Positions 1 through 64,000 of a stretch of 64,000 nt of DNA are shown here, one piece after another. Both the position numbers and the translations under genes were made by a program. Each line of letters begins with the position of its first letter. The first letter of the stretch is position 1. The notes beneath the pieces are model-generated. The model made no database searches, had not been told where the DNA came from, and saw only the letters and a list, made by a program, of their open reading frames with translations. This stretch comes from Planctomycetota bacterium (GTDB lineage Bacteria > Planctomycetota > Phycisphaerae > Phycisphaerales > SM1A02), in contig JADFKZ010000002.1 of the NCBI GenBank assembly GCA_022564665.1, positions 1-64,000 of the forward strand, given 5' to 3'.

Positions 1-2
1 CT

Positions 3-458
3 GCCAGGGTACCTCCCTATCTGCGCCTCGCCGGTGACGAGGCGTCAAAAGAGCGTGTTCACGACGCCGTTGGTCGGGCGCGGGAAGAGATCGCTCGGGA
101 AAACCGAGCTGCCTCCGGCAACCCCGGCTTGAATCCCACCGATCCACGCTGGGTGGTTGCGGTACGGGCGTATGGCCAGTTGCAGGGTTCGACCCTGACA
201 CTGGAAAGACGCCAGCGCGTCTTACGGACAGCGCGGCACCTGGGCGTTCGGCCCTTTGACGCGAACGTCATCATGGCAATCGTCCAGGATCACGCCCGTC
301 GGGGCGTTGATCTGCCCTCGGCAGCGGGGACGATCGCCTTGCTCAGCACCCCGGAGGTGGATCGGTCCGCGGCGTGGACGTGGGCTCGGCTGATCTGGGC
401 CATCATCTTGGGCGTTACCGCTACGGCGTGGCTCATCTGGTGGCTGACCGCAGGTTGA
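3..458 (+). CDS. 3' part of a gene for a tail-anchored protein of unknown function
   Basis: The frame is open from the first bases of the window, so the real start lies outside; 151 codons are visible. A charged Arg/Ala-rich soluble part is followed by one hydrophobic segment at the extreme C-terminus (AIILGVTATAWLIWWL), which would leave the protein tail-anchored in a membrane. A TTG at 129 could serve as a start, but the frame runs on upstream without a stop, so I treat the gene as 5'-partial. It is convergent with rnc, with one base between the two stop codons. No family recognised. Confidence 0.6.
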   Translation, partial: ARVPPYLRLAGDEASKERVHDAVGRAREEIARENRAASGNPGLNPTDPRWVVAVRAYGQLQGSTLTLERRQRVLRTARHLGVRPFDANVIMAIVQDHARRGVDLPSAAGTIALLSTPEVDRSAAWTWARLIWAIILGVTATAWLIWWLTAG

Positions 459-459
459 T

Positions 460-1230
460 CTACTCGGCGAAGTCTTGAAGTGAGTTCTCGGAGATGGGCG
501 GCTGAACGCCGTCGCGGCGAATCCGCACCTCGCCGTCAGGTCCCTGCTCCACCAGCTCCAACTCGAGTAGCGCCTCGAGCGCGGCCTGCTGCTCCGCCTG
601 CTTCTTGGAGGGGCCCCAGGAGGAGTTGAACCGCCGCGCCCCGATCTCCACGCAGATTTCGAAACACTTGGCGTGGTCAGGGCCCTTCTCGTCCATCACG
701 ATGTATTGCGGCTGCAGACCGAGAAGGTCCGGCGCCGTCTGCTGGAGGACGGACTTGTAGTTGTACTGGTGACCCGACCCGGCCGCTTGCGCTATGTAGG
801 GTCTCATGCCGCTGAGGATGAACCGGCGCGCCGGCTCGAGTCCGCCATCGATATGCACAGCGCCGATCAGCGACTCGTACACCGCCGCCAGCACGGAACG
901 GGGCAGCACGCGGCGATCGGACATCCCCTTGCCGAGCCGCAACAGCTCGTCGAGTCCGAGCTCCAAGGCAATGGACGCGCAGGTGCGACGGCTCACGACC
1001 AATGACTTGATCTTGGTCAGGTCGCCCTCGAGGGAATCCGGGTACTGGTCAAAAAGGTACTCGCAGACGACCATCCCCAGCACCGCGTCACCGAGGAACT
1101 CCAGACGCTCGTTGCTCTGGAGCCGGGAATCCGCCAGCGACGCGTGAGTCAGGCTCTGTATCAGAAGCTGCCTGTCGGCGAACTGATGCTCGAGCAGCTG
1201 CTCAGCCCTGGCAATACTCTCAGGATCCAT
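460..1230 (-). CDS. rnc: Ribonuclease III
   Basis: Double-strand-specific endoribonuclease that processes rRNA precursors and structured mRNAs in the cytoplasm. The 256-residue protein has the RNase III signature ERLEFLGDAVLG at about residues 41-52, with the catalytic acidic residues there and again near residue 118 (YESLIGA). A double-stranded-RNA-binding domain follows at about 158-228 (Y-K-S-V-L-Q-Q near its start, KKQAEQQAA near its end). A charged tail of about 25 residues follows that domain. Length is slightly above the usual 220-240. It stands alone, convergent with the partial gene upstream. Confidence 0.93.
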   Translation of the reverse strand: MDPESIARAEQLLEHQFADRQLLIQSLTHASLADSRLQSNERLEFLGDAVLGMVVCEYLFDQYPDSLEGDLTKIKSLVVSRRTCASIALELGLDELLRLGKGMSDRRVLPRSVLAAVYESLIGAVHIDGGLEPARRFILSGMRPYIAQAAGSGHQYNYKSVLQQTAPDLLGLQPQYIVMDEKGPDHAKCFEICVEIGARRFNSSWGPSKKQAEQQAALEALLELELVEQGPDGEVRIRRDGVQPPISENSLQDFAE

Positions 1231-1532
1231 TGGGTCCCGCCATCACAAGAATCCGGGCATTCTGCCGGTGGCACAATGCTGTGGACCAGGTTCGGTCCTG
1301 GGCGGGCTTTACAGTCGCCAAGGGCGTGCGTGGCCAGCAGGCGGCTGCAAAACGCGTCCAGTGGAGCCACCGTGGCTCCCTATGACTGCGTGTAACTATA
1401 GGGTACCCACATCGGCGATTGCCAACGCCGACATGAGCGTTGCATTGGCCCCGAGCGGCGGGCGCCGCTACACTGCCCTTTCGATCACCCGGACCGCCCC
1501 ATGGGCGCCGGCGACGGTCTGGAAGCACACAC
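1231..1532. other. Intergenic stretch between divergent rnc and rpmH
   Basis: About 300 bases without a convincing gene. Overlapping ORFs exist in several frames but none has a recognisable product or ribosome-binding site. It must carry the promoters of rnc (leftward) and rpmH (rightward). A possible rpmH promoter is listed separately. Confidence 0.4.
1445..1474 (+). promoter_or_regulatory. Possible rpmH promoter
   Basis: TTGGCC at 1445-1450 and TACACT at 1469-1474 are separated by 18 bases. The -35 match is moderate and the -10 fair. The position, about 60 bases before the rpmH ATG, is sensible. Weak call. Confidence 0.3.
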
Positions 1533-1667
1533 ATGCACTACCCGCATCACCTAAGCAACAGGAAGCGTGTGAGGAGTCTCGGCTTCCGCGCCCGGATGAA
1601 GACCAAGCGAGGCCGGATCCTCATCAACCGCAAGCGGCGCAAGGGAAGGGTGCTGACGCCGGTCTAG
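1533..1667 (+). CDS. rpmH: Large ribosomal subunit protein bL34
   Basis: A 44-residue basic ribosomal protein of the 50S subunit. The diagnostic core S-N-R-K-R-V-R-S-L-G-F-R-A-R-M-K-T-K and the R-R-K-G-R tail are intact. The N-terminus reads M-H-Y-P-H-H instead of the usual M-K-R-T-Y-Q-P, a variant I associate with planctomycetes. In most bacteria rpmH is followed by rnpA; here the next gene is aroK on the opposite strand, whose stop codon overlaps the rpmH stop by four bases. ATG 1533 is chosen because the product then has exactly the family length. Confidence 0.93.
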   Translation: MHYPHHLSNRKRVRSLGFRARMKTKRGRILINRKRRKGRVLTPV

Positions 1668-2194
1668 CCATCATTTGGCCCGTGTCCGTGGTTGAGCAGC
1701 CGGAGAATCACCGTGGCCGCTTCGGCGGGCGTGGTTTCGGTGACGTCCAGCTCGATGTCCGCCAGGGACCGGTATGCAGGCTGCCGCATTTGAGCCACGC
1801 GGGCGATCTCCTTGATCGCGTCCCCGGCCAGCAGGGGCGGCCGATCGCCGGGGTTCTTGAGGAGGCGGTGTGTCAGCTCCGCGACGCGGCACCTGAGGTA
1901 GATCACCGTGGCCCGGCTTGCCCGCTGCTCGGCCTCGATGAGATGGCGTGCCTCTGGGATCATCGGCGTTCCTCCACCGAGGGCGATGACCTGGCCTGCA
2001 CGCTGGAGGCATTCGCACAGCACTCTCGTCTCCGCGGCCCGCCATGCCGCCTCGCCATTCGCCGCCCACACCTCGGCCACCGACGCCTCGGGGAAGGTCG
2101 CCAGGATCTGCTCATCGATCTCCACGAGCGGCCGGCCCAGACCCTCGGCCAGGAGCCGGCCGAGCGTGGACTTCCCGCAGCCACGCAGACCCAT
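1664..2194 (-). CDS. aroK: Shikimate kinase
   Basis: Phosphorylates shikimate with ATP in the chorismate pathway. Walker A GLRGCGKST occupies residues 2-10, a shikimate-binding D-E pair lies near residue 27, the GGGTP motif near residue 73 and R-P-P-L in the lid near residue 117. With ATG 2194 the P-loop is almost at the N-terminus, shorter than usual. The frame is open for 11 codons upstream (I-D-T-P-N-T-L-L), so a non-ATG start such as CTG may be used. That frame is the same as the upstream PilZ gene, whose TGA at 2228-2230 precedes the aroK ATG by 33 bases. The two are probably one transcript. Confidence 0.88.
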   Translation of the reverse strand: MGLRGCGKSTLGRLLAEGLGRPLVEIDEQILATFPEASVAEVWAANGEAAWRAAETRVLCECLQRAGQVIALGGGTPMIPEARHLIEAEQRASRATVIYLRCRVAELTHRLLKNPGDRPPLLAGDAIKEIARVAQMRQPAYRSLADIELDVTETTPAEAATVILRLLNHGHGPNDG

Positions 2195-2227
2195 CAGCAG
2201 CGTGTTGGGCGTATCGATGGGGCGGTC

Positions 2228-2611
2228 TCACGCGGCGCAGTGACCGGCGCCACAGACGAGGAACTTCATCAGGCGGTCGTGATCGGACCGGTCGGGGAAA
2301 CCTGTAAACCGAAAAGCGATCCGCCTGGGTCCGGGGTCGTCGGCGGGATCGCTCACCCACACCACGCTGCCCTGGGCCTTCAGGTCCGGCACCGCTCCAG
2401 GCAGGTTCAGAAGCACGGCGATCGACTCCCCCGGCTCCAGCGGCTCGTCGAGCTCGATCCGCGCGCCGCCGGCTGAGATGTCGTAGATATGGCCCGTGAG
2501 TCTGGGCAGGCCGCTGCGATCGCCCGTGCGCCGCGCCGTCACAACCGTGTACATGGGCACCAGGCGGTACCGCGGGTGGATACGTCGGTTCAGTGGGCTG
2601 TCGGCGGCCAT
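2228..2611 (-). CDS. PilZ-domain protein
   Basis: A 127-residue single PilZ domain, the family that binds cyclic di-GMP. The N-terminal arginine motif (R-R-I-H-P-R-Y-R, residues 9-16) and the D-I-S-A-G-G motif near residue 45 are both present, so ligand binding is plausible. No output domain is attached, so the protein probably acts by contact with a partner. It is followed in the same frame, 33 bases later, by aroK. A second, larger PilZ protein lies at 61975-62700. Confidence 0.82.
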   Translation of the reverse strand: MAADSPLNRRIHPRYRLVPMYTVVTARRTGDRSGLPRLTGHIYDISAGGARIELDEPLEPGESIAVLLNLPGAVPDLKAQGSVVWVSDPADDPGPRRIAFRFTGFPDRSDHDRLMKFLVCGAGHCAA

Positions 2612-2665
2612 CGCGATCCCCCTGGTGAAGAGACTGATGTCCTATCGGTTGCCGCCGGTGTGTCC

Positions 2666-3112
2666 TTAAAAGGCTCCCGCCCGCTGGCGTGTCCGGCTGG
2701 CCAGAAGCTGAATGCTCAGGCCCTCAATCCGAACACCAAGCTCCCGCTCAATCTCCCCGATCACCGACCTGCGGAGGTGGGTCATCATCCGGTCGCTCAG
2801 CTCGCCCGGGACGTCCTGGATCTCGTCACTCTCCCGGAAGCACAGGTGCAGGTGCTCGGTGGTGTCGGCGTCGTAGCGGCAGCAGCCGTTGCCCGTCGGC
2901 AGCCTGCGGGCCAGCCCCGCCCTGCACAATGCCTCCAGCGTGTTGTAGACGGTGGCGAGGCTGAGTCGAGCGATGTGGGGTCTGACCAGGCGGAACAGCT
3001 CTTCCGCCGTAGGATGGTCCGGCTGGTCGCACAGGGTCTCGTACAAGGCGCGTCGCTGGGTCGTGCATCGAAGGTTGTGCCGGGCAAAAAGGTCTCGGGT
3101 CGTCATCAGCAT
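2666..3112 (-). CDS. Fur-family transcriptional regulator
   Basis: A 148-residue ferric-uptake-type repressor: N-terminal winged helix (T-T-Q-R-R-A-L-Y at residues 17-24 and the recognition region S-L-A-T-V-Y-N-T-L near residue 51) followed by the metal and dimer domain. The usual H-H-H-H and paired C-x-x-C motifs are reduced to E-H-L-H-L-C with no second cysteine pair, so the structural zinc site is altered and the metal specificity cannot be read from sequence. It is divergent from ilvC. AGAAT (3143-3147) and ATTCT (3160-3164) form an inverted pair in its upstream region that could be an operator, but this is weak. Confidence 0.85.
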   Translation of the reverse strand: MLMTTRDLFARHNLRCTTQRRALYETLCDQPDHPTAEELFRLVRPHIARLSLATVYNTLEALCRAGLARRLPTGNGCCRYDADTTEHLHLCFRESDEIQDVPGELSDRMMTHLRRSVIGEIERELGVRIEGLSIQLLASRTRQRAGAF

Positions 3113-3135
3113 CCTTTCTGGACGGCAGGGCTCCT

Positions 3136-3249
3136 GTGCCTCAGAATCGACAGGTGATTATTCTCCCCCTGGTGGCCCCCGGCCACTTTTTCGACGACTG
3201 GGGCATCTGCCGTCTTTTTCCTTCCATTCTGGAGCATCGATTCCCGTGA
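3136..3249 (+). promoter_or_regulatory. Candidate ilvC leader peptide ORF with branched-chain codons
   Basis: A GTG-started ORF of 37 codons whose residues 7-13 read V-I-I-L-P-L-V, preceded by AGGG about 6 bases upstream. Its TGA (3247-3249) overlaps the ilvC GTG (3246-3248), so translation could be coupled. A hairpin with five Ts (3172-3191) begins at the last Val codon of the run. ilvC makes branched-chain amino acids, so an attenuation or coupling role fits. Hydrophobic runs also arise by chance, and there is no stop codon before the hairpin as in classic leaders. Confidence 0.35.
3172..3191 (+). terminator. Intrinsic-terminator-like hairpin upstream of ilvC
   Basis: GTGGCC (3172-3177), loop CCC, GGCCAC (3181-3186), then TTTTT (3187-3191). 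A second weaker stem, GACGAC with GCCGTC, is followed by TTTTT at 3214-3219. The nearest upstream gene is on the other strand, so the only plus-strand transcript these could stop is the ilvC leader. Confidence 0.5.
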
Positions 3250-4292
3250 AAATAATTCATGGCGCCGAGAAAGCACCGCTGGCGCCACTTCGTGGACGGC
3301 GGGTCGCTGTCCTGGGCTTTGGCAACCAGGGCCACGCTCATGCGTTGAACCTTCGCGAGTCGGGTGTCGATGTCGTCGTGGCCGCGCGGCGCGGCTCCAC
3401 CGGTGGATCTCGCGCGACCGCGGCCGGGTTCGAGCCGCTGGAAATACCTCAGGCGGTTGCGGAGGCGGACCTCGTCATCCTGGCTCTTCCAGATGAGGTG
3501 CAGCCCGGGGTCTACTCGACCTCGATCGCTCCGGCCCTCAAGGCAGGCGCGACGGTGGGCTTTCTGCACGGCTTCAACATCCGCTATCGTCTCATCGAAC
3601 CCGCCAGAGGTGTCGGCGTGATCATGGTGGCGCCGAAGGGGCCGGGGCACACGCTGCGAAGCCTCTTCCGCGCGGGACGCGGTCTGCCCTGTCTCTTTGC
3701 GGTGGATCAGGATTCACCTGCGGGCGACGCCGAGGCCCTGGGGCTGGCGTGGGCCAACGGGATCGGCGCGGCGCGCGCCGCAATCGTCTACACCAGCTTT
3801 GCCGACGAGACCGAGACCGACTTGTTCGGGGAGCAGGCCGTGCTCTGCGGCGGCCTGGGGGCACTGATCTACGCCGCCTTCGAGACGCTCGTGGAAGCGG
3901 GCTATCCGCCCGAGCTGGCGTACCTGGAGTGCTGCCATGAGGTCAAGCAGATCGCCGACCTGGTCTATGAGCGCGGCTTTGCGGCAACCTTTGAGGCGAT
4001 CAGCTCGACCGCGGAGTTCGGCGCCTACCGGGCGGGTCCCCGTTTGATCGATGAATCGGTGCGCCAGCGAATGCGTGAGCTGCTGAGGGAGGTGCGGGAC
4101 GGCACCTTCGCAGAGGCCATGATGCGCGACCATGAAAAGGGTTTCGGCTGGTTCAAGTCGAAGCGCGAGGCGGCACGCGCTCACGACCTGGAGCCGGCTG
4201 GAAGGGTCGTGCGATCGTTCATGCCATGGCTGGGGATCGACGCCGATGATCCACCTGGCCGCAAGAACAAGGCCACGGAGGGCCGTGAGTGA
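3246..4292 (+). CDS. ilvC: Ketol-acid reductoisomerase
   Basis: NADPH-dependent isomeroreductase of valine, leucine and isoleucine synthesis. The 348-residue class I enzyme has the dinucleotide-binding motif G-F-G-N-Q-G-H-A near residue 24, the metal-binding D-E-T-E-T-D-L-F-G-E-Q near residue 189, and the C-terminal C-C-H-E-V-K-Q-I. The frame runs far upstream, but homology begins at M/V-K-I-I-H-G, so GTG 3246 is the start. The stop overlaps the uppP start (GTGA). No other ilv gene is adjacent; an acetolactate-synthase-like gene lies 54 kb away at 58400-60046. Confidence 0.93.
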   Translation: MKIIHGAEKAPLAPLRGRRVAVLGFGNQGHAHALNLRESGVDVVVAARRGSTGGSRATAAGFEPLEIPQAVAEADLVILALPDEVQPGVYSTSIAPALKAGATVGFLHGFNIRYRLIEPARGVGVIMVAPKGPGHTLRSLFRAGRGLPCLFAVDQDSPAGDAEALGLAWANGIGAARAAIVYTSFADETETDLFGEQAVLCGGLGALIYAAFETLVEAGYPPELAYLECCHEVKQIADLVYERGFAATFEAISSTAEFGAYRAGPRLIDESVRQRMRELLREVRDGTFAEAMMRDHEKGFGWFKSKREAARAHDLEPAGRVVRSFMPWLGIDADDPPGRKNKATEGRE

Positions 4293-5107
4293 CAATTCTC
4301 CAGGCCGTCATCCTGGGTCTGGTCGAAGGGATCACCGAGTACCTTCCGATCTCTTCTACCGGGCACCTGATCCTGGCCAAGTCGCTGCTGGGTCTTGAGA
4401 ACCCTGCGTCAAACGCCTTCATCATTATGATCCAGGGCGGGGCGATCCTCGCCGTCATTGGTCTGTACCGGCGGCGGGTGAGCCAGATCTTCCGGGGTCT
4501 CATGGGCGCCGACGCGGCCGGCCGGCGGCTCATGTTCAACCTGCTCATCGCCTTCGCGCCCGCGGCGATCTTCGGTCTTCTCCTGGGCAGTTTCGTCCAG
4601 GAGTGGCTCTTTGCGGCCTCCCCCGTAGTTGGTGCGCTCGCCGCCGGCGGTGTGATCATGATCCTGGCGCCGCGAGGCCGGAAGGCCACGACAGAGATCG
4701 ACGCTCTGAGCTGGCGCGCGGCGCTGGTCATCGGGGCGATTCAGGTGATCGCCATGTGGCCGGGGACGAGCCGATCGATGGTGACGATCCTCGGCGGTCT
4801 CCTGGTTGGGCTGCGACCGCGACAGGCTGCGGAATTCAGCTTTCTCCTGGGGGTTCCCACGCTGGGGGCGGCGTGCATTTACAGCGCCGCCAAGAGCCTT
4901 ACGGGCGACGAAGTGAGCATGCTCGAGGCGCTGGGGTGGACACCGGTTCTGGTCGGGTTCGCCGTGGCCACGATCTCGGCGATGGTGGCAATCAGGTGGC
5001 TGGTCAGCTACCTGACACGCCACGGGCTTGCGATCTTCGGCTGGTACCGCCTGGTGCTCGCCTCGGCGCTGGCGTTGTTGATCGCCCGGGGCATCCTCTC
5101 GATCTGA
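4289..5107 (+). CDS. uppP: Undecaprenyl-diphosphatase
   Basis: Integral membrane phosphatase that recycles the undecaprenyl carrier for peptidoglycan and other surface polymers. The 272 residues contain about eight hydrophobic segments. The two conserved motifs are present: G-x-x-E-G-I-T-E-Y-L-P-I-S-S-T-G-H near the N-terminus and P-G-T-S-R-S near residue 168. The GTG start overlaps the ilvC stop by four bases, so the two are co-translated although functionally unrelated. A composite repeat follows the stop. Confidence 0.93.
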   Translation: MTILQAVILGLVEGITEYLPISSTGHLILAKSLLGLENPASNAFIIMIQGGAILAVIGLYRRRVSQIFRGLMGADAAGRRLMFNLLIAFAPAAIFGLLLGSFVQEWLFAASPVVGALAAGGVIMILAPRGRKATTEIDALSWRAALVIGAIQVIAMWPGTSRSMVTILGGLLVGLRPRQAAEFSFLLGVPTLGAACIYSAAKSLTGDEVSMLEALGWTPVLVGFAVATISAMVAIRWLVSYLTRHGLAIFGWYRLVLASALALLIARGILSI

Positions 5108-5108
5108 A

Positions 5109-5288
5109 AAAGGCTGTCAGCAATCTCTGGGTGGCTGGGGCTGAGCGAAGCGAAGCCCCGGTCTTCATATCGACGGACCAACCGTGGCGTCGCCCCGATG
5201 CGATCGGGGCTTCGCCACAGCCACCCAGAAGAGGGCAGTCGGGCGGAAGCGCGCCCACCGCTTTTCTTGCCGACAGCCGACAGCCTTG
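5109..5288. repeat. Composite repeat C1 flanked by A-type arms
   Basis: Core 5129-5226 runs from GGGTGGCTGGGG to CAGCCACCC (family C). It is flanked by AGGCTGTCAG (5110-5119) and CCGACAGCCGACAGCCTT (about 5270-5287), which are family A arms in inverted orientation. It lies between the convergent uppP and CYTH genes. About 38 bases from the core recur exactly, inverted, near 61790-61827. Confidence 0.8.
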
Positions 5289-5291
5289 TTC

Positions 5292-5807
5292 CTACTGCTC
5301 CGCCAGCAGTTGTGCCATCAGGTCGCAGTAACTCGGGCCCACCGATTCGCCCATCGTCGGGCCAAACGTCCGCCGGAGTTGGTTGATGATCTTGTGACAC
5401 TCCTGGACGTCATGCCGCTTGGAGACGACCGCTTCGAACTCGATGAAGACCCCGAGCCGGTCCACCTCGTCGAGGTTGATCCGCACGTTGTCGAGCATCC
5501 ACAGCTCCCTGGTCTTGGAGACCTTGAGCCACGACCGGAGGTTGTCGGTTCCCCAGCGTCGTTGCGCCTGCTTGTCGGTCAGGATCGCGTAGTTGCACAT
5601 CCTCGGTCTGACGATGTCGCGGCGGTGGTAGTTGATCCATTCGGTGGGCTCGCCTGGCGCCTCGCGTTTCATGAGCCTGCCTTCGTGGAGCTTGAAATAG
5701 GTGTCCGTCTGGCAGACGGTCCCGATCCGCTTGGCCCCGAGCACCGCGCACTGCCGCCGGGCCACTACCGGGTCACGCAGCTCCGCCTTGAACTCGATGT
5801 TGTGCAT
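5292..5807 (-). CDS. CYTH-domain protein (class IV adenylate cyclase-like or triphosphatase)
   Basis: A 171-residue CYTH-fold protein: N-terminal M-H-N-I-E-F-K-A-E-L with the ExExK-like motif reduced to E-F-K-A-E, alternating charged strands (Q-T-D-T-Y-F-K, R-S-W-L-K-V-S-K) and I-E-F-E-A-V near residue 117. The family binds triphosphates through a basic and acidic tunnel; members are adenylate cyclases, thiamine-triphosphatases or inorganic triphosphatases, and sequence alone does not choose. ATG 5807 is selected because homology begins there. It follows ligA by 22 bases on the same strand. Confidence 0.78.
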   Translation of the reverse strand: MHNIEFKAELRDPVVARRQCAVLGAKRIGTVCQTDTYFKLHEGRLMKREAPGEPTEWINYHRRDIVRPRMCNYAILTDKQAQRRWGTDNLRSWLKVSKTRELWMLDNVRINLDEVDRLGVFIEFEAVVSKRHDVQECHKIINQLRRTFGPTMGESVGPSYCDLMAQLLAEQ

Positions 5808-5829
5808 TATGACTCCAGGTCCAGCCTTG

Positions 5830-7878
5830 TTACTTAAGCGCGGCAAGCAGCTGCTCTTCGTTCCAGATCTCGATCCCCAGGTCACGGGCCTTGTCGAGCT
5901 TGGATCCTGGGTTCTTGCCTGCGATCAGCAGATCGGTCCGCGCCGATACCGAGCCGGTCACGGTCGCGCCCAGCGTCGCGAGCCGCTCGGAAAGCTCGGT
6001 CCGCGAAAAGTGCTCGAGTGTGCCCGTAAGCACGATCGTACGGTCCTCGAAGTGGTTTCCGGATGCGGTCCGGTTGGGCTCGGCCGCGTGCCGGTGGCTT
6101 GTGAGATCAACCCCCACGGCTGCCAGCCGATCGAACGTCCGGCGTCCCTCGGCGGTTCTGAGAAAGGCCGCAAGCGTCGACGCCATCACCTCGCCGAAGT
6201 CGGGCAGGGCGAGCAGGTCTTCCTCTGTTGACTCCAGCAAGGCCTTGGCGTCAGGGAAGTGGCTCGCAAGCGCCCTGGCGGCGGTCGTACCGATGTGCCG
6301 GATACCCAGGCCGCCCAGCACCCTCGCCAAGCCGCGAGTCTTGCTCGCCTCGGCGGCCTCCAACAGGTTGTCGACCGACACCTCGGCCATCCGCTGGAGC
6401 TTCAAAAGGGCATCGCGATTGAGCGTAAAGAGATCGGCAAAATGCCTGACCAACCCGGCGTCGACAAGCTGGTCCACGAGCTTCTCGCCAAAACCGACGA
6501 TATCCATCTGGCCGCGGCCCACGAACCATTTGACCTTCTCGCGGAACTGGGCGGGGCATTCAGGGTTGACGCAATAGATCTTCGGTCCCTCCTGCTCCAC
6601 CCGACCACCGCAGGCGGGGCACCGCCTTGGCGCCGCGATCCTCTTGGGTTTGCCCCTGCGTTTGTCGGTCAGCACCCGGACCACCTGGGGAATGATGTCC
6701 CCGGCCTTCTCGATCAAGACCGTGTCCCCGAGACGGATGTCCTTTCGCCGGATCTCCTGGATGTTGTGCAGCGTCGCGTGTCGGACCGTGGTACCGGCAA
6801 GCAGGATCGGCTCCATCGTCGCCCGTGGAGTCAGCGTCCCACCCTTGCCCACCTGCCAGTCCACCTGCGTGAGCCGGGTTGTGGCCTGCTCGGGTGGGTA
6901 CTTGAAGGCCACACACCACCGCGGGGCCTTGCTCGTTGCCCCGAGCTTCTGCTGGAAGTCGATCCGATCCACCCGCACCACGATGCCGTCCACGCCGTAG
7001 CCGAGGCTCCCTCGCGCGCCGCGCAAGCCATCGACCTTCTCGAGGACCTCCTCGATTCCCCGGGCGCGCGCGGCGTGGGGGCTGACCGGAACCCCCAACG
7101 CCTTCAGTTGCGAAAGAAAGTCCCAGAAGGTCCCGGTCTCCGGAGGCTCTGACTCGCCCCGGCCGTGTGCCACAAAGCTCAGCCTTCGCCGAGCCACCAC
7201 GGCGGGGTCGAGCTGCTTAAGCGTTCCCGCGGTCGCGTTGCGAGCGTTTGCGAAGGCGGGCTCGCCTGCTTGCTCGCGGCGGCGGTTGATCCGCTGGAAC
7301 TCTTCGTTGGGCATGAAGATCTCGCCGCGGACCTCCAGCACGGCGGCTGGTTTACCGCCGGCGGTCCGCAGTCTCAGTGGTATGGCCCGGATTGTCCTGA
7401 CCTGCGCCGTCACGTCGTCTCCGGATTCACCGTCACCACGGGTCAGTGCGACCGCCAGAAGGCCGTTTTCGTACCGCAGGCTGACCGCCACGCCGTCGAT
7501 CTTCGGATCACAGACATAGTCCAGCGGCTCTTCAACGTCGTCCTCTCCCTCGGCGATCTCGGGCCGGAGCGCTTTTCGCACACGGCCGTCCCACGCCCGC
7601 AGGTCATCAAGCGTGTAGGAGTTGTCGATCGACAGCATGGGCACTTTGTGCCGCAGGGTCCGGAAGCCCTCCAGGGGCTTGCCCCCAACCCGTTGCGAGG
7701 GGCTGGCCGGGTCGCTCAGTTGGGGATTGGCGCGCTCCAGCTCAATCAGCTCGCGCATCAGGGCGTCGTACTCCGAATCCGGCATCGTGGGCTGGTTGTC
7801 GACGAAGTACGCTCGGTTGGCGCGCTCCAGCAGGTCGCGAAGCTCCAGGACTCGCCGTTTAGGAGAAGGACCGGCCAT
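5830..7878 (-). CDS. ligA: NAD-dependent DNA ligase
   Basis: Seals nicks in replication and repair using NAD+. The 682-residue protein has the full architecture: Ia domain (Y-D-A-L-M-R-E-L), adenylation domain with the nucleophilic lysine in D-P-K-I-D-G-V-A near residue 125, OB fold, four-cysteine zinc finger (C-P-A-C then C-V-N-P-E-C near residues 415-440), helix-hairpin-helix region and a C-terminal BRCT domain starting near residue 605. Length is normal. A family D palindrome lies upstream of the start at 7951-8003. Confidence 0.95.
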   Translation of the reverse strand: MAGPSPKRRVLELRDLLERANRAYFVDNQPTMPDSEYDALMRELIELERANPQLSDPASPSQRVGGKPLEGFRTLRHKVPMLSIDNSYTLDDLRAWDGRVRKALRPEIAEGEDDVEEPLDYVCDPKIDGVAVSLRYENGLLAVALTRGDGESGDDVTAQVRTIRAIPLRLRTAGGKPAAVLEVRGEIFMPNEEFQRINRRREQAGEPAFANARNATAGTLKQLDPAVVARRRLSFVAHGRGESEPPETGTFWDFLSQLKALGVPVSPHAARARGIEEVLEKVDGLRGARGSLGYGVDGIVVRVDRIDFQQKLGATSKAPRWCVAFKYPPEQATTRLTQVDWQVGKGGTLTPRATMEPILLAGTTVRHATLHNIQEIRRKDIRLGDTVLIEKAGDIIPQVVRVLTDKRRGKPKRIAAPRRCPACGGRVEQEGPKIYCVNPECPAQFREKVKWFVGRGQMDIVGFGEKLVDQLVDAGLVRHFADLFTLNRDALLKLQRMAEVSVDNLLEAAEASKTRGLARVLGGLGIRHIGTTAARALASHFPDAKALLESTEEDLLALPDFGEVMASTLAAFLRTAEGRRTFDRLAAVGVDLTSHRHAAEPNRTASGNHFEDRTIVLTGTLEHFSRTELSERLATLGATVTGSVSARTDLLIAGKNPGSKLDKARDLGIEIWNEEQLLAALK

Positions 7879-7950
7879 TTCACTCCACGATAGCCCGGGA
7901 TCTTGGAGGGTACCCCTCCCCAGAGGATCGGATCAATCACTGGCTCTACA

Positions 7951-8003
7951 GAAGCGGTTTGACAACCTCCTCCTGGCCGACGGATCGCTTATGAAGCCAC
8001 TTC
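7951..8003. repeat. Dispersed palindrome, family D copy 1
   Basis: Arms GAAGCGGTTTGACAACC (7951-7967) and CGCTTATGAAGCCACTTC (7986-8003), with the conserved centre GGCCGACGGATCG. Read on the minus strand it matches the other D copies. It lies between divergent ligA and the small ORF at 8160. Confidence 0.75.
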
Positions 8004-8159
8004 TAGCCAGCGGAATCGACATGGCCTCCATTCTCAGCTGCATATGACGGCCCGTGTGTGCCGACCGACACCCCTTCCCGCGTCATGACATTTTGGTGAA
8101 TTGCTGCAGAAAAAAGGCGTCGATGTGGTACCCTGCCCGACCGCGAAGGGAGGTCCGAC

Positions 8160-8375
8160 ATGATGGAGAGCGTCAAGGCGAGCGAGCCCAAGCCCCGACT
8201 CCAGCTCGTCGGCGAGGACAGCAACGCCCTGGCGATTCTGGGTCGTGCCCAACGTGCCGCCCGCGCGGCAGGCTGGTCCGGCGAACGGATCGAGCAAGTG
8301 ATGACCGAGGCGATCTCGGGTGGCTATGACCATCTGCTCGCCACGATGACCCGACAGTTCGATACCGACGATTGA
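8160..8375 (+). CDS. Small conserved protein of unknown function
   Basis: A 71-residue soluble acidic protein with a strong ribosome-binding site (GGGAGGT at 8148-8154). Two ATGs lie at 8160 and 8163, and the second has the better spacing. The central part, N-A-L-A-I-L-G-R-A-Q-R-A-A-R-A-A-G-W then G-G-Y-D-H-L-L, resembles a family of short proteins of unknown role found in many genomes and plasmids, with the general pattern G-x-D-x-N-A-x-x-I-L-G and G-D-Y-x-x-L-L. No function is assigned. It stands alone. Confidence 0.65.
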   Translation: MMESVKASEPKPRLQLVGEDSNALAILGRAQRAARAAGWSGERIEQVMTEAISGGYDHLLATMTRQFDTDD

Positions 8376-8379
8376 GGCG

Positions 8380-8625
8380 TCAGCGAGGCACGCGGTTCAG
8401 CGCGTAATACGCTTCATCATGAAGCGACGGCTCGCTGTCGGTGCTTCGGTCCCCGGCCATCTTCAACTCGTGGACCTAGCCGGGCCTGAGCCGGTCGATC
8501 AACCGCCGCCTGTACAGCCACAGCATCCGGCCGTCGTCGGAGCCGATCTGGAACGTCATCTCGGCGTCGCTCGATGAGGAAAACTCGCGGTAGGGGTAGG
8601 CGACCGGCTCATCCTCGACGCCAAA
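8380..8625 (-). pseudogene. Detached C-terminal part of the five-haem cytochrome
   Basis: In the same frame as the cytochrome, 47 codons after the TAG read as protein (starting F-G-V-E-D-E-P-V-A-Y-P-Y-R and including M-T-F-Q-I-G-S-D-D-G), then a second in-frame TAG (about 8479-8481), then 31 more codons to a TGA at 8380-8382. The third codon position is almost entirely G or C before the second TAG, as in real genes here. Related planctomycete multihaem cytochromes, as I recall them, continue past the last haem with an E-D-E-P-I-V-Y-R type segment, which matches. Confidence 0.6.
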
Positions 8626-10797
8626 CTACAACCCGGCGGGGTCGGCCAGACCATCGGGGAGCGGCAGGCTCTCGCCCAGGCTGAGGTAGTGCCACATGGC
8701 GGTGACCTGCCGGTCCGCGTCGCCTGCAAAGTGCTCCCTGAGTCCGGACTGTCCGTCGAAAAAGAAGGACGGCATCCGCGTATTTGGCCGCAGCGTCTTG
8801 GGGTCGTGCAACCAGGCGCGAAAATATCCCCAGCGGAGTCGCTCGGCCATCTGGACCAGGTCCGTTCCCGGGAGGTTGGTCGACGCCCGTCCGGCGATTG
8901 AATGGCAGCTGATACAGTTCAAGCCCCGACTTCCTACCAGCGAGCGGCCGATCTCGGTCTCATCGACGATCATGGGCGGACCATTGTCCGGCTCACCGGA
9001 GACGCCGGCCGCGGCGGCAAACAGGTGCGTCAGGCGGTCGACGTTGGCCTGGCCGTATTGCGGCATCCGCGTCGCCTGGTAGCGGCGCGCCGTGCCACCG
9101 TTGACAAGCACCTCGTTGAGCCATTGCGGGTTCAGCCGCCCCCCCACGTCGGTGAGGTCCGGAGGCAGCCGCCCCTCGTCGCCCAGATCAATCTCCCGGG
9201 CGGTCACGTGGTATCGGGCCGTCAAAGGACCCGGACCGCCGGTGCCGTGAAACTCATGACACGCAAGGCAGTTCAGACGCGAAAGCGCCGCCGCGAGCTG
9301 ATCAAGCGGCGCGTTGAGGCTTCGCCGGACGGCAAGAGACCCGAGGAAGGCGATAAGCAAACGCCGTTGGCCGGCGGTCAGCGAGAAGTCGGCGGCTCCC
9401 GGTGGAGGCCTCCGGGCCAGGCAGCCGCCGGGCTCGCCGGCCGGCTCGATCGCCCGGGCCACGATCCGGTCAAGACCTGGGGCTGCCAGCCGCGACGGGA
9501 TGGGCGGTTGCGAGGGCCCGAGGCTGTGGCAGTTGGCGCAGCCGATCGTCCCAAAGAGCGCGCGGCCCCGCTGAACCCGGTCAGGATCAAGATCAAACTC
9601 CGGTGACGGAACCGGCGGCGCCTTGGAGTCGAGGTGGATCAAATAGGACGCGATCGCCCTTGCCTCGATCTCGGTGAGGTTCTGTGCAGGCATGTAGCCG
9701 GCAGGTCGGATGCCGACAGGATCGCGCAGAAAGCCCGCAAGCGCTCGGGGCGTGCTCTTGGATGCAACCGGCCCCAACGGGGTGAAGTTCGCGTCCGCCC
9801 CGACCGTGGCCTGCTGCCCGACGCCGCCAACCCCGGTGTGCTTGAGCGGCCCATGACACGCGACGCAGCCGACGGTGTGGTAGAGCGCGTTGCCGGTCTC
9901 GACGAGGTCCCTGTCGGGCTGCTCAGAAGGCTCGTCGATGGGTCCGCCAAGGGAGGCGAGAAAGTGGGTGAGGTCCTCAATCCGCGTACGGCCGTCGGCA
10001 TCGGCGGCCATGAGCGCCGGCATCGCCGCGCCCGGCTTCATCTGTTGCGGCCCGCCGAGCCATTGCCGGACCCACGCAGGTCGCGCTCGCGCCCCGATCG
10101 CCTCCAGAACCGGGGCGGGGCTGACGTCAAGCACGAGGGCCAATTCAGCATCCGGGCTCGTGTGGCACGCGGCGCAATTCAGCCGCTCAAAGAGAGCGCG
10201 CCCCGAGATCGCGTCGTCGGCAAGAAGGTCGCCTCCGCGTGTAACCACTGGATAGGCAACCACCGACTCCTGCGGTCGCCAAAGCGCCCGCAGCAGCGTC
10301 GGCCCGTCGCCGGTTGCGCGAAAGTTGTACGTGACCGTCACCAGCCGAGCCGGTAGAAACGCCGGCTTGCTCATGATCACCGTGGACTCGGCGCCGGTCT
10401 TGCCGGCAGCGAGCAGCTTTCCCTTGCGATGGATCGTCAGCTCACCGCCCTGGATCCGGGCCCCCAGCGCTGCTCGCCGCACGGAACCCGGGTGAAATGT
10501 CACCCGGAGCTGGGCCTCAAAGGGACCGGGGGGAAGCCGCCAGTCCAGCGTCTCCATTTCGCTCAGCGCAAAGGCCGGAGCAGGCAGCCGCCGGGTGATC
10601 GTGATCCCCGCTGCCGACAGTGTGGCTTCGACCCCGGGTTGTGCCGGCGGCTGGCTCCTCTCGCCACCCGGTGGCCCAGTGGCCGTAGGCGGCGGCGCCA
10701 GGGGCGCGTTGCGGATGATGATCACCACCAACAGGATCGTGACCGACACCGCCGCGATGACGCCGATCCAGGAGCGTAGGTTGGCGGGTGTGCTCAC
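8626..10797 (-). CDS. Membrane-anchored five-haem c-type cytochrome, probably truncated by an in-frame TAG
   Basis: The 723-residue protein has one N-terminal membrane segment (about 10-29), a Pro-rich linker, a beta-rich domain to about residue 200, then five haem-binding motifs: CAACH (208), CVACH (311), CANCH (420), CLACH (510) and CISCH (628). It would sit on the periplasmic side as an electron-transfer protein. After the TAG at 8626-8628 the same frame continues with strongly coding-like codons, listed separately, so the protein looks cut short. It lies 58 bases downstream of a sigma-like gene on the same strand. Natural acceptors are unknown. Confidence 0.85.
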   Translation of the reverse strand: MSTPANLRSWIGVIAAVSVTILLVVIIIRNAPLAPPPTATGPPGGERSQPPAQPGVEATLSAAGITITRRLPAPAFALSEMETLDWRLPPGPFEAQLRVTFHPGSVRRAALGARIQGGELTIHRKGKLLAAGKTGAESTVIMSKPAFLPARLVTVTYNFRATGDGPTLLRALWRPQESVVAYPVVTRGGDLLADDAISGRALFERLNCAACHTSPDAELALVLDVSPAPVLEAIGARARPAWVRQWLGGPQQMKPGAAMPALMAADADGRTRIEDLTHFLASLGGPIDEPSEQPDRDLVETGNALYHTVGCVACHGPLKHTGVGGVGQQATVGADANFTPLGPVASKSTPRALAGFLRDPVGIRPAGYMPAQNLTEIEARAIASYLIHLDSKAPPVPSPEFDLDPDRVQRGRALFGTIGCANCHSLGPSQPPIPSRLAAPGLDRIVARAIEPAGEPGGCLARRPPPGAADFSLTAGQRRLLIAFLGSLAVRRSLNAPLDQLAAALSRLNCLACHEFHGTGGPGPLTARYHVTAREIDLGDEGRLPPDLTDVGGRLNPQWLNEVLVNGGTARRYQATRMPQYGQANVDRLTHLFAAAAGVSGEPDNGPPMIVDETEIGRSLVGSRGLNCISCHSIAGRASTNLPGTDLVQMAERLRWGYFRAWLHDPKTLRPNTRMPSFFFDGQSGLREHFAGDADRQVTAMWHYLSLGESLPLPDGLADPAGL

Positions 10798-10855
10798 CGG
10801 TTCGGTCTCAACTTCGCGTCACGATAGAGCCTCCCGCCACCGGCGTCGCCGTCAC

Positions 10856-11434
10856 CTATGGCAGATCAGCCGCGATCAGGTCCTTGAGCAGCCTTGCCGC
10901 AGCCAGGAACGCCCCCAACGCCAGCAGTGTCGCCGCCAGGAGCACCAACTGCCGCAGCCGCGCTCGTCGCTCTCGCCGCCTGTGGTAGAAGGGTGGCACG
11001 TCCAACGAGAGTGAGTAGCGAAGAAGGTCCCGCCCTGCCTGCGTCGCGTCATCGGCAAGCGTCGCGTTCATCGACTCCTCGGCCCGCTTCAGATGTCGGT
11101 GGGTGGCGGTGATCGAGCAGTCCATGGCCCGCGCGGTCTCCCGGAACGGGGTTCGGTACACGTGCCGGAGAACCCATGCCTCACGCTGCTGGGCGGAAAG
11201 CGCCGCCAGGGCCGCGGCAACGGCCCGGCTCAACGCCGCGTCGTCGATCCTGCCCGGGCGGATCTCCCGGCTCCGCAGCACGGTGAGGCGGTCCAGGTGA
11301 GCGCTGTCGGGCCGACGCAGGTCGGGTTGGGCGTCGATCGCGCTCTCGATGACGCCGATCGCGGCATGCGGGTTGCCCGTCAGAAGCGAGGCAAGCCGGT
11401 AGACACGACGCTCGCAGGCGTGGCGGTTGAGCAT
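10856..11434 (-). CDS. Sigma-70-like protein with a C-terminal membrane anchor
   Basis: A 192-residue protein. The middle resembles ECF sigma region 4: L-S-A-Q-Q-R-E-A-W-V-L-R-H-V near residue 92, then F-R-E-T-A-R-A-M-D-C-S-I-T-A-T-H-R-H-L-K-R-A as the helix-turn-helix. The N-terminal part only weakly resembles region 2. A hydrophobic segment (L-V-L-L-A-A-T-L-L-A-L-G-A-F-L-A) lies near residues 160-180 after an Arg-rich stretch, unusual for a sigma factor. ATG 11434 is preferred over an upstream TTG. It precedes the cytochrome and is divergent from dacB. Confidence 0.65.
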   Translation of the reverse strand: MLNRHACERRVYRLASLLTGNPHAAIGVIESAIDAQPDLRRPDSAHLDRLTVLRSREIRPGRIDDAALSRAVAAALAALSAQQREAWVLRHVYRTPFRETARAMDCSITATHRHLKRAEESMNATLADDATQAGRDLLRYSLSLDVPPFYHRRRERRARLRQLVLLAATLLALGAFLAAARLLKDLIAADLP

Positions 11435-11542
11435 CACTTGCGGGAGTGTAGCGGGCGCGCGCACGCGGGCGCTGGAGCCTCGTGCCTCGCCGGACCGATA
11501 CCAGGGCAGACGGACCGGTGTCTGGCGAGGGAGCCGCTGGGA

Positions 11543-13042
11543 ATGGGTCAACGCGTTTCATCAGCGGCTGGAGTTCTCGGGGTCATCCTCTGGGCCGCCG
11601 GACCCGCAGCAGCGGACCTGCGCGAGCAGGTCAGCCTCCAGATCGCGGCGGCCCAGCTGGGGACCGCCATCGTTGCCGTGAGCGTCCGGGACGCCGAGAC
11701 GGGGGCCGCGCTTGTCGCCATCAACGCCGATGAGCTTCTCATCCCAGCGAGCAACATGAAGCTCCTGACCACCGGGGCAGCCCTGCACACGCTGGGGGCG
11801 GACTTTGCGTTCCGGACCCGGTTGCAGCGCGACGGCGACCGGCTGATCGTCACCGGCGACGGGGACCCTGGTCTGGGTGACCCGGTGTTGCTTGGGCGGA
11901 TGGCGTTCGGTGACCGGCCCGCGATGGATGTTCACAGCTACCTGGACCTGTGGGTCGACCCCGTTGTCAAGGCGGGTTTGAAACGCGTCAGCGAGATCGT
12001 CGTGGACGATCGCATATTCGATCGCCGATTCGTCCACCCCGAGTGGCCCGTGGAGCAGCTCAACCGCCGCTACTGCGCGGAGGTGAGTGGCCTGAACTTC
12101 CACCTGAACATCCTGCACTTCTATCCCAAACCGGGACCGGGCGGGCGGCCTGATTTGGATCTCTTTCGCCCTCACGCACCATGGCTGGAGATTTCCAACA
12201 AGGCAACCATCCGCGCCGGTGTACATGATCAAAACAACGCCTGGATCGCCCGCCGGCACAACACCAACCTGCTGACGTTCTACGGCAATGTCAAGTTCCC
12301 CTACCGCGTGCCGGTTCCGGTGACGACGCACGACATGCCCGCGTTCTTCGCACGACTGTTTGCCGTGCGGCTCATCGCCGCCGGTGTAGAGGTCGGGAAC
12401 TATCGCGTCGCCGATGATCGCGACCCGCCCGCGAGCGGCCAAGTCTTGGGGCCGATCCTTTCAACGCCGATCAGCACCGCCCTTGTCCGCTGCAACCGAG
12501 ACAGCCAGAACCTCTACGCGGAGTGCCTTCTCAAGCGGATTGGTGTCGCGGTGACCAAGGAGCCTGGATCATGGGCCAACGGCAGGGCCATTGTGCGTCT
12601 GGTCGTTCGCGAGCGGCTGGCCGACCGCAACCTCGCGGCCAACATTGACGTCTCCGACGGCTCCGGGCTGAGCCGGGCAAACCGCGTCGCGGCCGCCACG
12701 CTTACGGCGTGGCTGAACACCTTTCATTACGATGAAGAGCTGGGGCCTATCTTTATCGACTCGCTCGCACGTGCCGGGGCCACCGGCACCCTCGCACGCC
12801 GCTTCGCCAACGTCAACCTCCACGGCGCGGTTGTGCAGGCGAAATCCGGCTATATCCGGGCCGTGAGCTGTCTCAGCGGCTACGTCACCATGGCCGACGG
12901 GGGGCGGCGGTCCTTCAGCATCCTGATCAACGACCTTCACGAGCCGGACAGCGTCGGCAAGGCCAAGAAGGTGCAGGAAGAAATCGTCGCAGCCATCGCC
13001 TTGGACATGGTGGCGGCGGGCGCCCAACTGGCGAGGCCGTGA
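11543..13042 (+). CDS. dacB: D-alanyl-D-alanine carboxypeptidase/endopeptidase (PBP4 type)
   Basis: Periplasmic S13-family penicillin-binding protein that trims or cuts peptidoglycan peptide cross-links. The 499 residues begin with a signal peptide ending near A-G-P-A-A-A. The serine nucleophile lies in S-N-M-K (70-73), the second motif is S-Q-N (321-323) and the third is K-S-G (434-436) in place of the commoner K-T-G. A large domain between the first and second motifs is typical of PBP4. ATG 11543 gives a proper signal peptide. The 3' end faces the FAD dehydrogenase across a family F repeat. Confidence 0.9.
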   Translation: MGQRVSSAAGVLGVILWAAGPAAADLREQVSLQIAAAQLGTAIVAVSVRDAETGAALVAINADELLIPASNMKLLTTGAALHTLGADFAFRTRLQRDGDRLIVTGDGDPGLGDPVLLGRMAFGDRPAMDVHSYLDLWVDPVVKAGLKRVSEIVVDDRIFDRRFVHPEWPVEQLNRRYCAEVSGLNFHLNILHFYPKPGPGGRPDLDLFRPHAPWLEISNKATIRAGVHDQNNAWIARRHNTNLLTFYGNVKFPYRVPVPVTTHDMPAFFARLFAVRLIAAGVEVGNYRVADDRDPPASGQVLGPILSTPISTALVRCNRDSQNLYAECLLKRIGVAVTKEPGSWANGRAIVRLVVRERLADRNLAANIDVSDGSGLSRANRVAAATLTAWLNTFHYDEELGPIFIDSLARAGATGTLARRFANVNLHGAVVQAKSGYIRAVSCLSGYVTMADGGRRSFSILINDLHEPDSVGKAKKVQEEIVAAIALDMVAAGAQLARP

Positions 13043-13087
13043 GAAGGAGCTCAACCCCAGCCACGCGGACAAAGTGAATGAGGACAA

Positions 13088-13138
13088 GGTTCAGGGTTCA
13101 GGGTTCGAGGTTTTTCGCTTTCCCGAACCCCGGCCCCC
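13088..13138. repeat. Dispersed repeat, family F copy 1
   Basis: GGTTCAGGGTTCAGGGTTCG and the inverted CCCGAACCCCGG around an AT-rich loop, between convergent dacB and the FAD dehydrogenase. The stop codon and about the last 13 residues of the FAD dehydrogenase are encoded inside it. Confidence 0.7.
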
Positions 13139-16117
13139 CTTCATCATTGAGGCAATGAGCTCGATGGGGTGCACCGCTTGCCGTCGCGTGCCGTCGAGGA
13201 TCTGCTGGCGGCAGCTCGTCCCCGGGGCGACGATCGTCGCTCCCGGCGCCGCGCGGATCGCCGGGAAAAGGGCGAGCTCACCGATCGCCATGGAAAGATC
13301 GTAGTGGTCCGCGGTGTAGCCGAACGCCCCGGCCATCCCGCAGCAGCCGGCGTCGATCACTCGCAGCCTCTCGCCAAGCACCCGACGCAGGAACGCCGCC
13401 GAGCTGTCGCCTCCCCACAGCGCCTTGGCGTGGCAGTGACCGTGCAGAAGAACCGGCTCCCTTGACGGCCCGGCAGCCAGCCGATCCAGCGCGGGTTGCA
13501 CCGGATGACCCGCCCACTTCGACTCCACAAAATCCTCAATCAGATAGGTCCGCCGGGCAAGCCAATCGAGCCTCGCCGGTTCGATCTGGATGTCCAGGTC
13601 CTGCCAATCATCGACGATGGCGGAGATGCAGCTCGGCTCGCACACCACCACCGCGGACGCTTGCAGCCGGTCGACCGCCTCCAGAAGAACCGTGGCGGTC
13701 CGGCGGCACTCGTTCACTGCCTCGGCCAGCATGCCGTTGGAGATGAGGGGCCGCCCGCAGCAGCCCATCCGGGGAATCGCTACCTGATACCCCAGCGACT
13801 CCAAGACCTGCACCGCCGCCTGTCCGATCCTCGGTTCGCCATAGACGCTGAAGCAATCCGCAAGCAACAGGACCGTCGGCGCAGCGGAGCTGGCCCGTCG
13901 GCGGCTGGCCGATTCGCGCCACCGGTAGAGCGAACGGCCGAACACCGGAAGCGCCCGGCGGCGATCGATACCAACCAGCCGCTTGAGCAGCCCGGCGGTC
14001 GGGGCGAATTGGCCAACCCATGTCGATAGCGGGTGCAGCGCAGAGCCAAGCCGATAGTGGCGGCGGAGCTGGCCCACGAGCCTGGTCTGAAACGGCGTCC
14101 GGCCCGCGGCTTTGAACCGCTGGGCCGTGTACTCCGCCTTGAGCTTTGCGATGTCCACATTGCTGGGGCATTCGGCCTTGCACGCCTTGCAGCCCAGGCA
14201 CAGATCCAGGGTCCGTATTGTCTCGGGGTCGTCCCAGGCGGGGCCGTCGCCGCCCGGTGAGAACTGGCCGGTGATGGCCAGCCGCAGGGCGTTGCCGCGT
14301 CCCCGGGTGGAATGGCGCTCATCCAGAAGCGCCCGATAGCTGGGACACATGGTGCCCCCTGTTGTCTTGCGGCACACGCCCGCTCCGTTACAGCGGTGGA
14401 CCGCTTCGGCGAACCCTCCCTCGCGGTCATATCGAAAGAAGGTCTTGACGGGCCGGATCACGACGTCACGCTCCCGCGGCCTTGTTCGCAGCGATTCGAT
14501 CATCGAGACCGGCGAGACGATGTTGCCGGGGTTCATGAGGTTCTGCGGATCGAAGATGGCCTTGATCGCCCCGAAGGCCGCGCAGATCGTCGGGCCGTAG
14601 AACTGCTTCAGCAGGTGCGAGCGGGCGCGGCCGTCACCGTGCTCGCCGGAAAGCGCGCCCCCGAAGGCAATGACCAGCTCGGTCACTTCCCGGGCGATCA
14701 ACTGCATCGTTGCGCGGTCTCGCTCGTCGTGCAGGCAGATCATGGGTCGGATGTGCAGGCACCCCACCGACGCGTGGGCGTAATAGGCGGCGGTGGTGCC
14801 GTGCTTGGCAACGAGCCTGTCGAACGCCTGAACGAACTCGGCGAGTCGGGCGGGGTCGACGGCGGTGTCCTCGACGAAGGCGACGGGCTTGCGGGGCCCG
14901 GGCACGCCGTGGAGTAGTGGCTCGCCGGATTTTCGCAGCGTCCAGGCATCCGCCATCTGCCCGGGCTCCGTGAGCTTTTTCAGCGGCATGCCCGGCATCG
15001 ATGATTCCAGCGCCGCGAGCTTCTCGTCAATGGCGCCGGCATCATCGGCGAAGTATTCGACGTAGAGCACCGCCCCGCCCTTCAGGTCGGTGGCCGGCAG
15101 CAGGGAAAGGGCGCGCCGGCAGGTGACGTTTCCAGCCGCGAGCTTGATGATGACGTCATCGATGAGCTCGACCGCCGCCGGCTGGGTCTTCAGGATCCCG
15201 ATCAACGCCGCCAGCGCCTCGGAGAGGCTCGCAAAGGCGACGATCGCCAGCCCCTTGTGCTGGGGCATCTGAACCAGCCGGACCCTGGCGCCGGCCACCA
15301 CGCCGAGGGTGCCCTCGGCGCCGCAGACGAGATGGGCCAGGTTCACCTGATCCAGCTGACCCGCCGCGCCGGCCTCGATCTGATCGATCAGGAGGTCGAG
15401 ATTGTAGCCGTTGACACGCCGCAGCGTCCGCGGCCAGCGTCGGCGAATCTCACCCACCAGGGGCATGACCACTTCCGCCACGCTCCGCGTCAGGTCTCTG
15501 ACGCGTTCGTCGCGTTGCGCCGCGCCCCGTTGAAGAAAAAGACGGGAGCCGTCGGCAAGGATCAGATCGACCGCCTCGAGATGCTCGACGGTGCGCCCAT
15601 AGAGGATCGAGTGGGCCCCGGCGGAGTTGTTCCCGATCATCCCGCCAAGGGTCGCATGGGTTGAAGTCGCCACGTCGGGCCCGAACATGAGCCCGCAGCC
15701 GGCTGCTGCCCGGTTCAGCTCATCCAGCACCAGACCCGGCTCGACGGTGGCGGTCCTGGAGACCTCATCGATTCCCAGCAGTCGCCGGCAGCACGCGGAG
15801 AAGTCGATCACCACGGCCTTGCTGACCGCCTGTCCGGCCAGCGAGGTCCCCCCGCCCCGGGGGAGGATGGGCAGCCCTCTTTGACCGCAATAAGCGACGA
15901 CCTTGACCGCATCGTCGATCGTCCGAGGGATGACGACACCCAGGGGCTCGACCTGGTAGATGCTCGCGTCCGTCGCGTAGAGCATGCGGTCGTGCGGGGC
16001 GAACCGCACCTCGCCCTGGATGAGCCCGGTCAGGTCACTGGCGATCTCACCGAGCGCCTGGGACGCTCCAGGGGCATGCGGGCGTGGACTGATAACCTCC
16101 AACGGGTTGTCGGCCAT
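13091..16117 (-). CDS. FAD-linked oxidase fused to Fe-S and CCG domains (YdiJ/D-2-hydroxyacid dehydrogenase type)
   Basis: A 1008-residue fusion. The PCMH-type FAD-binding domain has P-R-G-G-G-T-S-L-A-G near residue 87 and N-N-S-A-G-A-H. The FAD-oxidase C-terminal domain has S-G-E-H-G-D-G-R-A-R-S near 490. Two Fe-S cysteine clusters follow (C-x5-C-x8-C-P near 605 and C-L-G-C-K-A-C-K-A-E-C-P near 672). Two CCG-type cysteine domains end the protein (G-C-C-G near 790 and 930). E. coli YdiJ, of similar length, oxidises D-2-hydroxyglutarate; D-lactate or glycolate are alternatives. The last residues (G-K-R-K-T-S-N-P-E-P) come from a repeat and probably replaced the native end. Confidence 0.87.
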   Translation of the reverse strand: MADNPLEVISPRPHAPGASQALGEIASDLTGLIQGEVRFAPHDRMLYATDASIYQVEPLGVVIPRTIDDAVKVVAYCGQRGLPILPRGGGTSLAGQAVSKAVVIDFSACCRRLLGIDEVSRTATVEPGLVLDELNRAAAGCGLMFGPDVATSTHATLGGMIGNNSAGAHSILYGRTVEHLEAVDLILADGSRLFLQRGAAQRDERVRDLTRSVAEVVMPLVGEIRRRWPRTLRRVNGYNLDLLIDQIEAGAAGQLDQVNLAHLVCGAEGTLGVVAGARVRLVQMPQHKGLAIVAFASLSEALAALIGILKTQPAAVELIDDVIIKLAAGNVTCRRALSLLPATDLKGGAVLYVEYFADDAGAIDEKLAALESSMPGMPLKKLTEPGQMADAWTLRKSGEPLLHGVPGPRKPVAFVEDTAVDPARLAEFVQAFDRLVAKHGTTAAYYAHASVGCLHIRPMICLHDERDRATMQLIAREVTELVIAFGGALSGEHGDGRARSHLLKQFYGPTICAAFGAIKAIFDPQNLMNPGNIVSPVSMIESLRTRPRERDVVIRPVKTFFRYDREGGFAEAVHRCNGAGVCRKTTGGTMCPSYRALLDERHSTRGRGNALRLAITGQFSPGGDGPAWDDPETIRTLDLCLGCKACKAECPSNVDIAKLKAEYTAQRFKAAGRTPFQTRLVGQLRRHYRLGSALHPLSTWVGQFAPTAGLLKRLVGIDRRRALPVFGRSLYRWRESASRRRASSAAPTVLLLADCFSVYGEPRIGQAAVQVLESLGYQVAIPRMGCCGRPLISNGMLAEAVNECRRTATVLLEAVDRLQASAVVVCEPSCISAIVDDWQDLDIQIEPARLDWLARRTYLIEDFVESKWAGHPVQPALDRLAAGPSREPVLLHGHCHAKALWGGDSSAAFLRRVLGERLRVIDAGCCGMAGAFGYTADHYDLSMAIGELALFPAIRAAPGATIVAPGTSCRQQILDGTRRQAVHPIELIASMMKGGRGSGKRKTSNPEP

Positions 16118-16122
16118 GGGTC

Positions 16123-16147
16123 GACGGATCGGTTCTGAAACAGCTTC
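16123..16147. repeat. Half copy of palindrome family D
   Basis: GACGGATCGGTTCTGAAACAGCTTC differs by one base from the corresponding arm of the full copy at 23660-23720. It fills the short gap between the FAD dehydrogenase start and the stop of the next gene. Confidence 0.7.
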
Positions 16148-17428
16148 CTATTCCCGCGCCGCCAGCGCGCCGTTGATCTCGCTCTTGAGGCTCTCGACGT
16201 AGTCCGGCGACAGGCCGACGTGGTGGGCGTGCACCACGCCGTCGGCTCTGATGACGACGGTCACCGGGATTCCGTCTATGCCGTAGGGCGCGGCGGTCTC
16301 ACCCTTGTAGTCCATGAGGATGGGGAGCGAAAAGCCCTTGTCCTGCCAGAACTTGGTCGCCTTCTCCAGCCGCGCCTCGCCTTGGCCGTGCTCCCAGATG
16401 TTGATGGTCAAGATGTCGACCGGCAATGCGCTTGCGCTCGCCCAATCGGCCACATCGTGAAGCAGCGGCAGGCCCTGGCGGCAGGGGCCGCACCAGGTCG
16501 CCCAGAAATCCAGCACCACGACCCGCCCCCGAAGCTGCTGGAGGTCGACCTCGCCGCCGTCAGCCGTCGGGAGCACAAAGGCGGGCGCGGGTCGGCCGAT
16601 GAGGTCGTCGGCTCGCGGCGATTCCTTCGTTGCGGGGGTCCGAGCCACCAGAGCCAACAACATGTCCGCCGCCTGCCGGTCGCCGGGGTCGAAGGCGAAG
16701 GTCGATTCGTCATACGGCTCGCGAGGCGTCTCGTAGGAGAACGCGTGCCGGTAGGTGAGGGTGGCCCCAGGCTCGACCAGATCACCGCCGGTGATGAGGA
16801 GCTTGATTGACTGAATGAGCTGTGTCTTGGGATCGACAAGGATGGTCATGTCATCGTAGTCGCTTGTCATCCTGATCGATGTGAGCGTCTTGCCATCGAC
16901 GGTCACGCTCTGGACGCCCGTGGGCTGCACCCATGGCGCCATCTGGTGAAACTCCATGCACAGGGCGTCGAGGTCCTCGTCACCGAAGGCGATGGCCAGA
17001 TGGGGAAAGGGAATCTGTACGAAAGCGTTCATCAACGCGTAATAGGGGGAGTCATCGTCGGGCGTGCTGTAGTAGGCGTCGTCCGTCGACTCGTGGATGG
17101 CCGTGAGCTTTCCCTGGCCCAGATAGCAGGTGAAGCCCCTGAGCTTGATCACACCGACGCGCTTGCCCTGCCCCCCCTTGCCGAGGATGAACTCGGCCTT
17201 CACCTCGGGCCGCTTGGAATGGAACTCCCCCTTGGCCAGCTCGACGCTGACGGTGGTCTTGATCGCCACGCTGGGACGCTCGCGGTACGCCTCCACAAGC
17301 CGGGCAAATGCCTTGCGGGCCTCGGGGTCCGGCTCATGGCTCTGGGCGATCACCGCCGGAACGAATGATGCGATGGCCACAACACCGATGAGAACCGAAC
17401 GCCCCAAGAGCTTGGGCGGGTCGATCAT
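16148..17428 (-). CDS. Secreted TlpA-like thioredoxin with N-terminal substrate-type domain (paralogue 1)
   Basis: A 426-residue exported protein. After an N-terminal signal (S-V-L-I-G-V-V-A-I-A-S-F) comes a beta-rich domain of about 240 residues resembling the DUF2092/LolA-like fold. A TlpA/AhpC-type thioredoxin domain follows from about residue 285 with active site A-T-W-C-G-P-C-R and the cis-proline region G-I-D-G-I-P-V-T-V-V. It probably reduces or exchanges disulfides outside the cytoplasm. ATG 17428 is chosen because GGAGG lies just upstream. The tandem gene at 17472-18665 has the same layout. Confidence 0.83.
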   Translation of the reverse strand: MIDPPKLLGRSVLIGVVAIASFVPAVIAQSHEPDPEARKAFARLVEAYRERPSVAIKTTVSVELAKGEFHSKRPEVKAEFILGKGGQGKRVGVIKLRGFTCYLGQGKLTAIHESTDDAYYSTPDDDSPYYALMNAFVQIPFPHLAIAFGDEDLDALCMEFHQMAPWVQPTGVQSVTVDGKTLTSIRMTSDYDDMTILVDPKTQLIQSIKLLITGGDLVEPGATLTYRHAFSYETPREPYDESTFAFDPGDRQAADMLLALVARTPATKESPRADDLIGRPAPAFVLPTADGGEVDLQQLRGRVVVLDFWATWCGPCRQGLPLLHDVADWASASALPVDILTINIWEHGQGEARLEKATKFWQDKGFSLPILMDYKGETAAPYGIDGIPVTVVIRADGVVHAHHVGLSPDYVESLKSEINGALAARE

Positions 17429-17471
17429 GGGAGGGCCTCCTGCAACAAAGCTCCAAAGCTCAAAGAGCGTC

Positions 17472-18665
17472 TCAGCCGGTTTTCCCAAGCGCCTGGTTCG
17501 TGAGCTCCTTGAGGTGACTGGTCATGCTCATGTTCAGCCCCACCTCGACATCGAGTATCGTCCCGTCGGGGCCGATGACGACCATGTGCGGGATGGGGCC
17601 CACCTCAAACGCCGTTGCCACCGAGTTGTCCAGGTCCAGAAGGACAGGCACGGTGTAGCCCGCTTGCTTCCAGTAGCGGGTGGCAATCTCCCGCCTCCCC
17701 TCGGCGGTCCGCCGCCGCTCGCCGAAGTTGACGGCGAACACCTCCACGGGCGCGCCTTCGGTTCGGGCCCAGGCGGCAAACTTGTCAAGCAGCGGCAGGC
17801 CAAGGCGGCAGGGGCCGCACCAGGAGGCCCAGAAGTCCAGGACGACCACGCGGCCGCGGAGATCGCTGAGCGTGATCGATTTGCCGTCGAGCGTCGGAAG
17901 CGTGAAGTCGGGCGCGCGATCCCCTTCGCCCAAGGCGAGATCGGCGGGCGTCTTGACGGCTCGTCGTCCCTCGCTCCGAAAGACGATGGGCTCGGGAAGC
18001 TGCTCGTAACGCCTGGGCATCATGGTCAGCCGGAGTGTGCCCGTTCTTGATTTGAGCTCGTGGGAGACGATGAACTTGGTCTCGGGGTCGAGCAGCACGT
18101 TGATGGTAACCCCAGCTGCCGCCTCCAGCTGAAGCTCGTGGTGGGGCTTGCCGGCGTACTGGACCATCTGCGCGCCGACGAGCCGGACATCCTTCACCAT
18201 TGAGAGGCCCAACGCGTTCAGGAAGTCGGTGAGGTTCTTGCCGTGCCGCAACCCCACGTGCGGCGTCGGCAGTCTGGTGACTTCGTTGAGCGTCTGAAGG
18301 AGATTGCCACCGTGCTGATAGACGACGTACTTGCCCGGCGTCTTGGTGCGTTGCAGGTAGAGCCGCCCGTCGATTGCGGTGACGATGTCGCTCTGTGTCT
18401 GGAGCCGGAACTCCAGCCCCGTGCCCAGCGACAGGGAGACCTCGTCACGGTGGGTTCCGTTGGGCGATTTGAATAGTATTTTGATCGTGTCGGTGAACGC
18501 CGGCGCGTCCTTGTACGCCCGCGCCGCCGCCTGGATCAGCTCGCCGCTGGTGGGGGTCGTGGGGAGGGCGGGGGGGGCCTGGGGGGCGCTCTTGAACACC
18601 GCCGCCCCGACGAGAAACAGGATGAGGCCCAGGATTACCAAGGTGGCGGTGATGGTGTTCTTCAT
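17472..18665 (-). CDS. TlpA-like thioredoxin with N-terminal substrate-type domain (paralogue 2)
   Basis: A 397-residue protein anchored by one N-terminal membrane segment (A-T-L-V-I-L-G-L-I-L-F-L-V-G-A-A-V-F). It has a DUF2092/LolA-like beta domain to about residue 240 and a thioredoxin domain with A-S-W-C-G-P-C-R and V-G-P-I-P-H-M-V-V-I. It shares overall order with the next gene downstream, 43 bases away, so they form a tandem duplication in one transcript. ATG 18665 is used rather than the TTG directly before it. The partner proteins are unknown; haem proteins such as the nearby cytochrome are natural candidates. Confidence 0.83.
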   Translation of the reverse strand: MKNTITATLVILGLILFLVGAAVFKSAPQAPPALPTTPTSGELIQAAARAYKDAPAFTDTIKILFKSPNGTHRDEVSLSLGTGLEFRLQTQSDIVTAIDGRLYLQRTKTPGKYVVYQHGGNLLQTLNEVTRLPTPHVGLRHGKNLTDFLNALGLSMVKDVRLVGAQMVQYAGKPHHELQLEAAAGVTINVLLDPETKFIVSHELKSRTGTLRLTMMPRRYEQLPEPIVFRSEGRRAVKTPADLALGEGDRAPDFTLPTLDGKSITLSDLRGRVVVLDFWASWCGPCRLGLPLLDKFAAWARTEGAPVEVFAVNFGERRRTAEGRREIATRYWKQAGYTVPVLLDLDNSVATAFEVGPIPHMVVIGPDGTILDVEVGLNMSMTSHLKELTNQALGKTG

Positions 18666-18702
18666 CAAGTGACTTCCTGTACGGCCTCTGGTCTCACCCT
18701 GG

Positions 18703-19212
18703 TCAACACGGCTCCGCCTGCGGGTATTCCGCGGTCGGGAGGGCTGCGAGGTGGTCTCTGAGGCATTCTATGGTCAGATCGAGACCGGGGTGGACGGCCC
18801 GAGGGGCCACCTGTGCCAGCGGTGCGAGCACAAAGCTCCGCAGGTGCATCCGAGGATGTGGAACCGTCAGCCCCGGCTCGTCGATGATGCGGTCGTTGTA
18901 CATGAGCAGATCGAGATCGAGCCGCCTGGGTCCCCACCGCTTGCCTGTGCTGCGATCGCGACCGTGTGCCGCTTCGATTGCCAGCATCGCCTCCAAGAGC
19001 TGGCGTGGCGAAAGTCGACACTCCAAGACAACCGCCGCGTTGAGATATCGGTCCTGGCCTGTGGGACCTTCAGGAATCGTCTCGATCGAATCGCTGACGG
19101 AAAGGACCTTCGCCCCCTGAAGCTCATCGAGGGCGGCCACCGCCGATCGAATCGCCGCCGCGCGGTCGCCAACGTTGGACCCGAGCCCGATGTAGGCGGT
19201 TGCGGGTGTCAT
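18703..19212 (-). CDS. folK: 2-amino-4-hydroxy-6-hydroxymethyldihydropteridine pyrophosphokinase
   Basis: HPPK of folate synthesis: transfers pyrophosphate from ATP to the pterin. The 169 residues carry the whole signature: Y-I-G-L-G-S-N-V-G-D at the N-terminus, D-R-Y-L-N-A-A-V, R-W-G-P-R-R-L-D-L-D-L-L near residue 92 (two magnesium-binding aspartates) and V-P-H-P-R-M near residue 116. It lies just upstream of the two TlpA genes on the same strand (37 bases), probably co-transcribed. No other folate gene is adjacent. Confidence 0.93.
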   Translation of the reverse strand: MTPATAYIGLGSNVGDRAAAIRSAVAALDELQGAKVLSVSDSIETIPEGPTGQDRYLNAAVVLECRLSPRQLLEAMLAIEAAHGRDRSTGKRWGPRRLDLDLLMYNDRIIDEPGLTVPHPRMHLRSFVLAPLAQVAPRAVHPGLDLTIECLRDHLAALPTAEYPQAEPC

Positions 19213-19312
19213 GGCTTCGGGACTCTAACAAGACCAGGCCGTCGGTCCGCGGCCCAGCGAGGACAAGCTGGGCAAGGAGGCCGAAGCCAGGCATGGTCTT
19301 GCTTAGAGTGCC

Positions 19313-20602
19313 TTACGCCTCCCCCAGAAGCGGGGTCGCCCGATCCACATCGGTCAGGGCGAACCGCAGCGTTTGAAGCGCGGTCTTGGCGGCCCGGTCA
19401 CGGATCATGCCGCGATCGCCGGGGAACCGGAACCGTCTCGACTTGACCTCACCGCCGGAGGCTTCCCGCACCCCCAGCCCGATGAACACGGTGCCGACGG
19501 GCTTGGCGTCCGAATCCCCGGTCGGGCCAGCCACGCCGGTGATCGCGAGGCTGTACTCGGCTCCGCTGCTGGCCAAGGCGCCCCGGGCCATGGCGCAGAC
19601 CACCGCCTCGGAGACCGCCCCGTGCTCGTTAAGAATCGCCGCTGCAACGCCGAGCGCCGCACTCTTGAGCTCGTCGCTGTAGGTCACCCACCCCCCCAGG
19701 TAGTAGCGACTGGCGCCGGGAGCATCAACGATGAGCGCCGCCAGCAATCCGCCGGTGACGCTCTCTGCCGTCGCCAGCGTTCCGCCCGACTCGGTGAGCA
19801 GCGTCCCCACCACCTGGGACAGGGACTCGTCGTCGCGACCGTACGCGTAGGGCTGCCACCGGTCGAAGACCGCCGCGGTTATCCGCTGGATTCGTTGCTC
19901 CGCATCGGGCCGCAGACCCTGCACGCGGACCCGGGCGGTGACGATCGACCCGCTGACGGTGATGCCCAACCGCTGGTTCTCCGCGGGCTCCGCAAGCGAC
20001 CCCAGTCGCTCGGCGGCGTTCGCCTCACTCAACCCGAAGGCGTGGACGCCAGCGGTGAGCACGACCGGCTTCTGCGGATCGAGCGGCATGGCGGGCAGCA
20101 CTGTCCGGCTGAACATCCTCCGCATCTCGCGCGGCGGGCCCGGCATGGCGAATATCATGCACCCCCGGTGCCGTCCGGCAAGACCCATCGCCGTGCCCAG
20201 GGGGTTGGCCAGCATCCGCATCGACTCCGGTCGCAGCGCCTGCACCAGGTTGGATTGCGGCATCGGCCCCCGGCCTGCTCGAGCGAATCGGTCCAAATGC
20301 CGCAGCGCCACGGGATCGGTGGCGAGCGGCCGATCCGGTGTCAGCACATCTCCCAGCGCTGCGCGGGTCAGGTCGTCGTGTGTTGGTCCCAGCCCGCCGG
20401 TGAGAAGCAGAAGATCGCACCCCCGCGTCAGCTGGCGGATCGCACGTGCGATCGCGGCCCGATCGTCGCCCACCACGCGGCGCTCCAGCGTTCGTACCGT
20501 CCGCGTCTCGAGCTGATCGGCCAGCCACACGCTGTTTGATTCGATCGCCCCGGACGTGATGAGCTCGTCGCCGATCGACAGGATCGCTGCGCTCTTGATC
20601 AT
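19313..20602 (-). CDS. cinA: CinA-family protein with nicotinamide-nucleotide amidase domain
   Basis: A 429-residue two-domain protein. The N-terminal MoaB/MogA-like domain has I-G-D-E-L-I-T-S-G and T-G-G-L-G-P-T-H-D-D (near residue 70). The C-terminal PncC-type amidase domain has T-A-E-S-V-T-G-G near 275 and I-T-G-V-A-G-P-T-G near 365, and converts NMN to nicotinate mononucleotide. The start overlaps the pyrF stop (ATGA), so both are translated from one message. Length is normal for full-length CinA. Confidence 0.92.
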   Translation of the reverse strand: MIKSAAILSIGDELITSGAIESNSVWLADQLETRTVRTLERRVVGDDRAAIARAIRQLTRGCDLLLLTGGLGPTHDDLTRAALGDVLTPDRPLATDPVALRHLDRFARAGRGPMPQSNLVQALRPESMRMLANPLGTAMGLAGRHRGCMIFAMPGPPREMRRMFSRTVLPAMPLDPQKPVVLTAGVHAFGLSEANAAERLGSLAEPAENQRLGITVSGSIVTARVRVQGLRPDAEQRIQRITAAVFDRWQPYAYGRDDESLSQVVGTLLTESGGTLATAESVTGGLLAALIVDAPGASRYYLGGWVTYSDELKSAALGVAAAILNEHGAVSEAVVCAMARGALASSGAEYSLAITGVAGPTGDSDAKPVGTVFIGLGVREASGGEVKSRRFRFPGDRGMIRDRAAKTALQTLRFALTDVDRATPLLGEA

Positions 20603-21510
20603 CTCATCCCCGCGGCACGCCCGACCTGCTCGGCCAAGTCCTCGGCTGCGTCGGAGACCCTCCCCGCCCAGCGGCTCTGGCCGGGGTCAAACGCGTAGAT
20701 GACCGATCGAGAGGCGGCAACGATTGCACCACGGCCGTCGGGCCCGAAGCAGGGCCGCACATCGGTACCTGTGCCACCCTGGGCGCCGAACCCGGGGACC
20801 AGAAAGATCTGCTGTGGCATCAACTCGCGAAGCCGGGCCGCCTCCGCCGGGCGGGTGGCGCCGACCACGGCGCCCAAGGCGCTGTACCCGTATTCGCCGA
20901 GGGCCGACCGGCCAGTTACGGCAATCATCTCGGCGATCGACTCGGCAACCGTCCGTCCGTCGGCCAGCCGCCGCCCCTGTACGGCATCGCCGGAGGGGTT
21001 GGTGGTGCGGACGAGTGCAAACGCTCCGCCTCCCCATGCCAGGAACGGGGTGATCCCATCGGCACCGAGGTAGCTGTGGATCGTCACCCAGTCGGGGCCG
21101 CCATCGGGTCCGGTCGCGGGTCGGTCGAAGGCGGCCGCGGCGTAGTGCTCCGCGGAGATGCTGATGTCGCCGCGCTTGGCGTCGAGGATCACCTCCAGTC
21201 CCCGCTCACCCGCTTGGGAGGTGAGCCTCTCCAACGCCGCGATCCCCACGTGCCCGTAGCGCTCAAAGCAGGCGGACTGGAACTTGACGACGCCGACCCG
21301 CCCGACCACGGCGTCCAGGACACCCAGCGAGAAGGCCGCGATCGCGTCGACGACCTCCCGACGATTACGTGCGGCGGTCTGAAGGGCCTCGGGCAATCGC
21401 TCGACGACCGGATCGATCCCCACGCACGCCGGGGTGCCGGCTCGCTCGACGGCGTCGATGAGGCGATCCGCAACGTGCCGGGGGGGGTTGGCGTGGGGTG
21501 TGCTGTGCAT
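20599..21510 (-). CDS. pyrF: Orotidine 5'-phosphate decarboxylase, group 2
   Basis: Last step of UMP synthesis. The 303-residue protein belongs to the longer group 2 enzymes. The active-site motif V-I-L-D-A-K-R-G-D-I lies near residue 102 and V-P-G-F-G-A-Q-G-G near residue 255 binds phosphate. ATG 21510 is chosen; upstream codons in the same frame do not match the family. It is followed with a four-base overlap by cinA and is divergent from the DUF971 gene at 21580. Confidence 0.93.
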   Translation of the reverse strand: MHSTPHANPPRHVADRLIDAVERAGTPACVGIDPVVERLPEALQTAARNRREVVDAIAAFSLGVLDAVVGRVGVVKFQSACFERYGHVGIAALERLTSQAGERGLEVILDAKRGDISISAEHYAAAAFDRPATGPDGGPDWVTIHSYLGADGITPFLAWGGGAFALVRTTNPSGDAVQGRRLADGRTVAESIAEMIAVTGRSALGEYGYSALGAVVGATRPAEAARLRELMPQQIFLVPGFGAQGGTGTDVRPCFGPDGRGAIVAASRSVIYAFDPGQSRWAGRVSDAAEDLAEQVGRAAGMR

Positions 21511-21579
21511 GGACCGGGCGATGGATGTTGCCGCCGGGTGCGACACTCTAGGCTCTGTCTCCGTCCCTACAATTCTGCC

Positions 21580-21912
21580 GTGGAGTCCAGACCCGTTCAC
21601 CTTGAGATGCAAAAAGACCGTGGCCTCACCGTCCATTGGGCCGGCGGCAAAAAGAGCTTCTATCCAGTCGCCTACTTGCGACGGATGTCGCCTTCGGCGG
21701 AGGTCCGTGCCCTCCGCGAGGAGCTCGCCAGCAACCCGTTGGCGGTCGTGCCCGCCGCCCCCCCACACGCCGACGGGCCGCTGACGGCCCTGGGCGCTGA
21801 GCTTGTCGGTAACTACGCGGTCAGGATCAGCTTCTCCGACGGTCATCAGACGGGGATCTACTCCTGGGAGTATCTTCAGGAGATCGATCCCGAGCCGGAC
21901 GACACCGGGTGA
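21580..21912 (+). CDS. DUF971-family protein
   Basis: A 110-residue protein with the DUF971 pattern, also called the gamma-butyrobetaine hydroxylase-like N-terminal domain: Y-L-R-R-M-S-P-S-A-E-V-R followed by V-G-N-Y-A-V-R-I-S-F-S-D-G-H-Q-T-G-I-Y-S-W near the C-terminus. The domain is linked in other organisms to Fe-S or metal-related proteins, but its role alone is not known. GTG 21580 is preferred because an extra short N-terminal strand is then retained; ATG 21607 is an alternative. The stop overlaps the next start (GTGA). Confidence 0.82.
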   Translation: MESRPVHLEMQKDRGLTVHWAGGKKSFYPVAYLRRMSPSAEVRALREELASNPLAVVPAAPPHADGPLTALGAELVGNYAVRISFSDGHQTGIYSWEYLQEIDPEPDDTG

Positions 21913-22430
21913 CCGACGAGACGACCACGACAAGCCTCAAGCCGCGCCAGAAGCCGCTGGAGGCGGCCGAGGTGGACATCAATCACCGGAGCCCCTTCCT
22001 GTGCGACCTGCGGATCGGCGACGGCGTCCTCAGCGACGGGATCGCCCACGTCTCCAACATCGAGTACCTCCGGTGGGTGGACAGGGCGGCCCAGTTGCAC
22101 GCCGATTCCCTGGGCTACACCCGGGCACACCTGGTGGACTCGGGCGTCATGTGGTTCGTCGCGCGCCACGAGATCGACTACATGGCGGAGGTGTGGCCGG
22201 GTGACAGGCTTGTCTTGGCGACCTGGGTCCGCAACATGAAGCGGGTCAAGTCGTGGCGTGACTACGTGATCTACCGCCCCTCAGATGAGATGATTGTCTG
22301 CCGCGCTGCCACCTTGTGGGTGCTGATCGATCTCGCCACGCGGAGGCCGACCCGCATTCCCGACGAGATGATCAGGCGATTCGATCCCCTCCACCCCTCC
22401 AAAGCACCTTCCAAATGCACATTGCCCTGA
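21909..22430 (+). CDS. Acyl-CoA thioesterase, hot-dog fold
   Basis: A 173-residue 4HBT/YbgC-like thioesterase. H-V-S-N-I-E-Y-L-R-W-V-D-R-A-A near residue 47 is the family's substrate and catalytic helix region, with Asn-Tyr-Trp in the positions seen in FatA/YbgC-type enzymes. The E-I-D-Y strand and the C-terminal A-T-L-W-V-L-I-D strand follow. The substrate is not determinable from sequence. It overlaps both neighbours (4 bases upstream, 16 bases downstream), so it belongs to a tightly packed three-gene operon. Confidence 0.82.
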   Translation: MTDETTTTSLKPRQKPLEAAEVDINHRSPFLCDLRIGDGVLSDGIAHVSNIEYLRWVDRAAQLHADSLGYTRAHLVDSGVMWFVARHEIDYMAEVWPGDRLVLATWVRNMKRVKSWRDYVIYRPSDEMIVCRAATLWVLIDLATRRPTRIPDEMIRRFDPLHPSKAPSKCTLP

Positions 22431-23491
22431 TCGTTGACGAGGAGCGGCTGGAGAGTGAGGAGTCGCTGTACCGCGGGATCTGTGCAGGGCTCATCGCAAA
22501 CGGCGTCCAGCTGACCGTTGTTGTGCCCGAGCCGGCGGGCGAGGTGCTCGCGCAGGAGCCCGACGAGATCGAGCGCATCGAGATCCGAATGAAGGTGCCG
22601 CTATGGATGCGACGTACGCGGGCACACCAGGTGGCGGGCATGCTGGAATCCGGCGTGCCCGACCTCCTGCATGCGATGGGAGAGGACGCGTGGAAGGTCG
22701 GTCTCGATCTGGCGCGGGTGCTCGATCGTCCGGTGACGCTGGATCTGTGGGCGGCGGAGCAGGTGGCTCGCGTGCCTCACAGCCGCTCGTCGAAACACGT
22801 GGCTGCGTACGTCGCGCCCACCGAGCCGATCGCGGAATTGCTTCGCCAACGCGTCGACGCGGAGCTGGTCAGCCACGTTCCCATCGGCGTCGTGGCGACG
22901 TCATCGGTGCCCAGCGTGCTTCAGCGACACGACGAATCGATCGGGTTGGCAATCGTCGGTACCGGCCGGGACATCGTCGCCTACCGGGCGATGCTGACGG
23001 GTCTGAGCCGGGTGACGCGGGAGCTTCCACAGATCCAGGCATGTCTGGAGCTGCGGGGCCCGTACGAGCACGAGATCTGGCGGCTCGCCCGGCGCCTGGA
23101 CCTGCTGGGCCACATCTCAACGATCGTGAACGCGGCCCGTCACCGGCCCCTGCTGAGGGGGTGTGATCTGCTCATCTGGCCGGAGCGGCTGGGTGTTGTC
23201 CGCTCACTTCTTTTGGAGGTGATGGCGTCGGGGCTTCCCGTCCTGGCCGCCAAAGACCCCAATCTGGACATGCTGATCCACCAGCAGACCGCCCATCTCG
23301 TCGACGAGCCTGATTCCGACGAGTGGGCCCGCCGTCTGCGCCAGCTGCTGGGTGAGCCTGAGGCGGCACGGAGGCTGGGGGCCTCCGCCCGGGCGTGGGT
23401 GGCGACCAACAATCGCTTGGTCGACCATGTCTCGGGTCTCCAGAGGGCCTTCGGCCAGGTGATCAGCGGGGGTGCCCACGCCTTTGCCTGA
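22415..23491 (+). CDS. Glycosyltransferase of the GT-B (group 1) type
   Basis: A 358-residue GT4-like protein. The N-terminal strand M-H-I-A-L-I-V-D-E-E is followed by a Rossmann-like half, and the C-terminal half carries the sugar-nucleotide region E-V-M-A-S-G-L-P-V-L-A (near residue 270) and D-P-N-L-D-M-L-I. The usual E-x7-E motif is only partly matched. The donor and acceptor are unknown; lipid or surface-polysaccharide glycosylation is likely. ATG 22415 lies inside the end of the thioesterase gene. A good terminator follows at 23599-23632. Confidence 0.8.
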   Translation: MHIALIVDEERLESEESLYRGICAGLIANGVQLTVVVPEPAGEVLAQEPDEIERIEIRMKVPLWMRRTRAHQVAGMLESGVPDLLHAMGEDAWKVGLDLARVLDRPVTLDLWAAEQVARVPHSRSSKHVAAYVAPTEPIAELLRQRVDAELVSHVPIGVVATSSVPSVLQRHDESIGLAIVGTGRDIVAYRAMLTGLSRVTRELPQIQACLELRGPYEHEIWRLARRLDLLGHISTIVNAARHRPLLRGCDLLIWPERLGVVRSLLLEVMASGLPVLAAKDPNLDMLIHQQTAHLVDEPDSDEWARRLRQLLGEPEAARRLGASARAWVATNNRLVDHVSGLQRAFGQVISGGAHAFA

Positions 23492-23598
23492 CTACCGCCC
23501 TGGTCAAGGTCCGAAAATGATCAAAAACTGTCGATCCGGGGCGCCGCAATCCGAGTATGGGAACAGGTACAGAACCCCAGACATCTTTCTCCCCTCCG

Positions 23599-23632
23599 CC
23601 CCGTTGATGCCTTTGTGCTTCAGCGGGGTTTT
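23599..23632 (+). terminator. Intrinsic terminator of the DUF971-thioesterase-glycosyltransferase operon
   Basis: Arms CCCCGTTGA (23599-23607) and TCAGCGGGG (23620-23628) form nine base pairs with one G-T wobble, followed by TTTT (23629-23632). It lies about 110 bases after the operon's last stop. Confidence 0.65.
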
Positions 23633-23659
23633 GTCAACATTGGCGTTTTTGACCACCGA

Positions 23660-23720
23660 AGAAGCTGTTTCATAACCGATCCGTCCGCCCGTGCCGGGAG
23701 AAGGTTGTGAAACAGCTTCT
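23660..23720. repeat. Dispersed palindrome, family D copy 2 (best-preserved)
   Basis: Arms AGAAGCTGTTTCATAACC (23660-23677) and GGTTGTGAAACAGCTTCT (23703-23720) pair over 18 positions with one wobble. The conserved centre is GATCCGTC and GGGAGAA. Confidence 0.85.
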
Positions 23721-23973
23721 CAGGCCGTCCCTCCGCTCCTGCCTTCTCCGCTCCATCGGCTGTGGCTCGGGTGGCTCTGCCGGCGGAACCCCACCGCTGT
23801 GGTGAGGGTGTCCCTGGTCGCCGGTACCTCGCGTCGAACCAGGAGAGGCGATCGGTTGTCTAACTCCCTGTGTGTGGCACCCGTTTGGGCAAGAAGCCGC
23901 GCAGTCGAACCCCGGAAGTCGGCGGCGAGCCACCCGCGTTATCGGTCCGCTGACTGGGGTTTTTCAGGCGGCA
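23721..23973. other. Intergenic stretch with no recognised gene
   Basis: Between the D palindrome and the lipoprotein promoter. Short ORFs exist but have no ribosome-binding site or recognisable product. I see nothing specific in it. Confidence 0.4.
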
Positions 23974-24003
23974 TTGACCCTCGCGGGTCTGATCGGGTAT
24001 AGT
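23974..24003 (+). promoter_or_regulatory. Promoter of the small lipoprotein gene
   Basis: TTGACC (23974-23979) and TATAGT (23998-24003) with an 18-base spacer, about 50 bases before the ATG. One of the better sigma-70-type matches in the window. Confidence 0.55.
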
Positions 24004-24055
24004 TCGGGTGAATGGATCCCCGGGGCCGTGGGAACAAACGGAAGGACATGAGACG

Positions 24056-24295
24056 ATGATGCGATGCGTGATCTTGACCGTGACCGTACTCTTTCTGTGT
24101 GCGGGGCCGATTGGTTGCTCCGACGAAGTCGAGGAGACGCGTGACGAGCTGGGCATCCAGGCCGGACGCCGCCCCGTTCCCGCGGGGGAGCTGAAGAAGC
24201 CACCGGGCCCGCCCAACCCCACCCTGGTCGCGGAGCAGCCGCCTTCGGAGTCGCAGGACACCGATGATGCGGACACGGACGAGGATCTGGACTGA
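24056..24295 (+). CDS. Small acidic lipoprotein of unknown function
   Basis: A 79-residue protein with a hydrophobic signal (V-I-L-T-V-T-V-L-F-L-C-A-G) ending in P-I-G-C, an atypical lipobox because of the proline at -3. The mature part is Pro-rich then very acidic, ending D-D-A-D-T-D-E-D-L-D. It would be an exported, lipid-anchored, disordered protein. It has its own promoter-like sequence at 23974-24003. No family recognised. Confidence 0.65.
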   Translation: MMRCVILTVTVLFLCAGPIGCSDEVEETRDELGIQAGRRPVPAGELKKPPGPPNPTLVAEQPPSESQDTDDADTDEDLD

Positions 24296-24341
24296 TCCTG
24301 CGGATCCACCCCCCGGCTGCATGAGCGCAACCGTTGCTGCA

Positions 24342-24394
24342 GCGGTTTCATAGGCGAGCCGTCGACGCGTGTCGGGGGCAGGTTGTCAAACCGC
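24342..24394. repeat. Dispersed palindrome, family D copy 3 (degenerate)
   Basis: GCGGTTTCATAGGC (24342-24355) and GGTTGTCAAACCGC (24381-24394) around GAGCCGTCGACGCG. Only seven arm positions pair perfectly, but order and spacing match the other D copies. Confidence 0.65.
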
Positions 24395-24410
24395 GTTGAG
24401 GGAACACACA

Positions 24411-24457
24411 CCAAAACAACAAACAAAACCGCCGACTGGACAACGTCCAAGCCGGCG
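24411..24457 (-). terminator. Intrinsic terminator on the minus strand
   Basis: Stem of 6+5 base pairs with a small internal loop and an AAC/GTT apex (24428-24457), followed on the minus strand by a T-rich tract (24427-24411). It could end the candidate small RNA or long transcripts from the aminotransferase gene. Confidence 0.65.
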
Positions 24458-24516
24458 GCGGGTGGATGGCAATCTCGTAAGCCGTGTTACCGCCAGAAAT
24501 TACGTCTGACAGTGCT
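24411..24516 (-). ncRNA. Candidate small RNA on the minus strand, about 105 nt
   Basis: The minus strand has TTGATC (24551-24546) and CATAGT (24528-24523) with a 17-base spacer, then about 60 transcribed bases without an ORF of note. A hairpin CCGCCG..TGGAC / GTCCA..CGGCGG (24457-24428) follows, then a T-rich run (TTTTGTTTGTTGTTTT, 24427-24412). This is a complete small transcription unit in the gap between the convergent lipoprotein and aminotransferase genes. The region is richer in A+T than its surroundings. It does not resemble 6S, tmRNA, SRP or RNase P RNA. A 3' untranslated region of the aminotransferase gene is the alternative. Confidence 0.45.
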
Positions 24517-24522
24517 CAATAC

Positions 24523-24551
24523 ACTATGGCGAACAAAAGGGGTCCGATCAA
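24523..24551 (-). promoter_or_regulatory. Possible promoter of the candidate small RNA
   Basis: TTGATC and CATAGT on the minus strand, 17-base spacer; four of six consensus positions in each box. Confidence 0.4.
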
Positions 24552-24649
24552 GCGTCTTTTTGATGGTTTACGGCTACTTTCGCTGAGCGGTTGCGGCTGA
24601 GGGTCAGATCATTGTGCGCGACTGCGCGGCGTACGCCATGGGGAGTTTG

Positions 24650-24718
24650 AACGGGAGGGAATTGGGGTTCGGCAAAGCGGCGAGCCCCCACTTCTGAACC
24701 CTGAATCCCCCGACCCCT
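24650..24718. repeat. Dispersed repeat, family F copy 2
   Basis: GGGAGGGAATTGGGGTTCGG, AGCGGCGAGCCCCCACTTCT and GAACCCTGAATCCCC appear in the same order as at 51288-51356. It lies just after the aminotransferase stop. Confidence 0.8.
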
Positions 24719-24724
24719 CAAGCG

Positions 24725-25903
24725 TCATCGAGACGAACGATCGGGCACGGTCATCAGATCGGCCAGGATCTCAAGCCCGTGTTTGAGCGTCTCATCGCCT
24801 GTGGCGTAGCTGAGGCGGAAGTGGGTGTCTCGGCGACTGAAGACGCTGCCGGGGATGACCAGGACGTTTCGCTGAATTGCTCGCTCAACGAGCTCGGTGG
24901 CGGTCGCGTGAGGCGGGACCGCACGTACGAACGCATAGAAGGCGCCGCCGGGGTGGACAACCTCGGTGATGGAGCCCAGCATCGTCTCGACCATGTCTCG
25001 TTTGCGCTGGTAGGACCGAACCTGCCCGCTCATGTTCACATCGAAGGCGGCCACGACACCGGCCTGGGCCATCGACGGGGCGCAGACGAACGTGTACTGC
25101 TGCAGCTTGGCCATCTGGTCGATGAGCGCCTTTGGGCCGGCCGCGTATCCCATCCGCCAGCCCGTGCACCCGTAGGTCTTGCCGAAGCCGCGGACGAGGA
25201 GCATGTTGCCGGTGAGCCGCGCCGGGCTGGGGCACCGGCCTCCCTCGCGGGCGTCGTCATAGGTGAACTCGTCGTAGATCTCGTCGGCGATCATCAGGAC
25301 TCCCCGGCGATCGCACAGGTCAACCAGGTCGGCCAGCTCATCGGATCGCAGCACGACGCCTGATGGGTTGCTTGGCGAGTTCAGGAGAAGAATTTTGGTC
25401 CGGTCGGTGATCAACGGCTCAACGCGCTCCGCCGTCAGGCGGAAGTCCGGATAGGTATCGCACAAGACGATCGACCCACCGGTGAGCGGTCCCAACGCTG
25501 GGTAGACCACGAAGTAGGGGTCGGAAACAATCGCCTCGTCACCCGGATCCATCAACGCCATGAACGCCAAAAGCAATGCGCCGCTGGTACCGGAGGTGAC
25601 CAGAAGGTCCAGATCCGATGCCGGGACCTCCCAGCCCACGTCACCGGCGAGGTGACGGGAGATCGCCTCCCGAAGCTCGCCGCTACCCTGGGTGAGCGTG
25701 TAGCCATTGTGGTCGCCGAGGATCGCCGCGATGGCGGCATTCTTGATCTCCGCCGCGACCGCGAAGTCGGGCTGCCCGATGGAGAGGTTGATGGGGTCGG
25801 GAAGCCGCGCCCCCAGCTCGAAGACCCGCCGGATCCCCGACACATCGATCGCTCTCGCCCGGGCGCTGATCAAGTCGTCGATGTGTCTCAGAACCGGTTT
25901 CAC
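24725..25903 (-). CDS. PLP-dependent aminotransferase, class I/II
   Basis: A 392-residue fold-type I aminotransferase. N-L-S-I-G-Q-P-D-F near residue 38, N-S-P-S-N-P-S-G-V-V near 174, and A-D-E-I-Y-D-E-F near 206 bind PLP. The catalytic lysine is in R-G-F-G-K-T-Y-G-C-T-G-W-R-M-G-Y near 240, and R-L-S-Y-A is near the C-terminus. The substrate is probably aspartate or a related amino acid. GTG 25903 is chosen because homology starts there and AGGAG lies six bases upstream. Both lie within a family D palindrome, so the start signals seem to come from the repeat. Confidence 0.9.
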   Translation of the reverse strand: MKPVLRHIDDLISARARAIDVSGIRRVFELGARLPDPINLSIGQPDFAVAAEIKNAAIAAILGDHNGYTLTQGSGELREAISRHLAGDVGWEVPASDLDLLVTSGTSGALLLAFMALMDPGDEAIVSDPYFVVYPALGPLTGGSIVLCDTYPDFRLTAERVEPLITDRTKILLLNSPSNPSGVVLRSDELADLVDLCDRRGVLMIADEIYDEFTYDDAREGGRCPSPARLTGNMLLVRGFGKTYGCTGWRMGYAAGPKALIDQMAKLQQYTFVCAPSMAQAGVVAAFDVNMSGQVRSYQRKRDMVETMLGSITEVVHPGGAFYAFVRAVPPHATATELVERAIQRNVLVIPGSVFSRRDTHFRLSYATGDETLKHGLEILADLMTVPDRSSR

Positions 25904-25950
25904 AACCTTCTCCTGGCATTGGCCGACGGATCGGTTATGAAACCAGCTCT
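25891..25950. repeat. Dispersed palindrome, family D copy 4
   Basis: GGTTTCACAACC (25896-25907) and GGTTATGAAACC (25933-25944) with the conserved centre. On the minus strand it reads almost as 23660-23720. It overlaps the start of the aminotransferase gene. Confidence 0.85.
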
Positions 25951-25989
25951 CGCGCAGGTCGCCATCGCTCACCGACGCGACAGCCGCCG

Positions 25990-26235
25990 TTACGAGGACC
26001 CTTTGGATTCGGTCTTCGGCTCCGTGGCGGCCTCCGTTTCGGCCTCCTTGGCGGCGGCCTTCTTCTTCTTGGCCGTGTTTCGGTTGGCGACCTTCGCCAG
26101 CCCGATCGGGGAGTCCTCATCGGGGCGGAAGCGGTTGAGCTGGATCAAATGCTCGATCCGCTCGGCCCTGGTCAGGACGTTCCTGTGCTCGTTGAGAGCG
26201 ATGGGTTTGGTCTTGAGGCTGCGGTGGAGGCTCAT
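25990..26235 (-). CDS. Small basic protein, planctomycete/verrucomicrobia/chlamydia type
   Basis: An 81-residue, Lys/Arg-rich protein. The start M-S-L-H-R-S-L-K, then R-N-V-L-T-R-A-E-R-I-E and the K-K-K-K tail, match the short basic family known from planctomycetes, verrucomicrobia and chlamydiae (I recall TIGR04137, proposed to associate with rRNA). The tail is followed by an acidic Ala/Glu/Lys extension that looks unordered. An ATG four codons upstream (26247) is possible. It lies between the aminotransferase and the SPOR-like gene on the same strand. A good lineage marker. Confidence 0.78.
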   Translation of the reverse strand: MSLHRSLKTKPIALNEHRNVLTRAERIEHLIQLNRFRPDEDSPIGLAKVANRNTAKKKKAAAKEAETEAATEPKTESKGSS

Positions 26236-26281
26236 CGAAATCGGCATCCAGATCTTGTCGGCGGGTCGCCCGGCACAGGGA

Positions 26282-27037
26282 TCACCTTTTGAACAACAGA
26301 GGGTAGGCGTCCCGCAGGTTGGAGGCGCCCCGTTCGACGCTTTTCCACTTGTCGCCGACCCGGTGGATGGTCGTCTCCAGGGTCTTCACCTTGGGGTCGG
26401 ATCGGATACCGGGGTCGAATCCGGGAAGGACGATCACCTTGCGGAACTTGTTGGTATCCGCCCCGATCACGTACGCCTCCAACCCTTCGCTGCGGCAGTA
26501 TCGGGCGAGCCTCTCCGCCCCCGCCGCGTGCGTCTCGGCGATGACGAAATAGCTCTTGCCAGGCGTGCGGGGATCGCTGAAGATCGGCGCCGGCTGATCC
26601 GTCGCTGCCAACGGGTCCTGCTCGACGGCCGGCGGCCCGGTCCGCTTCGCCGCGCGTAGAGACACGGTGAGCAGCTGGGGTAGCGGTGCGGCGGCGGTTT
26701 TGGGGCGAGTACGCAGGGCAAGCGGCTCCTCGGGCCCGGGCCGGCTCTGGGCCAGATCAGCGGCGTCCCTCCAGCCTCCCATATGGCCCGCGCTCTCCGT
26801 GGGTCGGGCCCGCGCGTAGCCAACGCCGTAGGCGGCCGCGAGGGCGACCACGCCGACAACGGCGGCCACACACATGTAGCCGATGGGCAGGCGGATCGTG
26901 TATCCGGGGCTCAGCCAGGCGGGTAGCGTGCTCTTCTTGGCCACCGATGTCCGGCGTTTGGGCTTGTAGACGCGTCGTGTCGGCCTCGGGGGACCGATCA
27001 ACTCATACAACACGACGGCGGAGGATCTCTTGGCCAT
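26282..27037 (-). CDS. Single-pass membrane protein with SPOR-like C-terminal domain
   Basis: A 251-residue protein. The cytoplasmic N-terminus is basic, one membrane segment lies near residues 52-73 (I-G-Y-M-C-V-A-A-V-V-G-V-V-A-L-A-A-A-Y), a Pro/Ala linker follows, and residues 160-215 form a compact domain (S-Y-F-V-I-A-E-T...A-E-R-L-A-R-Y-C-R...A-Y-V-I-G) with the beta-alpha-beta pattern of SPOR domains, which bind peptidoglycan. The SPOR match is by pattern only. GGAGG precedes ATG 27037 by a few bases. It follows acpS by 20 bases. Confidence 0.65.
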   Translation of the reverse strand: MAKRSSAVVLYELIGPPRPTRRVYKPKRRTSVAKKSTLPAWLSPGYTIRLPIGYMCVAAVVGVVALAAAYGVGYARARPTESAGHMGGWRDAADLAQSRPGPEEPLALRTRPKTAAAPLPQLLTVSLRAAKRTGPPAVEQDPLAATDQPAPIFSDPRTPGKSYFVIAETHAAGAERLARYCRSEGLEAYVIGADTNKFRKVIVLPGFDPGIRSDPKVKTLETTIHRVGDKWKSVERGASNLRDAYPLLFKR

Positions 27038-27057
27038 GGCTACCTCCAAGTCGTGAT

Positions 27058-27465
27058 TTACTCGGGCATGCCCCGGCCTTGCTCGCCACAGCCGATGACG
27101 CTGGCGATCGCGTTCTCGGTGGTGTGGCTGAGGCTGACATGCCACGACAGGATGTTCATCTGGGCCGCCAGCTCGGCGCAACGGCCGGTCAACGTCAGGT
27201 GTGGCTGACCCGAGGGCCGCCGGTCGACCTCGATATCACACCAGCTGATCCCGCTGCGCCACCCGGTTCCCAGCGCCTTTAACACAGCCTCCTTGCAAGC
27301 GAAGCGGACGGCGTACCGCTCCGGCCGCCGCCGCCGACCCGACTCGGCGTAGGCCTGCTCCCGGTCGGTGAAGCAGCGTGCCAGGAACCTTCGGCCGTGC
27401 TCGTTGAGCATGGCCGCGATCCGGGCGATCTCGACGATATCGATACCGTGGGCGATGATCCGCAT
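27058..27465 (-). CDS. acpS: Holo-[acyl-carrier-protein] synthase
   Basis: Attaches the 4'-phosphopantetheine arm of CoA to acyl carrier protein. The 135-residue protein shows G-I-D-I-V-E-I near residue 7 (magnesium-binding Asp), F-A-C-K-E-A-V-L-K-A-L-G-T-G near 55 and the C-terminal V-S-L-S-H-T strand. ATG 27465 is chosen over an ATG six codons upstream because M-R-I-I-A-H-G-I-D is where the family starts. Lies upstream of the SPOR-like gene. Confidence 0.92.
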   Translation of the reverse strand: MRIIAHGIDIVEIARIAAMLNEHGRRFLARCFTDREQAYAESGRRRRPERYAVRFACKEAVLKALGTGWRSGISWCDIEVDRRPSGQPHLTLTGRCAELAAQMNILSWHVSLSHTTENAIASVIGCGEQGRGMPE

Positions 27466-27584
27466 GGCGCCATGATATCTCATCGGCCGTTGGCAGATTT
27501 CTAGCCCGGATTATTCAAGAACGCCGTCGCCAGGGCCAGGCCGGCACGCGGGGTAAACTCTCTGAGACCCGGCCGTGGTCTGCC

Positions 27585-28139
27585 ATGATGTCAAGCACCC
27601 CCGACGAGCATCGCACCCGCTCCGCCAACGATCTGGGGCCCGTCCGCTGCGCGGTGCTGACGATCTCCGACTCCCGCACAGTCCGCACCGACGAGAGCGG
27701 GCCGCTCATTGAGCGAATCCTCACCGCCACCGGCCATCTGGCGGTCGATCGGGCTCTCATTGAAGATGAGCCCCAGGCAATCGAGGCAGCGCTGAACCGC
27801 TGGCTGGCGGATGCCGGGATCCAGGTGATTCTCACGACGGGCGGAACGGGCATCTCGGTTCGCGACACGACGATCGAGGTCGTCCGGCGGCTGCTGACCG
27901 TCGAGCTGGAGGGGTTCGGCGAGCTCTTCCGCCTGCTGAGCTTTGAAGAGGTCAAGTCCGCCGCGATGCTCAGCCGGGCGGTCGGGGGCTTGGTCGTCCG
28001 GGAGAGGGCCGACGGCGGCGAAACCTTTGTTTTTGCGATGCCCGGCTCGCCCGGCGCCGTAGCAACGGCGATGACAAACCTGATCGGACCGGAGCTTGAG
28101 CATCTGCTGGCGCTACGAGAACGAAGCGAAAGCGAGTAG
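27585..28139 (+). CDS. Molybdenum cofactor biosynthesis protein, MoaB/MogA family
   Basis: A 184-residue protein of the MoaB/MogA fold that adenylates molybdopterin or binds it. Motifs: V-L-T-I-S-D-S-R near residue 24, T-T-G-G-T-G near residue 84 (phosphate-binding loop) and M-P-G-S-P-G-A near 148. The N-terminus is about 15 residues longer than typical. Stands apart from moaE (29124), which lies on the same strand across one intervening minus-strand gene. MoaB versus MogA cannot be separated by eye. Confidence 0.87.
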   Translation: MMSSTPDEHRTRSANDLGPVRCAVLTISDSRTVRTDESGPLIERILTATGHLAVDRALIEDEPQAIEAALNRWLADAGIQVILTTGGTGISVRDTTIEVVRRLLTVELEGFGELFRLLSFEEVKSAAMLSRAVGGLVVRERADGGETFVFAMPGSPGAVATAMTNLIGPELEHLLALRERSESE

Positions 28140-28170
28140 CGGGACATTGGGCTTTCGGCGGTCGGGCAAT

Positions 28171-28300
28171 CAACTGTCGGCTATCAGCAATCTCTGGGTA
28201 GCTGGGGCTGAGCTCGGGCGGCTGGGACTCCGTCACAGCCACCCGAAACTGGGCGGTCGCTTTATCTGGCCGAAAGCCGAGAGCCGACAGCCACAAGCCA
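28171..28300. repeat. Composite repeat, families A and C (copy C2)
   Basis: ACTGTCGGCTATCAGCAATC then GGGTAGCTGGGGCTGAGC to CACAGCCACCC (28196-28244), then CCGAGAGCCGACAGCC (about 28277-28292). It has the same order as 5109-5288 but a shorter middle. Between convergent moaB-like and isomerase-like genes. Confidence 0.75.
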
Positions 28301-28304
28301 CTTG

Positions 28305-29060
28305 TCACGCTTCACACAACATCCACGTGCGGGCCGTCTGCGCCAGTCCGGCCCACGGGTCCGGCCAGCCACGCATGTCGATCACCAACGGTCCCCGATA
28401 GCCGCTGCTGGCGATCGCCTTGCGGTAGGCGGCCACGTCGAGACGTCCGCCCTCCGGAACGCTGATCGGGGCCCTCATCCCGCTTTCCAGCAGGTCGGCC
28501 AGGCGCAGGGACACCAGACGGCCAGCAAAGGTCGTGACCCCGGCGACGGGGTCCTCGCCCTGGGCCAGCCACGCCGGCGGATCGATACCAACGCCAATCG
28601 GCTCGGTGCTCGCGGGCCGGACGGCGTGGTCGGCCACCATGACCCCCCTGTGGACCGCGTGGTCGATGATGGTCCCAGCGATTGGCCCCAGGTGCCCCTC
28701 ATCATCCCCAGGCAGTGAAAGACACACGGGGCACCTCCCGAGGTCCGCGGCCAGCTCGATGGCAGCCCGAACCGCGTCGACAGCGCGGTCTGAGGTGGAG
28801 GGGGTGACAAAGTGCGCCGCTGGGATCCACAGGTCCAGTCCCGTCGCGACCATCTCCAGCCGCCGCAGACTCACACGCAGGTCTCGTCGGGCCGAACGGT
28901 CCAGCTCACGAGGCCGCAGCCCGGGCTGGGTCGCCGACAGCTGCACGCTGCGAAAACCGAGGGAGGCCAGGCGATCGAGTGCGGACCGCGGCCGGTCCCC
29001 CAGATCCCCAAGCGTGGGGCCCAGGCAATTGTCCGGCGGGAACCCGTCCGAGCGATCCAT
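28305..29060 (-). CDS. TIM-barrel sugar-phosphate isomerase/epimerase-like protein
   Basis: A 251-residue protein of the xylose-isomerase-like AP-endonuclease 2 superfamily. The early L-A-S-L-G-F-R-S-V-Q-L-S strand, A-A-D-L-G in the middle, V-S-L-R-L-A-D near residue 187 (usually H-L-K-D) and the final G-Y-R-G-P-L-V-I-D-M-R strand follow the barrel pattern. Some metal ligands of the family are not evident, so activity is uncertain. The 3' end abuts the composite repeat. Confidence 0.65.
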   Translation of the reverse strand: MDRSDGFPPDNCLGPTLGDLGDRPRSALDRLASLGFRSVQLSATQPGLRPRELDRSARRDLRVSLRRLEMVATGLDLWIPAAHFVTPSTSDRAVDAVRAAIELAADLGRCPVCLSLPGDDEGHLGPIAGTIIDHAVHRGVMVADHAVRPASTEPIGVGIDPPAWLAQGEDPVAGVTTFAGRLVSLRLADLLESGMRAPISVPEGGRLDVAAYRKAIASSGYRGPLVIDMRGWPDPWAGLAQTARTWMLCEA

Positions 29061-29123
29061 GCCGCCAACCTAGCGAGTCGGCGCAGTGCCGCCAAACCCG
29101 CTGGTCGATGCGAGACGGATAGG

Positions 29124-29618
29124 ATGGATGCGATGCCCGCCGTTCAGCCAGCGCCGGTGATCGACGTACAGATCGTCGATCACCCCGTCAGGTGCGTCGA
29201 GCGAGCGAGGCTACCCCATACCGCCGGTGGCGAGTGCGTGTTTCTGGGCAGTACCCGGGCCGACGTTCATCCCGTCTACGGCGCGCTGAGGCGGCTGACC
29301 TACCACGCCTACGCGCCGTTGGCGATACGGACGATCACCGAGCTGGCGGAGGAGGCCTGCCGGAGGTTCGACTGCACGATCGTCAGAATCCACCACGCCC
29401 TCGGCGATGTCGGCCCGGGCGAGGTCAGCGTTCTGGTAGAGACCGCATGCCGCCACCGTGATCAGGCGTTCTCCGCCTGCCGCTTCCTGATCGATCGGCT
29501 CAAGGAGACCGCCCCCATCTGGAAACGCGAGACCTGGGCCGACGGCACGACCTGGTCCCGGGGCAATCCCGTCGTTACCGACGAGGACACGGCATGCCCG
29601 GATACTTCAAGCTCGTAA
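29124..29618 (+). CDS. moaE: Molybdopterin synthase catalytic subunit
   Basis: Large subunit of molybdopterin synthase; transfers sulfur from MoaD thiocarboxylate to the precursor. The 164-residue protein has G-A-L-R-R-L-T-Y-H-A-Y near residue 50, V-E-T-A-C-R-H-R-D-Q-A-F (R-H-R loop), and D-R-L-K-E-T-A-P-I-W-K-R-E near residue 130, which holds the two catalytic lysines. No moaD is adjacent. Start ATG 29124; ATG 29133 is an alternative. The 3' end overlaps the next gene by 25 bases. Confidence 0.9.
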   Translation: MDAMPAVQPAPVIDVQIVDHPVRCVERARLPHTAGGECVFLGSTRADVHPVYGALRRLTYHAYAPLAIRTITELAEEACRRFDCTIVRIHHALGDVGPGEVSVLVETACRHRDQAFSACRFLIDRLKETAPIWKRETWADGTTWSRGNPVVTDEDTACPDTSSS

Positions 29619-30199
29619 ATGCGATCTACTTGATGAGCCTCGCCGCATGGCTCGCGGCCCTTGCGAGCGCGGGGATTGCCGCCGGCAATGTTTTCGGCGT
29701 GCTTGACGACATGTCCCTGGAGCTTGAGCGGTATGCGACCTACCCCAGCCAGGAGCACGGGATGCTTGCCGCGGGTCACGTCATGGAAGGTGTTTTCGTC
29801 ACCGTCGATCTCATCCAGATCGTTGCGATTCCCCTGACGCTCCTTGCACTGGGGATGCAGCTTGCGGTCTACCGGCTGCCGGTGCGGTCCCCGGCGAACG
29901 CCGTCCGGACGCTGTGCCTGGTGGCCGCGACCGGTCTGTTCGCCTACCACGCCACCGCCTTGGCACCCCGAATGAACCGCGAGCTCCGGGCGCGGTGGTC
30001 GGCGGCCGAGGCGGGTGACGTCGCCGCCGCCCGCGCCCATCAGATCGCCTTCAACCAAGACCACCCCACGGCTGACTTGATTCTCAAGACCAACCTCATC
30101 CTCCTCATCATCGCGCTGGGCGCTTCCGCCGCCGCGCTTTCGCCAAGCGCACCGTCAGCATCACCCCGCCTTCCCGAACCTAAGTTGGGTGGGCAATGA
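29594..30199 (+). CDS. Four-pass membrane protein, DUF4149-like
   Basis: A 201-residue protein with about four membrane segments: residues 8-33, a segment near 72-96, one near 104-122 and one near 168-188. The short cytoplasmic parts carry Arg/Lys. The pattern resembles the DUF4149/TMEM205-type family, although the match is by layout only. It overlaps moaE at its start and nth at its end (TGA/ATG overlap), so the three are co-translated. Function unknown. Confidence 0.6.
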   Translation: MPGYFKLVNAIYLMSLAAWLAALASAGIAAGNVFGVLDDMSLELERYATYPSQEHGMLAAGHVMEGVFVTVDLIQIVAIPLTLLALGMQLAVYRLPVRSPANAVRTLCLVAATGLFAYHATALAPRMNRELRARWSAAEAGDVAAARAHQIAFNQDHPTADLILKTNLILLIIALGASAAALSPSAPSASPRLPEPKLGGQ

Positions 30200-30924
30200 C
30201 CGGCCCGCTGACGATGTCGGCCACCAGCAAGGCGGCCTTTGACCTGCCGAAGAAGACGCAGGCCCACACGGCGCGCGCCCGGCGAATCCTCGATGGTCTG
30301 ATGCGGTTCCACCCCGATGCCCACTGCGCCCTGAACTACGACGGCCCGCACCAGCTTCTCGTGGCCACGATCCTCTCGGCGCAGGCGACGGATGTCGCCG
30401 TCAACAAGGCCACTCCGAAGTTCTTTGAAGCGTTCCCGACGGCCGCGGACTACGCCGGCGCCAGCCCGCGCACGCTCGAGCCCTACATCCGTTCGCTTGG
30501 CTTCTTCCGAAACAAGGCCATCGCGATCCACGAGGCCATGAAGTCGATCGTCAACGATTTTGGTGGCGAGGTACCCGCCACAATGGATGAGCTGCTGACG
30601 CTCCGTGGCGTCGCCCGCAAGACCGCCAACGTGGTCCTGGGCAACGCTTATGGGATCGACCTGGGGGTGGTGGTTGACACCCACGTTATCCGGCTGAGCG
30701 GGCGGTTCGGGCTCTCGTCGGCCCATGACCCAAAGAAGATTGAACTGGACCTGATGGCTCTCTTTCCGCGCCCACACTGGACGCTGCTCGGCCACCTCTT
30801 GATCTTTCACGGTCGGCGCGTCTGCAAAGCCAGGGCCGGGTTGTGTGCTGAGCACCCGCTGTGCAGGAGGTACTGCTCAAACTCCAAGGCCTCAGAACAG
30901 AAGAAGGCGAAGATTCACCGCTGA
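30196..30924 (+). CDS. nth: Endonuclease III-type DNA glycosylase
   Basis: Base-excision repair glycosylase/AP lyase for oxidised pyrimidines. The 242-residue protein has the helix-hairpin-helix L-R-G-V-A-R-K-T-A-N-V-V with the catalytic lysine near residue 145, and V-V-D-T-H-V-I-R with the catalytic aspartate near 162. The Fe-S cysteines are unusual: C-x6-C-x5-C-x3-C, with His in the normal third-Cys position, instead of C-x6-C-x2-C-x5-C. The last residues (K-K-A-K-I-H-R) are encoded by a dispersed repeat (30901-30946). Confidence 0.88.
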   Translation: MTGPLTMSATSKAAFDLPKKTQAHTARARRILDGLMRFHPDAHCALNYDGPHQLLVATILSAQATDVAVNKATPKFFEAFPTAADYAGASPRTLEPYIRSLGFFRNKAIAIHEAMKSIVNDFGGEVPATMDELLTLRGVARKTANVVLGNAYGIDLGVVVDTHVIRLSGRFGLSSAHDPKKIELDLMALFPRPHWTLLGHLLIFHGRRVCKARAGLCAEHPLCRRYCSNSKASEQKKAKIHR

Positions 30925-30946
30925 GGACCGCGGAGAAAAGAGGAGG
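30901..30946. repeat. Dispersed repeat, family E copy 1 (overlaps the end of nth)
   Basis: AAGAAGGCGAAGATTCACCGC and CGCGGAGAAAAGAGGAGG flank a short middle; both blocks recur, inverted, at 61898-61953. The first part encodes the C-terminus of nth. Confidence 0.8.
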
Positions 30947-31017
30947 TCAGAGATCTCGTATGAGAGGTCACCGCGGTGAGTTCCTCGGCACCCGAGACGA
31001 GCGAAGTGGAAACACCA

Positions 31018-32007
31018 CTAACGATCTTCGGAGCCATAGACCAGGAGGTCGACCAGAAGCGGCAGGTGATCGGAGCCGATGTCCGGCCCCAGACTACACC
31101 CGGCCACCGACAGCCCGTCACTGAGCAGGCAGTGATCGATCGGCAGCCGCAGAAACTCTGGTAAGCACGCCGGCCACGAGCCCTGTACGCCGAACCCGCG
31201 GCGTGAATTGAAGAGACGCCGCGTACCGGTAAGCCGGCGGTACCACGGCGACCACATCGTCATATTGAGATCGCCGACGAGCACCAGGGGCCGGGAGGAT
31301 GAGTCAATCAGCTCGCCGAGCCGCGCCAGTTGATCATTCCGCAGATGGAATCGACGAGCCGGGATCGGCGGCGTGGGGTGGGTCGCCAGCAGTGTCAGCT
31401 CCACGCCCCCGACATCCACTCGCATGCTCAGGCTGGGTAGACCCGCCTCGCCGAGCGTGTGGACGGCGGCCTCGGCCAAAGGCAGCCGGCTGAAGACGGC
31501 GATGCCGAAGTTGTCCTCTCGCGGCCCGCTGATCATGTAGGGGTAGGCATCCCGAAGTGTCTGAAGCGCCGACATCCAACTGGCGTTGACTTCCTGAAGG
31601 ACAAGGATGTCTGGGCTCGAGTCCTCGATCAGATCCAGGAGCCGCTGGTGCCGATGATTCGAGCCCAGGACGTTTGCCAGCATCAGCCGGAGCCTGCCTC
31701 CACCATCGTCGGGCGCGGCATAGGCGGCGCCTGAGAGCGAGCCGAGCGCAAAGGGGGCGATCGCCGACCCCGTCATGACAGCGGTCAGAAGACCTCCCAT
31801 CGCCCACCACCACCGTCCCGTGGCAAGGAGCACGAACGTCGCCGCAACCGAGATCGCGCAAAGCTGCACCTGAAAGTGGGAAGCAAGCTCCAGCGGGTAG
31901 AGCCAACCCACAAAACGCAGCAGGGTCAGTGGCGCCGCCACACCCACACACACGGCGGCGGCTCCCGTCAGATATCGTGTCCAAAAAGCGTGGCCCGATT
32001 GGCTCAC
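31018..32007 (-). CDS. Membrane-anchored endonuclease/exonuclease/phosphatase-family protein
   Basis: A 329-residue protein: about three N-terminal membrane segments (to residue ~85), then an EEP-fold catalytic domain. L-V-L-Q-E-V-N has the magnesium-binding Glu near residue 130, T-H-P-T-P-P-I and L-V-G-D-L-N-M-T lie near residue 240, and I-G-S-D-H-L-P-L holds the C-terminal catalytic His. Substrates of such proteins range from DNA to phospholipids. GTG 32007 is preferred because GGAGG lies six bases upstream; an upstream GTG at 32031 is possible. Confidence 0.82.
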   Translation of the reverse strand: MSQSGHAFWTRYLTGAAAVCVGVAAPLTLLRFVGWLYPLELASHFQVQLCAISVAATFVLLATGRWWWAMGGLLTAVMTGSAIAPFALGSLSGAAYAAPDDGGGRLRLMLANVLGSNHRHQRLLDLIEDSSPDILVLQEVNASWMSALQTLRDAYPYMISGPREDNFGIAVFSRLPLAEAAVHTLGEAGLPSLSMRVDVGGVELTLLATHPTPPIPARRFHLRNDQLARLGELIDSSSRPLVLVGDLNMTMWSPWYRRLTGTRRLFNSRRGFGVQGSWPACLPEFLRLPIDHCLLSDGLSVAGCSLGPDIGSDHLPLLVDLLVYGSEDR

Positions 32008-32217
32008 GATGATCCTCCAACCCGCTTCCACGAGCGTCGCGGGTTCCTACGAGCGTCTGGGCCACTGCGTTCGCGATCAGGCTCCAGAAGCGGATTGATG
32101 ATGGCACGCGGGGATCGCTGTGTCCGGTAATCAGCGCCGGCCGCACCCAGGCAGCGAAACGATTACCATCCCGACCGCCGGTGCCGGCCATGGAAATGCC
32201 CGGCGCCGCGGTGAACC

Positions 32218-33135
32218 GTGCTGAAATATCGACTCATCACCGGCCCGCTCCTGGCCGCGTCGCTGCTGGTCGTGGTCTGGCTGGACGATCGGATGGACAC
32301 GGTGCGTCTGGAGGGTTTCTGGCGCGAGCTGTTCCTCGATAGAGAGAATCCACCGAAAGGGCTCTTGCTCTTTGGGCTTGCGTTGGCGATCGCCCCCTTG
32401 GCCGCCCTCGAGCTGACGGTGATTTTTCGGGCAAACGGTATCGCCACCTCCATCTGGCTGACCGTCGCTGCGGCGGTGATCGGGCTCCTGCTGAGCTATT
32501 CCATTCCCTGGGGAACTGAGACCTCGACCGCCATTGCGATCATCTCAACGGGCATGATCGGCGTGTTTGTCATCGCCCTGCTGAACTTCAGTCGTCACCA
32601 GAACGTCAAGGGTGTTGTGGCCGCTGCGGGTGCAGTGGTATTTGCCATGGTCTACCTGGGCCTGATGCTGGGCTTCCTGCTCGCCCTGCGGCGGAGCCAC
32701 TCGGCATGGATCATCGTCGGCGTCATCCTCACCACCAAGGCGTGTGACACGGGGGCGTTCTTTACCGGCCGGGCGATCGGACGGCACCGAATGGTCCCCT
32801 GGCTCAGCCCGGGAAAGACCTGGGAGGGCCTGCTCGGGGGAGTGGCCGCCGCGATGGTGACGGCCCTGGCGCTGGCCGCGGCGAGCCGTTGGCTTCTTCA
32901 GGCCGCCGACCACGTACCATGGTGGCTCGGCGCCCTGTGCGGCCTCCTGTTCGCCGTCGTCGGCCAGCTGGGCGATCTGGCCGTAAGCCTGCTGAAGCGC
33001 GGCGCCGGGATGAAGGACTCCTCGGAGATCCTGCCGGGACTCGGCGGCGTGCTCGATGTCCTGGACTCGCCGCTGATGGTCGCGCCGGTCGCCTACTGGC
33101 TCCTTATGCTGGGTCTGCCTGGACCTGGTGGATAG
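32218..33135 (+). CDS. cdsA: Phosphatidate cytidylyltransferase
   Basis: Integral membrane enzyme forming CDP-diacylglycerol for phospholipid synthesis. The 305 residues have about eight membrane segments and the signature near the C-terminus: S-L-L-K-R-G-A-G-M-K-D-S-S-E-I-L-P-G-L-G-G, with Leu in place of the usual His before the double Gly. The mid-protein K-A-C-D-T-G-A-F-F and S-P-G-K-T-W-E-G motifs are intact. The start is GTG 32218. The usual neighbours (uppS, dxr, frr) are not here; the next gene is a zinc-ribbon coiled coil. Confidence 0.9.
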   Translation: MLKYRLITGPLLAASLLVVVWLDDRMDTVRLEGFWRELFLDRENPPKGLLLFGLALAIAPLAALELTVIFRANGIATSIWLTVAAAVIGLLLSYSIPWGTETSTAIAIISTGMIGVFVIALLNFSRHQNVKGVVAAAGAVVFAMVYLGLMLGFLLALRRSHSAWIIVGVILTTKACDTGAFFTGRAIGRHRMVPWLSPGKTWEGLLGGVAAAMVTALALAAASRWLLQAADHVPWWLGALCGLLFAVVGQLGDLAVSLLKRGAGMKDSSEILPGLGGVLDVLDSPLMVAPVAYWLLMLGLPGPGG

Positions 33136-33192
33136 CGGTCGCTTGGCGATCGGGCCTCGTGTACACTTGCTGCGAACGCTGCGGAGCCGCGT

Positions 33193-33945
33193 ATGGGATT
33201 GATGAGCAACCTGCTGAGCCTGTACCAAGTTGATGCCCAGGTGAGAGGTCTGCGCAACCGGCTCGATTCTGCCGAGCGATACCGTACCGCACAGACCCGA
33301 CAGGTTCAGGAGCTGTCCCTTGAGCGCGAGGAACTGCTGGTCCACAAGCGGCAGGTTCAGGCCAACATCGGCAACCTGGAATCGGAGAACTCCGGGCTGG
33401 ACGAGCGGCTCGAGAAGCTTCGGACCGTGCTCAACGGCGCCTCGACGAACAAGCAGTACACGGCTGTTCTGACCGAGCTGAACACGGTGAAGGTCAGTCG
33501 CAGCGAATGCGATGACCGCATCCTGAAGGAAATGGAGAAGATCGAAGCGATCGAGGACCAAGCGCAGAAGATCAAGGGCCAGCACGCCGAGCGTAGCCAG
33601 GTCCTGGAGCTGGCCGAGCGAGAGCTCAAACAGCGGCACGAAGATGTCGGGCAGCGGCTGGCGGAGCTGGAGGCGGAGCGAGAGCTGGTGTCGTCGACGG
33701 TTCCGGCCGCGGAGTTGAAGGTCTTCAACGAGATGGGTGACACGTATGACGGGGAGGCGATGGCCCCCATCGAGGAGCTCAGCCGCCGGCGCCGCGAGTA
33801 TGCCTGCGGGTTGTGCAACATGCACATACCCTTTGAATCGGTGGCGGCGCTGCTGTCAGCCAACGATTCGCTCAGTTTGTGTCCTGCCTGCGGGCGGATC
33901 CTCTACCTTCTGGAGGAGACTCGGGGCGCGCTGGCAAAGAAGTGA
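33193..33945 (+). CDS. Coiled-coil protein with C4 zinc ribbon (zf-RING_7/CT398 type)
   Basis: A 250-residue protein made of a long antiparallel coiled coil (about residues 15-185, heptads rich in Glu, Leu, Lys, Arg) and a C-terminal zinc ribbon: C-G-L-C-N-M near residue 204 and C-P-A-C-G-R near 229. The family is widespread and chlamydial CT398 belongs to it; roles in secretion or sigma-factor binding have been suggested for relatives. It follows cdsA by 57 bases. A family A repeat follows the stop. Confidence 0.83.
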   Translation: MGLMSNLLSLYQVDAQVRGLRNRLDSAERYRTAQTRQVQELSLEREELLVHKRQVQANIGNLESENSGLDERLEKLRTVLNGASTNKQYTAVLTELNTVKVSRSECDDRILKEMEKIEAIEDQAQKIKGQHAERSQVLELAERELKQRHEDVGQRLAELEAERELVSSTVPAAELKVFNEMGDTYDGEAMAPIEELSRRRREYACGLCNMHIPFESVAALLSANDSLSLCPACGRILYLLEETRGALAKK

Positions 33946-34016
33946 GAAGAAGCTGTCGGCCGGAGAAAGAGGCGGACGCGATCTCACGCCGATAGCCGAC
34001 AGCCGATAGCGTTCTT
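33946..34016. repeat. Dispersed inverted repeat, family A
   Basis: GAAGAAGCTGTCGGCCGG on the left and GCCGATAGCCGACAGC on the right can pair through GCTGTCGGC. Between the convergent zinc-ribbon gene and nrdR; could act as a two-way terminator. Confidence 0.7.
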
Positions 34017-34021
34017 CACGC

Positions 34022-34534
34022 CTACTCTTCGGCGGCAAAGAGCCGCTGCTGATTTGGCAGATTCTTTGGCCGGGCCTTGAGTTGGTCCAGCTCGTCTGCG
34101 AACTCGTCGAGCGTGCGGAAGTCGTGGTACTCGCTGGCGTAGCGAATGTAGGAGATCTCGTCGATCTCCCGCAGCAGGGAGGCCACGAACTTGCCGATCT
34201 CGGCGCTGGGCACCTCCCGCTCGAACTCGCGGTGGACCCGCGCATCGATCTCCCGGGCGAGCTTGAGCTTGACCTCCTCCGATACGGGCCGCTTGCCGCA
34301 CGCCGCCTGGAGGCCCACGAGCACGTTGTTGGAGTCAAAGGGCACCCGGCTCCCGTCTTTCTTGATAACCATCAGCCTTGAGGTCTTCTCCACCCGCTCG
34401 TAGGTGGTGAACCGCTGCCGACAGCCGCCGCACTCCCGGCGCCGGCGGACCGCCTCGCCGTTCTCCGAAGCACGGCTGTCAATAACCCGATCCTTGTCTC
34501 GCCCGCAGTAGGGACAGATCACGTCGAAGTCCAT
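34022..34534 (-). CDS. nrdR: Transcriptional repressor NrdR
   Basis: Zinc-ribbon plus ATP-cone repressor of ribonucleotide reductase genes. The 170 residues start M-D-F-D-V-I-C-P-Y-C-G-R-D-K-D, with the second cysteine pair C-G-G-C near residue 35, then R-F-T-T-Y-E-R-V-E. The ATP-cone follows (V-I-K-K-D-G-S-R-V-P-F-D). ATG 34534 is where the family starts. No nrd gene or obvious NrdR box lies in this window. Divergent from thrS. Confidence 0.94.
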   Translation of the reverse strand: MDFDVICPYCGRDKDRVIDSRASENGEAVRRRRECGGCRQRFTTYERVEKTSRLMVIKKDGSRVPFDSNNVLVGLQAACGKRPVSEEVKLKLAREIDARVHREFEREVPSAEIGKFVASLLREIDEISYIRYASEYHDFRTLDEFADELDQLKARPKNLPNQQRLFAAEE

Positions 34535-34859
34535 CGCTCCCCCTGAGAGCCAAGGGCTTGCGGGGGCAGTCGTGGGCATCCGGTCATAAGCAGATGCAAA
34601 ATGTGGCAGTGCCCAGCGGTGCCACCCCATCATCTTGATGGTTTGGGCCCAGCCCGTCAACCGTGTCCCGGGTGCCGCCGCCTCCCCCGGCCAACTTCTT
34701 TTTCTGTCAGCCCCTTGGCATCCATGTTCCTACGCCGCCAGGCGTCCTGCCGGGCGCGGCTGGGGCCGGGGCCAGCCTGCCGCGCTCTGGCTGATCGCCG
34801 ACCGCCGACAGCCACAAAACGCCACGGGCGGCTCAAGCACCGGACCCCTCCAGGCCGAA
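34535..34859. other. Intergenic stretch between nrdR and the thrS promoter
   Basis: No gene seen. It contains TTTTTCTGTCAGCCCCTTGG (starting near 34699), related to a stretch at 39129-39158, and CGCCGACCGCCGACAGCC near 34790, both of family A. The nrdR promoter must be here but I cannot point to it. Confidence 0.4.
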
Positions 34860-34887
34860 TTGACCTCTCCCAGCGGTGAGGTATGCT
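34860..34887 (+). promoter_or_regulatory. Promoter of the thrS leader transcript
   Basis: TTGACC (34860-34865), 16-base spacer, TATGCT (34882-34887). Transcription would begin near 34893-34895. If this is the only promoter, the leader peptide would start at ATG 34898, almost leaderless; starts at 34883-34892 would require an upstream promoter. Confidence 0.5.
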
Positions 34888-34888
34888 C

Positions 34889-34969
34889 GTGATGATCATG
34901 TTGAGCGTGCTCTTGGAGACACCAGGCACGACCGCCACGGCGATCACGACAACCACCCGGCAGGGGTGA
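34889..34969 (+). promoter_or_regulatory. thrS leader peptide (Thr-rich attenuator ORF)
   Basis: A short ORF ending TGA 34967-34969. From E onward it reads E-T-P-G-T-T-A-T-A-I-T-T-T-T-R-Q-G: eight Thr codons, four of them consecutive (34946-34957). Starts are possible at 34883, GTG 34889, ATG 34892 or 34898; GAGG at 34878-34881 fits 34889 or 34892 as the start. It lies between a promoter-like pair and a terminator, directly upstream of threonyl-tRNA synthetase, and has the layout of E. coli thrL-type leaders. Confidence 0.78.
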
Positions 34970-34971
34970 CG

Positions 34972-35030
34972 GCTGTCGCGCGGACATGACATCGAGCATC
35001 AGGCGCGGCGGCGGAGCCGTGCCTTTTTTT
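34972..35030 (+). terminator. thrS attenuator: antiterminator and terminator stems
   Basis: The terminator is GGCGCGGC (35002-35009), loop GGCGGA, GCCGTGCC (35016-35023), then seven Ts (35024-35030). The competing antiterminator pairs GCTGTCGCGC (34972-34981) with GCGCGGCGGC (35003-35012) over ten positions, two of them G-U. The two share the 5' arm of the terminator, so only one can form. A ribosome at the leader stop codon would cover 34972-34981; one stalled on the Thr run would not. Confidence 0.78.
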
Positions 35031-35066
35031 CTCTGACACCGTGAGGACCCTCCAGGGATCGCACTC

Positions 35067-37148
35067 ATGCCCCGCATCACGCTGCCTGACGGCAGCGTCC
35101 GCCAATACGATCGGCCGGTCACGGCCGCCCGGCTCGCTGCCGACATCGGTCCGCGGCTCGCCGCCGCCGCTCTCGGCGTCCGGATCAACGGCGAGCTGAG
35201 GGATCTGAACACCCTCATCCAGGAGGATGCCCAAGCGTCGATCGTGACCCCCACCGATCGTTCGGGCGCGACCGATCCCGACGCGGTGTATCTTCTGCGC
35301 CACAGCTGCGCCCACATCATGGCTGAGGCGATCCAGGCGCTGCGACCGGGTGTGCAGCTCGTCTACGGGCCGCCGGTGGACAACGGTTTCTTCTACGACC
35401 TTTCTGTTCCCCACGAGCGGCCGCTCTCGACCGACGACTTTGAGGAGATCGAAAAACGGATGGCGGCGATCGTCACCCAGGACAGGCCCTTTACCCGCTA
35501 CGAGATGCCCGTCAAGGAAGGGCTTGAGAAGCTGCGGGCCGAGGGCAGCAAGTACAAGATCGATAACGCCGATCGGGCGATCGCGCAGGGGGCCGACCGG
35601 CTCAGCTTCTATGTGACGGGAGAGCCGGGCAAGGATTGGGAGGACCTCTGCCGCGGGCCGCATGTGCCCTCGACGGGCCGCATCGCAGCGTTCAAGGTCA
35701 TGAGCCTTGCGTCGAGCTTTTGGCACGGGGATGCGACCTCCGACCGCCTTACCCGTGTCTACGGCATCGCCTTCGCGACGCCCAAGGAGCTGGCGGAGCA
35801 CCGCCGGATGCTCGCCGAGTCCAGGAAACGCGACCACCGGCGACTGGGTCGGCAGCTGGAACTCTTCGCCTTTGATGAGGACGTGGGGCCGGGGCTGGTG
35901 CTTTGGACCCCGGCGGGGGCCGTCATACGCAGGGAGCTGGAGGAGTTCATCCGAGGCGAGCTGCTGAGGCAGGGGTATCAGATGGTCTATACCCCGCACA
36001 TCGGCAAGCTCTCCCTTTTTAAGACCAGCGGCCATTACCCCTATTACCGCGACAAACAGTACCCGCCGATCGTTGACGCCGACCAGATCCAATCGCTGGC
36101 TCGCCAAGGGGTGAGCTGCGCCGAGCTGGCCGACCGCCTCCAGCAGGGAGACATTGACGGCTACCTGCTGAAGCCGATGAACTGCCCCCACCACGTCAAG
36201 ATCTATGCCAGCCGTCATCACAGCTACCGGGACCTTCCGGTCCGCCTCGCCGAGTTCGGGACCGTCTACCGTTGGGAGCAGTCCGGCGAGATTGGAGGCC
36301 TCACGCGAGTGCGCGGGCTCACGCAGGACGACGCGCACCTGTTCTGCACCGAGGACCAGATCCCCGCCGAGCTCAAAGCCTGCCTGGCGCTGGTGAAAAT
36401 CATCTTCACCACCCTCGGGTTGACCGACTACCGGGTCCGCATTGGCCTCCGCGACCCCGCCTCCGAGAAGTACGTTGGAGACGCTGGACTGTGGAAGAAG
36501 GCGGAGCAGGCGTGCCGCGAGGCGGCCCGCTCACTGGATGTCCGAGTCGACGAGGAGCCCGGTGAGGCCGCGTTTTACGGGCCCAAGATCGATTTTATGA
36601 TCAACGACGTCATCGGCCGTGAGTGGCAACTGGGAACGATCCAGGTCGACTACAGCCTGCCCGAGCGCTTCGACCTCACCTACACGGGACCCGACAACCA
36701 GCCGCATCGCCCGGTCATGATTCACCGCGCGCCCTTCGGATCAATGGAGCGGTTCGTCGGCATGCTCATCGAGCACTTCGCGGGGGCCTTTCCGACCTGG
36801 CTCGCTCCGGAGCAGGTCCGGGTGCTCCCGATCAGCGACAAGTCCACCGGCTACGCGCGGTCCGTCCTGGCGACCCTTCATGACAGGCAGATTCGGGCCA
36901 CCATGGACGACGGTCACAGCCGCATCCAGGCCAAGATCAAGGTCGCCGCCGACTGGAAGATCCCCTACATGCTGGTGGTCGGACCTTCCGACCAGCAGGC
37001 GACTGCGGTGAGCGTTCGGGCTCGCGGCATCCAGCAGAACCTGGGCTCGCTCGAGCTGGGAGCGTTTGCCGAGTCGATCACCGCCGAAATCACCAGTCGG
37101 GGCAGGGCTACCGTCATCTCGGAGCACTTCGCCGCCGCCAAGATATAG
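35067..37148 (+). CDS. thrS: Threonyl-tRNA synthetase
   Basis: Class II aminoacyl-tRNA synthetase. The 693-residue protein has the TGS domain (residues 1-65), the editing/SAD domain with H-S-C-A-H-I-M-A-E near 78, the catalytic core with motif 2 (T-V-Y-R-W-E-Q-S-G near 408), M-N-C-P-H-H zinc region near residue 374, motif 3 (H-R-A-P-F-G-S-M-E-R near 560), and the C-terminal anticodon-binding domain. Preceded by the Thr attenuator. A hairpin with six Ts (37148-37197) follows. Confidence 0.95.
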   Translation: MPRITLPDGSVRQYDRPVTAARLAADIGPRLAAAALGVRINGELRDLNTLIQEDAQASIVTPTDRSGATDPDAVYLLRHSCAHIMAEAIQALRPGVQLVYGPPVDNGFFYDLSVPHERPLSTDDFEEIEKRMAAIVTQDRPFTRYEMPVKEGLEKLRAEGSKYKIDNADRAIAQGADRLSFYVTGEPGKDWEDLCRGPHVPSTGRIAAFKVMSLASSFWHGDATSDRLTRVYGIAFATPKELAEHRRMLAESRKRDHRRLGRQLELFAFDEDVGPGLVLWTPAGAVIRRELEEFIRGELLRQGYQMVYTPHIGKLSLFKTSGHYPYYRDKQYPPIVDADQIQSLARQGVSCAELADRLQQGDIDGYLLKPMNCPHHVKIYASRHHSYRDLPVRLAEFGTVYRWEQSGEIGGLTRVRGLTQDDAHLFCTEDQIPAELKACLALVKIIFTTLGLTDYRVRIGLRDPASEKYVGDAGLWKKAEQACREAARSLDVRVDEEPGEAAFYGPKIDFMINDVIGREWQLGTIQVDYSLPERFDLTYTGPDNQPHRPVMIHRAPFGSMERFVGMLIEHFAGAFPTWLAPEQVRVLPISDKSTGYARSVLATLHDRQIRATMDDGHSRIQAKIKVAADWKIPYMLVVGPSDQQATAVSVRARGIQQNLGSLELGAFAESITAEITSRGRATVISEHFAAAKI

Positions 37149-37197
37149 CCCGGATCTGCCCTGCATACCGCAGGACTTGAGCCGGGGCACGTTTTTT
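37148..37197 (+). terminator. Possible terminator after thrS
   Basis: GCCCGG (37148-37153) can pair with CCGGGGC (37182-37188) with one bulge, enclosing an inner CCTGC/GCAGG hairpin (37160-37174). TTTTTT follows at 37192-37197. Branched, so less typical than the thrS attenuator. Confidence 0.4.
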
Positions 37198-37466
37198 GGG
37201 CTAAATAGCATTTGCCCGCTGACCGATGTGGATGTAGGGTAATTCCCTGAGTGCCCGATGGCGGGCGGCAAGCCCCCGCCGGAGCGGGTGGCGCTGGAGC
37301 CTGGATTTCTGATGCGACCCCAGCACAAACCGATTCGGCCTGGACTTGCCTAGCCGCATGCCCTCGTCGCCGGACACACCCGACATCAAAGTCTGCAGCA
37401 CCGCCGCCCTCGGCTTGGCGTCGGTCCTGATGTCATCACGGCAAGCCGAGCAAGAGGAGTCCCCTC
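37198..37466 (+). other. infC leader region
   Basis: About 270 bases without a recognised gene. A GC-rich hairpin GGCGGG/CCCGCC lies at 37260-37280. The region presumably holds the infC promoter; no convincing -35/-10 pair found. Confidence 0.35.
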
Positions 37467-38153
37467 ATAGCCCGTAGAAGATTTTTCCGCCCGTTTGAGA
37501 GAGCACCGAAGGGGCCGCGCGTCAACGAACGGATACGCGTGAGCCCGGTCCGGTTGATCGACGACGACAACGAGATGATCGGCATCGTCGAGATCGACGT
37601 GGCGCTCAGCAACGCCCGGGAAGCAGGTCTCGATCTCGTCGAGATATCGAGTACGGCGGTACCGCCGGTCGTTCGCATCATGGACTTCGGCAAGTGGAAG
37701 TACCAGCAGTCCAAGAAGGACAAGGCGAACAAGTCGAAGTCCAAAACGTCGGAGCTGAAGGAAGTACGGTTGGGCCGGTCGATGAAAATCGACCCGCACG
37801 ATATCGAGATCCGCCTTGATCAGGCCCGGCGTTTTCTCATCGAAGGGCACAAAGTCCAGATTGTGCAGAACTTTCGAGGCCGGGAGATGCTGCACAAGGA
37901 GCGCGGCCACCGCCGAATGGCGGGGATCATCGAGAAGATGTCCAATGTCGCAAAGGTGGAGGTTTCCCCGCGGCTCATGGGGCGCCGGCTCACCATGATC
38001 CTGGCACCCGATCGAGCGAAGATCGAGCAGTACAAGAGACGTGTGCAGCCGCCGCCGGGACCACGTTCGCCTGAGCCGGCCGGCGAGCCCGGACTCACGC
38101 CCTCGGCTGTGGAAGAGATGCCCGGCGAGGAGCTCGAGGCGAGGAAGGCGTAG
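37467..38153 (+). CDS. infC: Translation initiation factor IF-3, apparently starting at ATA
   Basis: Binds the 30S subunit and checks start codons. From ATA 37467 the 228-residue protein reads M-A-R-R-R-F-F-R-P-F-E-R-A-P-K-G-P-R-V-N-E-R-I-R; the N-domain (V-R-L-I-D-D-D-N-E-M-I-G) and C-domain (L-K-E-V-R-L-G-R-S-M-K-I...H-D) follow. A GTG at 37539 would remove the conserved P-x-V-N-E-x-I region. AGGAG (37455-37459) lies seven bases before the ATA. IF-3 genes commonly use rare starts (AUU in E. coli) for autoregulation. The tail of 40 residues is Pro/Glu-rich. rpmI and rplT, usual neighbours, are absent. Confidence 0.85.
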   Translation: MARRRFFRPFERAPKGPRVNERIRVSPVRLIDDDNEMIGIVEIDVALSNAREAGLDLVEISSTAVPPVVRIMDFGKWKYQQSKKDKANKSKSKTSELKEVRLGRSMKIDPHDIEIRLDQARRFLIEGHKVQIVQNFRGREMLHKERGHRRMAGIIEKMSNVAKVEVSPRLMGRRLTMILAPDRAKIEQYKRRVQPPPGPRSPEPAGEPGLTPSAVEEMPGEELEARKA

Positions 38154-38306
38154 AGGAGGTCGCAGACCCTCCAGCGCCGCTTGGCGAAATCGGGGGCCCA
38201 AAAACCCCAATTGTCTGCGGAACATTGACAACTTTTCCGGCTCTGCTCCGATAGAAGGTGGACGGCGGTGGGGTCATCACACGCCATGAGAGGCCGCTGG
38301 AGAGCC

Positions 38307-39071
38307 ATGCACGGGTACGCTGTGATCTCCGACGTTCACGCCAACCTCCATGCCCTGGAGGCGGTGTTTGGCCGCATTCATGAGATGGAGATCGACCGGA
38401 TCATCTGCCTCGGCGACGTGGTTGGTTACGGCCCCCACCCCGACCGCTGCGTGGACCTCGTCATCCGCTGCTGCTCGACCATCGTTTTGGGCAATCACGA
38501 CGAAGCGGTGATAAACCCCCGGCGCGAAGAGGAGTTCAACGGCCCGGCGCGGCAGGCGATCGTCTGGACGCGTAGCGTCCTGGGTCCGTTGCATATGGAC
38601 GCCATACGCCGGCTCCGGGCGGTCGAGTACCCCCAGGAGATGGTGATGTGCGTCCATGACAGCCCCGTTGACGCCCCCACCGACTACATCCACGATCCTC
38701 ACATCGCGGCCCTTGCCTTTCGGGGCCTCCTGAAACCGATCTGCCTGCTCGGTCACACCCACGTACCGATGGTCTTCGAGGCACCGGGCTCCGACGCGGA
38801 CCACGACGTGACGGCGGCGGAGGTGGTCGCTTACCTGACACCCGACGGCGTTCCCATCGCGCTCGACCCCCAACGGCGGTATATCTGCAACCCCGGATCA
38901 GTGGGTCAGCCCCGTGACGCCGACCCCCGCGCGAGCTTTGCGGTGCTCGATCTGGAGAATCGAGCTTTTACCGTCCACCGCCAGGAATACGACATCGACG
39001 CGGCGCAAGCGGCCACGCAGGAGGCGGGTCTTCCCACCGTTCTGGCCGACCGTCTCGCCATCGGTGCGTAG
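38307..39071 (+). CDS. Metallophosphoesterase (YfcE-like)
   Basis: A 254-residue calcineurin-like phosphoesterase with the two-metal motifs: I-S-D-V-H-A-N near the N-terminus, C-L-G-D-V-V-G-Y-G near residue 35, L-G-N-H-D near 67, and L-L-G-H-T-H-V-P near 150. It ends with N-P-G-S-V-G-Q-P-R-D-A-D-P, the signature of the diadenosine/phosphodiesterase group. The substrate is unknown. ATG 38307 is preceded by GGAGA; an upstream ATG (38286) is possible. It follows infC by 153 bases. Confidence 0.85.
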   Translation: MHGYAVISDVHANLHALEAVFGRIHEMEIDRIICLGDVVGYGPHPDRCVDLVIRCCSTIVLGNHDEAVINPRREEEFNGPARQAIVWTRSVLGPLHMDAIRRLRAVEYPQEMVMCVHDSPVDAPTDYIHDPHIAALAFRGLLKPICLLGHTHVPMVFEAPGSDADHDVTAAEVVAYLTPDGVPIALDPQRRYICNPGSVGQPRDADPRASFAVLDLENRAFTVHRQEYDIDAAQAATQEAGLPTVLADRLAIGA

Positions 39072-39107
39072 GGCCGGTTCTTGGCCGGATCCCGGGGCAA
39101 CAACCCA

Positions 39108-39190
39108 CGTCGGACAGCCGATGGCTGCTTGTTCTGTCAGCCGCTCGGCATCCGTGCTGTCGCGGCTGATACCGGGCAGCCGACAGCCTT
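39108..39190. repeat. Dispersed inverted repeat, family A
   Basis: CGGACAGCCGATGGCTGC, TTCTGTCAGCCGCTCGGCAT and GGGCAGCCGACAGCC in a short interval between the convergent phosphoesterase and MATE genes. Confidence 0.6.
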
Positions 39191-40740
39191 TACACTCTGA
39201 CCTGCTTCCAGCCGCCGTGGTAGAAGCGGGCGAGAAAGAACCCGGCGCGGCACACGATCTCGCCGCACAGGGCAAGCCACACCCCGAGCAGCCCCATCTC
39301 GAAAGTGATGCCGAGCACCCAGGCCGCGGGCAGGCGGATCCCGAGGCTCGAGAGCGTCGTGATCAGAAACGACCAGCCGGTATCGCCGACGCCGCGGAGT
39401 CCCTGCCGCAGGATCATGGTGATCGCGAAAAAGATCTGGACGGTACCGCAGACGAAAAGAAGCGGTGGCGTCTGGGCGACGTGGATCGGCTCGGCAGAGA
39501 TGATCCTGGTGAGCACCTCGCCGCCGAACATGAACACCAGCCCCAGGCTTCCCATGATGACGCAGCCGATCCCCATGCAGGCGAGGATCGCCCGCTGGGC
39601 CATGTGCGCATTTCTCGCACCCAGATATTGTCCCGCCAGCGCTCCGGCCGCTGTGCCCATGGCGAAGCCCGGCAGGAAGCTGAAAGACTCCCAGCGGATC
39701 GCGATCAGGTGCGCGCCCTGGAGCCCTTGCACCGGGACGCCGTCGACCGCTTCGGCGGCGGCGATCATCCCGATCACGAAGAGGACCAAGAGGTTGGCAC
39801 TCCACATCATCATGCTGTCGAAGAAAGCCGGGAGCCCCACGCGGAGGATCCGCCACGACATCGCGGTTTCCAGCGCCAGAGCATCTTTCTCCAGCCGCAG
39901 GTCCTTGACACCGCGAAGGAGCACCCACAGCGTCATCACCGCCCCGAAGAGAAAGCTGCTGGCCGTGCCCACGGCGATCCCGGTCAAATGCAGGTCGAAG
40001 GCGAAGGGGTTCACGAGCGTCCGGCCGTCAAAGGTGATGTCCACGCCCGACAGCGCCCAGGAGACGAAAATGTTGACGATGTTGACGCCGACGGCGATCA
40101 GCGAGGGCAGGGTTGTCTCCCCGGCGCCGTGCAGACACATCGCCCCCACCAGCATCAAACCCGCAAGCGGCATCGCGTAGGCAAGGATCCGGACATACTG
40201 GACCAGGAGGTCGGCGGCTTCGGGCGTCAGCTGGCAGACCACCGCCAGCGGACGGGCGCCCACCCACATCCCCACGCCGACCACAGCGCCCCACAACAGG
40301 CTCAGGAAGATGGCGTGGACCAGCGCCAGGTGGCTGGCGGCGACGTCGCCCGACCCCATCGCCCGGGCGATCAGCGACTGGCCGCCGATCCCCAGACCGG
40401 TCATGGCGATCGCGATAAACCAGGTGACGTAGGAGCCGATCGAGATCGCGTCCAGCGCCCCCACCGCCATCTCGACGGGGAGCCGGCCGGCGAGGATCGT
40501 GTCCACGAGACCGATCAGGGCGGCCATCGTCTGTTGGAGCAGGATGGGAACGGCCAGGATCCAGATCGCACCGCGAAGCGACCGGCCCGCGAGCTTGCCC
40601 GATCGGATCGCCCTTGCGGGATCGACCAGCGCCTCCGTCCCGTCGATGAGGAACTCGTCGACGGGTGGGGCGGGTGCCTGTACGTCGGTCTGGGTCTCTA
40701 TCGGGTCCTGTGCGTCCGGGTTGGACGGGGCTGGCGCCAA
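39190..40740 (-). CDS. MATE-family multidrug/cation exporter
   Basis: A 516-residue integral membrane protein with about 12 membrane segments. The pattern of MATE transporters is clear: the first bundle after residue 55 (A-V-P-I-L-L-Q-Q-T-M), G-I-G-G-Q-S-L-I-A-R-A-M-G-S-G near 125, and the second bundle from about 290 (G-L-P-A-F-F-D-S-M-M-M). The first 50 residues are an acidic, Pro/Ala-rich cytoplasmic extension. TTG 40740 is the only start in frame before the first helix. It exchanges substrates for Na+ or H+; the substrate cannot be read from sequence. Confidence 0.88.
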   Translation of the reverse strand: MAPAPSNPDAQDPIETQTDVQAPAPPVDEFLIDGTEALVDPARAIRSGKLAGRSLRGAIWILAVPILLQQTMAALIGLVDTILAGRLPVEMAVGALDAISIGSYVTWFIAIAMTGLGIGGQSLIARAMGSGDVAASHLALVHAIFLSLLWGAVVGVGMWVGARPLAVVCQLTPEAADLLVQYVRILAYAMPLAGLMLVGAMCLHGAGETTLPSLIAVGVNIVNIFVSWALSGVDITFDGRTLVNPFAFDLHLTGIAVGTASSFLFGAVMTLWVLLRGVKDLRLEKDALALETAMSWRILRVGLPAFFDSMMMWSANLLVLFVIGMIAAAEAVDGVPVQGLQGAHLIAIRWESFSFLPGFAMGTAAGALAGQYLGARNAHMAQRAILACMGIGCVIMGSLGLVFMFGGEVLTRIISAEPIHVAQTPPLLFVCGTVQIFFAITMILRQGLRGVGDTGWSFLITTLSSLGIRLPAAWVLGITFEMGLLGVWLALCGEIVCRAGFFLARFYHGGWKQVRV

Positions 40741-40765
40741 GTCCAGCGATTGTAGCGATCGCCCT

Positions 40766-40790
40766 GGGGCCGAAAGCCGACAGCCCTCTT
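40766..40790. repeat. Dispersed repeat, family A (half)
   Basis: GGGCCGAAAGCCGACAGCCC, between the MATE gene and the dehydrogenase, both on the minus strand. Confidence 0.5.
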
Positions 40791-40792
40791 TC

Positions 40793-41770
40793 TCAGATCT
40801 CGACGAGCACCGTAATCACGCCCGGCCGTCCAGCCTTCTGAAGAACCGCCGGGCCGTCGTTGAGCGTCATCCGCCTGCTGATCAGGCTCACCACGTCGAT
40901 CTCGCCACGCGCCAGCATCGAAACCGCCTCGGCGACCGGTCCCGACCGCGATCCCAGCACGGAGATCTCCTTCATGACGATCGGGGCCAGGTCGATGGCC
41001 GGTGCCGGGGTATCGGCTGCGGCGGTCATGGTCTTCAGGACGATCGTGCCCCGCGGCCGCACCAGCCGCATCGCCAGCTCCAGGCCGTCGGGTGAGCCGG
41101 TGCAGTCCACGACGATGTCCTGATCGGCGCGGCGGCCGATGTCGTCGACATGGCGGTGCTTGACCCCCCACTTCTCGCACAACGCCAACTTCTCGGAGTA
41201 CCGCCCGATCAGTCGCACCGAGGCATTGAGCTTGGCCATCACCTGCACGACAAGCAGACCCAGCGGCCCGTCGCCGAGGACCGTTATGTACGGCTTGCCC
41301 TCGATGGTGAGCTGGCGCGCGGATTGGATCGCCGCCGCCAGCGGCGCCGCAAACACCGCGTGGTCATCGTCCACGGAATCGGGCACGATGACCAGGTTGG
41401 CCGCCGGAAGCGTCAACCAGTCGGCCAGGCATCCGTCGCGGCCCTGCATGCCCAGCACGGTGCGGTTCCGGCAGTGGTTGCTCAACCCCGCAAGGCACAT
41501 GTCGCAGCGGCCGCACACCGCGTCCAGGGCACCCACGACCCGCTTGCCCAGAAGCTCGGGTCTCTGCTCGCCGTTGATTGACTCAACCCGGCCCACGAAG
41601 CAGTGGCCCAGCGTGCCCTGAAAACCGAATAGGCCCCGGCACAGCTCCAGGTCCAGCGAGCTGATGGCCGCCTTGAGGGTCCGCAGAAGTGCCTCGTCGC
41701 GCTCCGGCTCCGGCCGGGGGTGGGTCCGTTGAAGCTTCGTCGTGCTTCCGTCAAAGCACAGCGCGCGCAT
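40793..41770 (-). CDS. Zinc-type alcohol/sugar dehydrogenase (MDR family)
   Basis: A 325-residue medium-chain dehydrogenase. The structural-zinc-type cysteines C-G-R-C-D-M-C...C are present near residues 90-104, the catalytic N-terminal region has G-H-C-F-V-G-R-V near 56, and the nucleotide-binding fold has V-L-G-D-G-P-L-G-L-L near 167. The layout resembles glucose or threonine dehydrogenases. The substrate is undetermined. ATG 41770 is used. The 3' end faces the MATE gene with a 52-base gap. Confidence 0.83.
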   Translation of the reverse strand: MRALCFDGSTTKLQRTHPRPEPERDEALLRTLKAAISSLDLELCRGLFGFQGTLGHCFVGRVESINGEQRPELLGKRVVGALDAVCGRCDMCLAGLSNHCRNRTVLGMQGRDGCLADWLTLPAANLVIVPDSVDDDHAVFAAPLAAAIQSARQLTIEGKPYITVLGDGPLGLLVVQVMAKLNASVRLIGRYSEKLALCEKWGVKHRHVDDIGRRADQDIVVDCTGSPDGLELAMRLVRPRGTIVLKTMTAAADTPAPAIDLAPIVMKEISVLGSRSGPVAEAVSMLARGEIDVVSLISRRMTLNDGPAVLQKAGRPGVITVLVEI

Positions 41771-41810
41771 GTGGCGGTCGGCCCCCGTGTGCCGGCTGCT
41801 TTGGGAGGTG

Positions 41811-42677
41811 TCAGCCGCCGGTTTCATCTGCGGAGGCTTCTTCCTCGACCTGGTAGGTCGTGCGCCGCGAAGACGATCCCAAGCCCACCGGGGTTCCCGG
41901 CTTCTCAAAGTTCCGCCCCGACCAGAACGCCAGCTTCTCAAGCCACGTCTCCGGACGGGTGTAGGTGGGGTACAGGTACTCCTGCTGTCCTGCAAAGGGC
42001 TCGGCGGTGGCGTTGTACCACGCATGCCACGGCCTGGAATCGAGCCCCCAGTCTTGGCCGGTCAGGATGGTGAGCGATCTGTGTGCGGCAATATTGACCG
42101 CCAGCTCCGGTGCATCGAGGGCGGCGATGAGCCCCTGGAAGACGCGGTCCTGTGGGTACTGGCCAAGTGCGGTGGCGGCAGCAAGCCGGGTATCGGGTGA
42201 CTCGTCGTCTTTTCGGAGTGCCCGCAGCAGGTCGGGGACCACCGCTGGGTTATGGATCCGCTGCAGCGCCTTGCTCGCCTCCCACCTCACCTGAAACTGC
42301 GAGTCGGTCAGTGCCTTGGCGATCAGCGGCGCGTCCTTCGGCGCACCGTGGCGTCCCAGGGCGGAGATCGAGATTGCCTTGACCAGCGGGTCCGGCTCAT
42401 GCCCGGCACGGTCGCGGTACAAGGCCAGGTACGCATCGGACCCGCCAAAAGGGGAGTTGGCGATCGCGACCGTCCCCAGCCTGCGGTTTTCCGGGTCGTG
42501 CGGGTCCACCATCAGCCGGGCCGCCTGTTTCGCCGAGAGCGGCACGAGCGAATCGCCGAACGAGGCCAGGTCTTCGCCGACGGTGCTGCAGCCGACCAGC
42601 AGCACGGCCAGGGCAACCCACGCGGCCGCGCGGGCACAGCGACTCGTGCTCCCGCCTGTGGCTTGACGATCGGCCAT
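41811..42677 (-). CDS. HEAT-repeat lipoprotein
   Basis: A 288-residue lipoprotein: signal peptide ending V-L-L-V-G-C (lipobox, Cys near residue 30), then about four HEAT-like helical repeats (for example V-K-A-I-S-I-S-A-L-G-R-H-G-A-P-K-D-A near residue 105 and V-R-W-E-A-S-K-A-L near 132), then a Trp/Tyr-rich segment and an acidic C-terminus. Likely a periplasmic scaffold; the partner is unknown. GGAG precedes ATG 42677. It lies directly upstream of the dehydrogenase on the same strand. Confidence 0.78.
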   Translation of the reverse strand: MADRQATGGSTSRCARAAAWVALAVLLVGCSTVGEDLASFGDSLVPLSAKQAARLMVDPHDPENRRLGTVAIANSPFGGSDAYLALYRDRAGHEPDPLVKAISISALGRHGAPKDAPLIAKALTDSQFQVRWEASKALQRIHNPAVVPDLLRALRKDDESPDTRLAAATALGQYPQDRVFQGLIAALDAPELAVNIAAHRSLTILTGQDWGLDSRPWHAWYNATAEPFAGQQEYLYPTYTRPETWLEKLAFWSGRNFEKPGTPVGLGSSSRRTTYQVEEEASADETGG

Positions 42678-42805
42678 TCGCTTCTCCAGCAAACCTCTCC
42701 CCCACCGCTAGTCTAAACGATCGGCACACCCACCGCGGCTACGCCAGCCGCGGCGGCCTTGGCGTAGGCCCAAAGGGGTTGCGTGATCAGTCGGCGGCTT
42801 CGTCG

Positions 42806-44218
42806 CTATTCCAACGTGACATTGTCCTGCTTCTTGTTGATCCCCTGCTTGAACGTCACCTCGTAGGACAGGTCCCGCTTCTGGGAGGCCGCGATCCGGG
42901 CCGTGAACTGCGGGCTCCGGTAGTCGTAGAGCGTGGGCGCCAGGTCGCTGGCGAAGATCACGTGACCCCGGTAGCTGCGGCGGATCTGGACCTGGATCGG
43001 CTTGTCCCGGTAGTTGCGGATCCGCTCCACCCATTGCTCGTGGTCGTCCCAGCCGGCGACCGAATAGGTCGGCTCGATCCGGTGGCCCTTCCCGGGGCTG
43101 AAGTAGATCTTCGGCCTGCGTCCCCGGAACCAGAAGTTGTCTCGCCAGGTTCGAAGCCGGATCCGCTGGTGGACCACCTCGGGGTCACGTCCCAGGTTCA
43201 GCTCGATCTCCTGGCCGATCGGCACGTACTTGGTCTGATACGCAGTCAGGAACGAGAGGCCGTCCCGCCCGTTGTCCCGAAACAGCCGCACGATCCCGTT
43301 GGGAAGCGGTGTCGAGCCCAGGGTGCTCTTGGAGTCATTGCGCAGGATGAACATCCGCACCAGCTGCTCGCCGTACTCGGCCGGTCGGTAGCGATAGACG
43401 ATCTGGAAGGGGACCTTCTTGCCCTCAAAGAGACGCATCCGCTTCGACCAGCCGTTTCGAACCGTCTCCTCGCCTGGAATCGTAAAGATGAAGTACTCGC
43501 TCAACCCCTGCTTCACGATCCGCTTGGGCGCGCTGAGGGAGGACATCGCCCTCCCGGCGGCCTGGAAGTATTCGGCGCGGGCATCGGCCTTCTTGAACGC
43601 CTTGGCCCGGCTGCGGTCATCGAGGTAGGCGTCGCGCTCGTTGGCGCTGATCATCCCGCGTCGAGCGAGGTCGGCGACCTTTTCGACGAGGTTGATCTCA
43701 CCCACCACCAGCCGCACCCGGGCGCCGGCGTAGTCCTCGCCCGAGTTGTTGGTGATTTTGACGAACCCCTCGAAGGACATTCCCGTCTCGCCCGCGTCCG
43801 ACACGCAGACGTAGTCGGCGCTCCAGGTGATCCCGCTCGTGAAGTACGTGATCTGGACGACCGCCTCGCCGTCGAAATCGCTGCGTACGTTCCAGTAGAG
43901 CATCTGCGGCTTGTCGTGCGGATACGTCGTGTCCAGCACGTCCAGCTCCCTCGCGTGGGAGGCGAATCGCAGATCCACGCTGGTGGGGTCGATCAAGGTG
44001 TTGGCCCAGGAGAACTGAAGCGGGTTCATCCCCCGGCGGAAGGTGATGCGACGGGTCTCGCGGACCAGGGTCAGGTCCTCTGCGTTGTAGATCGTCAGCT
44101 GCACCGTGTCCCGGGTGGGCAGCGTCGACACGTCCACGTTCTTGCCGGACGCTGCGAGGGAGAGCCCAAGGGCGACAACCGAGGCAGCAATCGTTCGCAT
44201 GGCAGTGGCGTTCATCAT
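42806..44218 (-). CDS. Exported DUF4139-domain protein (paralogue 1)
   Basis: A 470-residue exported protein. After the signal peptide (residues 1-25) comes a beta-rich domain. G-I-T-W-S-A-D-Y-V-C-V near residue 130 is the DUF4139 signature, followed by a helical insertion rich in Arg/Ala/Lys (residues 195-240) and a beta-rich C-terminal part. The mucoidy-inhibitor A-type proteins are relatives. Preceded by AAGGAG five bases before ATG 44218. Immediately upstream lies a second DUF4139-like gene (44253-45437). Confidence 0.7.
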   Translation of the reverse strand: MMNATAMRTIAASVVALGLSLAASGKNVDVSTLPTRDTVQLTIYNAEDLTLVRETRRITFRRGMNPLQFSWANTLIDPTSVDLRFASHARELDVLDTTYPHDKPQMLYWNVRSDFDGEAVVQITYFTSGITWSADYVCVSDAGETGMSFEGFVKITNNSGEDYAGARVRLVVGEINLVEKVADLARRGMISANERDAYLDDRSRAKAFKKADARAEYFQAAGRAMSSLSAPKRIVKQGLSEYFIFTIPGEETVRNGWSKRMRLFEGKKVPFQIVYRYRPAEYGEQLVRMFILRNDSKSTLGSTPLPNGIVRLFRDNGRDGLSFLTAYQTKYVPIGQEIELNLGRDPEVVHQRIRLRTWRDNFWFRGRRPKIYFSPGKGHRIEPTYSVAGWDDHEQWVERIRNYRDKPIQVQIRRSYRGHVIFASDLAPTLYDYRSPQFTARIAASQKRDLSYEVTFKQGINKKQDNVTLE

Positions 44219-44252
44219 CAATACTCCTTCGTCGCTCGGTCCCTATTCCTAC

Positions 44253-45437
44253 TCACCATTCATTCTTGATGACGACGTTGAGCGTGTGCTGGACCTTGGC
44301 CGCCTTCTGATCGTCGCCGCGGGGCGGCAGCACCACGTGGAAGACAGGGCGATCCGCGGTCGACTTCTCTTGGTCGATCTCCATCAGCGTTCCGCCCGGG
44401 CCGAGCTCCCATTCGACGTTGCGGCCGGTGTTGCCGAGGATCTCGTTTCGCAGTGCCGACAGTGACTCGGCGATGTCGAGGACGACCGGCTTGTCCTTGA
44501 AGTTCTCAATCTCGTACTTGATGAGGACCTCGTACTCGTAGACGGGCCCGAAGCGGCGGGTCTGCTTTCGGTCGGAGATCGTCCGCTTGACGACGACATC
44601 CTTGACCACGCCCAGGTAGAGCGACATCTCGTCGTCGCGGGGGGTGAAGGGCGCCCAGTCCTCGCCCAGGAAGGCGACAGTGCCCTGGCCGTCATCCTGG
44701 AAGATGCGGACCTTGCCGGGCATCAGCGGGAATCGGCCCAGGCCGCCGGTGGCGTCGTTTCGGATCAGGTAGTGCATGGGGATGCGAAGCTGCCGCTTGC
44801 CCGCGTCGAGATAGCCGTAGCGGGCGAAGTCCGCGGTGTAGGTCTTTTGGATCCGCACATCGTCGAACCGCGACATCAGCAGCCGCTTGGTCTCGTTGAT
44901 CCCGATCGGCCTTTCCAACCGTTCCCCGAAACCCGCCCACATGCCCGCCTCGCCGAACTCCTCGTTGGAGTTGTTGTGAAGCTGCAGGTACTGCCAGAGG
45001 GTCAGCGTCTTCTCGTCGTTGGCGGCGATCGCCCGATAGGCGAACGACTTGTCGAGCTGGCCGATGATGTAGCTGATCCTGACCCGGGCCGAACCTGCCC
45101 GAGGGGTAAAGACCTGCCAGGTCAAGGCGTTCTCGCCCGGTGGATAGGAGACGCTCAGCACCTTGATCTGACCGGGGTCGGTCAGGCAGCGGAACTGGAT
45201 GCTGGATTTGTCGATGTTGGTGTTGGCCCACTTGAAGACCACGTCGTTGACCCCCCGGGCCAGCGGCACCACACGCTCCTCCTCCACCAGCGTGGCGTGC
45301 GGGTTGTCGAGCTGGATCTCGACCCGCTCGCGGGCGGGCAGCGTGATGAGCTTGACGCCGGCCAGGGCCGGGCCCGCCGAGACGAAAGCGGCCAGACCAA
45401 GGATCAGCGTCTGCGAAGAGGTCGGCTGAAGAGTCAT
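44253..45437 (-). CDS. Exported DUF4139-like protein (paralogue 2)
   Basis: A 394-residue exported protein sharing the plan of the next gene: signal peptide (A-F-V-S-A-G-P-A-L-A near residue 24), an N-terminal R-E-R-V-E-I-Q-L-D-N-P strand, F-K-W-A-N-T-N-I-D near residue 67 (compare F-S-W-A-N-T-L-I-D in paralogue 1), and a long beta-rich region. The W-x-A-D-Y motif of paralogue 1 is not present in the same form. ATG 45437 is chosen for the signal peptide. Divergent from typA. Function unknown. Confidence 0.65.
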   Translation of the reverse strand: MTLQPTSSQTLILGLAAFVSAGPALAGVKLITLPARERVEIQLDNPHATLVEEERVVPLARGVNDVVFKWANTNIDKSSIQFRCLTDPGQIKVLSVSYPPGENALTWQVFTPRAGSARVRISYIIGQLDKSFAYRAIAANDEKTLTLWQYLQLHNNSNEEFGEAGMWAGFGERLERPIGINETKRLLMSRFDDVRIQKTYTADFARYGYLDAGKRQLRIPMHYLIRNDATGGLGRFPLMPGKVRIFQDDGQGTVAFLGEDWAPFTPRDDEMSLYLGVVKDVVVKRTISDRKQTRRFGPVYEYEVLIKYEIENFKDKPVVLDIAESLSALRNEILGNTGRNVEWELGPGGTLMEIDQEKSTADRPVFHVVLPPRGDDQKAAKVQHTLNVVIKNEW

Positions 45438-45608
45438 GACGTGGGTCTCCGTAGGTGTTCCATGCCGAAGATCGGCCGCATCGATCGCCCCCCGCAGTCT
45501 CATGGCCATTGCCGGCCGAGCGCACCCATGAAATCCCGAATTCCGAGTTGGTTTCGACGGTTATCGGATTGCGGACGGCCGACCGTTTCGCGGCTACGAT
45601 CCTCGCCT

Positions 45609-47477
45609 GTGCTTCATCCCGCCGACCCCAACCTCCGCAACGTGGCGATCATCGCCCACGTCGATCACGGCAAGACCACGCTGGTCGGCGCCATGCTCGA
45701 GTGCTGCGGAGCGCTTGCCCGCGGGGCCGAGGCGACGGACTGCGTGCTCGACTCCGACCCGTTGGAGCGAGAGCGCGGCATCACCATCTTCTCCAAGAAC
45801 TGCGCGATCACCTACCAGCGTGTGTCCGGCGAGCACGCCGGCGAGACCTTCCGGATCAACCTGATCGACACACCGGGGCACGTGGACTTCGGCGGCGAGG
45901 TCGAGCGCGTGCTCAAGATGGCCGACGGCGTGCTGCTGCTCGTCGACGCGTTCGAGGGGCCGATGCCGCAGACCAGGTTCGTCGTCGGCAAGGCACTCGA
46001 GCTCGATCTTCCAATCGTCCTGGTCGTCAACAAGTGCGACCGCCCCGACGCGCGGCCAGAAGCGGTCGTGGACGAAGTGTTCGATCTGCTCGTCGCACTG
46101 AACGCCAGCGACGAGCGCCTCGACTTCCACGTCGTGTACGCCTCCGGGCGCGACGGTTGGGCGTCGCCGACCGCCGAGACGCCCGGCACCGACATCACCC
46201 CCCTGCTCGACGCCATCATCGAGCGGCTGCCCTCGCCCGTGGGCTACGCCGACGTGCCGCTGCAGATGCTCATCACCACACAGGACTACTCCAAGTATGT
46301 CGGCCGCATCGCGATCGGCCGCGTCTTCGCCGGCGCCATCAGCACCGGGCAGGCGGTCACGATCTGCCGGGCCGACGGCTCCCAGCGCATGGCCCGCGCC
46401 ATGAAGGTCTACCGCTTCGAGGACCTGGGCCGAACGCCCGCCGACATCGTCTCGGTCGGCGACCTGTGCGCGGTCGAGGGCATCGGCGACTTCGAGATCG
46501 GCGACACGATCGCCTGCCCGGACATGCCAAACCCAATCGCCCGGGTCGCGATCGATGAGCCGACGTTGCACATGCTCTTTCGGATCAACGACTCGCCCTT
46601 CGCGGGCAGGGAGGGAAAGTATGTAACGTCCAGGCAGATCGCCGAGCGGCTCGAGCGAGAGCTTCGGTCGAACCTCGCCCTGCGGGTCGAGCCCGGCGCG
46701 TTGGCCGAGGAGTTTCGCGTCTCCGGCCGTGGCCTGCTGCACCTGGGGATCCTGCTGGAGAATATGCGACGCGAGGGGTACGAGCTGTCGGTGGGCCGGC
46801 CGGAGGTGATCGAGAAGGAGATTGACGGCCTGCGCTGCGAGCCGATCGAGCTGCTGACCGTAGATGTCGACAAGCAAGCGGTCGGCGCCGTGATGGAGCT
46901 GCTCGGCACGCGCGGCAGCGAGATCCAGTCGCTCGACCAGCGCGGCGACCGGATGCACGTGGAGTGCGAGATCCCGGCACGCGGGCTGATCGGGCTGCGC
47001 AGCCGCATGCTCACCGCGACCGCCGGCAAGGCGGTGATGTACCACAGCTTCCAGCGCTACGGGCCGCTGCGGCCCAGCGCCCCCGGGCGTGCCAATGGCG
47101 TCCTGGTCGCCACCGAGACGGGCCGGGCCACGGCGTACGCCCTGCTGAACCTCTCCGAGCGCGGCATCATGTTCGTCAAGCCGCAGGACCCGGTGTACGC
47201 CGGGCAGATCGTCGGCGAGAACAGCCGCAGCAACGACCTGGGCGTCAACGTCGTCAAGGGCAAGGCGCTCTCGAACGTCCGCGAGTCGACCAAAGAGTCG
47301 ACCGTCGTGCTTGCCGCGCCGCGAACGCTGTCGCTGGAAGCGGCGCTGGAGTACATCGAGTCGGATGAGCTGGTCGAGATCACGCCGAGTTCCATCCGGT
47401 TGCGCAAGCGGCTGCTCCGCGAGGCCGACCGCCGACGCGAGGACCGATCTCGCAAGGCCCGCGCTGCCAGCACCTGA
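45609..47477 (+). CDS. typA: Translational GTPase TypA/BipA
   Basis: Ribosome-binding GTPase used in stress and assembly. The 622-residue protein has G1 A-H-V-D-H-G-K-T-T near residue 18, the switch II D-T-P-G-H-V-D-F-G-G near 90, N-K-C-D near 145 and the EF-G-like C-terminal domains (G-R-G-L-L-H-L-G and P-A-R-G-L-I-G-L-R). GTG 45609 gives V-L-H-P-A-D-P-N-L-R-N-V-A-I-I, where the family starts; ATG 45528 is an alternative with an odd extension. Codon use is even more GC-rich at the third position than that of its neighbours. Confidence 0.93.
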   Translation: MLHPADPNLRNVAIIAHVDHGKTTLVGAMLECCGALARGAEATDCVLDSDPLERERGITIFSKNCAITYQRVSGEHAGETFRINLIDTPGHVDFGGEVERVLKMADGVLLLVDAFEGPMPQTRFVVGKALELDLPIVLVVNKCDRPDARPEAVVDEVFDLLVALNASDERLDFHVVYASGRDGWASPTAETPGTDITPLLDAIIERLPSPVGYADVPLQMLITTQDYSKYVGRIAIGRVFAGAISTGQAVTICRADGSQRMARAMKVYRFEDLGRTPADIVSVGDLCAVEGIGDFEIGDTIACPDMPNPIARVAIDEPTLHMLFRINDSPFAGREGKYVTSRQIAERLERELRSNLALRVEPGALAEEFRVSGRGLLHLGILLENMRREGYELSVGRPEVIEKEIDGLRCEPIELLTVDVDKQAVGAVMELLGTRGSEIQSLDQRGDRMHVECEIPARGLIGLRSRMLTATAGKAVMYHSFQRYGPLRPSAPGRANGVLVATETGRATAYALLNLSERGIMFVKPQDPVYAGQIVGENSRSNDLGVNVVKGKALSNVRESTKESTVVLAAPRTLSLEAALEYIESDELVEITPSSIRLRKRLLREADRRREDRSRKARAAST

Positions 47478-47539
47478 CGCGCGAAGTCCCCGCGGCTCAA
47501 ATCCCTGAACCAGACGCATCAAGCCGTTTGCTGATCGGT

Positions 47540-47908
47540 TCAGCTGCCCGGGGTCGGGGTGCCGCAGTCGAAGCTCGTCGGGACCAGGCACAGGAACTTC
47601 AACGGCTCGGACCCGGTGTTGATGAACTGGTGCGTGGCGTTGGGTGGGACGAACAGGGCGTCACCCGGCTTGAGCGCCTGGCCCTTTCCGTCCTGCTCCA
47701 GGCGACCGCTTCCCTGGAGGATGAAGACCTCATGCTCATAGTTGTGACTGTGTCGGGGGGTGTGGCCGCCGCTGGCGACGGTGAAGTGCCGCATGGCGAA
47801 GGTGGGCGCCCCGTCGGCGCTGCCGACGAGCACCCGCAGCGAGACCCCCTTGGCTCCGTCGATCTGGATCGCTCGTGCCTCGACCGCCTCCGACTGGCGG
47901 ATCAACAT
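47540..47908 (-). CDS. Cupin-domain protein
   Basis: A 122-residue single-domain cupin. The two motifs are clear: G-G-H-T-P-R-H-S-H-N-Y-E-H-E-V-F with a metal-binding H-x-H-x4-E pattern near residue 50, and P-P-N-A-T-H-Q-F near residue 93 for the second motif. It probably binds a metal ion and a small ligand; whether it is an enzyme or a sensor is not clear. Divergent from the metallo-beta-lactamase-fold gene. Confidence 0.85.
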   Translation of the reverse strand: MLIRQSEAVEARAIQIDGAKGVSLRVLVGSADGAPTFAMRHFTVASGGHTPRHSHNYEHEVFILQGSGRLEQDGKGQALKPGDALFVPPNATHQFINTGSEPLKFLCLVPTSFDCGTPTPGS

Positions 47909-47955
47909 TGCGCCGTGCCCTCCTGAGGGTGATTCCGCGAGTAGTGTATCAGCTC

Positions 47956-48600
47956 ATGAGACCCACCATCACCACGTTCGTGCTCGGTGAGTTCCAAACC
48001 AACTGCTTTGTGGTCACGGTGCCCGATCAGGCGGCGTGCTGGATTGTCGACTGCGGCTTTGAGCCGGAACCGTTGCTCAAGTGGATCTCCGACAAGCGTC
48101 TGCAACCCGAGGCGCTGCTGCTGACCCACACGCACCCGGACCACATCGCCGGCGTCGACGAGGCGCTGGCGCGGCTCGGGCCCCTTCCCATGCACGTTCA
48201 CGAGTCGGAGGCCGGCTTTTGCAGCGACCCGGTGCGCAACCTGTCGGTCCTTCTGGGCGCCCCGATCTCCGTCACCGAGCCTGACCATCTCCTGCGGGAC
48301 GGTGACACGCTCAAGCTGGGACCCACCGCCTGGCGTGTGCTCCATGCCCCCGGTCACAGCCCCGGCGGGGTGCTGTACGTCCACGACGAGTCGAACCAGG
48401 CGATCGTCGGCGACACGCTGTTTGCCGGGTCGATCGGACGCATTGATTTTCCCGGCTCCGACATCGAAGCATTCCGCCATACCATCGGCGGCCTGCTTAT
48501 GGGGCTGCCCGATGAGATGACAATTCATCCAGGCCACGGACCCGCTACCACCATCGGCCGGGAGCGGCAAACGAATCCCTTCGTCGTGCAAGGTTTCTAG
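47956..48600 (+). CDS. Metallo-beta-lactamase-fold hydrolase (glyoxalase II-like)
   Basis: A 214-residue single-domain hydrolase with the dinuclear metal site: T-H-T-H-P-D-H-I-A-G near residue 55, H-A-P-G-H-S-P-G-G near 132, and the last histidines in I-H-P-G-H-G-P. The family is thioesterase-like, often annotated as hydroxyacylglutathione hydrolase; without the C-terminal glutathione-binding domain the substrate is uncertain. ATG 47956 is where homology starts. It is followed by a zinc-ribbon gene in the same direction. Confidence 0.85.
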   Translation: MRPTITTFVLGEFQTNCFVVTVPDQAACWIVDCGFEPEPLLKWISDKRLQPEALLLTHTHPDHIAGVDEALARLGPLPMHVHESEAGFCSDPVRNLSVLLGAPISVTEPDHLLRDGDTLKLGPTAWRVLHAPGHSPGGVLYVHDESNQAIVGDTLFAGSIGRIDFPGSDIEAFRHTIGGLLMGLPDEMTIHPGHGPATTIGRERQTNPFVVQGF

Positions 48601-48633
48601 GAAAGTGCCGATACTCGCAACTGAGGTGCCTCC

Positions 48634-49143
48634 GTGATATGTCCGCAGTGCGCCCAAGATTTGAAGCAGGTGACCTATGAGACCGTGGCGATCCACACCT
48701 GCGCCTCCTGCGGCGGCGAGTTTATCGGCTCTCCTGAGCTGGGTCACATCGTTCGCGCCCGGCAGGAGCGTTTCAGCCCGGAGCTGAGGGAATTGCTTGC
48801 TCAGCGGACGCCGAGGCCAGGGGTGGTAGCGGACGCGCACCCCGCTCTGTGCTGTCCAGGGTGCGGTGAGCCGATGATGGCATTCAGCTACGGCGGTGAC
48901 AGCGGCGTTCTCGTGGACCGCTGCGCGAGCTGCGACGGGTTGTGGCTGGACTGCGAGGAGCTTCAGCGCATCCAGGTTCTTCAGGAACGATGGGCCGAGG
49001 AAGCGACGGATCAGCTCAAGCAGATCTCAGTCGACCTCGAGAAGGCCCGCCGGGAGGTGGCCCAGGCAACAAGCAGCGCTTTCGCCGGCTCGCGGTTTGC
49101 GTTCATCAACGCCCTGATCAACCGTTACCTTGACGCGGCATAA
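48634..49143 (+). CDS. Protein with two zinc ribbons (TFIIB-type)
   Basis: A 169-residue protein: first ribbon C-P-Q-C-A...C-A-S-C-G at residues 3-27, a linker, and a second ribbon C-C-P-G-C-G...C-A-S-C-D at about 74-103, then a helical tail. The pattern C-x2-C...C-x2-C-x-G-x-W is typical of the zf-TFIIB family, with W-L-D-C-E-E-L after the second ribbon. The role is unknown. The start is GTG 48634. The 3' end faces the DUF885 gene across F- and A-type repeats. Confidence 0.75.
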   Translation: MICPQCAQDLKQVTYETVAIHTCASCGGEFIGSPELGHIVRARQERFSPELRELLAQRTPRPGVVADAHPALCCPGCGEPMMAFSYGGDSGVLVDRCASCDGLWLDCEELQRIQVLQERWAEEATDQLKQISVDLEKARREVAQATSSAFAGSRFAFINALINRYLDAA

Positions 49144-49147
49144 GACT

Positions 49148-49303
49148 GGGGGGTCGGGGTTCAGGTTTCAGGAGTGAGAGCTCGCTGCTTTCCCGAACCC
49201 CGAACCCCCAACCCAAACTGCCTCCCTCCGAGAAGGCTGTCGACGATCGGCTGCAGCAGAGGCAACCTCGCACTCTTGTCGAGCGCCGATAGCCGATCGC
49301 CCC
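49148..49303. repeat. Family F (copy 3) followed by family A repeat
   Basis: 49148-49222 read on the minus strand as GGGAGGCAG..TTGGGGGTTCGG..AGCAGCGAGCTCTCACTCCTG, inverted relative to 51288-51356. 49230-49303 contain GAAGGCTGTCGACGATCGGC and CGCCGATAGCCGATCG (family A). Between the convergent zinc-ribbon and DUF885 genes. Confidence 0.75.
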
Positions 49304-49318
49304 TCATTGGGACACTTT

Positions 49319-51106
49319 TCAGTCGTACGCCTTGAAGCGCTTGGAGTCGATCCAGCGGTCGATCCGGTGCTCGAGGAAGGTCAGCGGCAGCGCCCCCGCC
49401 CCCAGAACCTCATCGTGAAACGCCCTGAGGTCGAAGACCTCCCCAAGAGTCTCCTGGGCGGTCTCCCTGAGCTGGCGGATTTTCAACTCGCCGATCTTGT
49501 ACGCACAGGCCTGGCCCGGCCAGCTGATATACCGATCGATCTCGGTCTCGATGTTCAATTCGCTCAGCGCCGTGTTGGACAGCATGAAGCCGATCGCTCT
49601 GGCCCGCGTCCAGCCGAAGGCGTGCATGCCGGTGTCGACCACCAGCCGGCAGGCCCGCCACATCTCGTAAAGGAGCCGGCCGAAGTTGTCATAGGGGTCC
49701 TCGTAGAGGCCCATCTCCAGGCCGAGCCGCTCGGCGTAAAGCGCCCAGCCCTCCCCGAATGCCGTGAAATAGGAATCCTTCCTGAACTCCGGGAGCCCTT
49801 GCAGTTCCTGGGCCAGAGCGATTTGCAGGTGGTGCCCGGGCACGGCCTCGTGCAGGGCCAGAGGGATCATCTCGTACGTGGGCCGCTGATTCAGGGCATG
49901 CGTGTTGGCGTAGAAGTAGCCGGGCTCGGCGTTGCGAATGTCGCCGCGGCTGTAATAGGCCGTGGTCTGGTTGGGGGCCATGAACGCCGGGATCTCGCGG
50001 ACCCCGTAGGGAAGTCTGGGCAATCGGCTGAAGAGCTTGGCCAGCCAGGGATCGACGCGTTTACAGATATCGCGATAGCCGGCCAGCAGCGCCTGGTCAC
50101 TTTCGTGGTAGAACCTCGGGTCGGATCGAAGGAACTGGACGAACGCCCCAAAGAGCTCGTCGTCGGGCCGCTCTGGATGGGTCTCCATGAAGTCGCTTGA
50201 GCGGATGACCTGCATCATTTCCGCCTTGATCCGCGCGACCTCGGAAAGGCCCAGGTCGTGGACTTCGCGCGGCGTCATGTCCGTCGTCGTCATGACGCGG
50301 AGCTGGTAGGCGTAGTACGCCGCGCCGTCGGGGAGGTCGATCGCTGCGATCGAGCGGCGACACCTCGGTATGTACCGCTTGACGACAAACGTGGACAGCT
50401 TGTCGATGGCGTTCTCGACGGCGGGCAGGGATTTGTTCCGAAAACGGCGTCGCAACTCCTGCTGCACCCGCTCATCGATATGGTCGGGCATCCGCTGAAA
50501 CGGTTCCGCGAGCGGCTTCAGACCATCGTCGGCGATCGCGTGAAACTGTCCCGCAAGACCGGCCAGGGTAACCCGCGGCGGCGTGCGGCGCTCCTCGAGC
50601 CCCAGCGCGAGCCGCTCGATGGTCTGCTGAACGACCGTGGGGACCTGCTCCAGACGCGTGAGGTAGTTGGCGTAGTCGGCCCGCGAGCGAAACCGCACCC
50701 GCTCGGCCATTTGCGGGATCCGCTGGTGGACGCCGAACCGACCACCGATGGGGGCCAGGAACATGCGGAAGCGGTGCCCCTGGATCGCGTTGGTCAGCTT
50801 CAGCTCGAAGAGCTGGTAGTTGAGCAGGTCCTCCTTGTTCAGATTATGCGTGGGCAGGGCACGAAGCTGCTCGAGAAACGCCTTGGTCTTCTCATGCCGC
50901 CGCTGGATCGCTTGGAGGCTGCTATCGGTGACACGGTCAGCGTTGGAGTAGTCGCCACGAGCCATCGCCATCTCGGGGAACTCCCGAAGCTCCCACTCGT
51001 AGCTTCGCCGGAAAAGTGTGTGGAGCTCCTGGATGGAGTCCCCGGCCTGGGCCGGGCTGGCGAGGCCGAAACACGCCACACACAGTCCGATGGTCTTCTT
51101 TCGCAT
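49319..51106 (-). CDS. Exported DUF885-family putative metallopeptidase
   Basis: A 595-residue protein with a signal peptide (L-C-V-A-C-F-G-L-A-S-P-A-Q-A). The DUF885 family shows a conserved H-E-A-V-P-G-H-H, seen here near residue 420, which resembles a zinc-binding HExxH-type motif. E-G-W-A-L-Y-A-E-R near residue 452 is also conserved in this family. The protein is probably a periplasmic or surface-attached peptidase-like enzyme; no substrate is known. Its length (about 600) is usual for the family. Confidence 0.83.
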   Translation of the reverse strand: MRKKTIGLCVACFGLASPAQAGDSIQELHTLFRRSYEWELREFPEMAMARGDYSNADRVTDSSLQAIQRRHEKTKAFLEQLRALPTHNLNKEDLLNYQLFELKLTNAIQGHRFRMFLAPIGGRFGVHQRIPQMAERVRFRSRADYANYLTRLEQVPTVVQQTIERLALGLEERRTPPRVTLAGLAGQFHAIADDGLKPLAEPFQRMPDHIDERVQQELRRRFRNKSLPAVENAIDKLSTFVVKRYIPRCRRSIAAIDLPDGAAYYAYQLRVMTTTDMTPREVHDLGLSEVARIKAEMMQVIRSSDFMETHPERPDDELFGAFVQFLRSDPRFYHESDQALLAGYRDICKRVDPWLAKLFSRLPRLPYGVREIPAFMAPNQTTAYYSRGDIRNAEPGYFYANTHALNQRPTYEMIPLALHEAVPGHHLQIALAQELQGLPEFRKDSYFTAFGEGWALYAERLGLEMGLYEDPYDNFGRLLYEMWRACRLVVDTGMHAFGWTRARAIGFMLSNTALSELNIETEIDRYISWPGQACAYKIGELKIRQLRETAQETLGEVFDLRAFHDEVLGAGALPLTFLEHRIDRWIDSKRFKAYD

Positions 51107-51165
51107 GCCCGACAGGGTACCACGGCCGGGCGACCGGTTTCAACGTCGCCCTCGGCTGCTCGACC

Positions 51166-51255
51166 ATGGTCGCAATCAAGATGGGTGTCGAGGCCTACCG
51201 GCAGAGCCGGACGCTCTTGTGGGACGCGCCCACTGAACGAGTTTCGACTGCCTGA
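51166..51255 (+). pseudogene. Possible remnant of a Gfo/Idh/MocA-type oxidoreductase C-terminus
   Basis: A short plus-strand fragment, M-V-A-I-K-M-G-V-E-A-Y-R-Q-S-R-T-L-L-W-D then A-P-T-E-R-V-S-T-A and stop. Third codon positions are mostly G or C. It recalls the ends of planctomycete Gfo/Idh/MocA-type dehydrogenases (V-E-S-Y-R..W-D), without a matching body upstream. Weak call. Confidence 0.3.
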
Positions 51256-51287
51256 CTGACAGTGGCCAGCCGAAAGCCTTATTGGCG

Positions 51288-51381
51288 GGAGGCAATTGGG
51301 GTTCGGAAAAGCAGCGAGCCCCCACTCCTGAACCCTGAACCCCAATCCCTCGATCCGCTGTGGCCGATAGCCGACAGCTTC
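51288..51381. repeat. Family F (copy 4) and family A half repeat
   Basis: 51288-51356 carries GGGAGGCAATTGGGGTTCGG, AGCAGCGAGCCCCCACTCCT and GAACCCTGAACCCCAA. CCGATAGCCGACAGC follows near 51364-51378. Between the DUF885 gene and the EF-G paralogue, both on the minus strand. Confidence 0.8.
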
Positions 51382-51405
51382 TTTGCTCTCTTGCTTCAAG
51401 AGGCA

Positions 51406-53463
51406 CTATTCTTCGTCCGCCTTCGGCTTGTACGCCTTGATCACGTCGGCCTGGATGTTGGGGGGTGTCCGCTCATCGTGGCTGTATTCCATCGTGTAGG
51501 CGCCGGCACCACCGGTGATCGACTTGAGCTGGCTGGCGTAGCTCACGACCTCAGCCAGCGGTGCTTCGGCTTTGACCACCATCAGGTTGCCCGCGAGCAT
51601 ATCGGTGCCCTGGATGCGGCCGCGGCGGCCGGAGATGTCGGCGGAGATGTCGCCGATCATGTCCGCGGGCACGGTGATCTCCATGGACACAATGGGCTCC
51701 AGGAGGACCGGACTGGCCTTGTTCACGCCGTCAATGAATGCCTTGCGCCCCGCCGTGGTGAACGCGACCTCCTTGGAGTCAACCGGGTGGTGCTTTCCGT
51801 CGTGGACGGTCACCTTTATGTTGTGCATCGGGTACCCCGCGATCGCGCCGCTGCTCATCACCTGCCGCACGCCTTTTTCCACCGCGGGCATGAATTGCCT
51901 GGGGATCGACCCGCCGAACACCTTGTTCACGAAGAGCAGCCCGTTGACAGCGCCCTCTTCGCCATCGGCGATCGGCTCGACACGGAGGAACACCTCCCCG
52001 AACTGCCCGGCGCCGCCCGTCTGCTTCTTATGGCGATGGTGCCCCTCCGCCGTGGCGGTGATCGTCTCCTTGTAGGCGACCCGGGGCGGACGCGTTTCGA
52101 CCTCGATTCCGTATCGATCCTTCAGCAGGCGAAGCTTGACCCGGAGATGTTGCTCACCGAGGCCCTTAAGCACGGTCTCGCCCGTTGTCTGGACACGCTC
52201 GATCGCCAGGGTCGGGTCTTCCGCGACCAGCTTGCCCAACGCTTCTCCGAGCTTGGTTTCGGCGCCCTTGCTCGTGCCCGTGAGGGCCAAGCCGAACATC
52301 GGTGTTGGCAGGCCCACCGTAGACGGCCTCAGATTCGGCCCGAGGTGGCCGCCGTGAAGCACGCTGTCGTAGTTGATCTCGTCGACCTTCGCCACGGCGC
52401 CGATATCGCCGGCGATGATCCGGTCCACCTCTGCGTGCGTCTTACCTTGGAGCTTGAAGACGTGCGCGATCCGCAGAGGTCGTGATCGATTGTCGAGCTG
52501 CGGCTGGTTGTCGGGCCCGATCGTTCCCTGGTGGACGCGGAAGACGCAGAGCTTGCCGACATAGGGGTCGGAGCTGACTCGGAAGACGTGCGCGATCGGA
52601 GGCTTGGCGGAGTCCGCCTCGGGCGTCGCGGTCTGCGTCTGGCCGTCGGCCTCGTATTCGAAGGTGTGGGGGTTGCCTTCCGCGGGGTTGGGGCACAGAT
52701 CGGCCATGATTCTCACGAGCTCACCCACGCCTGTGCCCGAGCGCGCCGAGACGAAGCAGACGGGGATGAGATGGCCCTGGCGAAGCGCCGTCTTAAAGGG
52801 GTCCTGGAGCTTCTCCGGATCGACCGCGCCCTGCTCCAGATACTGCTCCATGAGCGCTTCATCGGTTTCCACGACCTGGTCGACGATGGCGGTGTGAAAG
52901 TCGGAGACCTCCCCGAGGTCGCTTGTCCCGGAGGCGTTCTTGAAACAGTCGATAATCTGCTGTGCGCCTTCAGCGGGCAGGTTGATGGGCCGGCACACGC
53001 TGCCGAATGTCTCCTGCACCGCCTTCAGGAGATCGGCCAGTCCGGTGGCGTTGTCGATCTTGTTGATGACGATCATGCGGGGCAGGCGGCTTTCCTCGGC
53101 CACCTTCATCAGGCGGCGGGTCACCGTGCTGATTCCCACCAGGGCGTCGATGACGACCAGCGCTGTTTCCACCGCCGGCAGCACGCTGAACGCCCGGCCG
53201 ATGAAGTCCGCCGTCCCCGGGGTATCGATCAGGTTGATGTGCGTCCCGTCGGTGTCAAAGTGCACCAGGGCGCTGTCGAGACTGTGGCCCAGCTCCTTCT
53301 CCAGGTCCTCAAAATCACAGACCGTGTTTCCGTCCTCCACTCTTCCGACACGGCCGATGACCCCGGCGGCGTGGAGGATTCCGTCGGCGAGCGTGGTCTT
53401 TCCCGATCCGGCATCGCCAACCAGGGCCAGGTTGCGGATGGCCTCGGTGGTGTAGCTGGGCAT
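51406..53463 (-). CDS. Elongation factor G paralogue with altered G-domain motifs
   Basis: A 685-residue EF-G-like GTPase. G1 reads G-D-A-G-S-G-K-T-T near residue 16 (canonical EF-G has A-H-I-D-A-G-K-T-T), switch II reads D-T-P-G-T-A-D-F near residue 81 (the catalytic His of D-T-P-G-H is Thr), and G4 is N-K-I-D near 130. The five-domain body of EF-G follows. This matches the EF-G-like group (FusA2/EF-G_bact) that also lacks the His. Role unknown; probably not the main translocase. Divergent from trmL. Confidence 0.87.
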   Translation of the reverse strand: MPSYTTEAIRNLALVGDAGSGKTTLADGILHAAGVIGRVGRVEDGNTVCDFEDLEKELGHSLDSALVHFDTDGTHINLIDTPGTADFIGRAFSVLPAVETALVVIDALVGISTVTRRLMKVAEESRLPRMIVINKIDNATGLADLLKAVQETFGSVCRPINLPAEGAQQIIDCFKNASGTSDLGEVSDFHTAIVDQVVETDEALMEQYLEQGAVDPEKLQDPFKTALRQGHLIPVCFVSARSGTGVGELVRIMADLCPNPAEGNPHTFEYEADGQTQTATPEADSAKPPIAHVFRVSSDPYVGKLCVFRVHQGTIGPDNQPQLDNRSRPLRIAHVFKLQGKTHAEVDRIIAGDIGAVAKVDEINYDSVLHGGHLGPNLRPSTVGLPTPMFGLALTGTSKGAETKLGEALGKLVAEDPTLAIERVQTTGETVLKGLGEQHLRVKLRLLKDRYGIEVETRPPRVAYKETITATAEGHHRHKKQTGGAGQFGEVFLRVEPIADGEEGAVNGLLFVNKVFGGSIPRQFMPAVEKGVRQVMSSGAIAGYPMHNIKVTVHDGKHHPVDSKEVAFTTAGRKAFIDGVNKASPVLLEPIVSMEITVPADMIGDISADISGRRGRIQGTDMLAGNLMVVKAEAPLAEVVSYASQLKSITGGAGAYTMEYSHDERTPPNIQADVIKAYKPKADEE

Positions 53464-53521
53464 GAGGAGGGCTCCTGGGAGCGATCAGGGACGCTGATCA
53501 TAGCGGCTACACTGATTACCC

Positions 53522-53995
53522 GTGGCGGAGCCCGTCTTCCACATCGTCCTGTTGAATCCCCAGATTCCCAACAACACCGGCAACATCGGGCGGACCGCCG
53601 CCGCCACCGGCTGCCGGCTCCACATCATCCACCCTGTCGGGTTCGACATGTCGGCGCGGGCCCGCCGCCGTGCCGGACTGGACTACTGGCATCTTCTGGA
53701 CTGCCGCGAGCACACCGACTGGGAGTCCTTCCTGGCCGCCGAGCAACCCCGCCGGCTCTGGCTCTACACGACCAAGTCGAGCGTGCCCCACTGGGACGCC
53801 GCGCTGGCCGAGGGAGACCATCTGCTCTTCGGGCGTGAGACCGCGGGTGTCCCCCAGGCCGTTCATCGCTGGGTGGAGCAAACATACGGGCCCCGCCACC
53901 GCATCACGCTTCCGATGGTTACCGGGGCGAGGAGCCTCAACCTTGCGACCGTGGTCTGCACCGCCGTCTATGAGGGGTTGAGAAAAATAAGGTAG
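53522..53995 (+). CDS. trmL: tRNA (cytidine(34)-2'-O)-methyltransferase
   Basis: SPOUT-class methyltransferase that methylates the wobble base of leucine tRNAs. The 157 residues show N-P-Q-I-P-N-N-T-G-N-I-G-R-T near the N-terminus, the SAM-binding knot with L-L-F-G-R-E-T-A-G-V-P near 98 and R-S-L-N-L-A-T-V near residue 138. The length is typical. The start is GTG 53522. The 3' end faces glyA across a family F repeat. Confidence 0.92.
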   Translation: MAEPVFHIVLLNPQIPNNTGNIGRTAAATGCRLHIIHPVGFDMSARARRRAGLDYWHLLDCREHTDWESFLAAEQPRRLWLYTTKSSVPHWDAALAEGDHLLFGRETAGVPQAVHRWVEQTYGPRHRITLPMVTGARSLNLATVVCTAVYEGLRKIR

Positions 53996-53997
53996 GC

Positions 53998-54044
53998 GTC
54001 GGGGTTCAGGAAGAATCGCGTCCATCTCCGAACCCCGAACCCCG
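53998..54044. repeat. Dispersed repeat, family F copy 5
   Basis: GCGTCGGGGTTCAGG on the left and CCGAACCCCGAACCCC on the right; shortened copy between convergent trmL and glyA. Confidence 0.6.
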
Positions 54045-55361
54045 CTAATGCGGCAACGGGAATTCAGTGCACAGCGCTCGCACCTCCCGCCTCACCTCGC
54101 AGGCAACCTTCTCGGCACCACCCGCGGCCAGGGCACGGTCGATGAGCCCGGCAATCCGGTGCATCTGCGGCTCCCGCATGCCCCGAGTGGTTATCGCCGG
54201 CGTCCCCAGACGCAGACCGCTGGTCACCATCGGAGGCCGCGGGTCGTTGGGGATTCCGTTCTTGTTGACGATGATCCCCGCGGTCTCAAGCCACGACTCG
54301 GCGTCGGCACCGGTCAGATCCTCGGACCGTGGCCGGAGGTCGACGAGCATGAGGTGGTTGTCGGTGCCGCCGGAGCAGAGCCGGTAGCCGTGTTCGGCGA
54401 GCCCGTCGGCCAGGGCTCCGGCGTTGGCGACGATCCTCCGGCAGTACTCTTTGAACTCCGGACGCAGGGCCTCGCCGAAGCAGACCGCCTTGGCGGCGAT
54501 TATGTGCATCAGCGGTCCGCCCTGGCTGCCCGGGAAGACCTTTCGATCGATCTTCTTGGCCGTCTCCTCGTCGTCGGAGAGGATCAGCCCACCCCGGGGG
54601 CCCCGCAGCGTCTTGTGGGTGGTGGTCGTCACCACGTGGGCGTGGGGAAAGGGCGATGGGTGGACGCCGCTGGCGACCAGTCCGGCAATGTGGGCGATGT
54701 CCGCCAGCAGATACGCGCCCACGCTGTCGGCGATCTTGCGGAACCGCGCGAAATCGATGACCCTCGGGTACGCCGAATACCCGCAGATGATCATCGCCGG
54801 TTTGCACGCCTCGGCCGCCGACTGGATGGCGTCGTAGTCCAGGGTCTCGGTCTTGGGGTCAAGGTCGTACTCCACGATCTTGTAAAACGTTCCGGAGAAG
54901 TTCACCTTCAGACCGTGGCTCAGATGCCCTCCGGACTTGATTGGAAGGGACAGGATCGTGGCGCCGGGCTTGCACATGGCCATGTAGGCGGCGATGTTGG
55001 CGCTGGCGCCAGAATGCGGCTGGACGTTGGCGAAGCGGCACCCGAACAGCTCACACGCCCGCGTGCGGGCGAGATCCTCGATCTCGTCGTGGAACCTGCA
55101 TCCGCCGTAGTACCGCTTGCCGGGGTACCCCTCGGCGTACTTGTTCGTCATCCAATTGCCCATGGTGTGCATAACGGCGGGACCGACGTGGTTCTCGCTT
55201 GCGATCAGCTCGATCGTCGTCGCCTGGCGGGTCGCCTCGTCGGCCAGGATGCGGGCCACGATCGCGTCCTTTTCGTTGAGGAGGGCAAGGAGACCCGTGG
55301 ACAGCGCATCCATGGGAACCGCGGCAGCGCTGGTGTCGGTCGTCCGGGTCATGGGCCACAT
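54045..55361 (-). CDS. glyA: Serine hydroxymethyltransferase
   Basis: PLP enzyme interconverting serine and glycine with tetrahydrofolate, the main source of one-carbon units. The 438-residue protein has I-E-L-I-A-S-E-N near residue 50, [13 protein letters not shown] near 75, and the PLP lysine in [15 protein letters not shown] near residue 247. The first 20 residues are extra. ATG 55361 is used; ATG 55352 is an alternative. No other one-carbon gene is nearby. Confidence 0.94.
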
Positions 55362-55489
55362 GGTAGGGACTGCTGCGTCAGGATGGAAAATAGGACTCAG
55401 GCTCCTTTTGCGGCGGCGGCGCGTCCACGATAGGATTGTCCATCTGACGCGCAGGTAGAACCCTCACAAGACCCCGAAACTCCATTGTT

Positions 55490-56080
55490 ATGGTTCACGC
55501 CACCGCCCGATTCCGAGTCGTTGACACGTTCGCCGGTCCATTTGCATTGATCGTCTCGAATTCCGGTGAGCTGTCGGCCCGCTTCCTAACGATCGGCGAG
55601 GTGCGTCGATCCCTGGACGGAGCGACGCATGACCCCGCGTTGCTGGGGGCGCTGATAGCGCGGCTGGAGCGTTACTTCCAGGGTGACGCCGTCAGCTTCG
55701 ACGATATCCCCACCCCCGTGACCAGCGGCTTCTTCTTCCGGTGCTGGGATGCGTGCCGCCGGATTCCGCGTGGACGGACCAGGAGCTATGCCGAGCTTGC
55801 CGAGATGGCGGGCTCGAGCCCCGCCGCGGCCCGCGCCGCGGGGGCGGCGATGCGGAGAAACCCATTGCCGGTGATCGTGCCCTGTCATCGTGTGGTGGCC
55901 GCCGACGGCTCACTGCACGGCTACAGCGGCAGCACGGACCCCTCTGGCCAACCCCTTGCGATCAAACAGGCGCTGCTGGCCCTTGAAGGATTTGAAGGAC
56001 CCCCGCAGCCCGGAGGCCTGCTAGGCAAGAGCGGCCCGATGGCCACTGCCCGGCAGGCCGCCATGCCCGCGGCCCGTTGA
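55490..56080 (+). CDS. ogt: Methylated-DNA-[protein]-cysteine S-methyltransferase
   Basis: Suicide repair protein removing O6-methylguanine lesions. The 196-residue protein has the active site P-C-H-R-V-V near residue 126, the helix-turn-helix G-R-T-R-S-Y-A-E-L-A near 97, and a DNA-binding arginine finger region (R-A-A-G-A-A-M-R-R-N-P). The C-terminal 25 residues are a Pro/Ala extension. It lies 13 bases before ugd on the same strand. Confidence 0.92.
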   Translation: MVHATARFRVVDTFAGPFALIVSNSGELSARFLTIGEVRRSLDGATHDPALLGALIARLERYFQGDAVSFDDIPTPVTSGFFFRCWDACRRIPRGRTRSYAELAEMAGSSPAAARAAGAAMRRNPLPVIVPCHRVVAADGSLHGYSGSTDPSGQPLAIKQALLALEGFEGPPQPGGLLGKSGPMATARQAAMPAAR

Positions 56081-56093
56081 GAGACCTCCCGTC

Positions 56094-57512
56094 ATGAAGC
56101 TCACCATGGTCGGCACCGGCTACGTCGGACTCGTCACCGGCTCGTGCTTTGCCAAGACCGGAAACGACGTCACCTGCCTGGATCTGGACCAGGACAAGAT
56201 CGCGCGGCTCAACCGGGGCGAGTGTCCCATCTACGAGCCGTCGCTGGCGGAGCTCATCCAGCGCAACGTCGCAAGCGGGCGACTGCGGTTCACCGCAGAC
56301 GGGGACGACGCCTATGGCGAGGCGGAGGTGATCTTCATCTGCGTCGGAACGCCGGCGGGCGCCGACGGCTCGACCGATCTGGGCGCGATGAGGCAGGCCG
56401 CGATTGACATTGCCCAGTTCATCGACCGGGCGGAGCCGCCGAAAATCCCGAAGCTGATCGTCATCAAGTCGACGGTTCCCGTCGGCACGACCGAGCAGCT
56501 TCGTGATGAGATCAAGACCCACACGAAAGCGCCGTTTTACATCGCCAACAATCCCGAGTTCCTCAAGGAGGGCGCCGCGGTCAGCGACTTCCAGAAGCCC
56601 GATCGAGTCATCTGCGGGACCGAGGACGAGGCGGCCGCGGAGATCCTCCGCGACCTCTATGAGCCGTTCGTCCGTCAGGGCAACCCCATCATCGTCATGG
56701 ACATGCGATCCGCGGAGATGGTCAAGTACGCCTCGAACGCGATGCTGGCGTGCAAGATCAGCTTCATCAACGAGATCGCCAATCTCTGTGAGCGGACTGG
56801 GGCCGATATCCGCTCCGTGCGGGAGGGGATGTGTGCGGACCGCCGCATCGGCAACCAGTTCCTCCATCCGGGTCTCGGCTTCGGGGGATCGTGCTTCCCC
56901 AAGGACATCCTCGCCGTGATCAACATGGGCAAGGCGGCGGGCCACGAGTGCGCGATCACCTCCGCCGTTTACGCCGTCAACCAGGATCAGCGAAGGATCT
57001 TCTGGGACAAGATCATCGGTCATTTCGGCTCTGATCTGACTGGTCGGACGCTTGCCTTCTGGGGAGTGGCCTTCAAGCCTGAGACCGACGACATTCGCGA
57101 GGCGCCGGCGCTTGTGCTGATGCAGTGGGCGCTGGATGCCGGGGCGGCGGTGCGGGCGTTCGACCCGGTGGCGATGGCAAAGCTGGCGGACGCGATGCCG
57201 GCCGTCGGGACGTACGGTGACATGTACGAGGTGCTGTCGGGGTGCGACGCGCTGGTCATCAGCACCGAATGGAGCGATTTTCGCAATCCGGATTTCACCC
57301 GCATCGTCTCCGCACTCAAGAGCAAGGTTATTTTCGACGGCCGCAACATCTACCGGCGCGAGCTGATGCAGCGGCTCGGGTTCGTCTACTACTCGGTGGG
57401 TCGTGAGCCGGTCACTCAGGCCGGACCGGGTCCCGGCCGGCCCGAATCCACCGCAGTCGACAAGGGGCTCCCTGCGGCGCGTCTTGCGAGCGTTGACCGG
57501 AGCGAGAGCTGA
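56094..57512 (+). CDS. ugd: UDP-glucose 6-dehydrogenase
   Basis: Oxidises UDP-glucose to UDP-glucuronate for surface polysaccharides. The 472-residue protein has the NAD-binding G-T-G-Y-V-G-L-V near residue 7, P-E-F-L-K-E-G near 155, the catalytic cysteine in G-F-G-G-S-C-F-P-K-D near 265, and the C-terminal UDP-binding domain. The last 40 residues are a non-conserved extension. No glycosyltransferase gene is adjacent; ogt is directly upstream. Confidence 0.93.
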   Translation: MKLTMVGTGYVGLVTGSCFAKTGNDVTCLDLDQDKIARLNRGECPIYEPSLAELIQRNVASGRLRFTADGDDAYGEAEVIFICVGTPAGADGSTDLGAMRQAAIDIAQFIDRAEPPKIPKLIVIKSTVPVGTTEQLRDEIKTHTKAPFYIANNPEFLKEGAAVSDFQKPDRVICGTEDEAAAEILRDLYEPFVRQGNPIIVMDMRSAEMVKYASNAMLACKISFINEIANLCERTGADIRSVREGMCADRRIGNQFLHPGLGFGGSCFPKDILAVINMGKAAGHECAITSAVYAVNQDQRRIFWDKIIGHFGSDLTGRTLAFWGVAFKPETDDIREAPALVLMQWALDAGAAVRAFDPVAMAKLADAMPAVGTYGDMYEVLSGCDALVISTEWSDFRNPDFTRIVSALKSKVIFDGRNIYRRELMQRLGFVYYSVGREPVTQAGPGPGRPESTAVDKGLPAARLASVDRSES

Positions 57513-57535
57513 TCTACGATGATGGCCGCTGCGCG

Positions 57536-57609
57536 GGGCGCTTAGCTCAGTTGGCCAGAGCACCGCCTTTACACGGCGGGGGTCGCTGGTTCAAGTCCAG
57601 CAGCGCCCA
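57536..57609 (+). tRNA. tRNA-Val (UAC anticodon)
   Basis: Cloverleaf drawn by eye: acceptor GGGCGCT (57536-57542) with AGCGCCC (57602-57608), D arm GCTC/GAGC, anticodon stem CCGCC/GGCGG with loop TTTACAC giving anticodon UAC, variable loop GGGTC, T arm GCTGG/CCAGC with TTCAAGT loop, discriminator A at 57609. CCA is not encoded. It follows ugd by 23 bases. Confidence 0.93.
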
Positions 57610-57885
57610 TTAATACAAAGCCCCGTATTCGGGGGGATAATCGTTTCCAGACGCACCAACCGGACCGCCGTTTTCGGGCTCGCCTGTCAGTTTCTTGTCA
57701 ATTTTCGTGACCTGCCCCCACGGTTTGCACCAGGTTCTCTGTTAGTGCCTGCACCTGTGCGCTTGTACCCGATCCTGGTGCCGAGGGGGAGTGTAGGTGT
57801 GCCGAATCTGCTGACGCTGCTGGCCAACTCGGGGCCGTGCCCGTAGGCGGGGAGGTATACTGGGGGCGTACAAGGAGGACACACC
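57610..57885. other. Intergenic stretch with a decayed dockerin-like unit
   Basis: CCCCG TATT CGGGG (57621-57634) forms a small hairpin without a T tract. At 57796-57846 the plus strand reads G-V-P-N-L-L-T-L-L-A-N-S-G-P-C-P and stop, a relic of the repeat unit found in the next gene. TATACT at 57856-57861 could be the -10 box of that gene; no -35 seen. Confidence 0.55.
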
Positions 57886-58155
57886 ATGACCACGAGACAG
57901 AGCACCCTCGCCGGCCTGCTGGCCGTCATCGCGGTCACGCTTGGCCCCAGCTTGATCGTGCGGGGGTCACCGCGCCCATCGCTTCCGCCCTGCCCGTGGG
58001 ATTGCGCGGATTTTGACGGGGTGGTGGCCGTGCCGGATTTGTTGGCCTTGCTTTCACAGTGGGGCCTGCCGGGCTCGTGTGACTTCGACGGCGGTGGCGT
58101 CGCCGTTCCCGATCTGCTGAAGCTGCTGGCCAACTGGGGAGTCTGCCCCCCGTAA
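57886..58155 (+). CDS. Secreted micro-protein of two dockerin-like units
   Basis: An 89-residue exported protein with an excellent ribosome-binding site (AGGAGG at 57873-57878). Signal peptide at about residues 1-28, then two units: C-P-W-D-C-A-D-F-D-G-V-V-A-V-P-D-L-L-A-L-L-S-Q-W-G and C-D-F-D-G-G-G-V-A-V-P-D-L-L-K-L-L-A-N-W-G. The D-x-D-G then hydrophobic helix plan is that of dockerin-type calcium-binding units. In Phycisphaerae-like planctomycetes such units often end large secreted proteins; here they stand alone. Relics of more units lie before (57796-57846) and after (58166-58314) the gene. Confidence 0.72.
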   Translation: MTTRQSTLAGLLAVIAVTLGPSLIVRGSPRPSLPPCPWDCADFDGVVAVPDLLALLSQWGLPGSCDFDGGGVAVPDLLKLLANWGVCPP

Positions 58156-58165
58156 AGCCGTCCGC

Positions 58166-58314
58166 GTCGATGGGCAGGTGGCGGTGCCCGACCGGTTGAC
58201 GCTGCTGGGGGCGTGAGGGGCGTGCCCCAACTGTGGAACTGCTCCGCAGACGTCGATGGTGACTGCCAGGTCGGCATCTTCAACCTACTGATCCTGCTCG
58301 CGAACCAAAGGTGA
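58166..58314 (+). pseudogene. Two decayed dockerin-like units
   Basis: 58166-58216 reads V-D-G-Q-V-A-V-P-D-R-L-T-L-L-G-A and stop. 58237-58314 reads N-C-S-A-D-V-D-G-D-C-Q-V-G-I-F-N-L-L-I-L-L-A-N-Q-R and stop. Both keep the D-x-D-G plus L-L-x-L-L plan but lack a start and the conserved end. Confidence 0.6.
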
Positions 58315-58399
58315 GCAAGCCAACGCGCTCATCTGTGTGGGGCTTCCATGTGACCGCCTGACAGTCGGCGGACGATCCGGATCTGATTCGTGGCGTCGC

Positions 58400-60046
58400 T
58401 CAGATCGGGCAGGCGATCTGCCCCAGACGCTCGGTGAGCTTGAGGTTCTCTCGGTAGTCGATGGGCAGGGCCAGGATCACCGGGGTCTCGGCGGCAAACG
58501 CCTCCTCCAACGCGCCCAGCAGGGCCCCGGACTCCCGGACGTACATGCCCTTACAGCCGAACGCCTCCGCGAGCTTGATCCAGTCGGGATTGTTGAAGCC
58601 CAGCTCCGAGTGGTCGCCGAAGGTTGTCTGCTGCTTCCACTGGATCAGGCCGTAGGCGTGATCCTCCCAGACCATGAGAACGATGTTGAGCCCGAGGCGG
58701 GCCGCGGTCTCGAGATCCTGGATGTTCATCAGCGCGCCGCCGTCCCCGCAGAGTGCGAGCACCTTGCGATCGGGGTGGACCAGCTTCGCGGCGATCGCGC
58801 CGGGAAGGGCGAAGCCCATGGAGCAGAACCCGTTGGGGATCAGGCAGGTGTTGGGCTTGACACACTGGTAGTGGCGGGCAATCCACATCTTGTGGGCGCC
58901 GACATCGGATAGGACGATGTCATCGGGTCCCATGAAGCAACGGAGGTCCCACAGCACCTTCTGGGGCTTGATGGTGCCGACGCTCTGGTCGTACTGGTGC
59001 TCGGAGAACTCCGCCAGCATGGCCTCCCGAACTGAGTGCCGATCCTTGATGTCAAAGAGCGGCTCGCCCTCTCCAAGCCGTTCGTTGAGCTGCCAGAGAG
59101 AGTTGGCAATGTCGCCGGTCACCTCGGCGCTGACGACGTAGTCCCCGTCGACTTCCGCGGCGATGAAGTCGATGTGCAGGATCTTGCGAGGCCCGCCGGT
59201 GTTCCACAGCCGCGGGTGGTATTCGACGATATCAAACCCCACCGTGATCACGAGGTCTGCCCGGTCGATCTCGATGAGGACCAGGTCCCTGGCCTGCAGG
59301 CCCACGGTAAACAGGCAATGCTCGTCGGTCCAGGGGATCGCCCCCTTGCCCATGAACGTGTTGACGACGGGGATGCCGGTTCGATGCGCAAACCGCAGCA
59401 ACTGCTCGGACGCCCGTTTGCGAACCGCGCCGTTGCCGGCCAGGATCACGGGGCGTTTCGCGGAGCGGATCAACTGCTCGGCGAGGGTGATGGCTTTCTC
59501 ATCCGGAGTGGGGCGGCGAAGCTTTTGAAAAGGAATGGGTTCGTTGCTCGTGGACATTCCGGCGATGTCCTCGGGAAGCTCGATCAGGCAGGCGCCGGGC
59601 TTTTCCATCTCCGCGAGCTTGAACGCCTTGCGGACCACCTCTGGGATGTTGTCCGGATGGATGATCTGCATTGCCCACTTGGTGATGGGGCGGAACATGT
59701 CGACCACATCCACCGCCTGGTGTGACTCCTTGTGCATCCGCTTGGTGTCGGCCTGTCCCGTAATAACGACCATGGGCGCGCGGTCCATGTTGCCGTCGGC
59801 CACCCCGGTGACGAGGTTCGTTGCCCCGGGGCCCAGCGTGCCCAGGCAGACTCCGGCGCGGCCTGTCAGCCGCCCATAGACATCCGCCATGAACGCCGCC
59901 GCCTGCTCGTGCCGGCAGAGGACGAACTTGATCGGCGAGCTCTTCAACGACATCATGAGGTCGGCGTTCTCCTCTCCAGGAAGGCCGAAGATCCGCTGCA
60001 CACCTTCGTTCTCCAGACACTTGACGAAAAGGTCGGATGCTTTCAT
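58400..60046 (-). CDS. Acetolactate-synthase-like thiamine-diphosphate enzyme
   Basis: A 548-residue ThDP enzyme. The N-terminal G-L-P-G-E-E-N near residue 22 with the catalytic Glu in C-R-H-E-Q-A-A near 47, L-G-P-G-A-T-N near 73, G-A-H-K-M-W near 388, and the ThDP-binding G-D-G-G-A-L-M-N near 437 (usual G-D-G...N-N with M-N) are present. The overall pattern fits catabolic acetolactate synthase (AlsS-type) rather than the FAD-dependent anabolic enzyme. No small subunit is adjacent. ilvC is far away (3246-4292). Confidence 0.85.
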   Translation of the reverse strand: MKASDLFVKCLENEGVQRIFGLPGEENADLMMSLKSSPIKFVLCRHEQAAAFMADVYGRLTGRAGVCLGTLGPGATNLVTGVADGNMDRAPMVVITGQADTKRMHKESHQAVDVVDMFRPITKWAMQIIHPDNIPEVVRKAFKLAEMEKPGACLIELPEDIAGMSTSNEPIPFQKLRRPTPDEKAITLAEQLIRSAKRPVILAGNGAVRKRASEQLLRFAHRTGIPVVNTFMGKGAIPWTDEHCLFTVGLQARDLVLIEIDRADLVITVGFDIVEYHPRLWNTGGPRKILHIDFIAAEVDGDYVVSAEVTGDIANSLWQLNERLGEGEPLFDIKDRHSVREAMLAEFSEHQYDQSVGTIKPQKVLWDLRCFMGPDDIVLSDVGAHKMWIARHYQCVKPNTCLIPNGFCSMGFALPGAIAAKLVHPDRKVLALCGDGGALMNIQDLETAARLGLNIVLMVWEDHAYGLIQWKQQTTFGDHSELGFNNPDWIKLAEAFGCKGMYVRESGALLGALEEAFAAETPVILALPIDYRENLKLTERLGQIACPI

Positions 60047-60074
60047 GGTGATCGGCGCCAGGTGGGGTGGGAAG

Positions 60075-60248
60075 TCAGAGTCTGGGTGGACGTGTCAGCG
60101 GGGCGTTTGGCATTCTCCACGATGTCGCGCCGGCTGAGCCGAGCAGCATGTCGCGATGGCCGCCGAGGTCCGGCTTTCGGCTGCCCGCCGTGCAGCCCGC
60201 CGCCAGGGCCGCCAACGTCGTGAACCAGATTCGCCGCCGCGACTTCAC
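60075..60248 (-). CDS. Small lipoprotein (predicted)
   Basis: A 57-codon ORF. GTG-started M-K-S-R-R-R-I-W-F-T-T-L-A-A-L-A-A-G-C, a perfect lipoprotein signal peptide with the lipobox L-A-A-G-C at residues 15-19, then T-A-G-S-R-K-P-D-L-G-G-H and a short Pro-rich tail ending L-T-R-P-P-R-L. It lies 28 bases upstream of the acetolactate-synthase-like gene on the same strand. No clear ribosome-binding site and no family; a chance signal-like ORF is possible. Confidence 0.45.
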   Translation of the reverse strand: MKSRRRIWFTTLAALAAGCTAGSRKPDLGGHRDMLLGSAGATSWRMPNAPLTRPPRL

Positions 60249-60464
60249 GGTCTGACAGCATACCTGCTCCGACGCTCACGCCGTCTCGCGTAACGCCCGG
60301 GGCACAGTTCTCATAAGGTTGCACAATTGTACCGCTTGCCGTGCTCTTGCCGGGGTGTCCCGCGCTCACGAGAGCCCCGCCATGTGTCGATATGGCGGTT
60401 TGACGGGCGAAGGCTTGCCCCACCCGTGGGCGTGGCTGGTTCGTCGGAGGAGGGGTTCCTAGAG

Positions 60465-61703
60465 ATGTTTCCAATCAGGTGGATGGCGGTCGCCGCGGCC
60501 GTGCTTGGACTTCGGGGCACGAGCGACGCCGACGTCGGCTCCAGGGCAGCCGAGGACCCGCTGCGGACGCGGATCGCGGAGCTGGAGACCAAGAGCGCCC
60601 GGGACGATGCCCGTATCGGCGAGCTGGAGTCGCGGCTCTCGTCGCTCGAGACCAGCCAGGACAACCAGTGGCTGACCCAGCAGCGAGCCGACGAGATCAG
60701 GATGCTGGTCGAGGACATATTGGCGGACGCCGAGACCCGCTCCAACCTGCTTCTGGGTTCGGGGTACGACGGCGGAGCCGTGATCGGCGGTGGCGATTGG
60801 ATGCTGCGTACAAACATCCATATGCAGCAGCGATTGATTCTCAACGACCGCGCGGCGGGCAGTGAATGGAGCTTTGAGAACACGCGGACGAAGTTCATCC
60901 TCACAGGCAACGTCGTGAGCCCCGAGTGGTTCTACAAGGTCGAGATCGAGACGGCGGCCAGGTCACGCACGGGCCTCCTCGACTCGTATGTCGGCTATGA
61001 CTTCGGCAACAACTGGAAGATCAGGGTCGGAACGTTCAAGCCCCCGTTGCTGCGGGAAGAGCTCATGGACAGTCGATACCAGCTTGCCGTGGAGCGCTCT
61101 GTCGTGAACTACCTCTACACGATTGAGCGGACGGAGGGATTCGCCGCGGACTACTACGGCGATCGGTTCCACTTCACCGGCTCGTTGGACAACATCACTG
61201 ATTCGGAGTACACGCTCCGTGGTGAGTTTCTGATTGAGGGGGATTGGGACCAGTTCTCGGACTTCTCGAGCGTCAGTGGTGACAGAACTGCGATGATGGT
61301 CGGTGGCGCGATCCACCTCCAGACAGGCGCAAACGACGATCGCCTCTTGACCCTTGACTTCTCAGGGAAGTTCGGTGGGTCGAGCCTCTTTGCTGCGATC
61401 ATCCGTGCCGACTTCGGCGCCGCGGCCGGCCGCGATACCACCGGCTTCGTGCTCCAGGGCGGCTACCGTTTCGACGACGAGTGGGAGGGCTTTGCACGGT
61501 ACGAGTGGAGCGACTTCAACGTGCCCGACATGAGCATCTTCACCGTGGGCATTACCAGGTACATCTCCGGGCACCATGCGAAGTGGACGACGGATGTCGG
61601 GGTCGCCCTGGATCCGGTGCCGGCATCGGACCCCGTGACCGGCTGGTCAGCGGGGCCGGAGGGCCAGGTGGTGATCCGCAGCCAGCTGCAGCTGGTCTAC
61701 TAA
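60465..61703 (+). CDS. Outer-membrane porin
   Basis: A 412-residue exported protein. The signal peptide (residues 1-23) is followed by a short coiled coil (residues 34-62, E-L-E-T-K..E-L-E-S-R-L-S-S-L-E) and a beta-barrel with alternating hydrophobic strands ending in the characteristic aromatic residue (Q-L-Q-L-V-Y). The N-terminal coiled coil recalls porins of the phosphate-selective or OprO/P type, in which a coiled coil anchors trimers. GGAGG lies 11 bases before ATG 60465. Its substrate is unknown. Confidence 0.78.
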   Translation: MFPIRWMAVAAAVLGLRGTSDADVGSRAAEDPLRTRIAELETKSARDDARIGELESRLSSLETSQDNQWLTQQRADEIRMLVEDILADAETRSNLLLGSGYDGGAVIGGGDWMLRTNIHMQQRLILNDRAAGSEWSFENTRTKFILTGNVVSPEWFYKVEIETAARSRTGLLDSYVGYDFGNNWKIRVGTFKPPLLREELMDSRYQLAVERSVVNYLYTIERTEGFAADYYGDRFHFTGSLDNITDSEYTLRGEFLIEGDWDQFSDFSSVSGDRTAMMVGGAIHLQTGANDDRLLTLDFSGKFGGSSLFAAIIRADFGAAAGRDTTGFVLQGGYRFDDEWEGFARYEWSDFNVPDMSIFTVGITRYISGHHAKWTTDVGVALDPVPASDPVTGWSAGPEGQVVIRSQLQLVY

Positions 61704-61707
61704 GTTC

Positions 61708-61827
61708 TGTTTGACAACCCCGCGCTTTGGCGCGGCTGTGGCGGAGTCCTGATCGGCTCGGGATACCGCCACGGTTGGTCCGTCAACAAGAAGACCGGGG
61801 CTTCGCTTCGCTCAGCCCCAGCCACCC
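61708..61827. repeat. Half copy of family D and family C copy 3
   Basis: CTGTTTGACAACC near 61708-61721 is a D half. 61734-61827 reads in reverse as family C: GGGTGGCTGGGGCTGAGC, GAAGCGAAGCCCCGGTCTTC and GCCACAGCC match 5129-5226. Between the convergent porin and PilZ genes. Confidence 0.8.
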
Positions 61828-61870
61828 GAGGTCAGCCCCAGCCACTCGGAAACTGCCAACAACTGACAGC

Positions 61871-61900
61871 CCTCTTCCTGAACCCCGAACCCTCAACCCT
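61871..61900. repeat. Dispersed repeat, family F copy 6 (partial)
   Basis: CTCTTCCTGAACCCCGAACC followed by CTCAACCCTCC; the GGGTTCGGGGTTCAGG end of family F in reverse. Confidence 0.5.
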
Positions 61901-61953
61901 CCTCTTTTCTCCGCGAACCTCTGCGGCTCTCCGCGGTGAATCTTCGCCTTCTT
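61898..61953. repeat. Dispersed repeat, family E copy 2
   Basis: Reads on the minus strand AAGAAGGCGAAGATTCACCG then C-GGAGAGCCGCAGAGG, then CGCGGAGAAAAGAGGAGG. The ends match 30901-30946 exactly, while the middle is longer. Intergenic. Confidence 0.8.
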
Positions 61954-61974
61954 CAGCGGCCGGCACAGCCGGCC

Positions 61975-62700
61975 CTAGCCCGCCTTGCGTGCCCGGAGCA
62001 GCTCCCGCTCGCGCTTCGCCACGTACCTGTCGATCACCTGCTGGTGGGAGTCGAAGTTCTCAGAGAGCTCCGGATCAAAGTCGATGCCGTAGTAGATCCA
62101 CTCGCCGACGAGCCGGCGGTAGCAGATGTTGCCGATCAGGGTGATGGGTCGGCGAGAGTCGGGCAGGTCAATAGAGATAGCCACCGTCGTGGTCCTGGCA
62201 AAGGCGGGCTCGAATGCCACCTCGAGGCTGACTCCGATACCCAGCGGCGAGAGGTTCTGGAGCTGCACGTCCACCGGCAGGTCCTCCAGACCCGGTCTCA
62301 AGGCGACATGAACAGGGCGAGAGGAGTCGGGCGCAACCCGCATCGTCCTTCGGCGGTTGAAGATCTGCCGGAGTGTCGCAGGAAGGTAGGAGTCGAATTG
62401 TTGTGCTTGGAGAAACCGAAAGCCGTAGCGACGAGAGCCCTCGACCTCTCTGCGGTGCTGGGTCCTTGCCGCGATCGTCAAGGGCGCCTTGAGATCGTCG
62501 GAGGTGAAGAGGAGGTCGACCTCCTGGCCGACGGCCAGCATCGGCCAATCGGCTCCGGTGAAGCTGAGGCTGGCTCCGGAGGCGCTCACATCGACCAGCC
62601 GACCAACGAAGGGCGACCCCTTGGGATTGGTGACGCTCACCATCAGCCCGGCGGTGTGGTCGGGCTGGACCCGGTAATGTGCTCGCCGCCCATGGTCCAT
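61975..62700 (-). CDS. Tandem PilZ-domain protein
   Basis: A 241-residue protein with two PilZ-like domains. The first has R-R-A-H-Y-R-V at residue 5 and V-D-V-S-A-S-G-A-S-L near 37; the second has R-R-R-T-M-R-V near 117 and L-Q-N-L-S-P-L-G-I-G-V near 148. Both keep the arginine motif, but the D-x-S-x-x-G motif of the second is N-L-S-P-L-G. It probably binds cyclic di-GMP through the first domain and is a sensor or adaptor. ATG 62700. It is divergent from the FlgI-like gene. Confidence 0.75.
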   Translation of the reverse strand: MDHGRRAHYRVQPDHTAGLMVSVTNPKGSPFVGRLVDVSASGASLSFTGADWPMLAVGQEVDLLFTSDDLKAPLTIAARTQHRREVEGSRRYGFRFLQAQQFDSYLPATLRQIFNRRRTMRVAPDSSRPVHVALRPGLEDLPVDVQLQNLSPLGIGVSLEVAFEPAFARTTTVAISIDLPDSRRPITLIGNICYRRLVGEWIYYGIDFDPELSENFDSHQQVIDRYVAKRERELLRARKAG

Positions 62701-62837
62701 GAGTAACTAGATCGAACCACGGGCCGGAGCGGATGAGCGGGGTTGCCGATTGAGCCGTCCGGAGGGGCCGCCTATCCTATGTTCTTCGTTGTGCAGGCTT
62801 TGCGCCAACCTCGCAGCGACCGATACCAAGCCTGGCC

Positions 62838-64000
62838 ATGATGCTGCGATCCCCGCCCCACGGCTTCTGCGCGTTGTGCGTACTTTTTATGGGCTGCTCG
62901 GGCATCGAGCGGACACAGGCCCCGCCGCGGCAGACCAGGATCGGCCCAACCGGTTCGCTGTCGGTGCCACAGGTCATGCGCGGCACGGTGGCCGCCGATA
63001 CCATCCTGCAAGGCTACCAGCCGCTGCTTGTCCATGGGCACGGTCTGGTCGTCGGCCTCAATGGCACGGGGGCGAGAGATCTTCCGCCCGCGGTGCGGGC
63101 GCACATGCTGGCAACCGCCACCCGCCATGGCATCGGGAGTGAGCGGACAGGTTGGAGCAGGCTGTCGCCGACGGCCCTTCTGAACTCCCCCGACACGGCG
63201 GTGGTTGTGGTCCAGGGGGTGATCCCCCCCGCGTCCCCAAAGGGAACACGATTTGATGTTCGTGTCCTGGCGTATCCCACCAGCAGCACGACCAGCCTGG
63301 AGGGAGGCCGCCTCTACACCGCCAACCTGCACCCCATGTCCGGCCCCGACGGGCAGATCCAGGCGCTGCCGCCGACCGGGAGCCGCCAGGCCGCCCCGGT
63401 TGCGGCGGCCAGGGGCGTGGTCTTTCTCAACCCCTTCGCCCAGCCCGGTGGCACGGACAGCGACACCGTCAACCGGCGGTCAGGTCGGATCCTCGCAGGC
63501 GGCGTGGTCACGAGGGATATGCCGCTGAGGCTGCGGCTGGTGATGCCCAGCCACGCCCGGGCGTCGATCCTGCAGGATGCGATCAACACCCGCTTCCCGC
63601 AGGAGCCGGGCCAGCGGAGCCCCACCGCGCGGGGCGAGTCCGACGAGTCGATCCAGATCATCGTGCCGCCCTCGTACCACGACCGCACGCGCGAGTTCGC
63701 CGAGCTGCTGCGCCACATGACGATCCGTCAGACAGACCCCCAGAGGGTGGCGATGACGATCCGCCGGCACGTTGTGGAGAACCCCTCGTCGGCCGCGCAC
63801 GCCTCCTGGCGGTGGCGGGCGTTGGGGCCGCGTGTGCTGCCAATCATCAGGGACCTCTACGACCACCCGGCGCAGATGCCGCGGCTGGCCGCCCTGCGGG
63901 CCGGGGCCCACCTCGATGATCCGCTGGTGACGCGGCACCTCATCGACATGGCCCAGAGCGCCTCGGCAACCGTTCGCCACGAGGCGATCGACCTCTTGGC
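62838..64000 (+). CDS. FlgI-like lipoprotein with HEAT-type C-terminus (5' part)
   Basis: Runs off the end of the window; 387 codons are visible and no stop was met. Lipoprotein signal with C-V-L-F-M-G-C (Cys near residue 20). Then the P-ring-like domain: V-R/M-R-G-T-V-A-A-D near residue 48, V-H-G-H-G-L-V-V-G-L-N-G-T-G near 65 and V-V-V-V-Q-G-V-I-P-P-A-S-P-K-G near 125. Near residue 330 helical repeats begin (P-R-L-A-A-L-R-A-G-A-H-L-D-D-P and A-T-V-R-H-E-A-I-D-L-L), typical of HEAT repeats. Lipid attachment and HEAT repeats are not features of true flagellar FlgI, and no flagellar gene is nearby, so this is probably a FlgI-derived envelope protein. Confidence 0.75.
   Translation, partial: MMLRSPPHGFCALCVLFMGCSGIERTQAPPRQTRIGPTGSLSVPQVMRGTVAADTILQGYQPLLVHGHGLVVGLNGTGARDLPPAVRAHMLATATRHGIGSERTGWSRLSPTALLNSPDTAVVVVQGVIPPASPKGTRFDVRVLAYPTSSTTSLEGGRLYTANLHPMSGPDGQIQALPPTGSRQAAPVAAARGVVFLNPFAQPGGTDSDTVNRRSGRILAGGVVTRDMPLRLRLVMPSHARASILQDAINTRFPQEPGQRSPTARGESDESIQIIVPPSYHDRTREFAELLRHMTIRQTDPQRVAMTIRRHVVENPSSAAHASWRWRALGPRVLPIIRDLYDHPAQMPRLAALRAGAHLDDPLVTRHLIDMAQSASATVRHEAIDLL

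Follow-up and report, generated by a model that had tools for sequence, protein, structure and literature searches.

A threonine-rich leader upstream of thrS in Phycisphaerae is very probably a ribosome-mediated transcription attenuator

Introduction

The classical leader-peptide attenuators of proteobacteria control the trp, his and thr operons as well as pheST with pheM. As pheST demonstrates, this type of regulation can act on a synthetase gene. According to a survey published in 2010, leader-peptide attenuators were known only from Proteobacteria and Actinobacteria, to which hisS/hisZ of Firmicutes were added (PMC2965389). Candidate attenuators of leuS and trpS were reported for a few Streptomyces species (PMC1262725). 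A leaderless leader ORF has a precedent in trpL of Sinorhizobium meliloti (PMC7298713) and is discussed for ilvBNC of Corynebacterium glutamicum (PMC11857589).

Here, we describe a leader located upstream of thrS in a planctomycete. All positions refer to the window, i.e. the whole analyzed stretch of 64,000 nucleotides (contig JADFKZ010000002.1). The leader resembles the classical attenuators in having an ORF rich in cognate codons, 1:2, 2:3 and 3:4 stems, an intrinsic terminator and a gene for the same amino acid; it differs from them in its occurrence in a planctomycete class, in its target thrS and in a leader ORF which is probably leaderless. No sequence relationship to these systems was detected beyond a sub-threshold score for the Rfam family RF00506 (Thr_leader, enterobacterial thrABC), in which a Thr-codon leader is likewise followed by a terminator. 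The weak full-length alignment of RF00506 to positions 34928-35031 reached 16.6 bits (E = 1), well short of the 55 bits set as gathering score, and membership was rejected; furthermore, RF00506 controls biosynthesis genes whereas the leader described here precedes thrS. The Streptomyces leuS and trpS candidates also consist of a leader ORF, an antiterminator and a terminator in front of an aminoacyl-tRNA synthetase gene (PMC1262725), but they concern other amino acids and another phylum. The leader ORF shares with S. meliloti trpL its position at the 5' end of the transcript, which was reported for this Trp biosynthesis leader of an alphaproteobacterium (PMC7298713) and is predicted for the thrS leader. 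The kind of mechanism is known, and the combination of phylum, gene and probable leaderless start is, as far as checked, new. An earlier sequence-only reading of the window, which had proposed a complete threonine attenuator, knew of no case for thrS in planctomycetes; full-text literature searches gave no leader-peptide attenuator in planctomycetes or at thrS either, with a limited coverage of subscription journals that does not establish priority.

Results

The thrS gene (35067-37148, plus strand) encodes a threonyl-tRNA synthetase with four Pfam domains (TGS, tRNA_SAD, class II core and anticodon-binding). No second thrS was found in the genome. The nrdR gene is divergent from the thrS leader and starts near 34534, in agreement with its earlier assignment to the other strand.

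A sigma-70-type promoter, TTGACC-N16-TATGCT, was located by a pattern scan at 34860-34887 on the plus strand (TTGACC at 34860-34865, TATGCT at 34882-34887), exactly where the sequence-only reading had placed it. It is the sole promoter-like match between 34300 and 35600 (0.1 in shuffles), and TTGACn-N16/17-TAnnnT occurs at equal distance from the leader ATG in many relatives of the families f1, f4 and f11. Downstream on the same strand lies the leader ORF MLSVLLETPGTTATAITTTTRQG (34898-34969), which comprises 23 codons and ends with TGA at 34967-34969; Thr-rich leaders are also found at the thrS genes of relatives. It has eight Thr codons, at 34919, 34928, 34931 and 34937 and in a row of four at 34946-34957; their number, the row of four and the stop codon had been recognized correctly before. 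The row of four on the plus strand is the stall site predicted from the sequence and from folding with a positioned ribosome.

The best start codon of this ORF is the ATG at 34898, located 10 nt after the -10 element; another ATG at 34883 sits inside this element. When 67 leaders were aligned on the in-frame ATG nearest to the Thr run, a TANNNT hexamer was found to end 5-11 nt before the ATG in about 56 of them (sum of counts) and only rarely at other distances, and a Shine-Dalgarno core was present in just four of the 67. Since the -10-like hexamer ends so close to the ATG, the predicted 5' UTR amounts to about 0-6 nt across the leaders and about 3-4 nt in the window leader. The leader ORF is thus probably read from a leaderless mRNA, as judged from promoter position and not from mapped ends.

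The RNA downstream of the stop codon can adopt two mutually exclusive structures. The intrinsic terminator (35001-35030, plus strand) consists of a stem of nine pairs, a 6-nt loop and seven Ts, and its pairs covary in 35 leaders. It had been described as 35002-35023 plus seven Ts; folding confirmed its presence and extended the stem by one pair on each side to 35001-35024, with T7 at 35024-35030 and a free energy of -18.8 kcal/mol. The antiterminator pairs GCTGTCGCGC (34972-34981) with GCGCGGCGGC (35003-35012) over ten positions including two G-U pairs, as proposed, with -19.2 kcal/mol, and shares the 5' arm of the terminator. Arm 3 (35001-35012, plus strand) thus combines the terminator 5' arm (35001-35009) with the antiterminator 3' arm (35003-35012). 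Arm 2 (34972-34983, plus strand), which was delimited by folding and arm permutation, contains the antiterminator 5' arm. In the minimum-energy fold without a ribosome, arm 2 pairs with arm 1 (34932-34941, plus strand), which is located inside the Thr-rich segment, and the resulting 1:2 stem excludes the antiterminator. In the folding model, all three classical stems (1:2, 2:3 and 3:4) are therefore present; stalling on Thr codons would break the 1:2 stem, and the three-stem logic is complete. Both this stem and the probable leaderless start are additions to the earlier description.

The exposed RNA was also folded with a ribosome whose 3' edge was assumed to reach 12 nt beyond the first A-site base. 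For the window leader, the probability of the terminator, P(terminator), was 1.00 for a ribosome that sits on the stop codon and covers most of arm 2, and also 1.00 without a ribosome. With the A site in the row of four Thr codons, P(terminator) was 0.00 at 34946, 0.17 at 34949, 0.67 at 34952 and 0.97 at 34955. The switch is strong only at 34937, 34946 and 34949 (0.00-0.18), not at the last two Thr codons, and the other Thr codons gave values of 0.5-0.97. The geometry had been predicted to let the terminator form with a ribosome at the leader stop and to leave the first antiterminator arm free with a ribosome stalled on the Thr run; the folding model agrees with this for the best stall codons. 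It is within this model only that the ribosome at the stop codon masks the antiterminator and the stalled ribosome does not.

The same calculation for 77 leaders resulted in a mean P(terminator) of 1.00 at the stop codon, 0.71 for ribosomes stalled on the last four Thr codons and 0.81 without a ribosome, a state which is not uniformly terminating across clades. Shuffled spacers with a stalled ribosome gave a mean of 0.953 +- 0.015; P(terminator) fell below 0.5 in 24 native leaders versus 2.7 in the shuffles. For 37 of the 77 leaders, the value fell within the bottom 5% of the shuffles of that leader, and equilibrium folding does not predict the switch in all relatives.

Conservation was analyzed at the thrS loci of 58 relatives, which were picked by protein homology alone. 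A locus was scored for a Thr-rich run (at least five of eight codons) and for a GC-rich terminator within 330 nt upstream. Both parts occurred together at 22 loci, neither occurred at 36, and in no case was only one of them present (22/0/0/36; Fisher p ~2e-16, uncorrected for phylogeny). In one of the 22 positives, L135 (G057), the terminator is accompanied by a degenerate Thr run, and this locus was omitted from the folding tests. The sequence-only reading had held that relatives keeping thrS with neither a Thr-rich ORF nor paired stems would speak against it. Such relatives do exist, among them G023 with 70% thrS identity, so the element is patchy; both parts are missing together in these 36, as expected for the gain or loss of one unit.

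Gene order differs between the two groups. In 12 of the 36 negatives, nrdR is the immediate upstream neighbor on the same strand (at 15-124 nt), and in 11 it is divergent within 210 nt; among the positives, nrdR was never found within 300 nt. In L010, L022, L023, L112, L113, L118 and others, nrdR directly upstream on the same strand coincides with the absence of both leader and terminator. Leader regulation of thrS thus seems, from these sequences, to have been gained or lost along with gene order.

Whole-genome searches were carried out with two covariance models. Model R1, which was built from 14 leaders, gave 24 matches at E ~1e-6 or lower in 298 genomes of the class; 20 of them are located directly upstream of thrS, one further match (L143) ends at a contig edge and the remainder are unrelated. 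Besides f1, these matches comprise the families f2, f4, f5, f6 and f11, the latter from outside the order; a leader of family f3 was found via thrS homology. Hence, no fewer than seven families share the arrangement at thrS. The window leader was matched in its own genome with E 3e-19, the next best match having 0.01. The broader model R2, built from 35 leaders and scanned over 301 genomes of the order, matched in 120 of these at E <= 1e-5. Comparison with thrS positions and fetched DNA revealed that nearly all strong matches are at thrS and that many weaker ones are elsewhere. Among 77 distinct leaders which were read, thrS is located downstream in 75, the exceptions being L143 at its contig end and L341. 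Thus, dozens of genomes of the order carry the element ahead of thrS, and within the class it also occurs there in a single further family.

False matches within the class were L148, L152, L162, L163, L308, L317 and L323. L163 (G019:C15:38504-38573) is a long run of Thr codons near the N-terminus of an ORF which we take to be an IS66-like transposase, and is probably a chance or repeat-derived match. A search of 392 genomes of the phylum gave, among the matches outside the class whose DNA was read, none at thrS; these were mostly ends of genes for Asp-, Glu- or His-rich proteins, often followed by terminators. In this sample of sequences, the element looks confined to the class. When the regions preceding pheS, hisS and ilvB were scanned in a similar way in 30 relatives, no convincing cognate leader with a terminator was revealed, the scan of ilvB being weak as runs of Ile, Leu and Val are common.

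Pairing was further analyzed across the leaders. In 35 leaders aligned to R1, 94.3% of the terminator cells were paired and two-sided changes occurred in nine of the ten pairs; none of 500 shuffles was as good and no slid register came near, with the reservation that the alignment was fitted to the structure, which favours it. In most clades, arm 2 is adjacent to the stop codon or overlaps it, with differing sequences, and arm 3 changes along with arm 2; arm 2 follows the stop codon in f1 and f4, and in f2 and f11 it spans the stop codon or sits just ahead of it. The native antiterminator arms had a mean energy of -16.6 kcal/mol as compared to -14.7 +- 0.4 kcal/mol for arms permuted among leaders (1/20000); when each clade was represented by one leader, the median rank was 0.04, and the f6 clade gave little or no support. 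These shuffle and permutation tests include no correction for phylogeny. The spacing from stop codon to terminator ranges from 24 to 48 nt with a median of 31.

Some additional observations concern neighboring genes and database records. In a subset of family f2 (L309, L311, L312, L316, L318 and L319) and in L037, a small zinc-ribbon gene of about 77-86 aa is located between leader and terminator on the one side and thrS on the other. The three encoded proteins that were tested match DUF6487 (PF20097), one of them below the cut-off; the gene may be co-regulated with thrS. L341 (G791:C119:30066-30186) carries a Thr leader and a terminator before a similar zinc-ribbon gene, and the fetched stretch contains no thrS, which looks as though the unit had been separated from thrS. 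The leader L038 (RHKP01000022.1), filed under 'Cyanobacteria bacterium', is identical to that of the f2 genome G747, contig C23, and this record looks mislabelled.

Discussion

The leader is a conserved ORF with eight Thr among 23 codons, followed directly by thrS, with an intrinsic terminator between ORF and gene and an antiterminator sharing the 5' arm of this terminator. In all likelihood, it constitutes a ribosome-mediated transcription attenuator which would sense charged tRNA-Thr and control thrS. Leader-peptide attenuation, as put forward by the sequence-only reading, is supported by gene specificity, conservation, terminator covariation, arm swaps and ribosome-position folding with shuffles.

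Alternatively, the Thr-rich ORF might be translated and act mainly via re-initiation or through protection of the RNA against Rho, the terminator being constitutive. It has indeed been proposed that short upstream ORFs enhance translation of the gene that follows (PMC4833913), and the terminator dominates the equilibrium folds of many relatives even with a stalled ribosome. We nevertheless consider this explanation very unlikely: the leader stop codon is about 75-390 nt away from thrS with the terminator in between, too far for simple re-initiation, the enriched residue is Thr at thrS specifically, and native antiterminator pairing exceeds that of permuted and shuffled controls. Less likely still is that another RNA sensor operates here and the Thr-rich ORF is incidental. 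Such a sensor could be a T-box, which controls thrS in Firmicutes (PMC2494555), or, as in E. coli thrS, an operator to which ThrRS binds; autoregulation by the E. coli enzyme is mentioned in a passage of PMC2965389. No Rfam family including T-box reached its gathering threshold over the window, nor was any T-box found at E <= 5 in 34800-35120. Furthermore, every terminator-bearing thrS locus among the 58 carries a Thr-rich run, and the spacing between stop codon and terminator is tight.

A chance arrangement in a GC-rich intergenic region, with a terminator serving an upstream gene, would at first sight be favored by the fact that stretches of five consecutive ACN codons are no rarity in this genome. 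The pattern ACN5 occurs 33 times, fewer than a reversed control pattern, and runs of four or five Thr codons are common; the Thr run alone was consequently rejected as evidence. As raw ACN5 runs are common, the case for the attenuator rests on conservation and structure instead of on the run. The comparative data already contradict coincidence by the recurrence at thrS in at least seven families, and with nrdR being divergent, no upstream gene on the thrS strand is known to need a terminator. This explanation is therefore extremely improbable.

For the attenuator, we infer the following order of events from sequence and folding model. Transcription would begin either at the leader ATG or a few bases upstream of it, with a translating ribosome trailing RNA polymerase. 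With plentiful Thr-tRNA, the ribosome would reach the stop codon at 34967 and cover arm 2; arm 3 would then pair with arm 4, resulting in termination at about 35030. With scarce Thr-tRNA, the ribosome is expected to stall on the Thr codons; arm 1 would thereby be disrupted, and arm 2 would remain available for pairing with arm 3, which would block the terminator and allow transcription of thrS. If the ribosome is absent, arms 1 and 2 would pair and the terminator would form.

This switch would require the first ribosome to stay close behind RNA polymerase; hence, the thrS leader offers a compact genetic means of testing for coupling in this phylum. For Gemmata, which belongs to a different class of planctomycetes, a spatial segregation of transcription and translation has been reported (Gottshall 2014, as cited in PMC5287468 and PMC5394234), and the main wider value of the finding lies in the close coupling it implies for a phylum with such a report. 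In addition, the thrS leader, which a single covariance model detects in dozens of genomes, may serve as a natural system for leaderless leader ORFs. For the organism itself, sequence comparison and folding point to a threonine-sensing switch that very probably lets this planctomycete raise threonyl-tRNA synthetase when charged tRNA-Thr is low.
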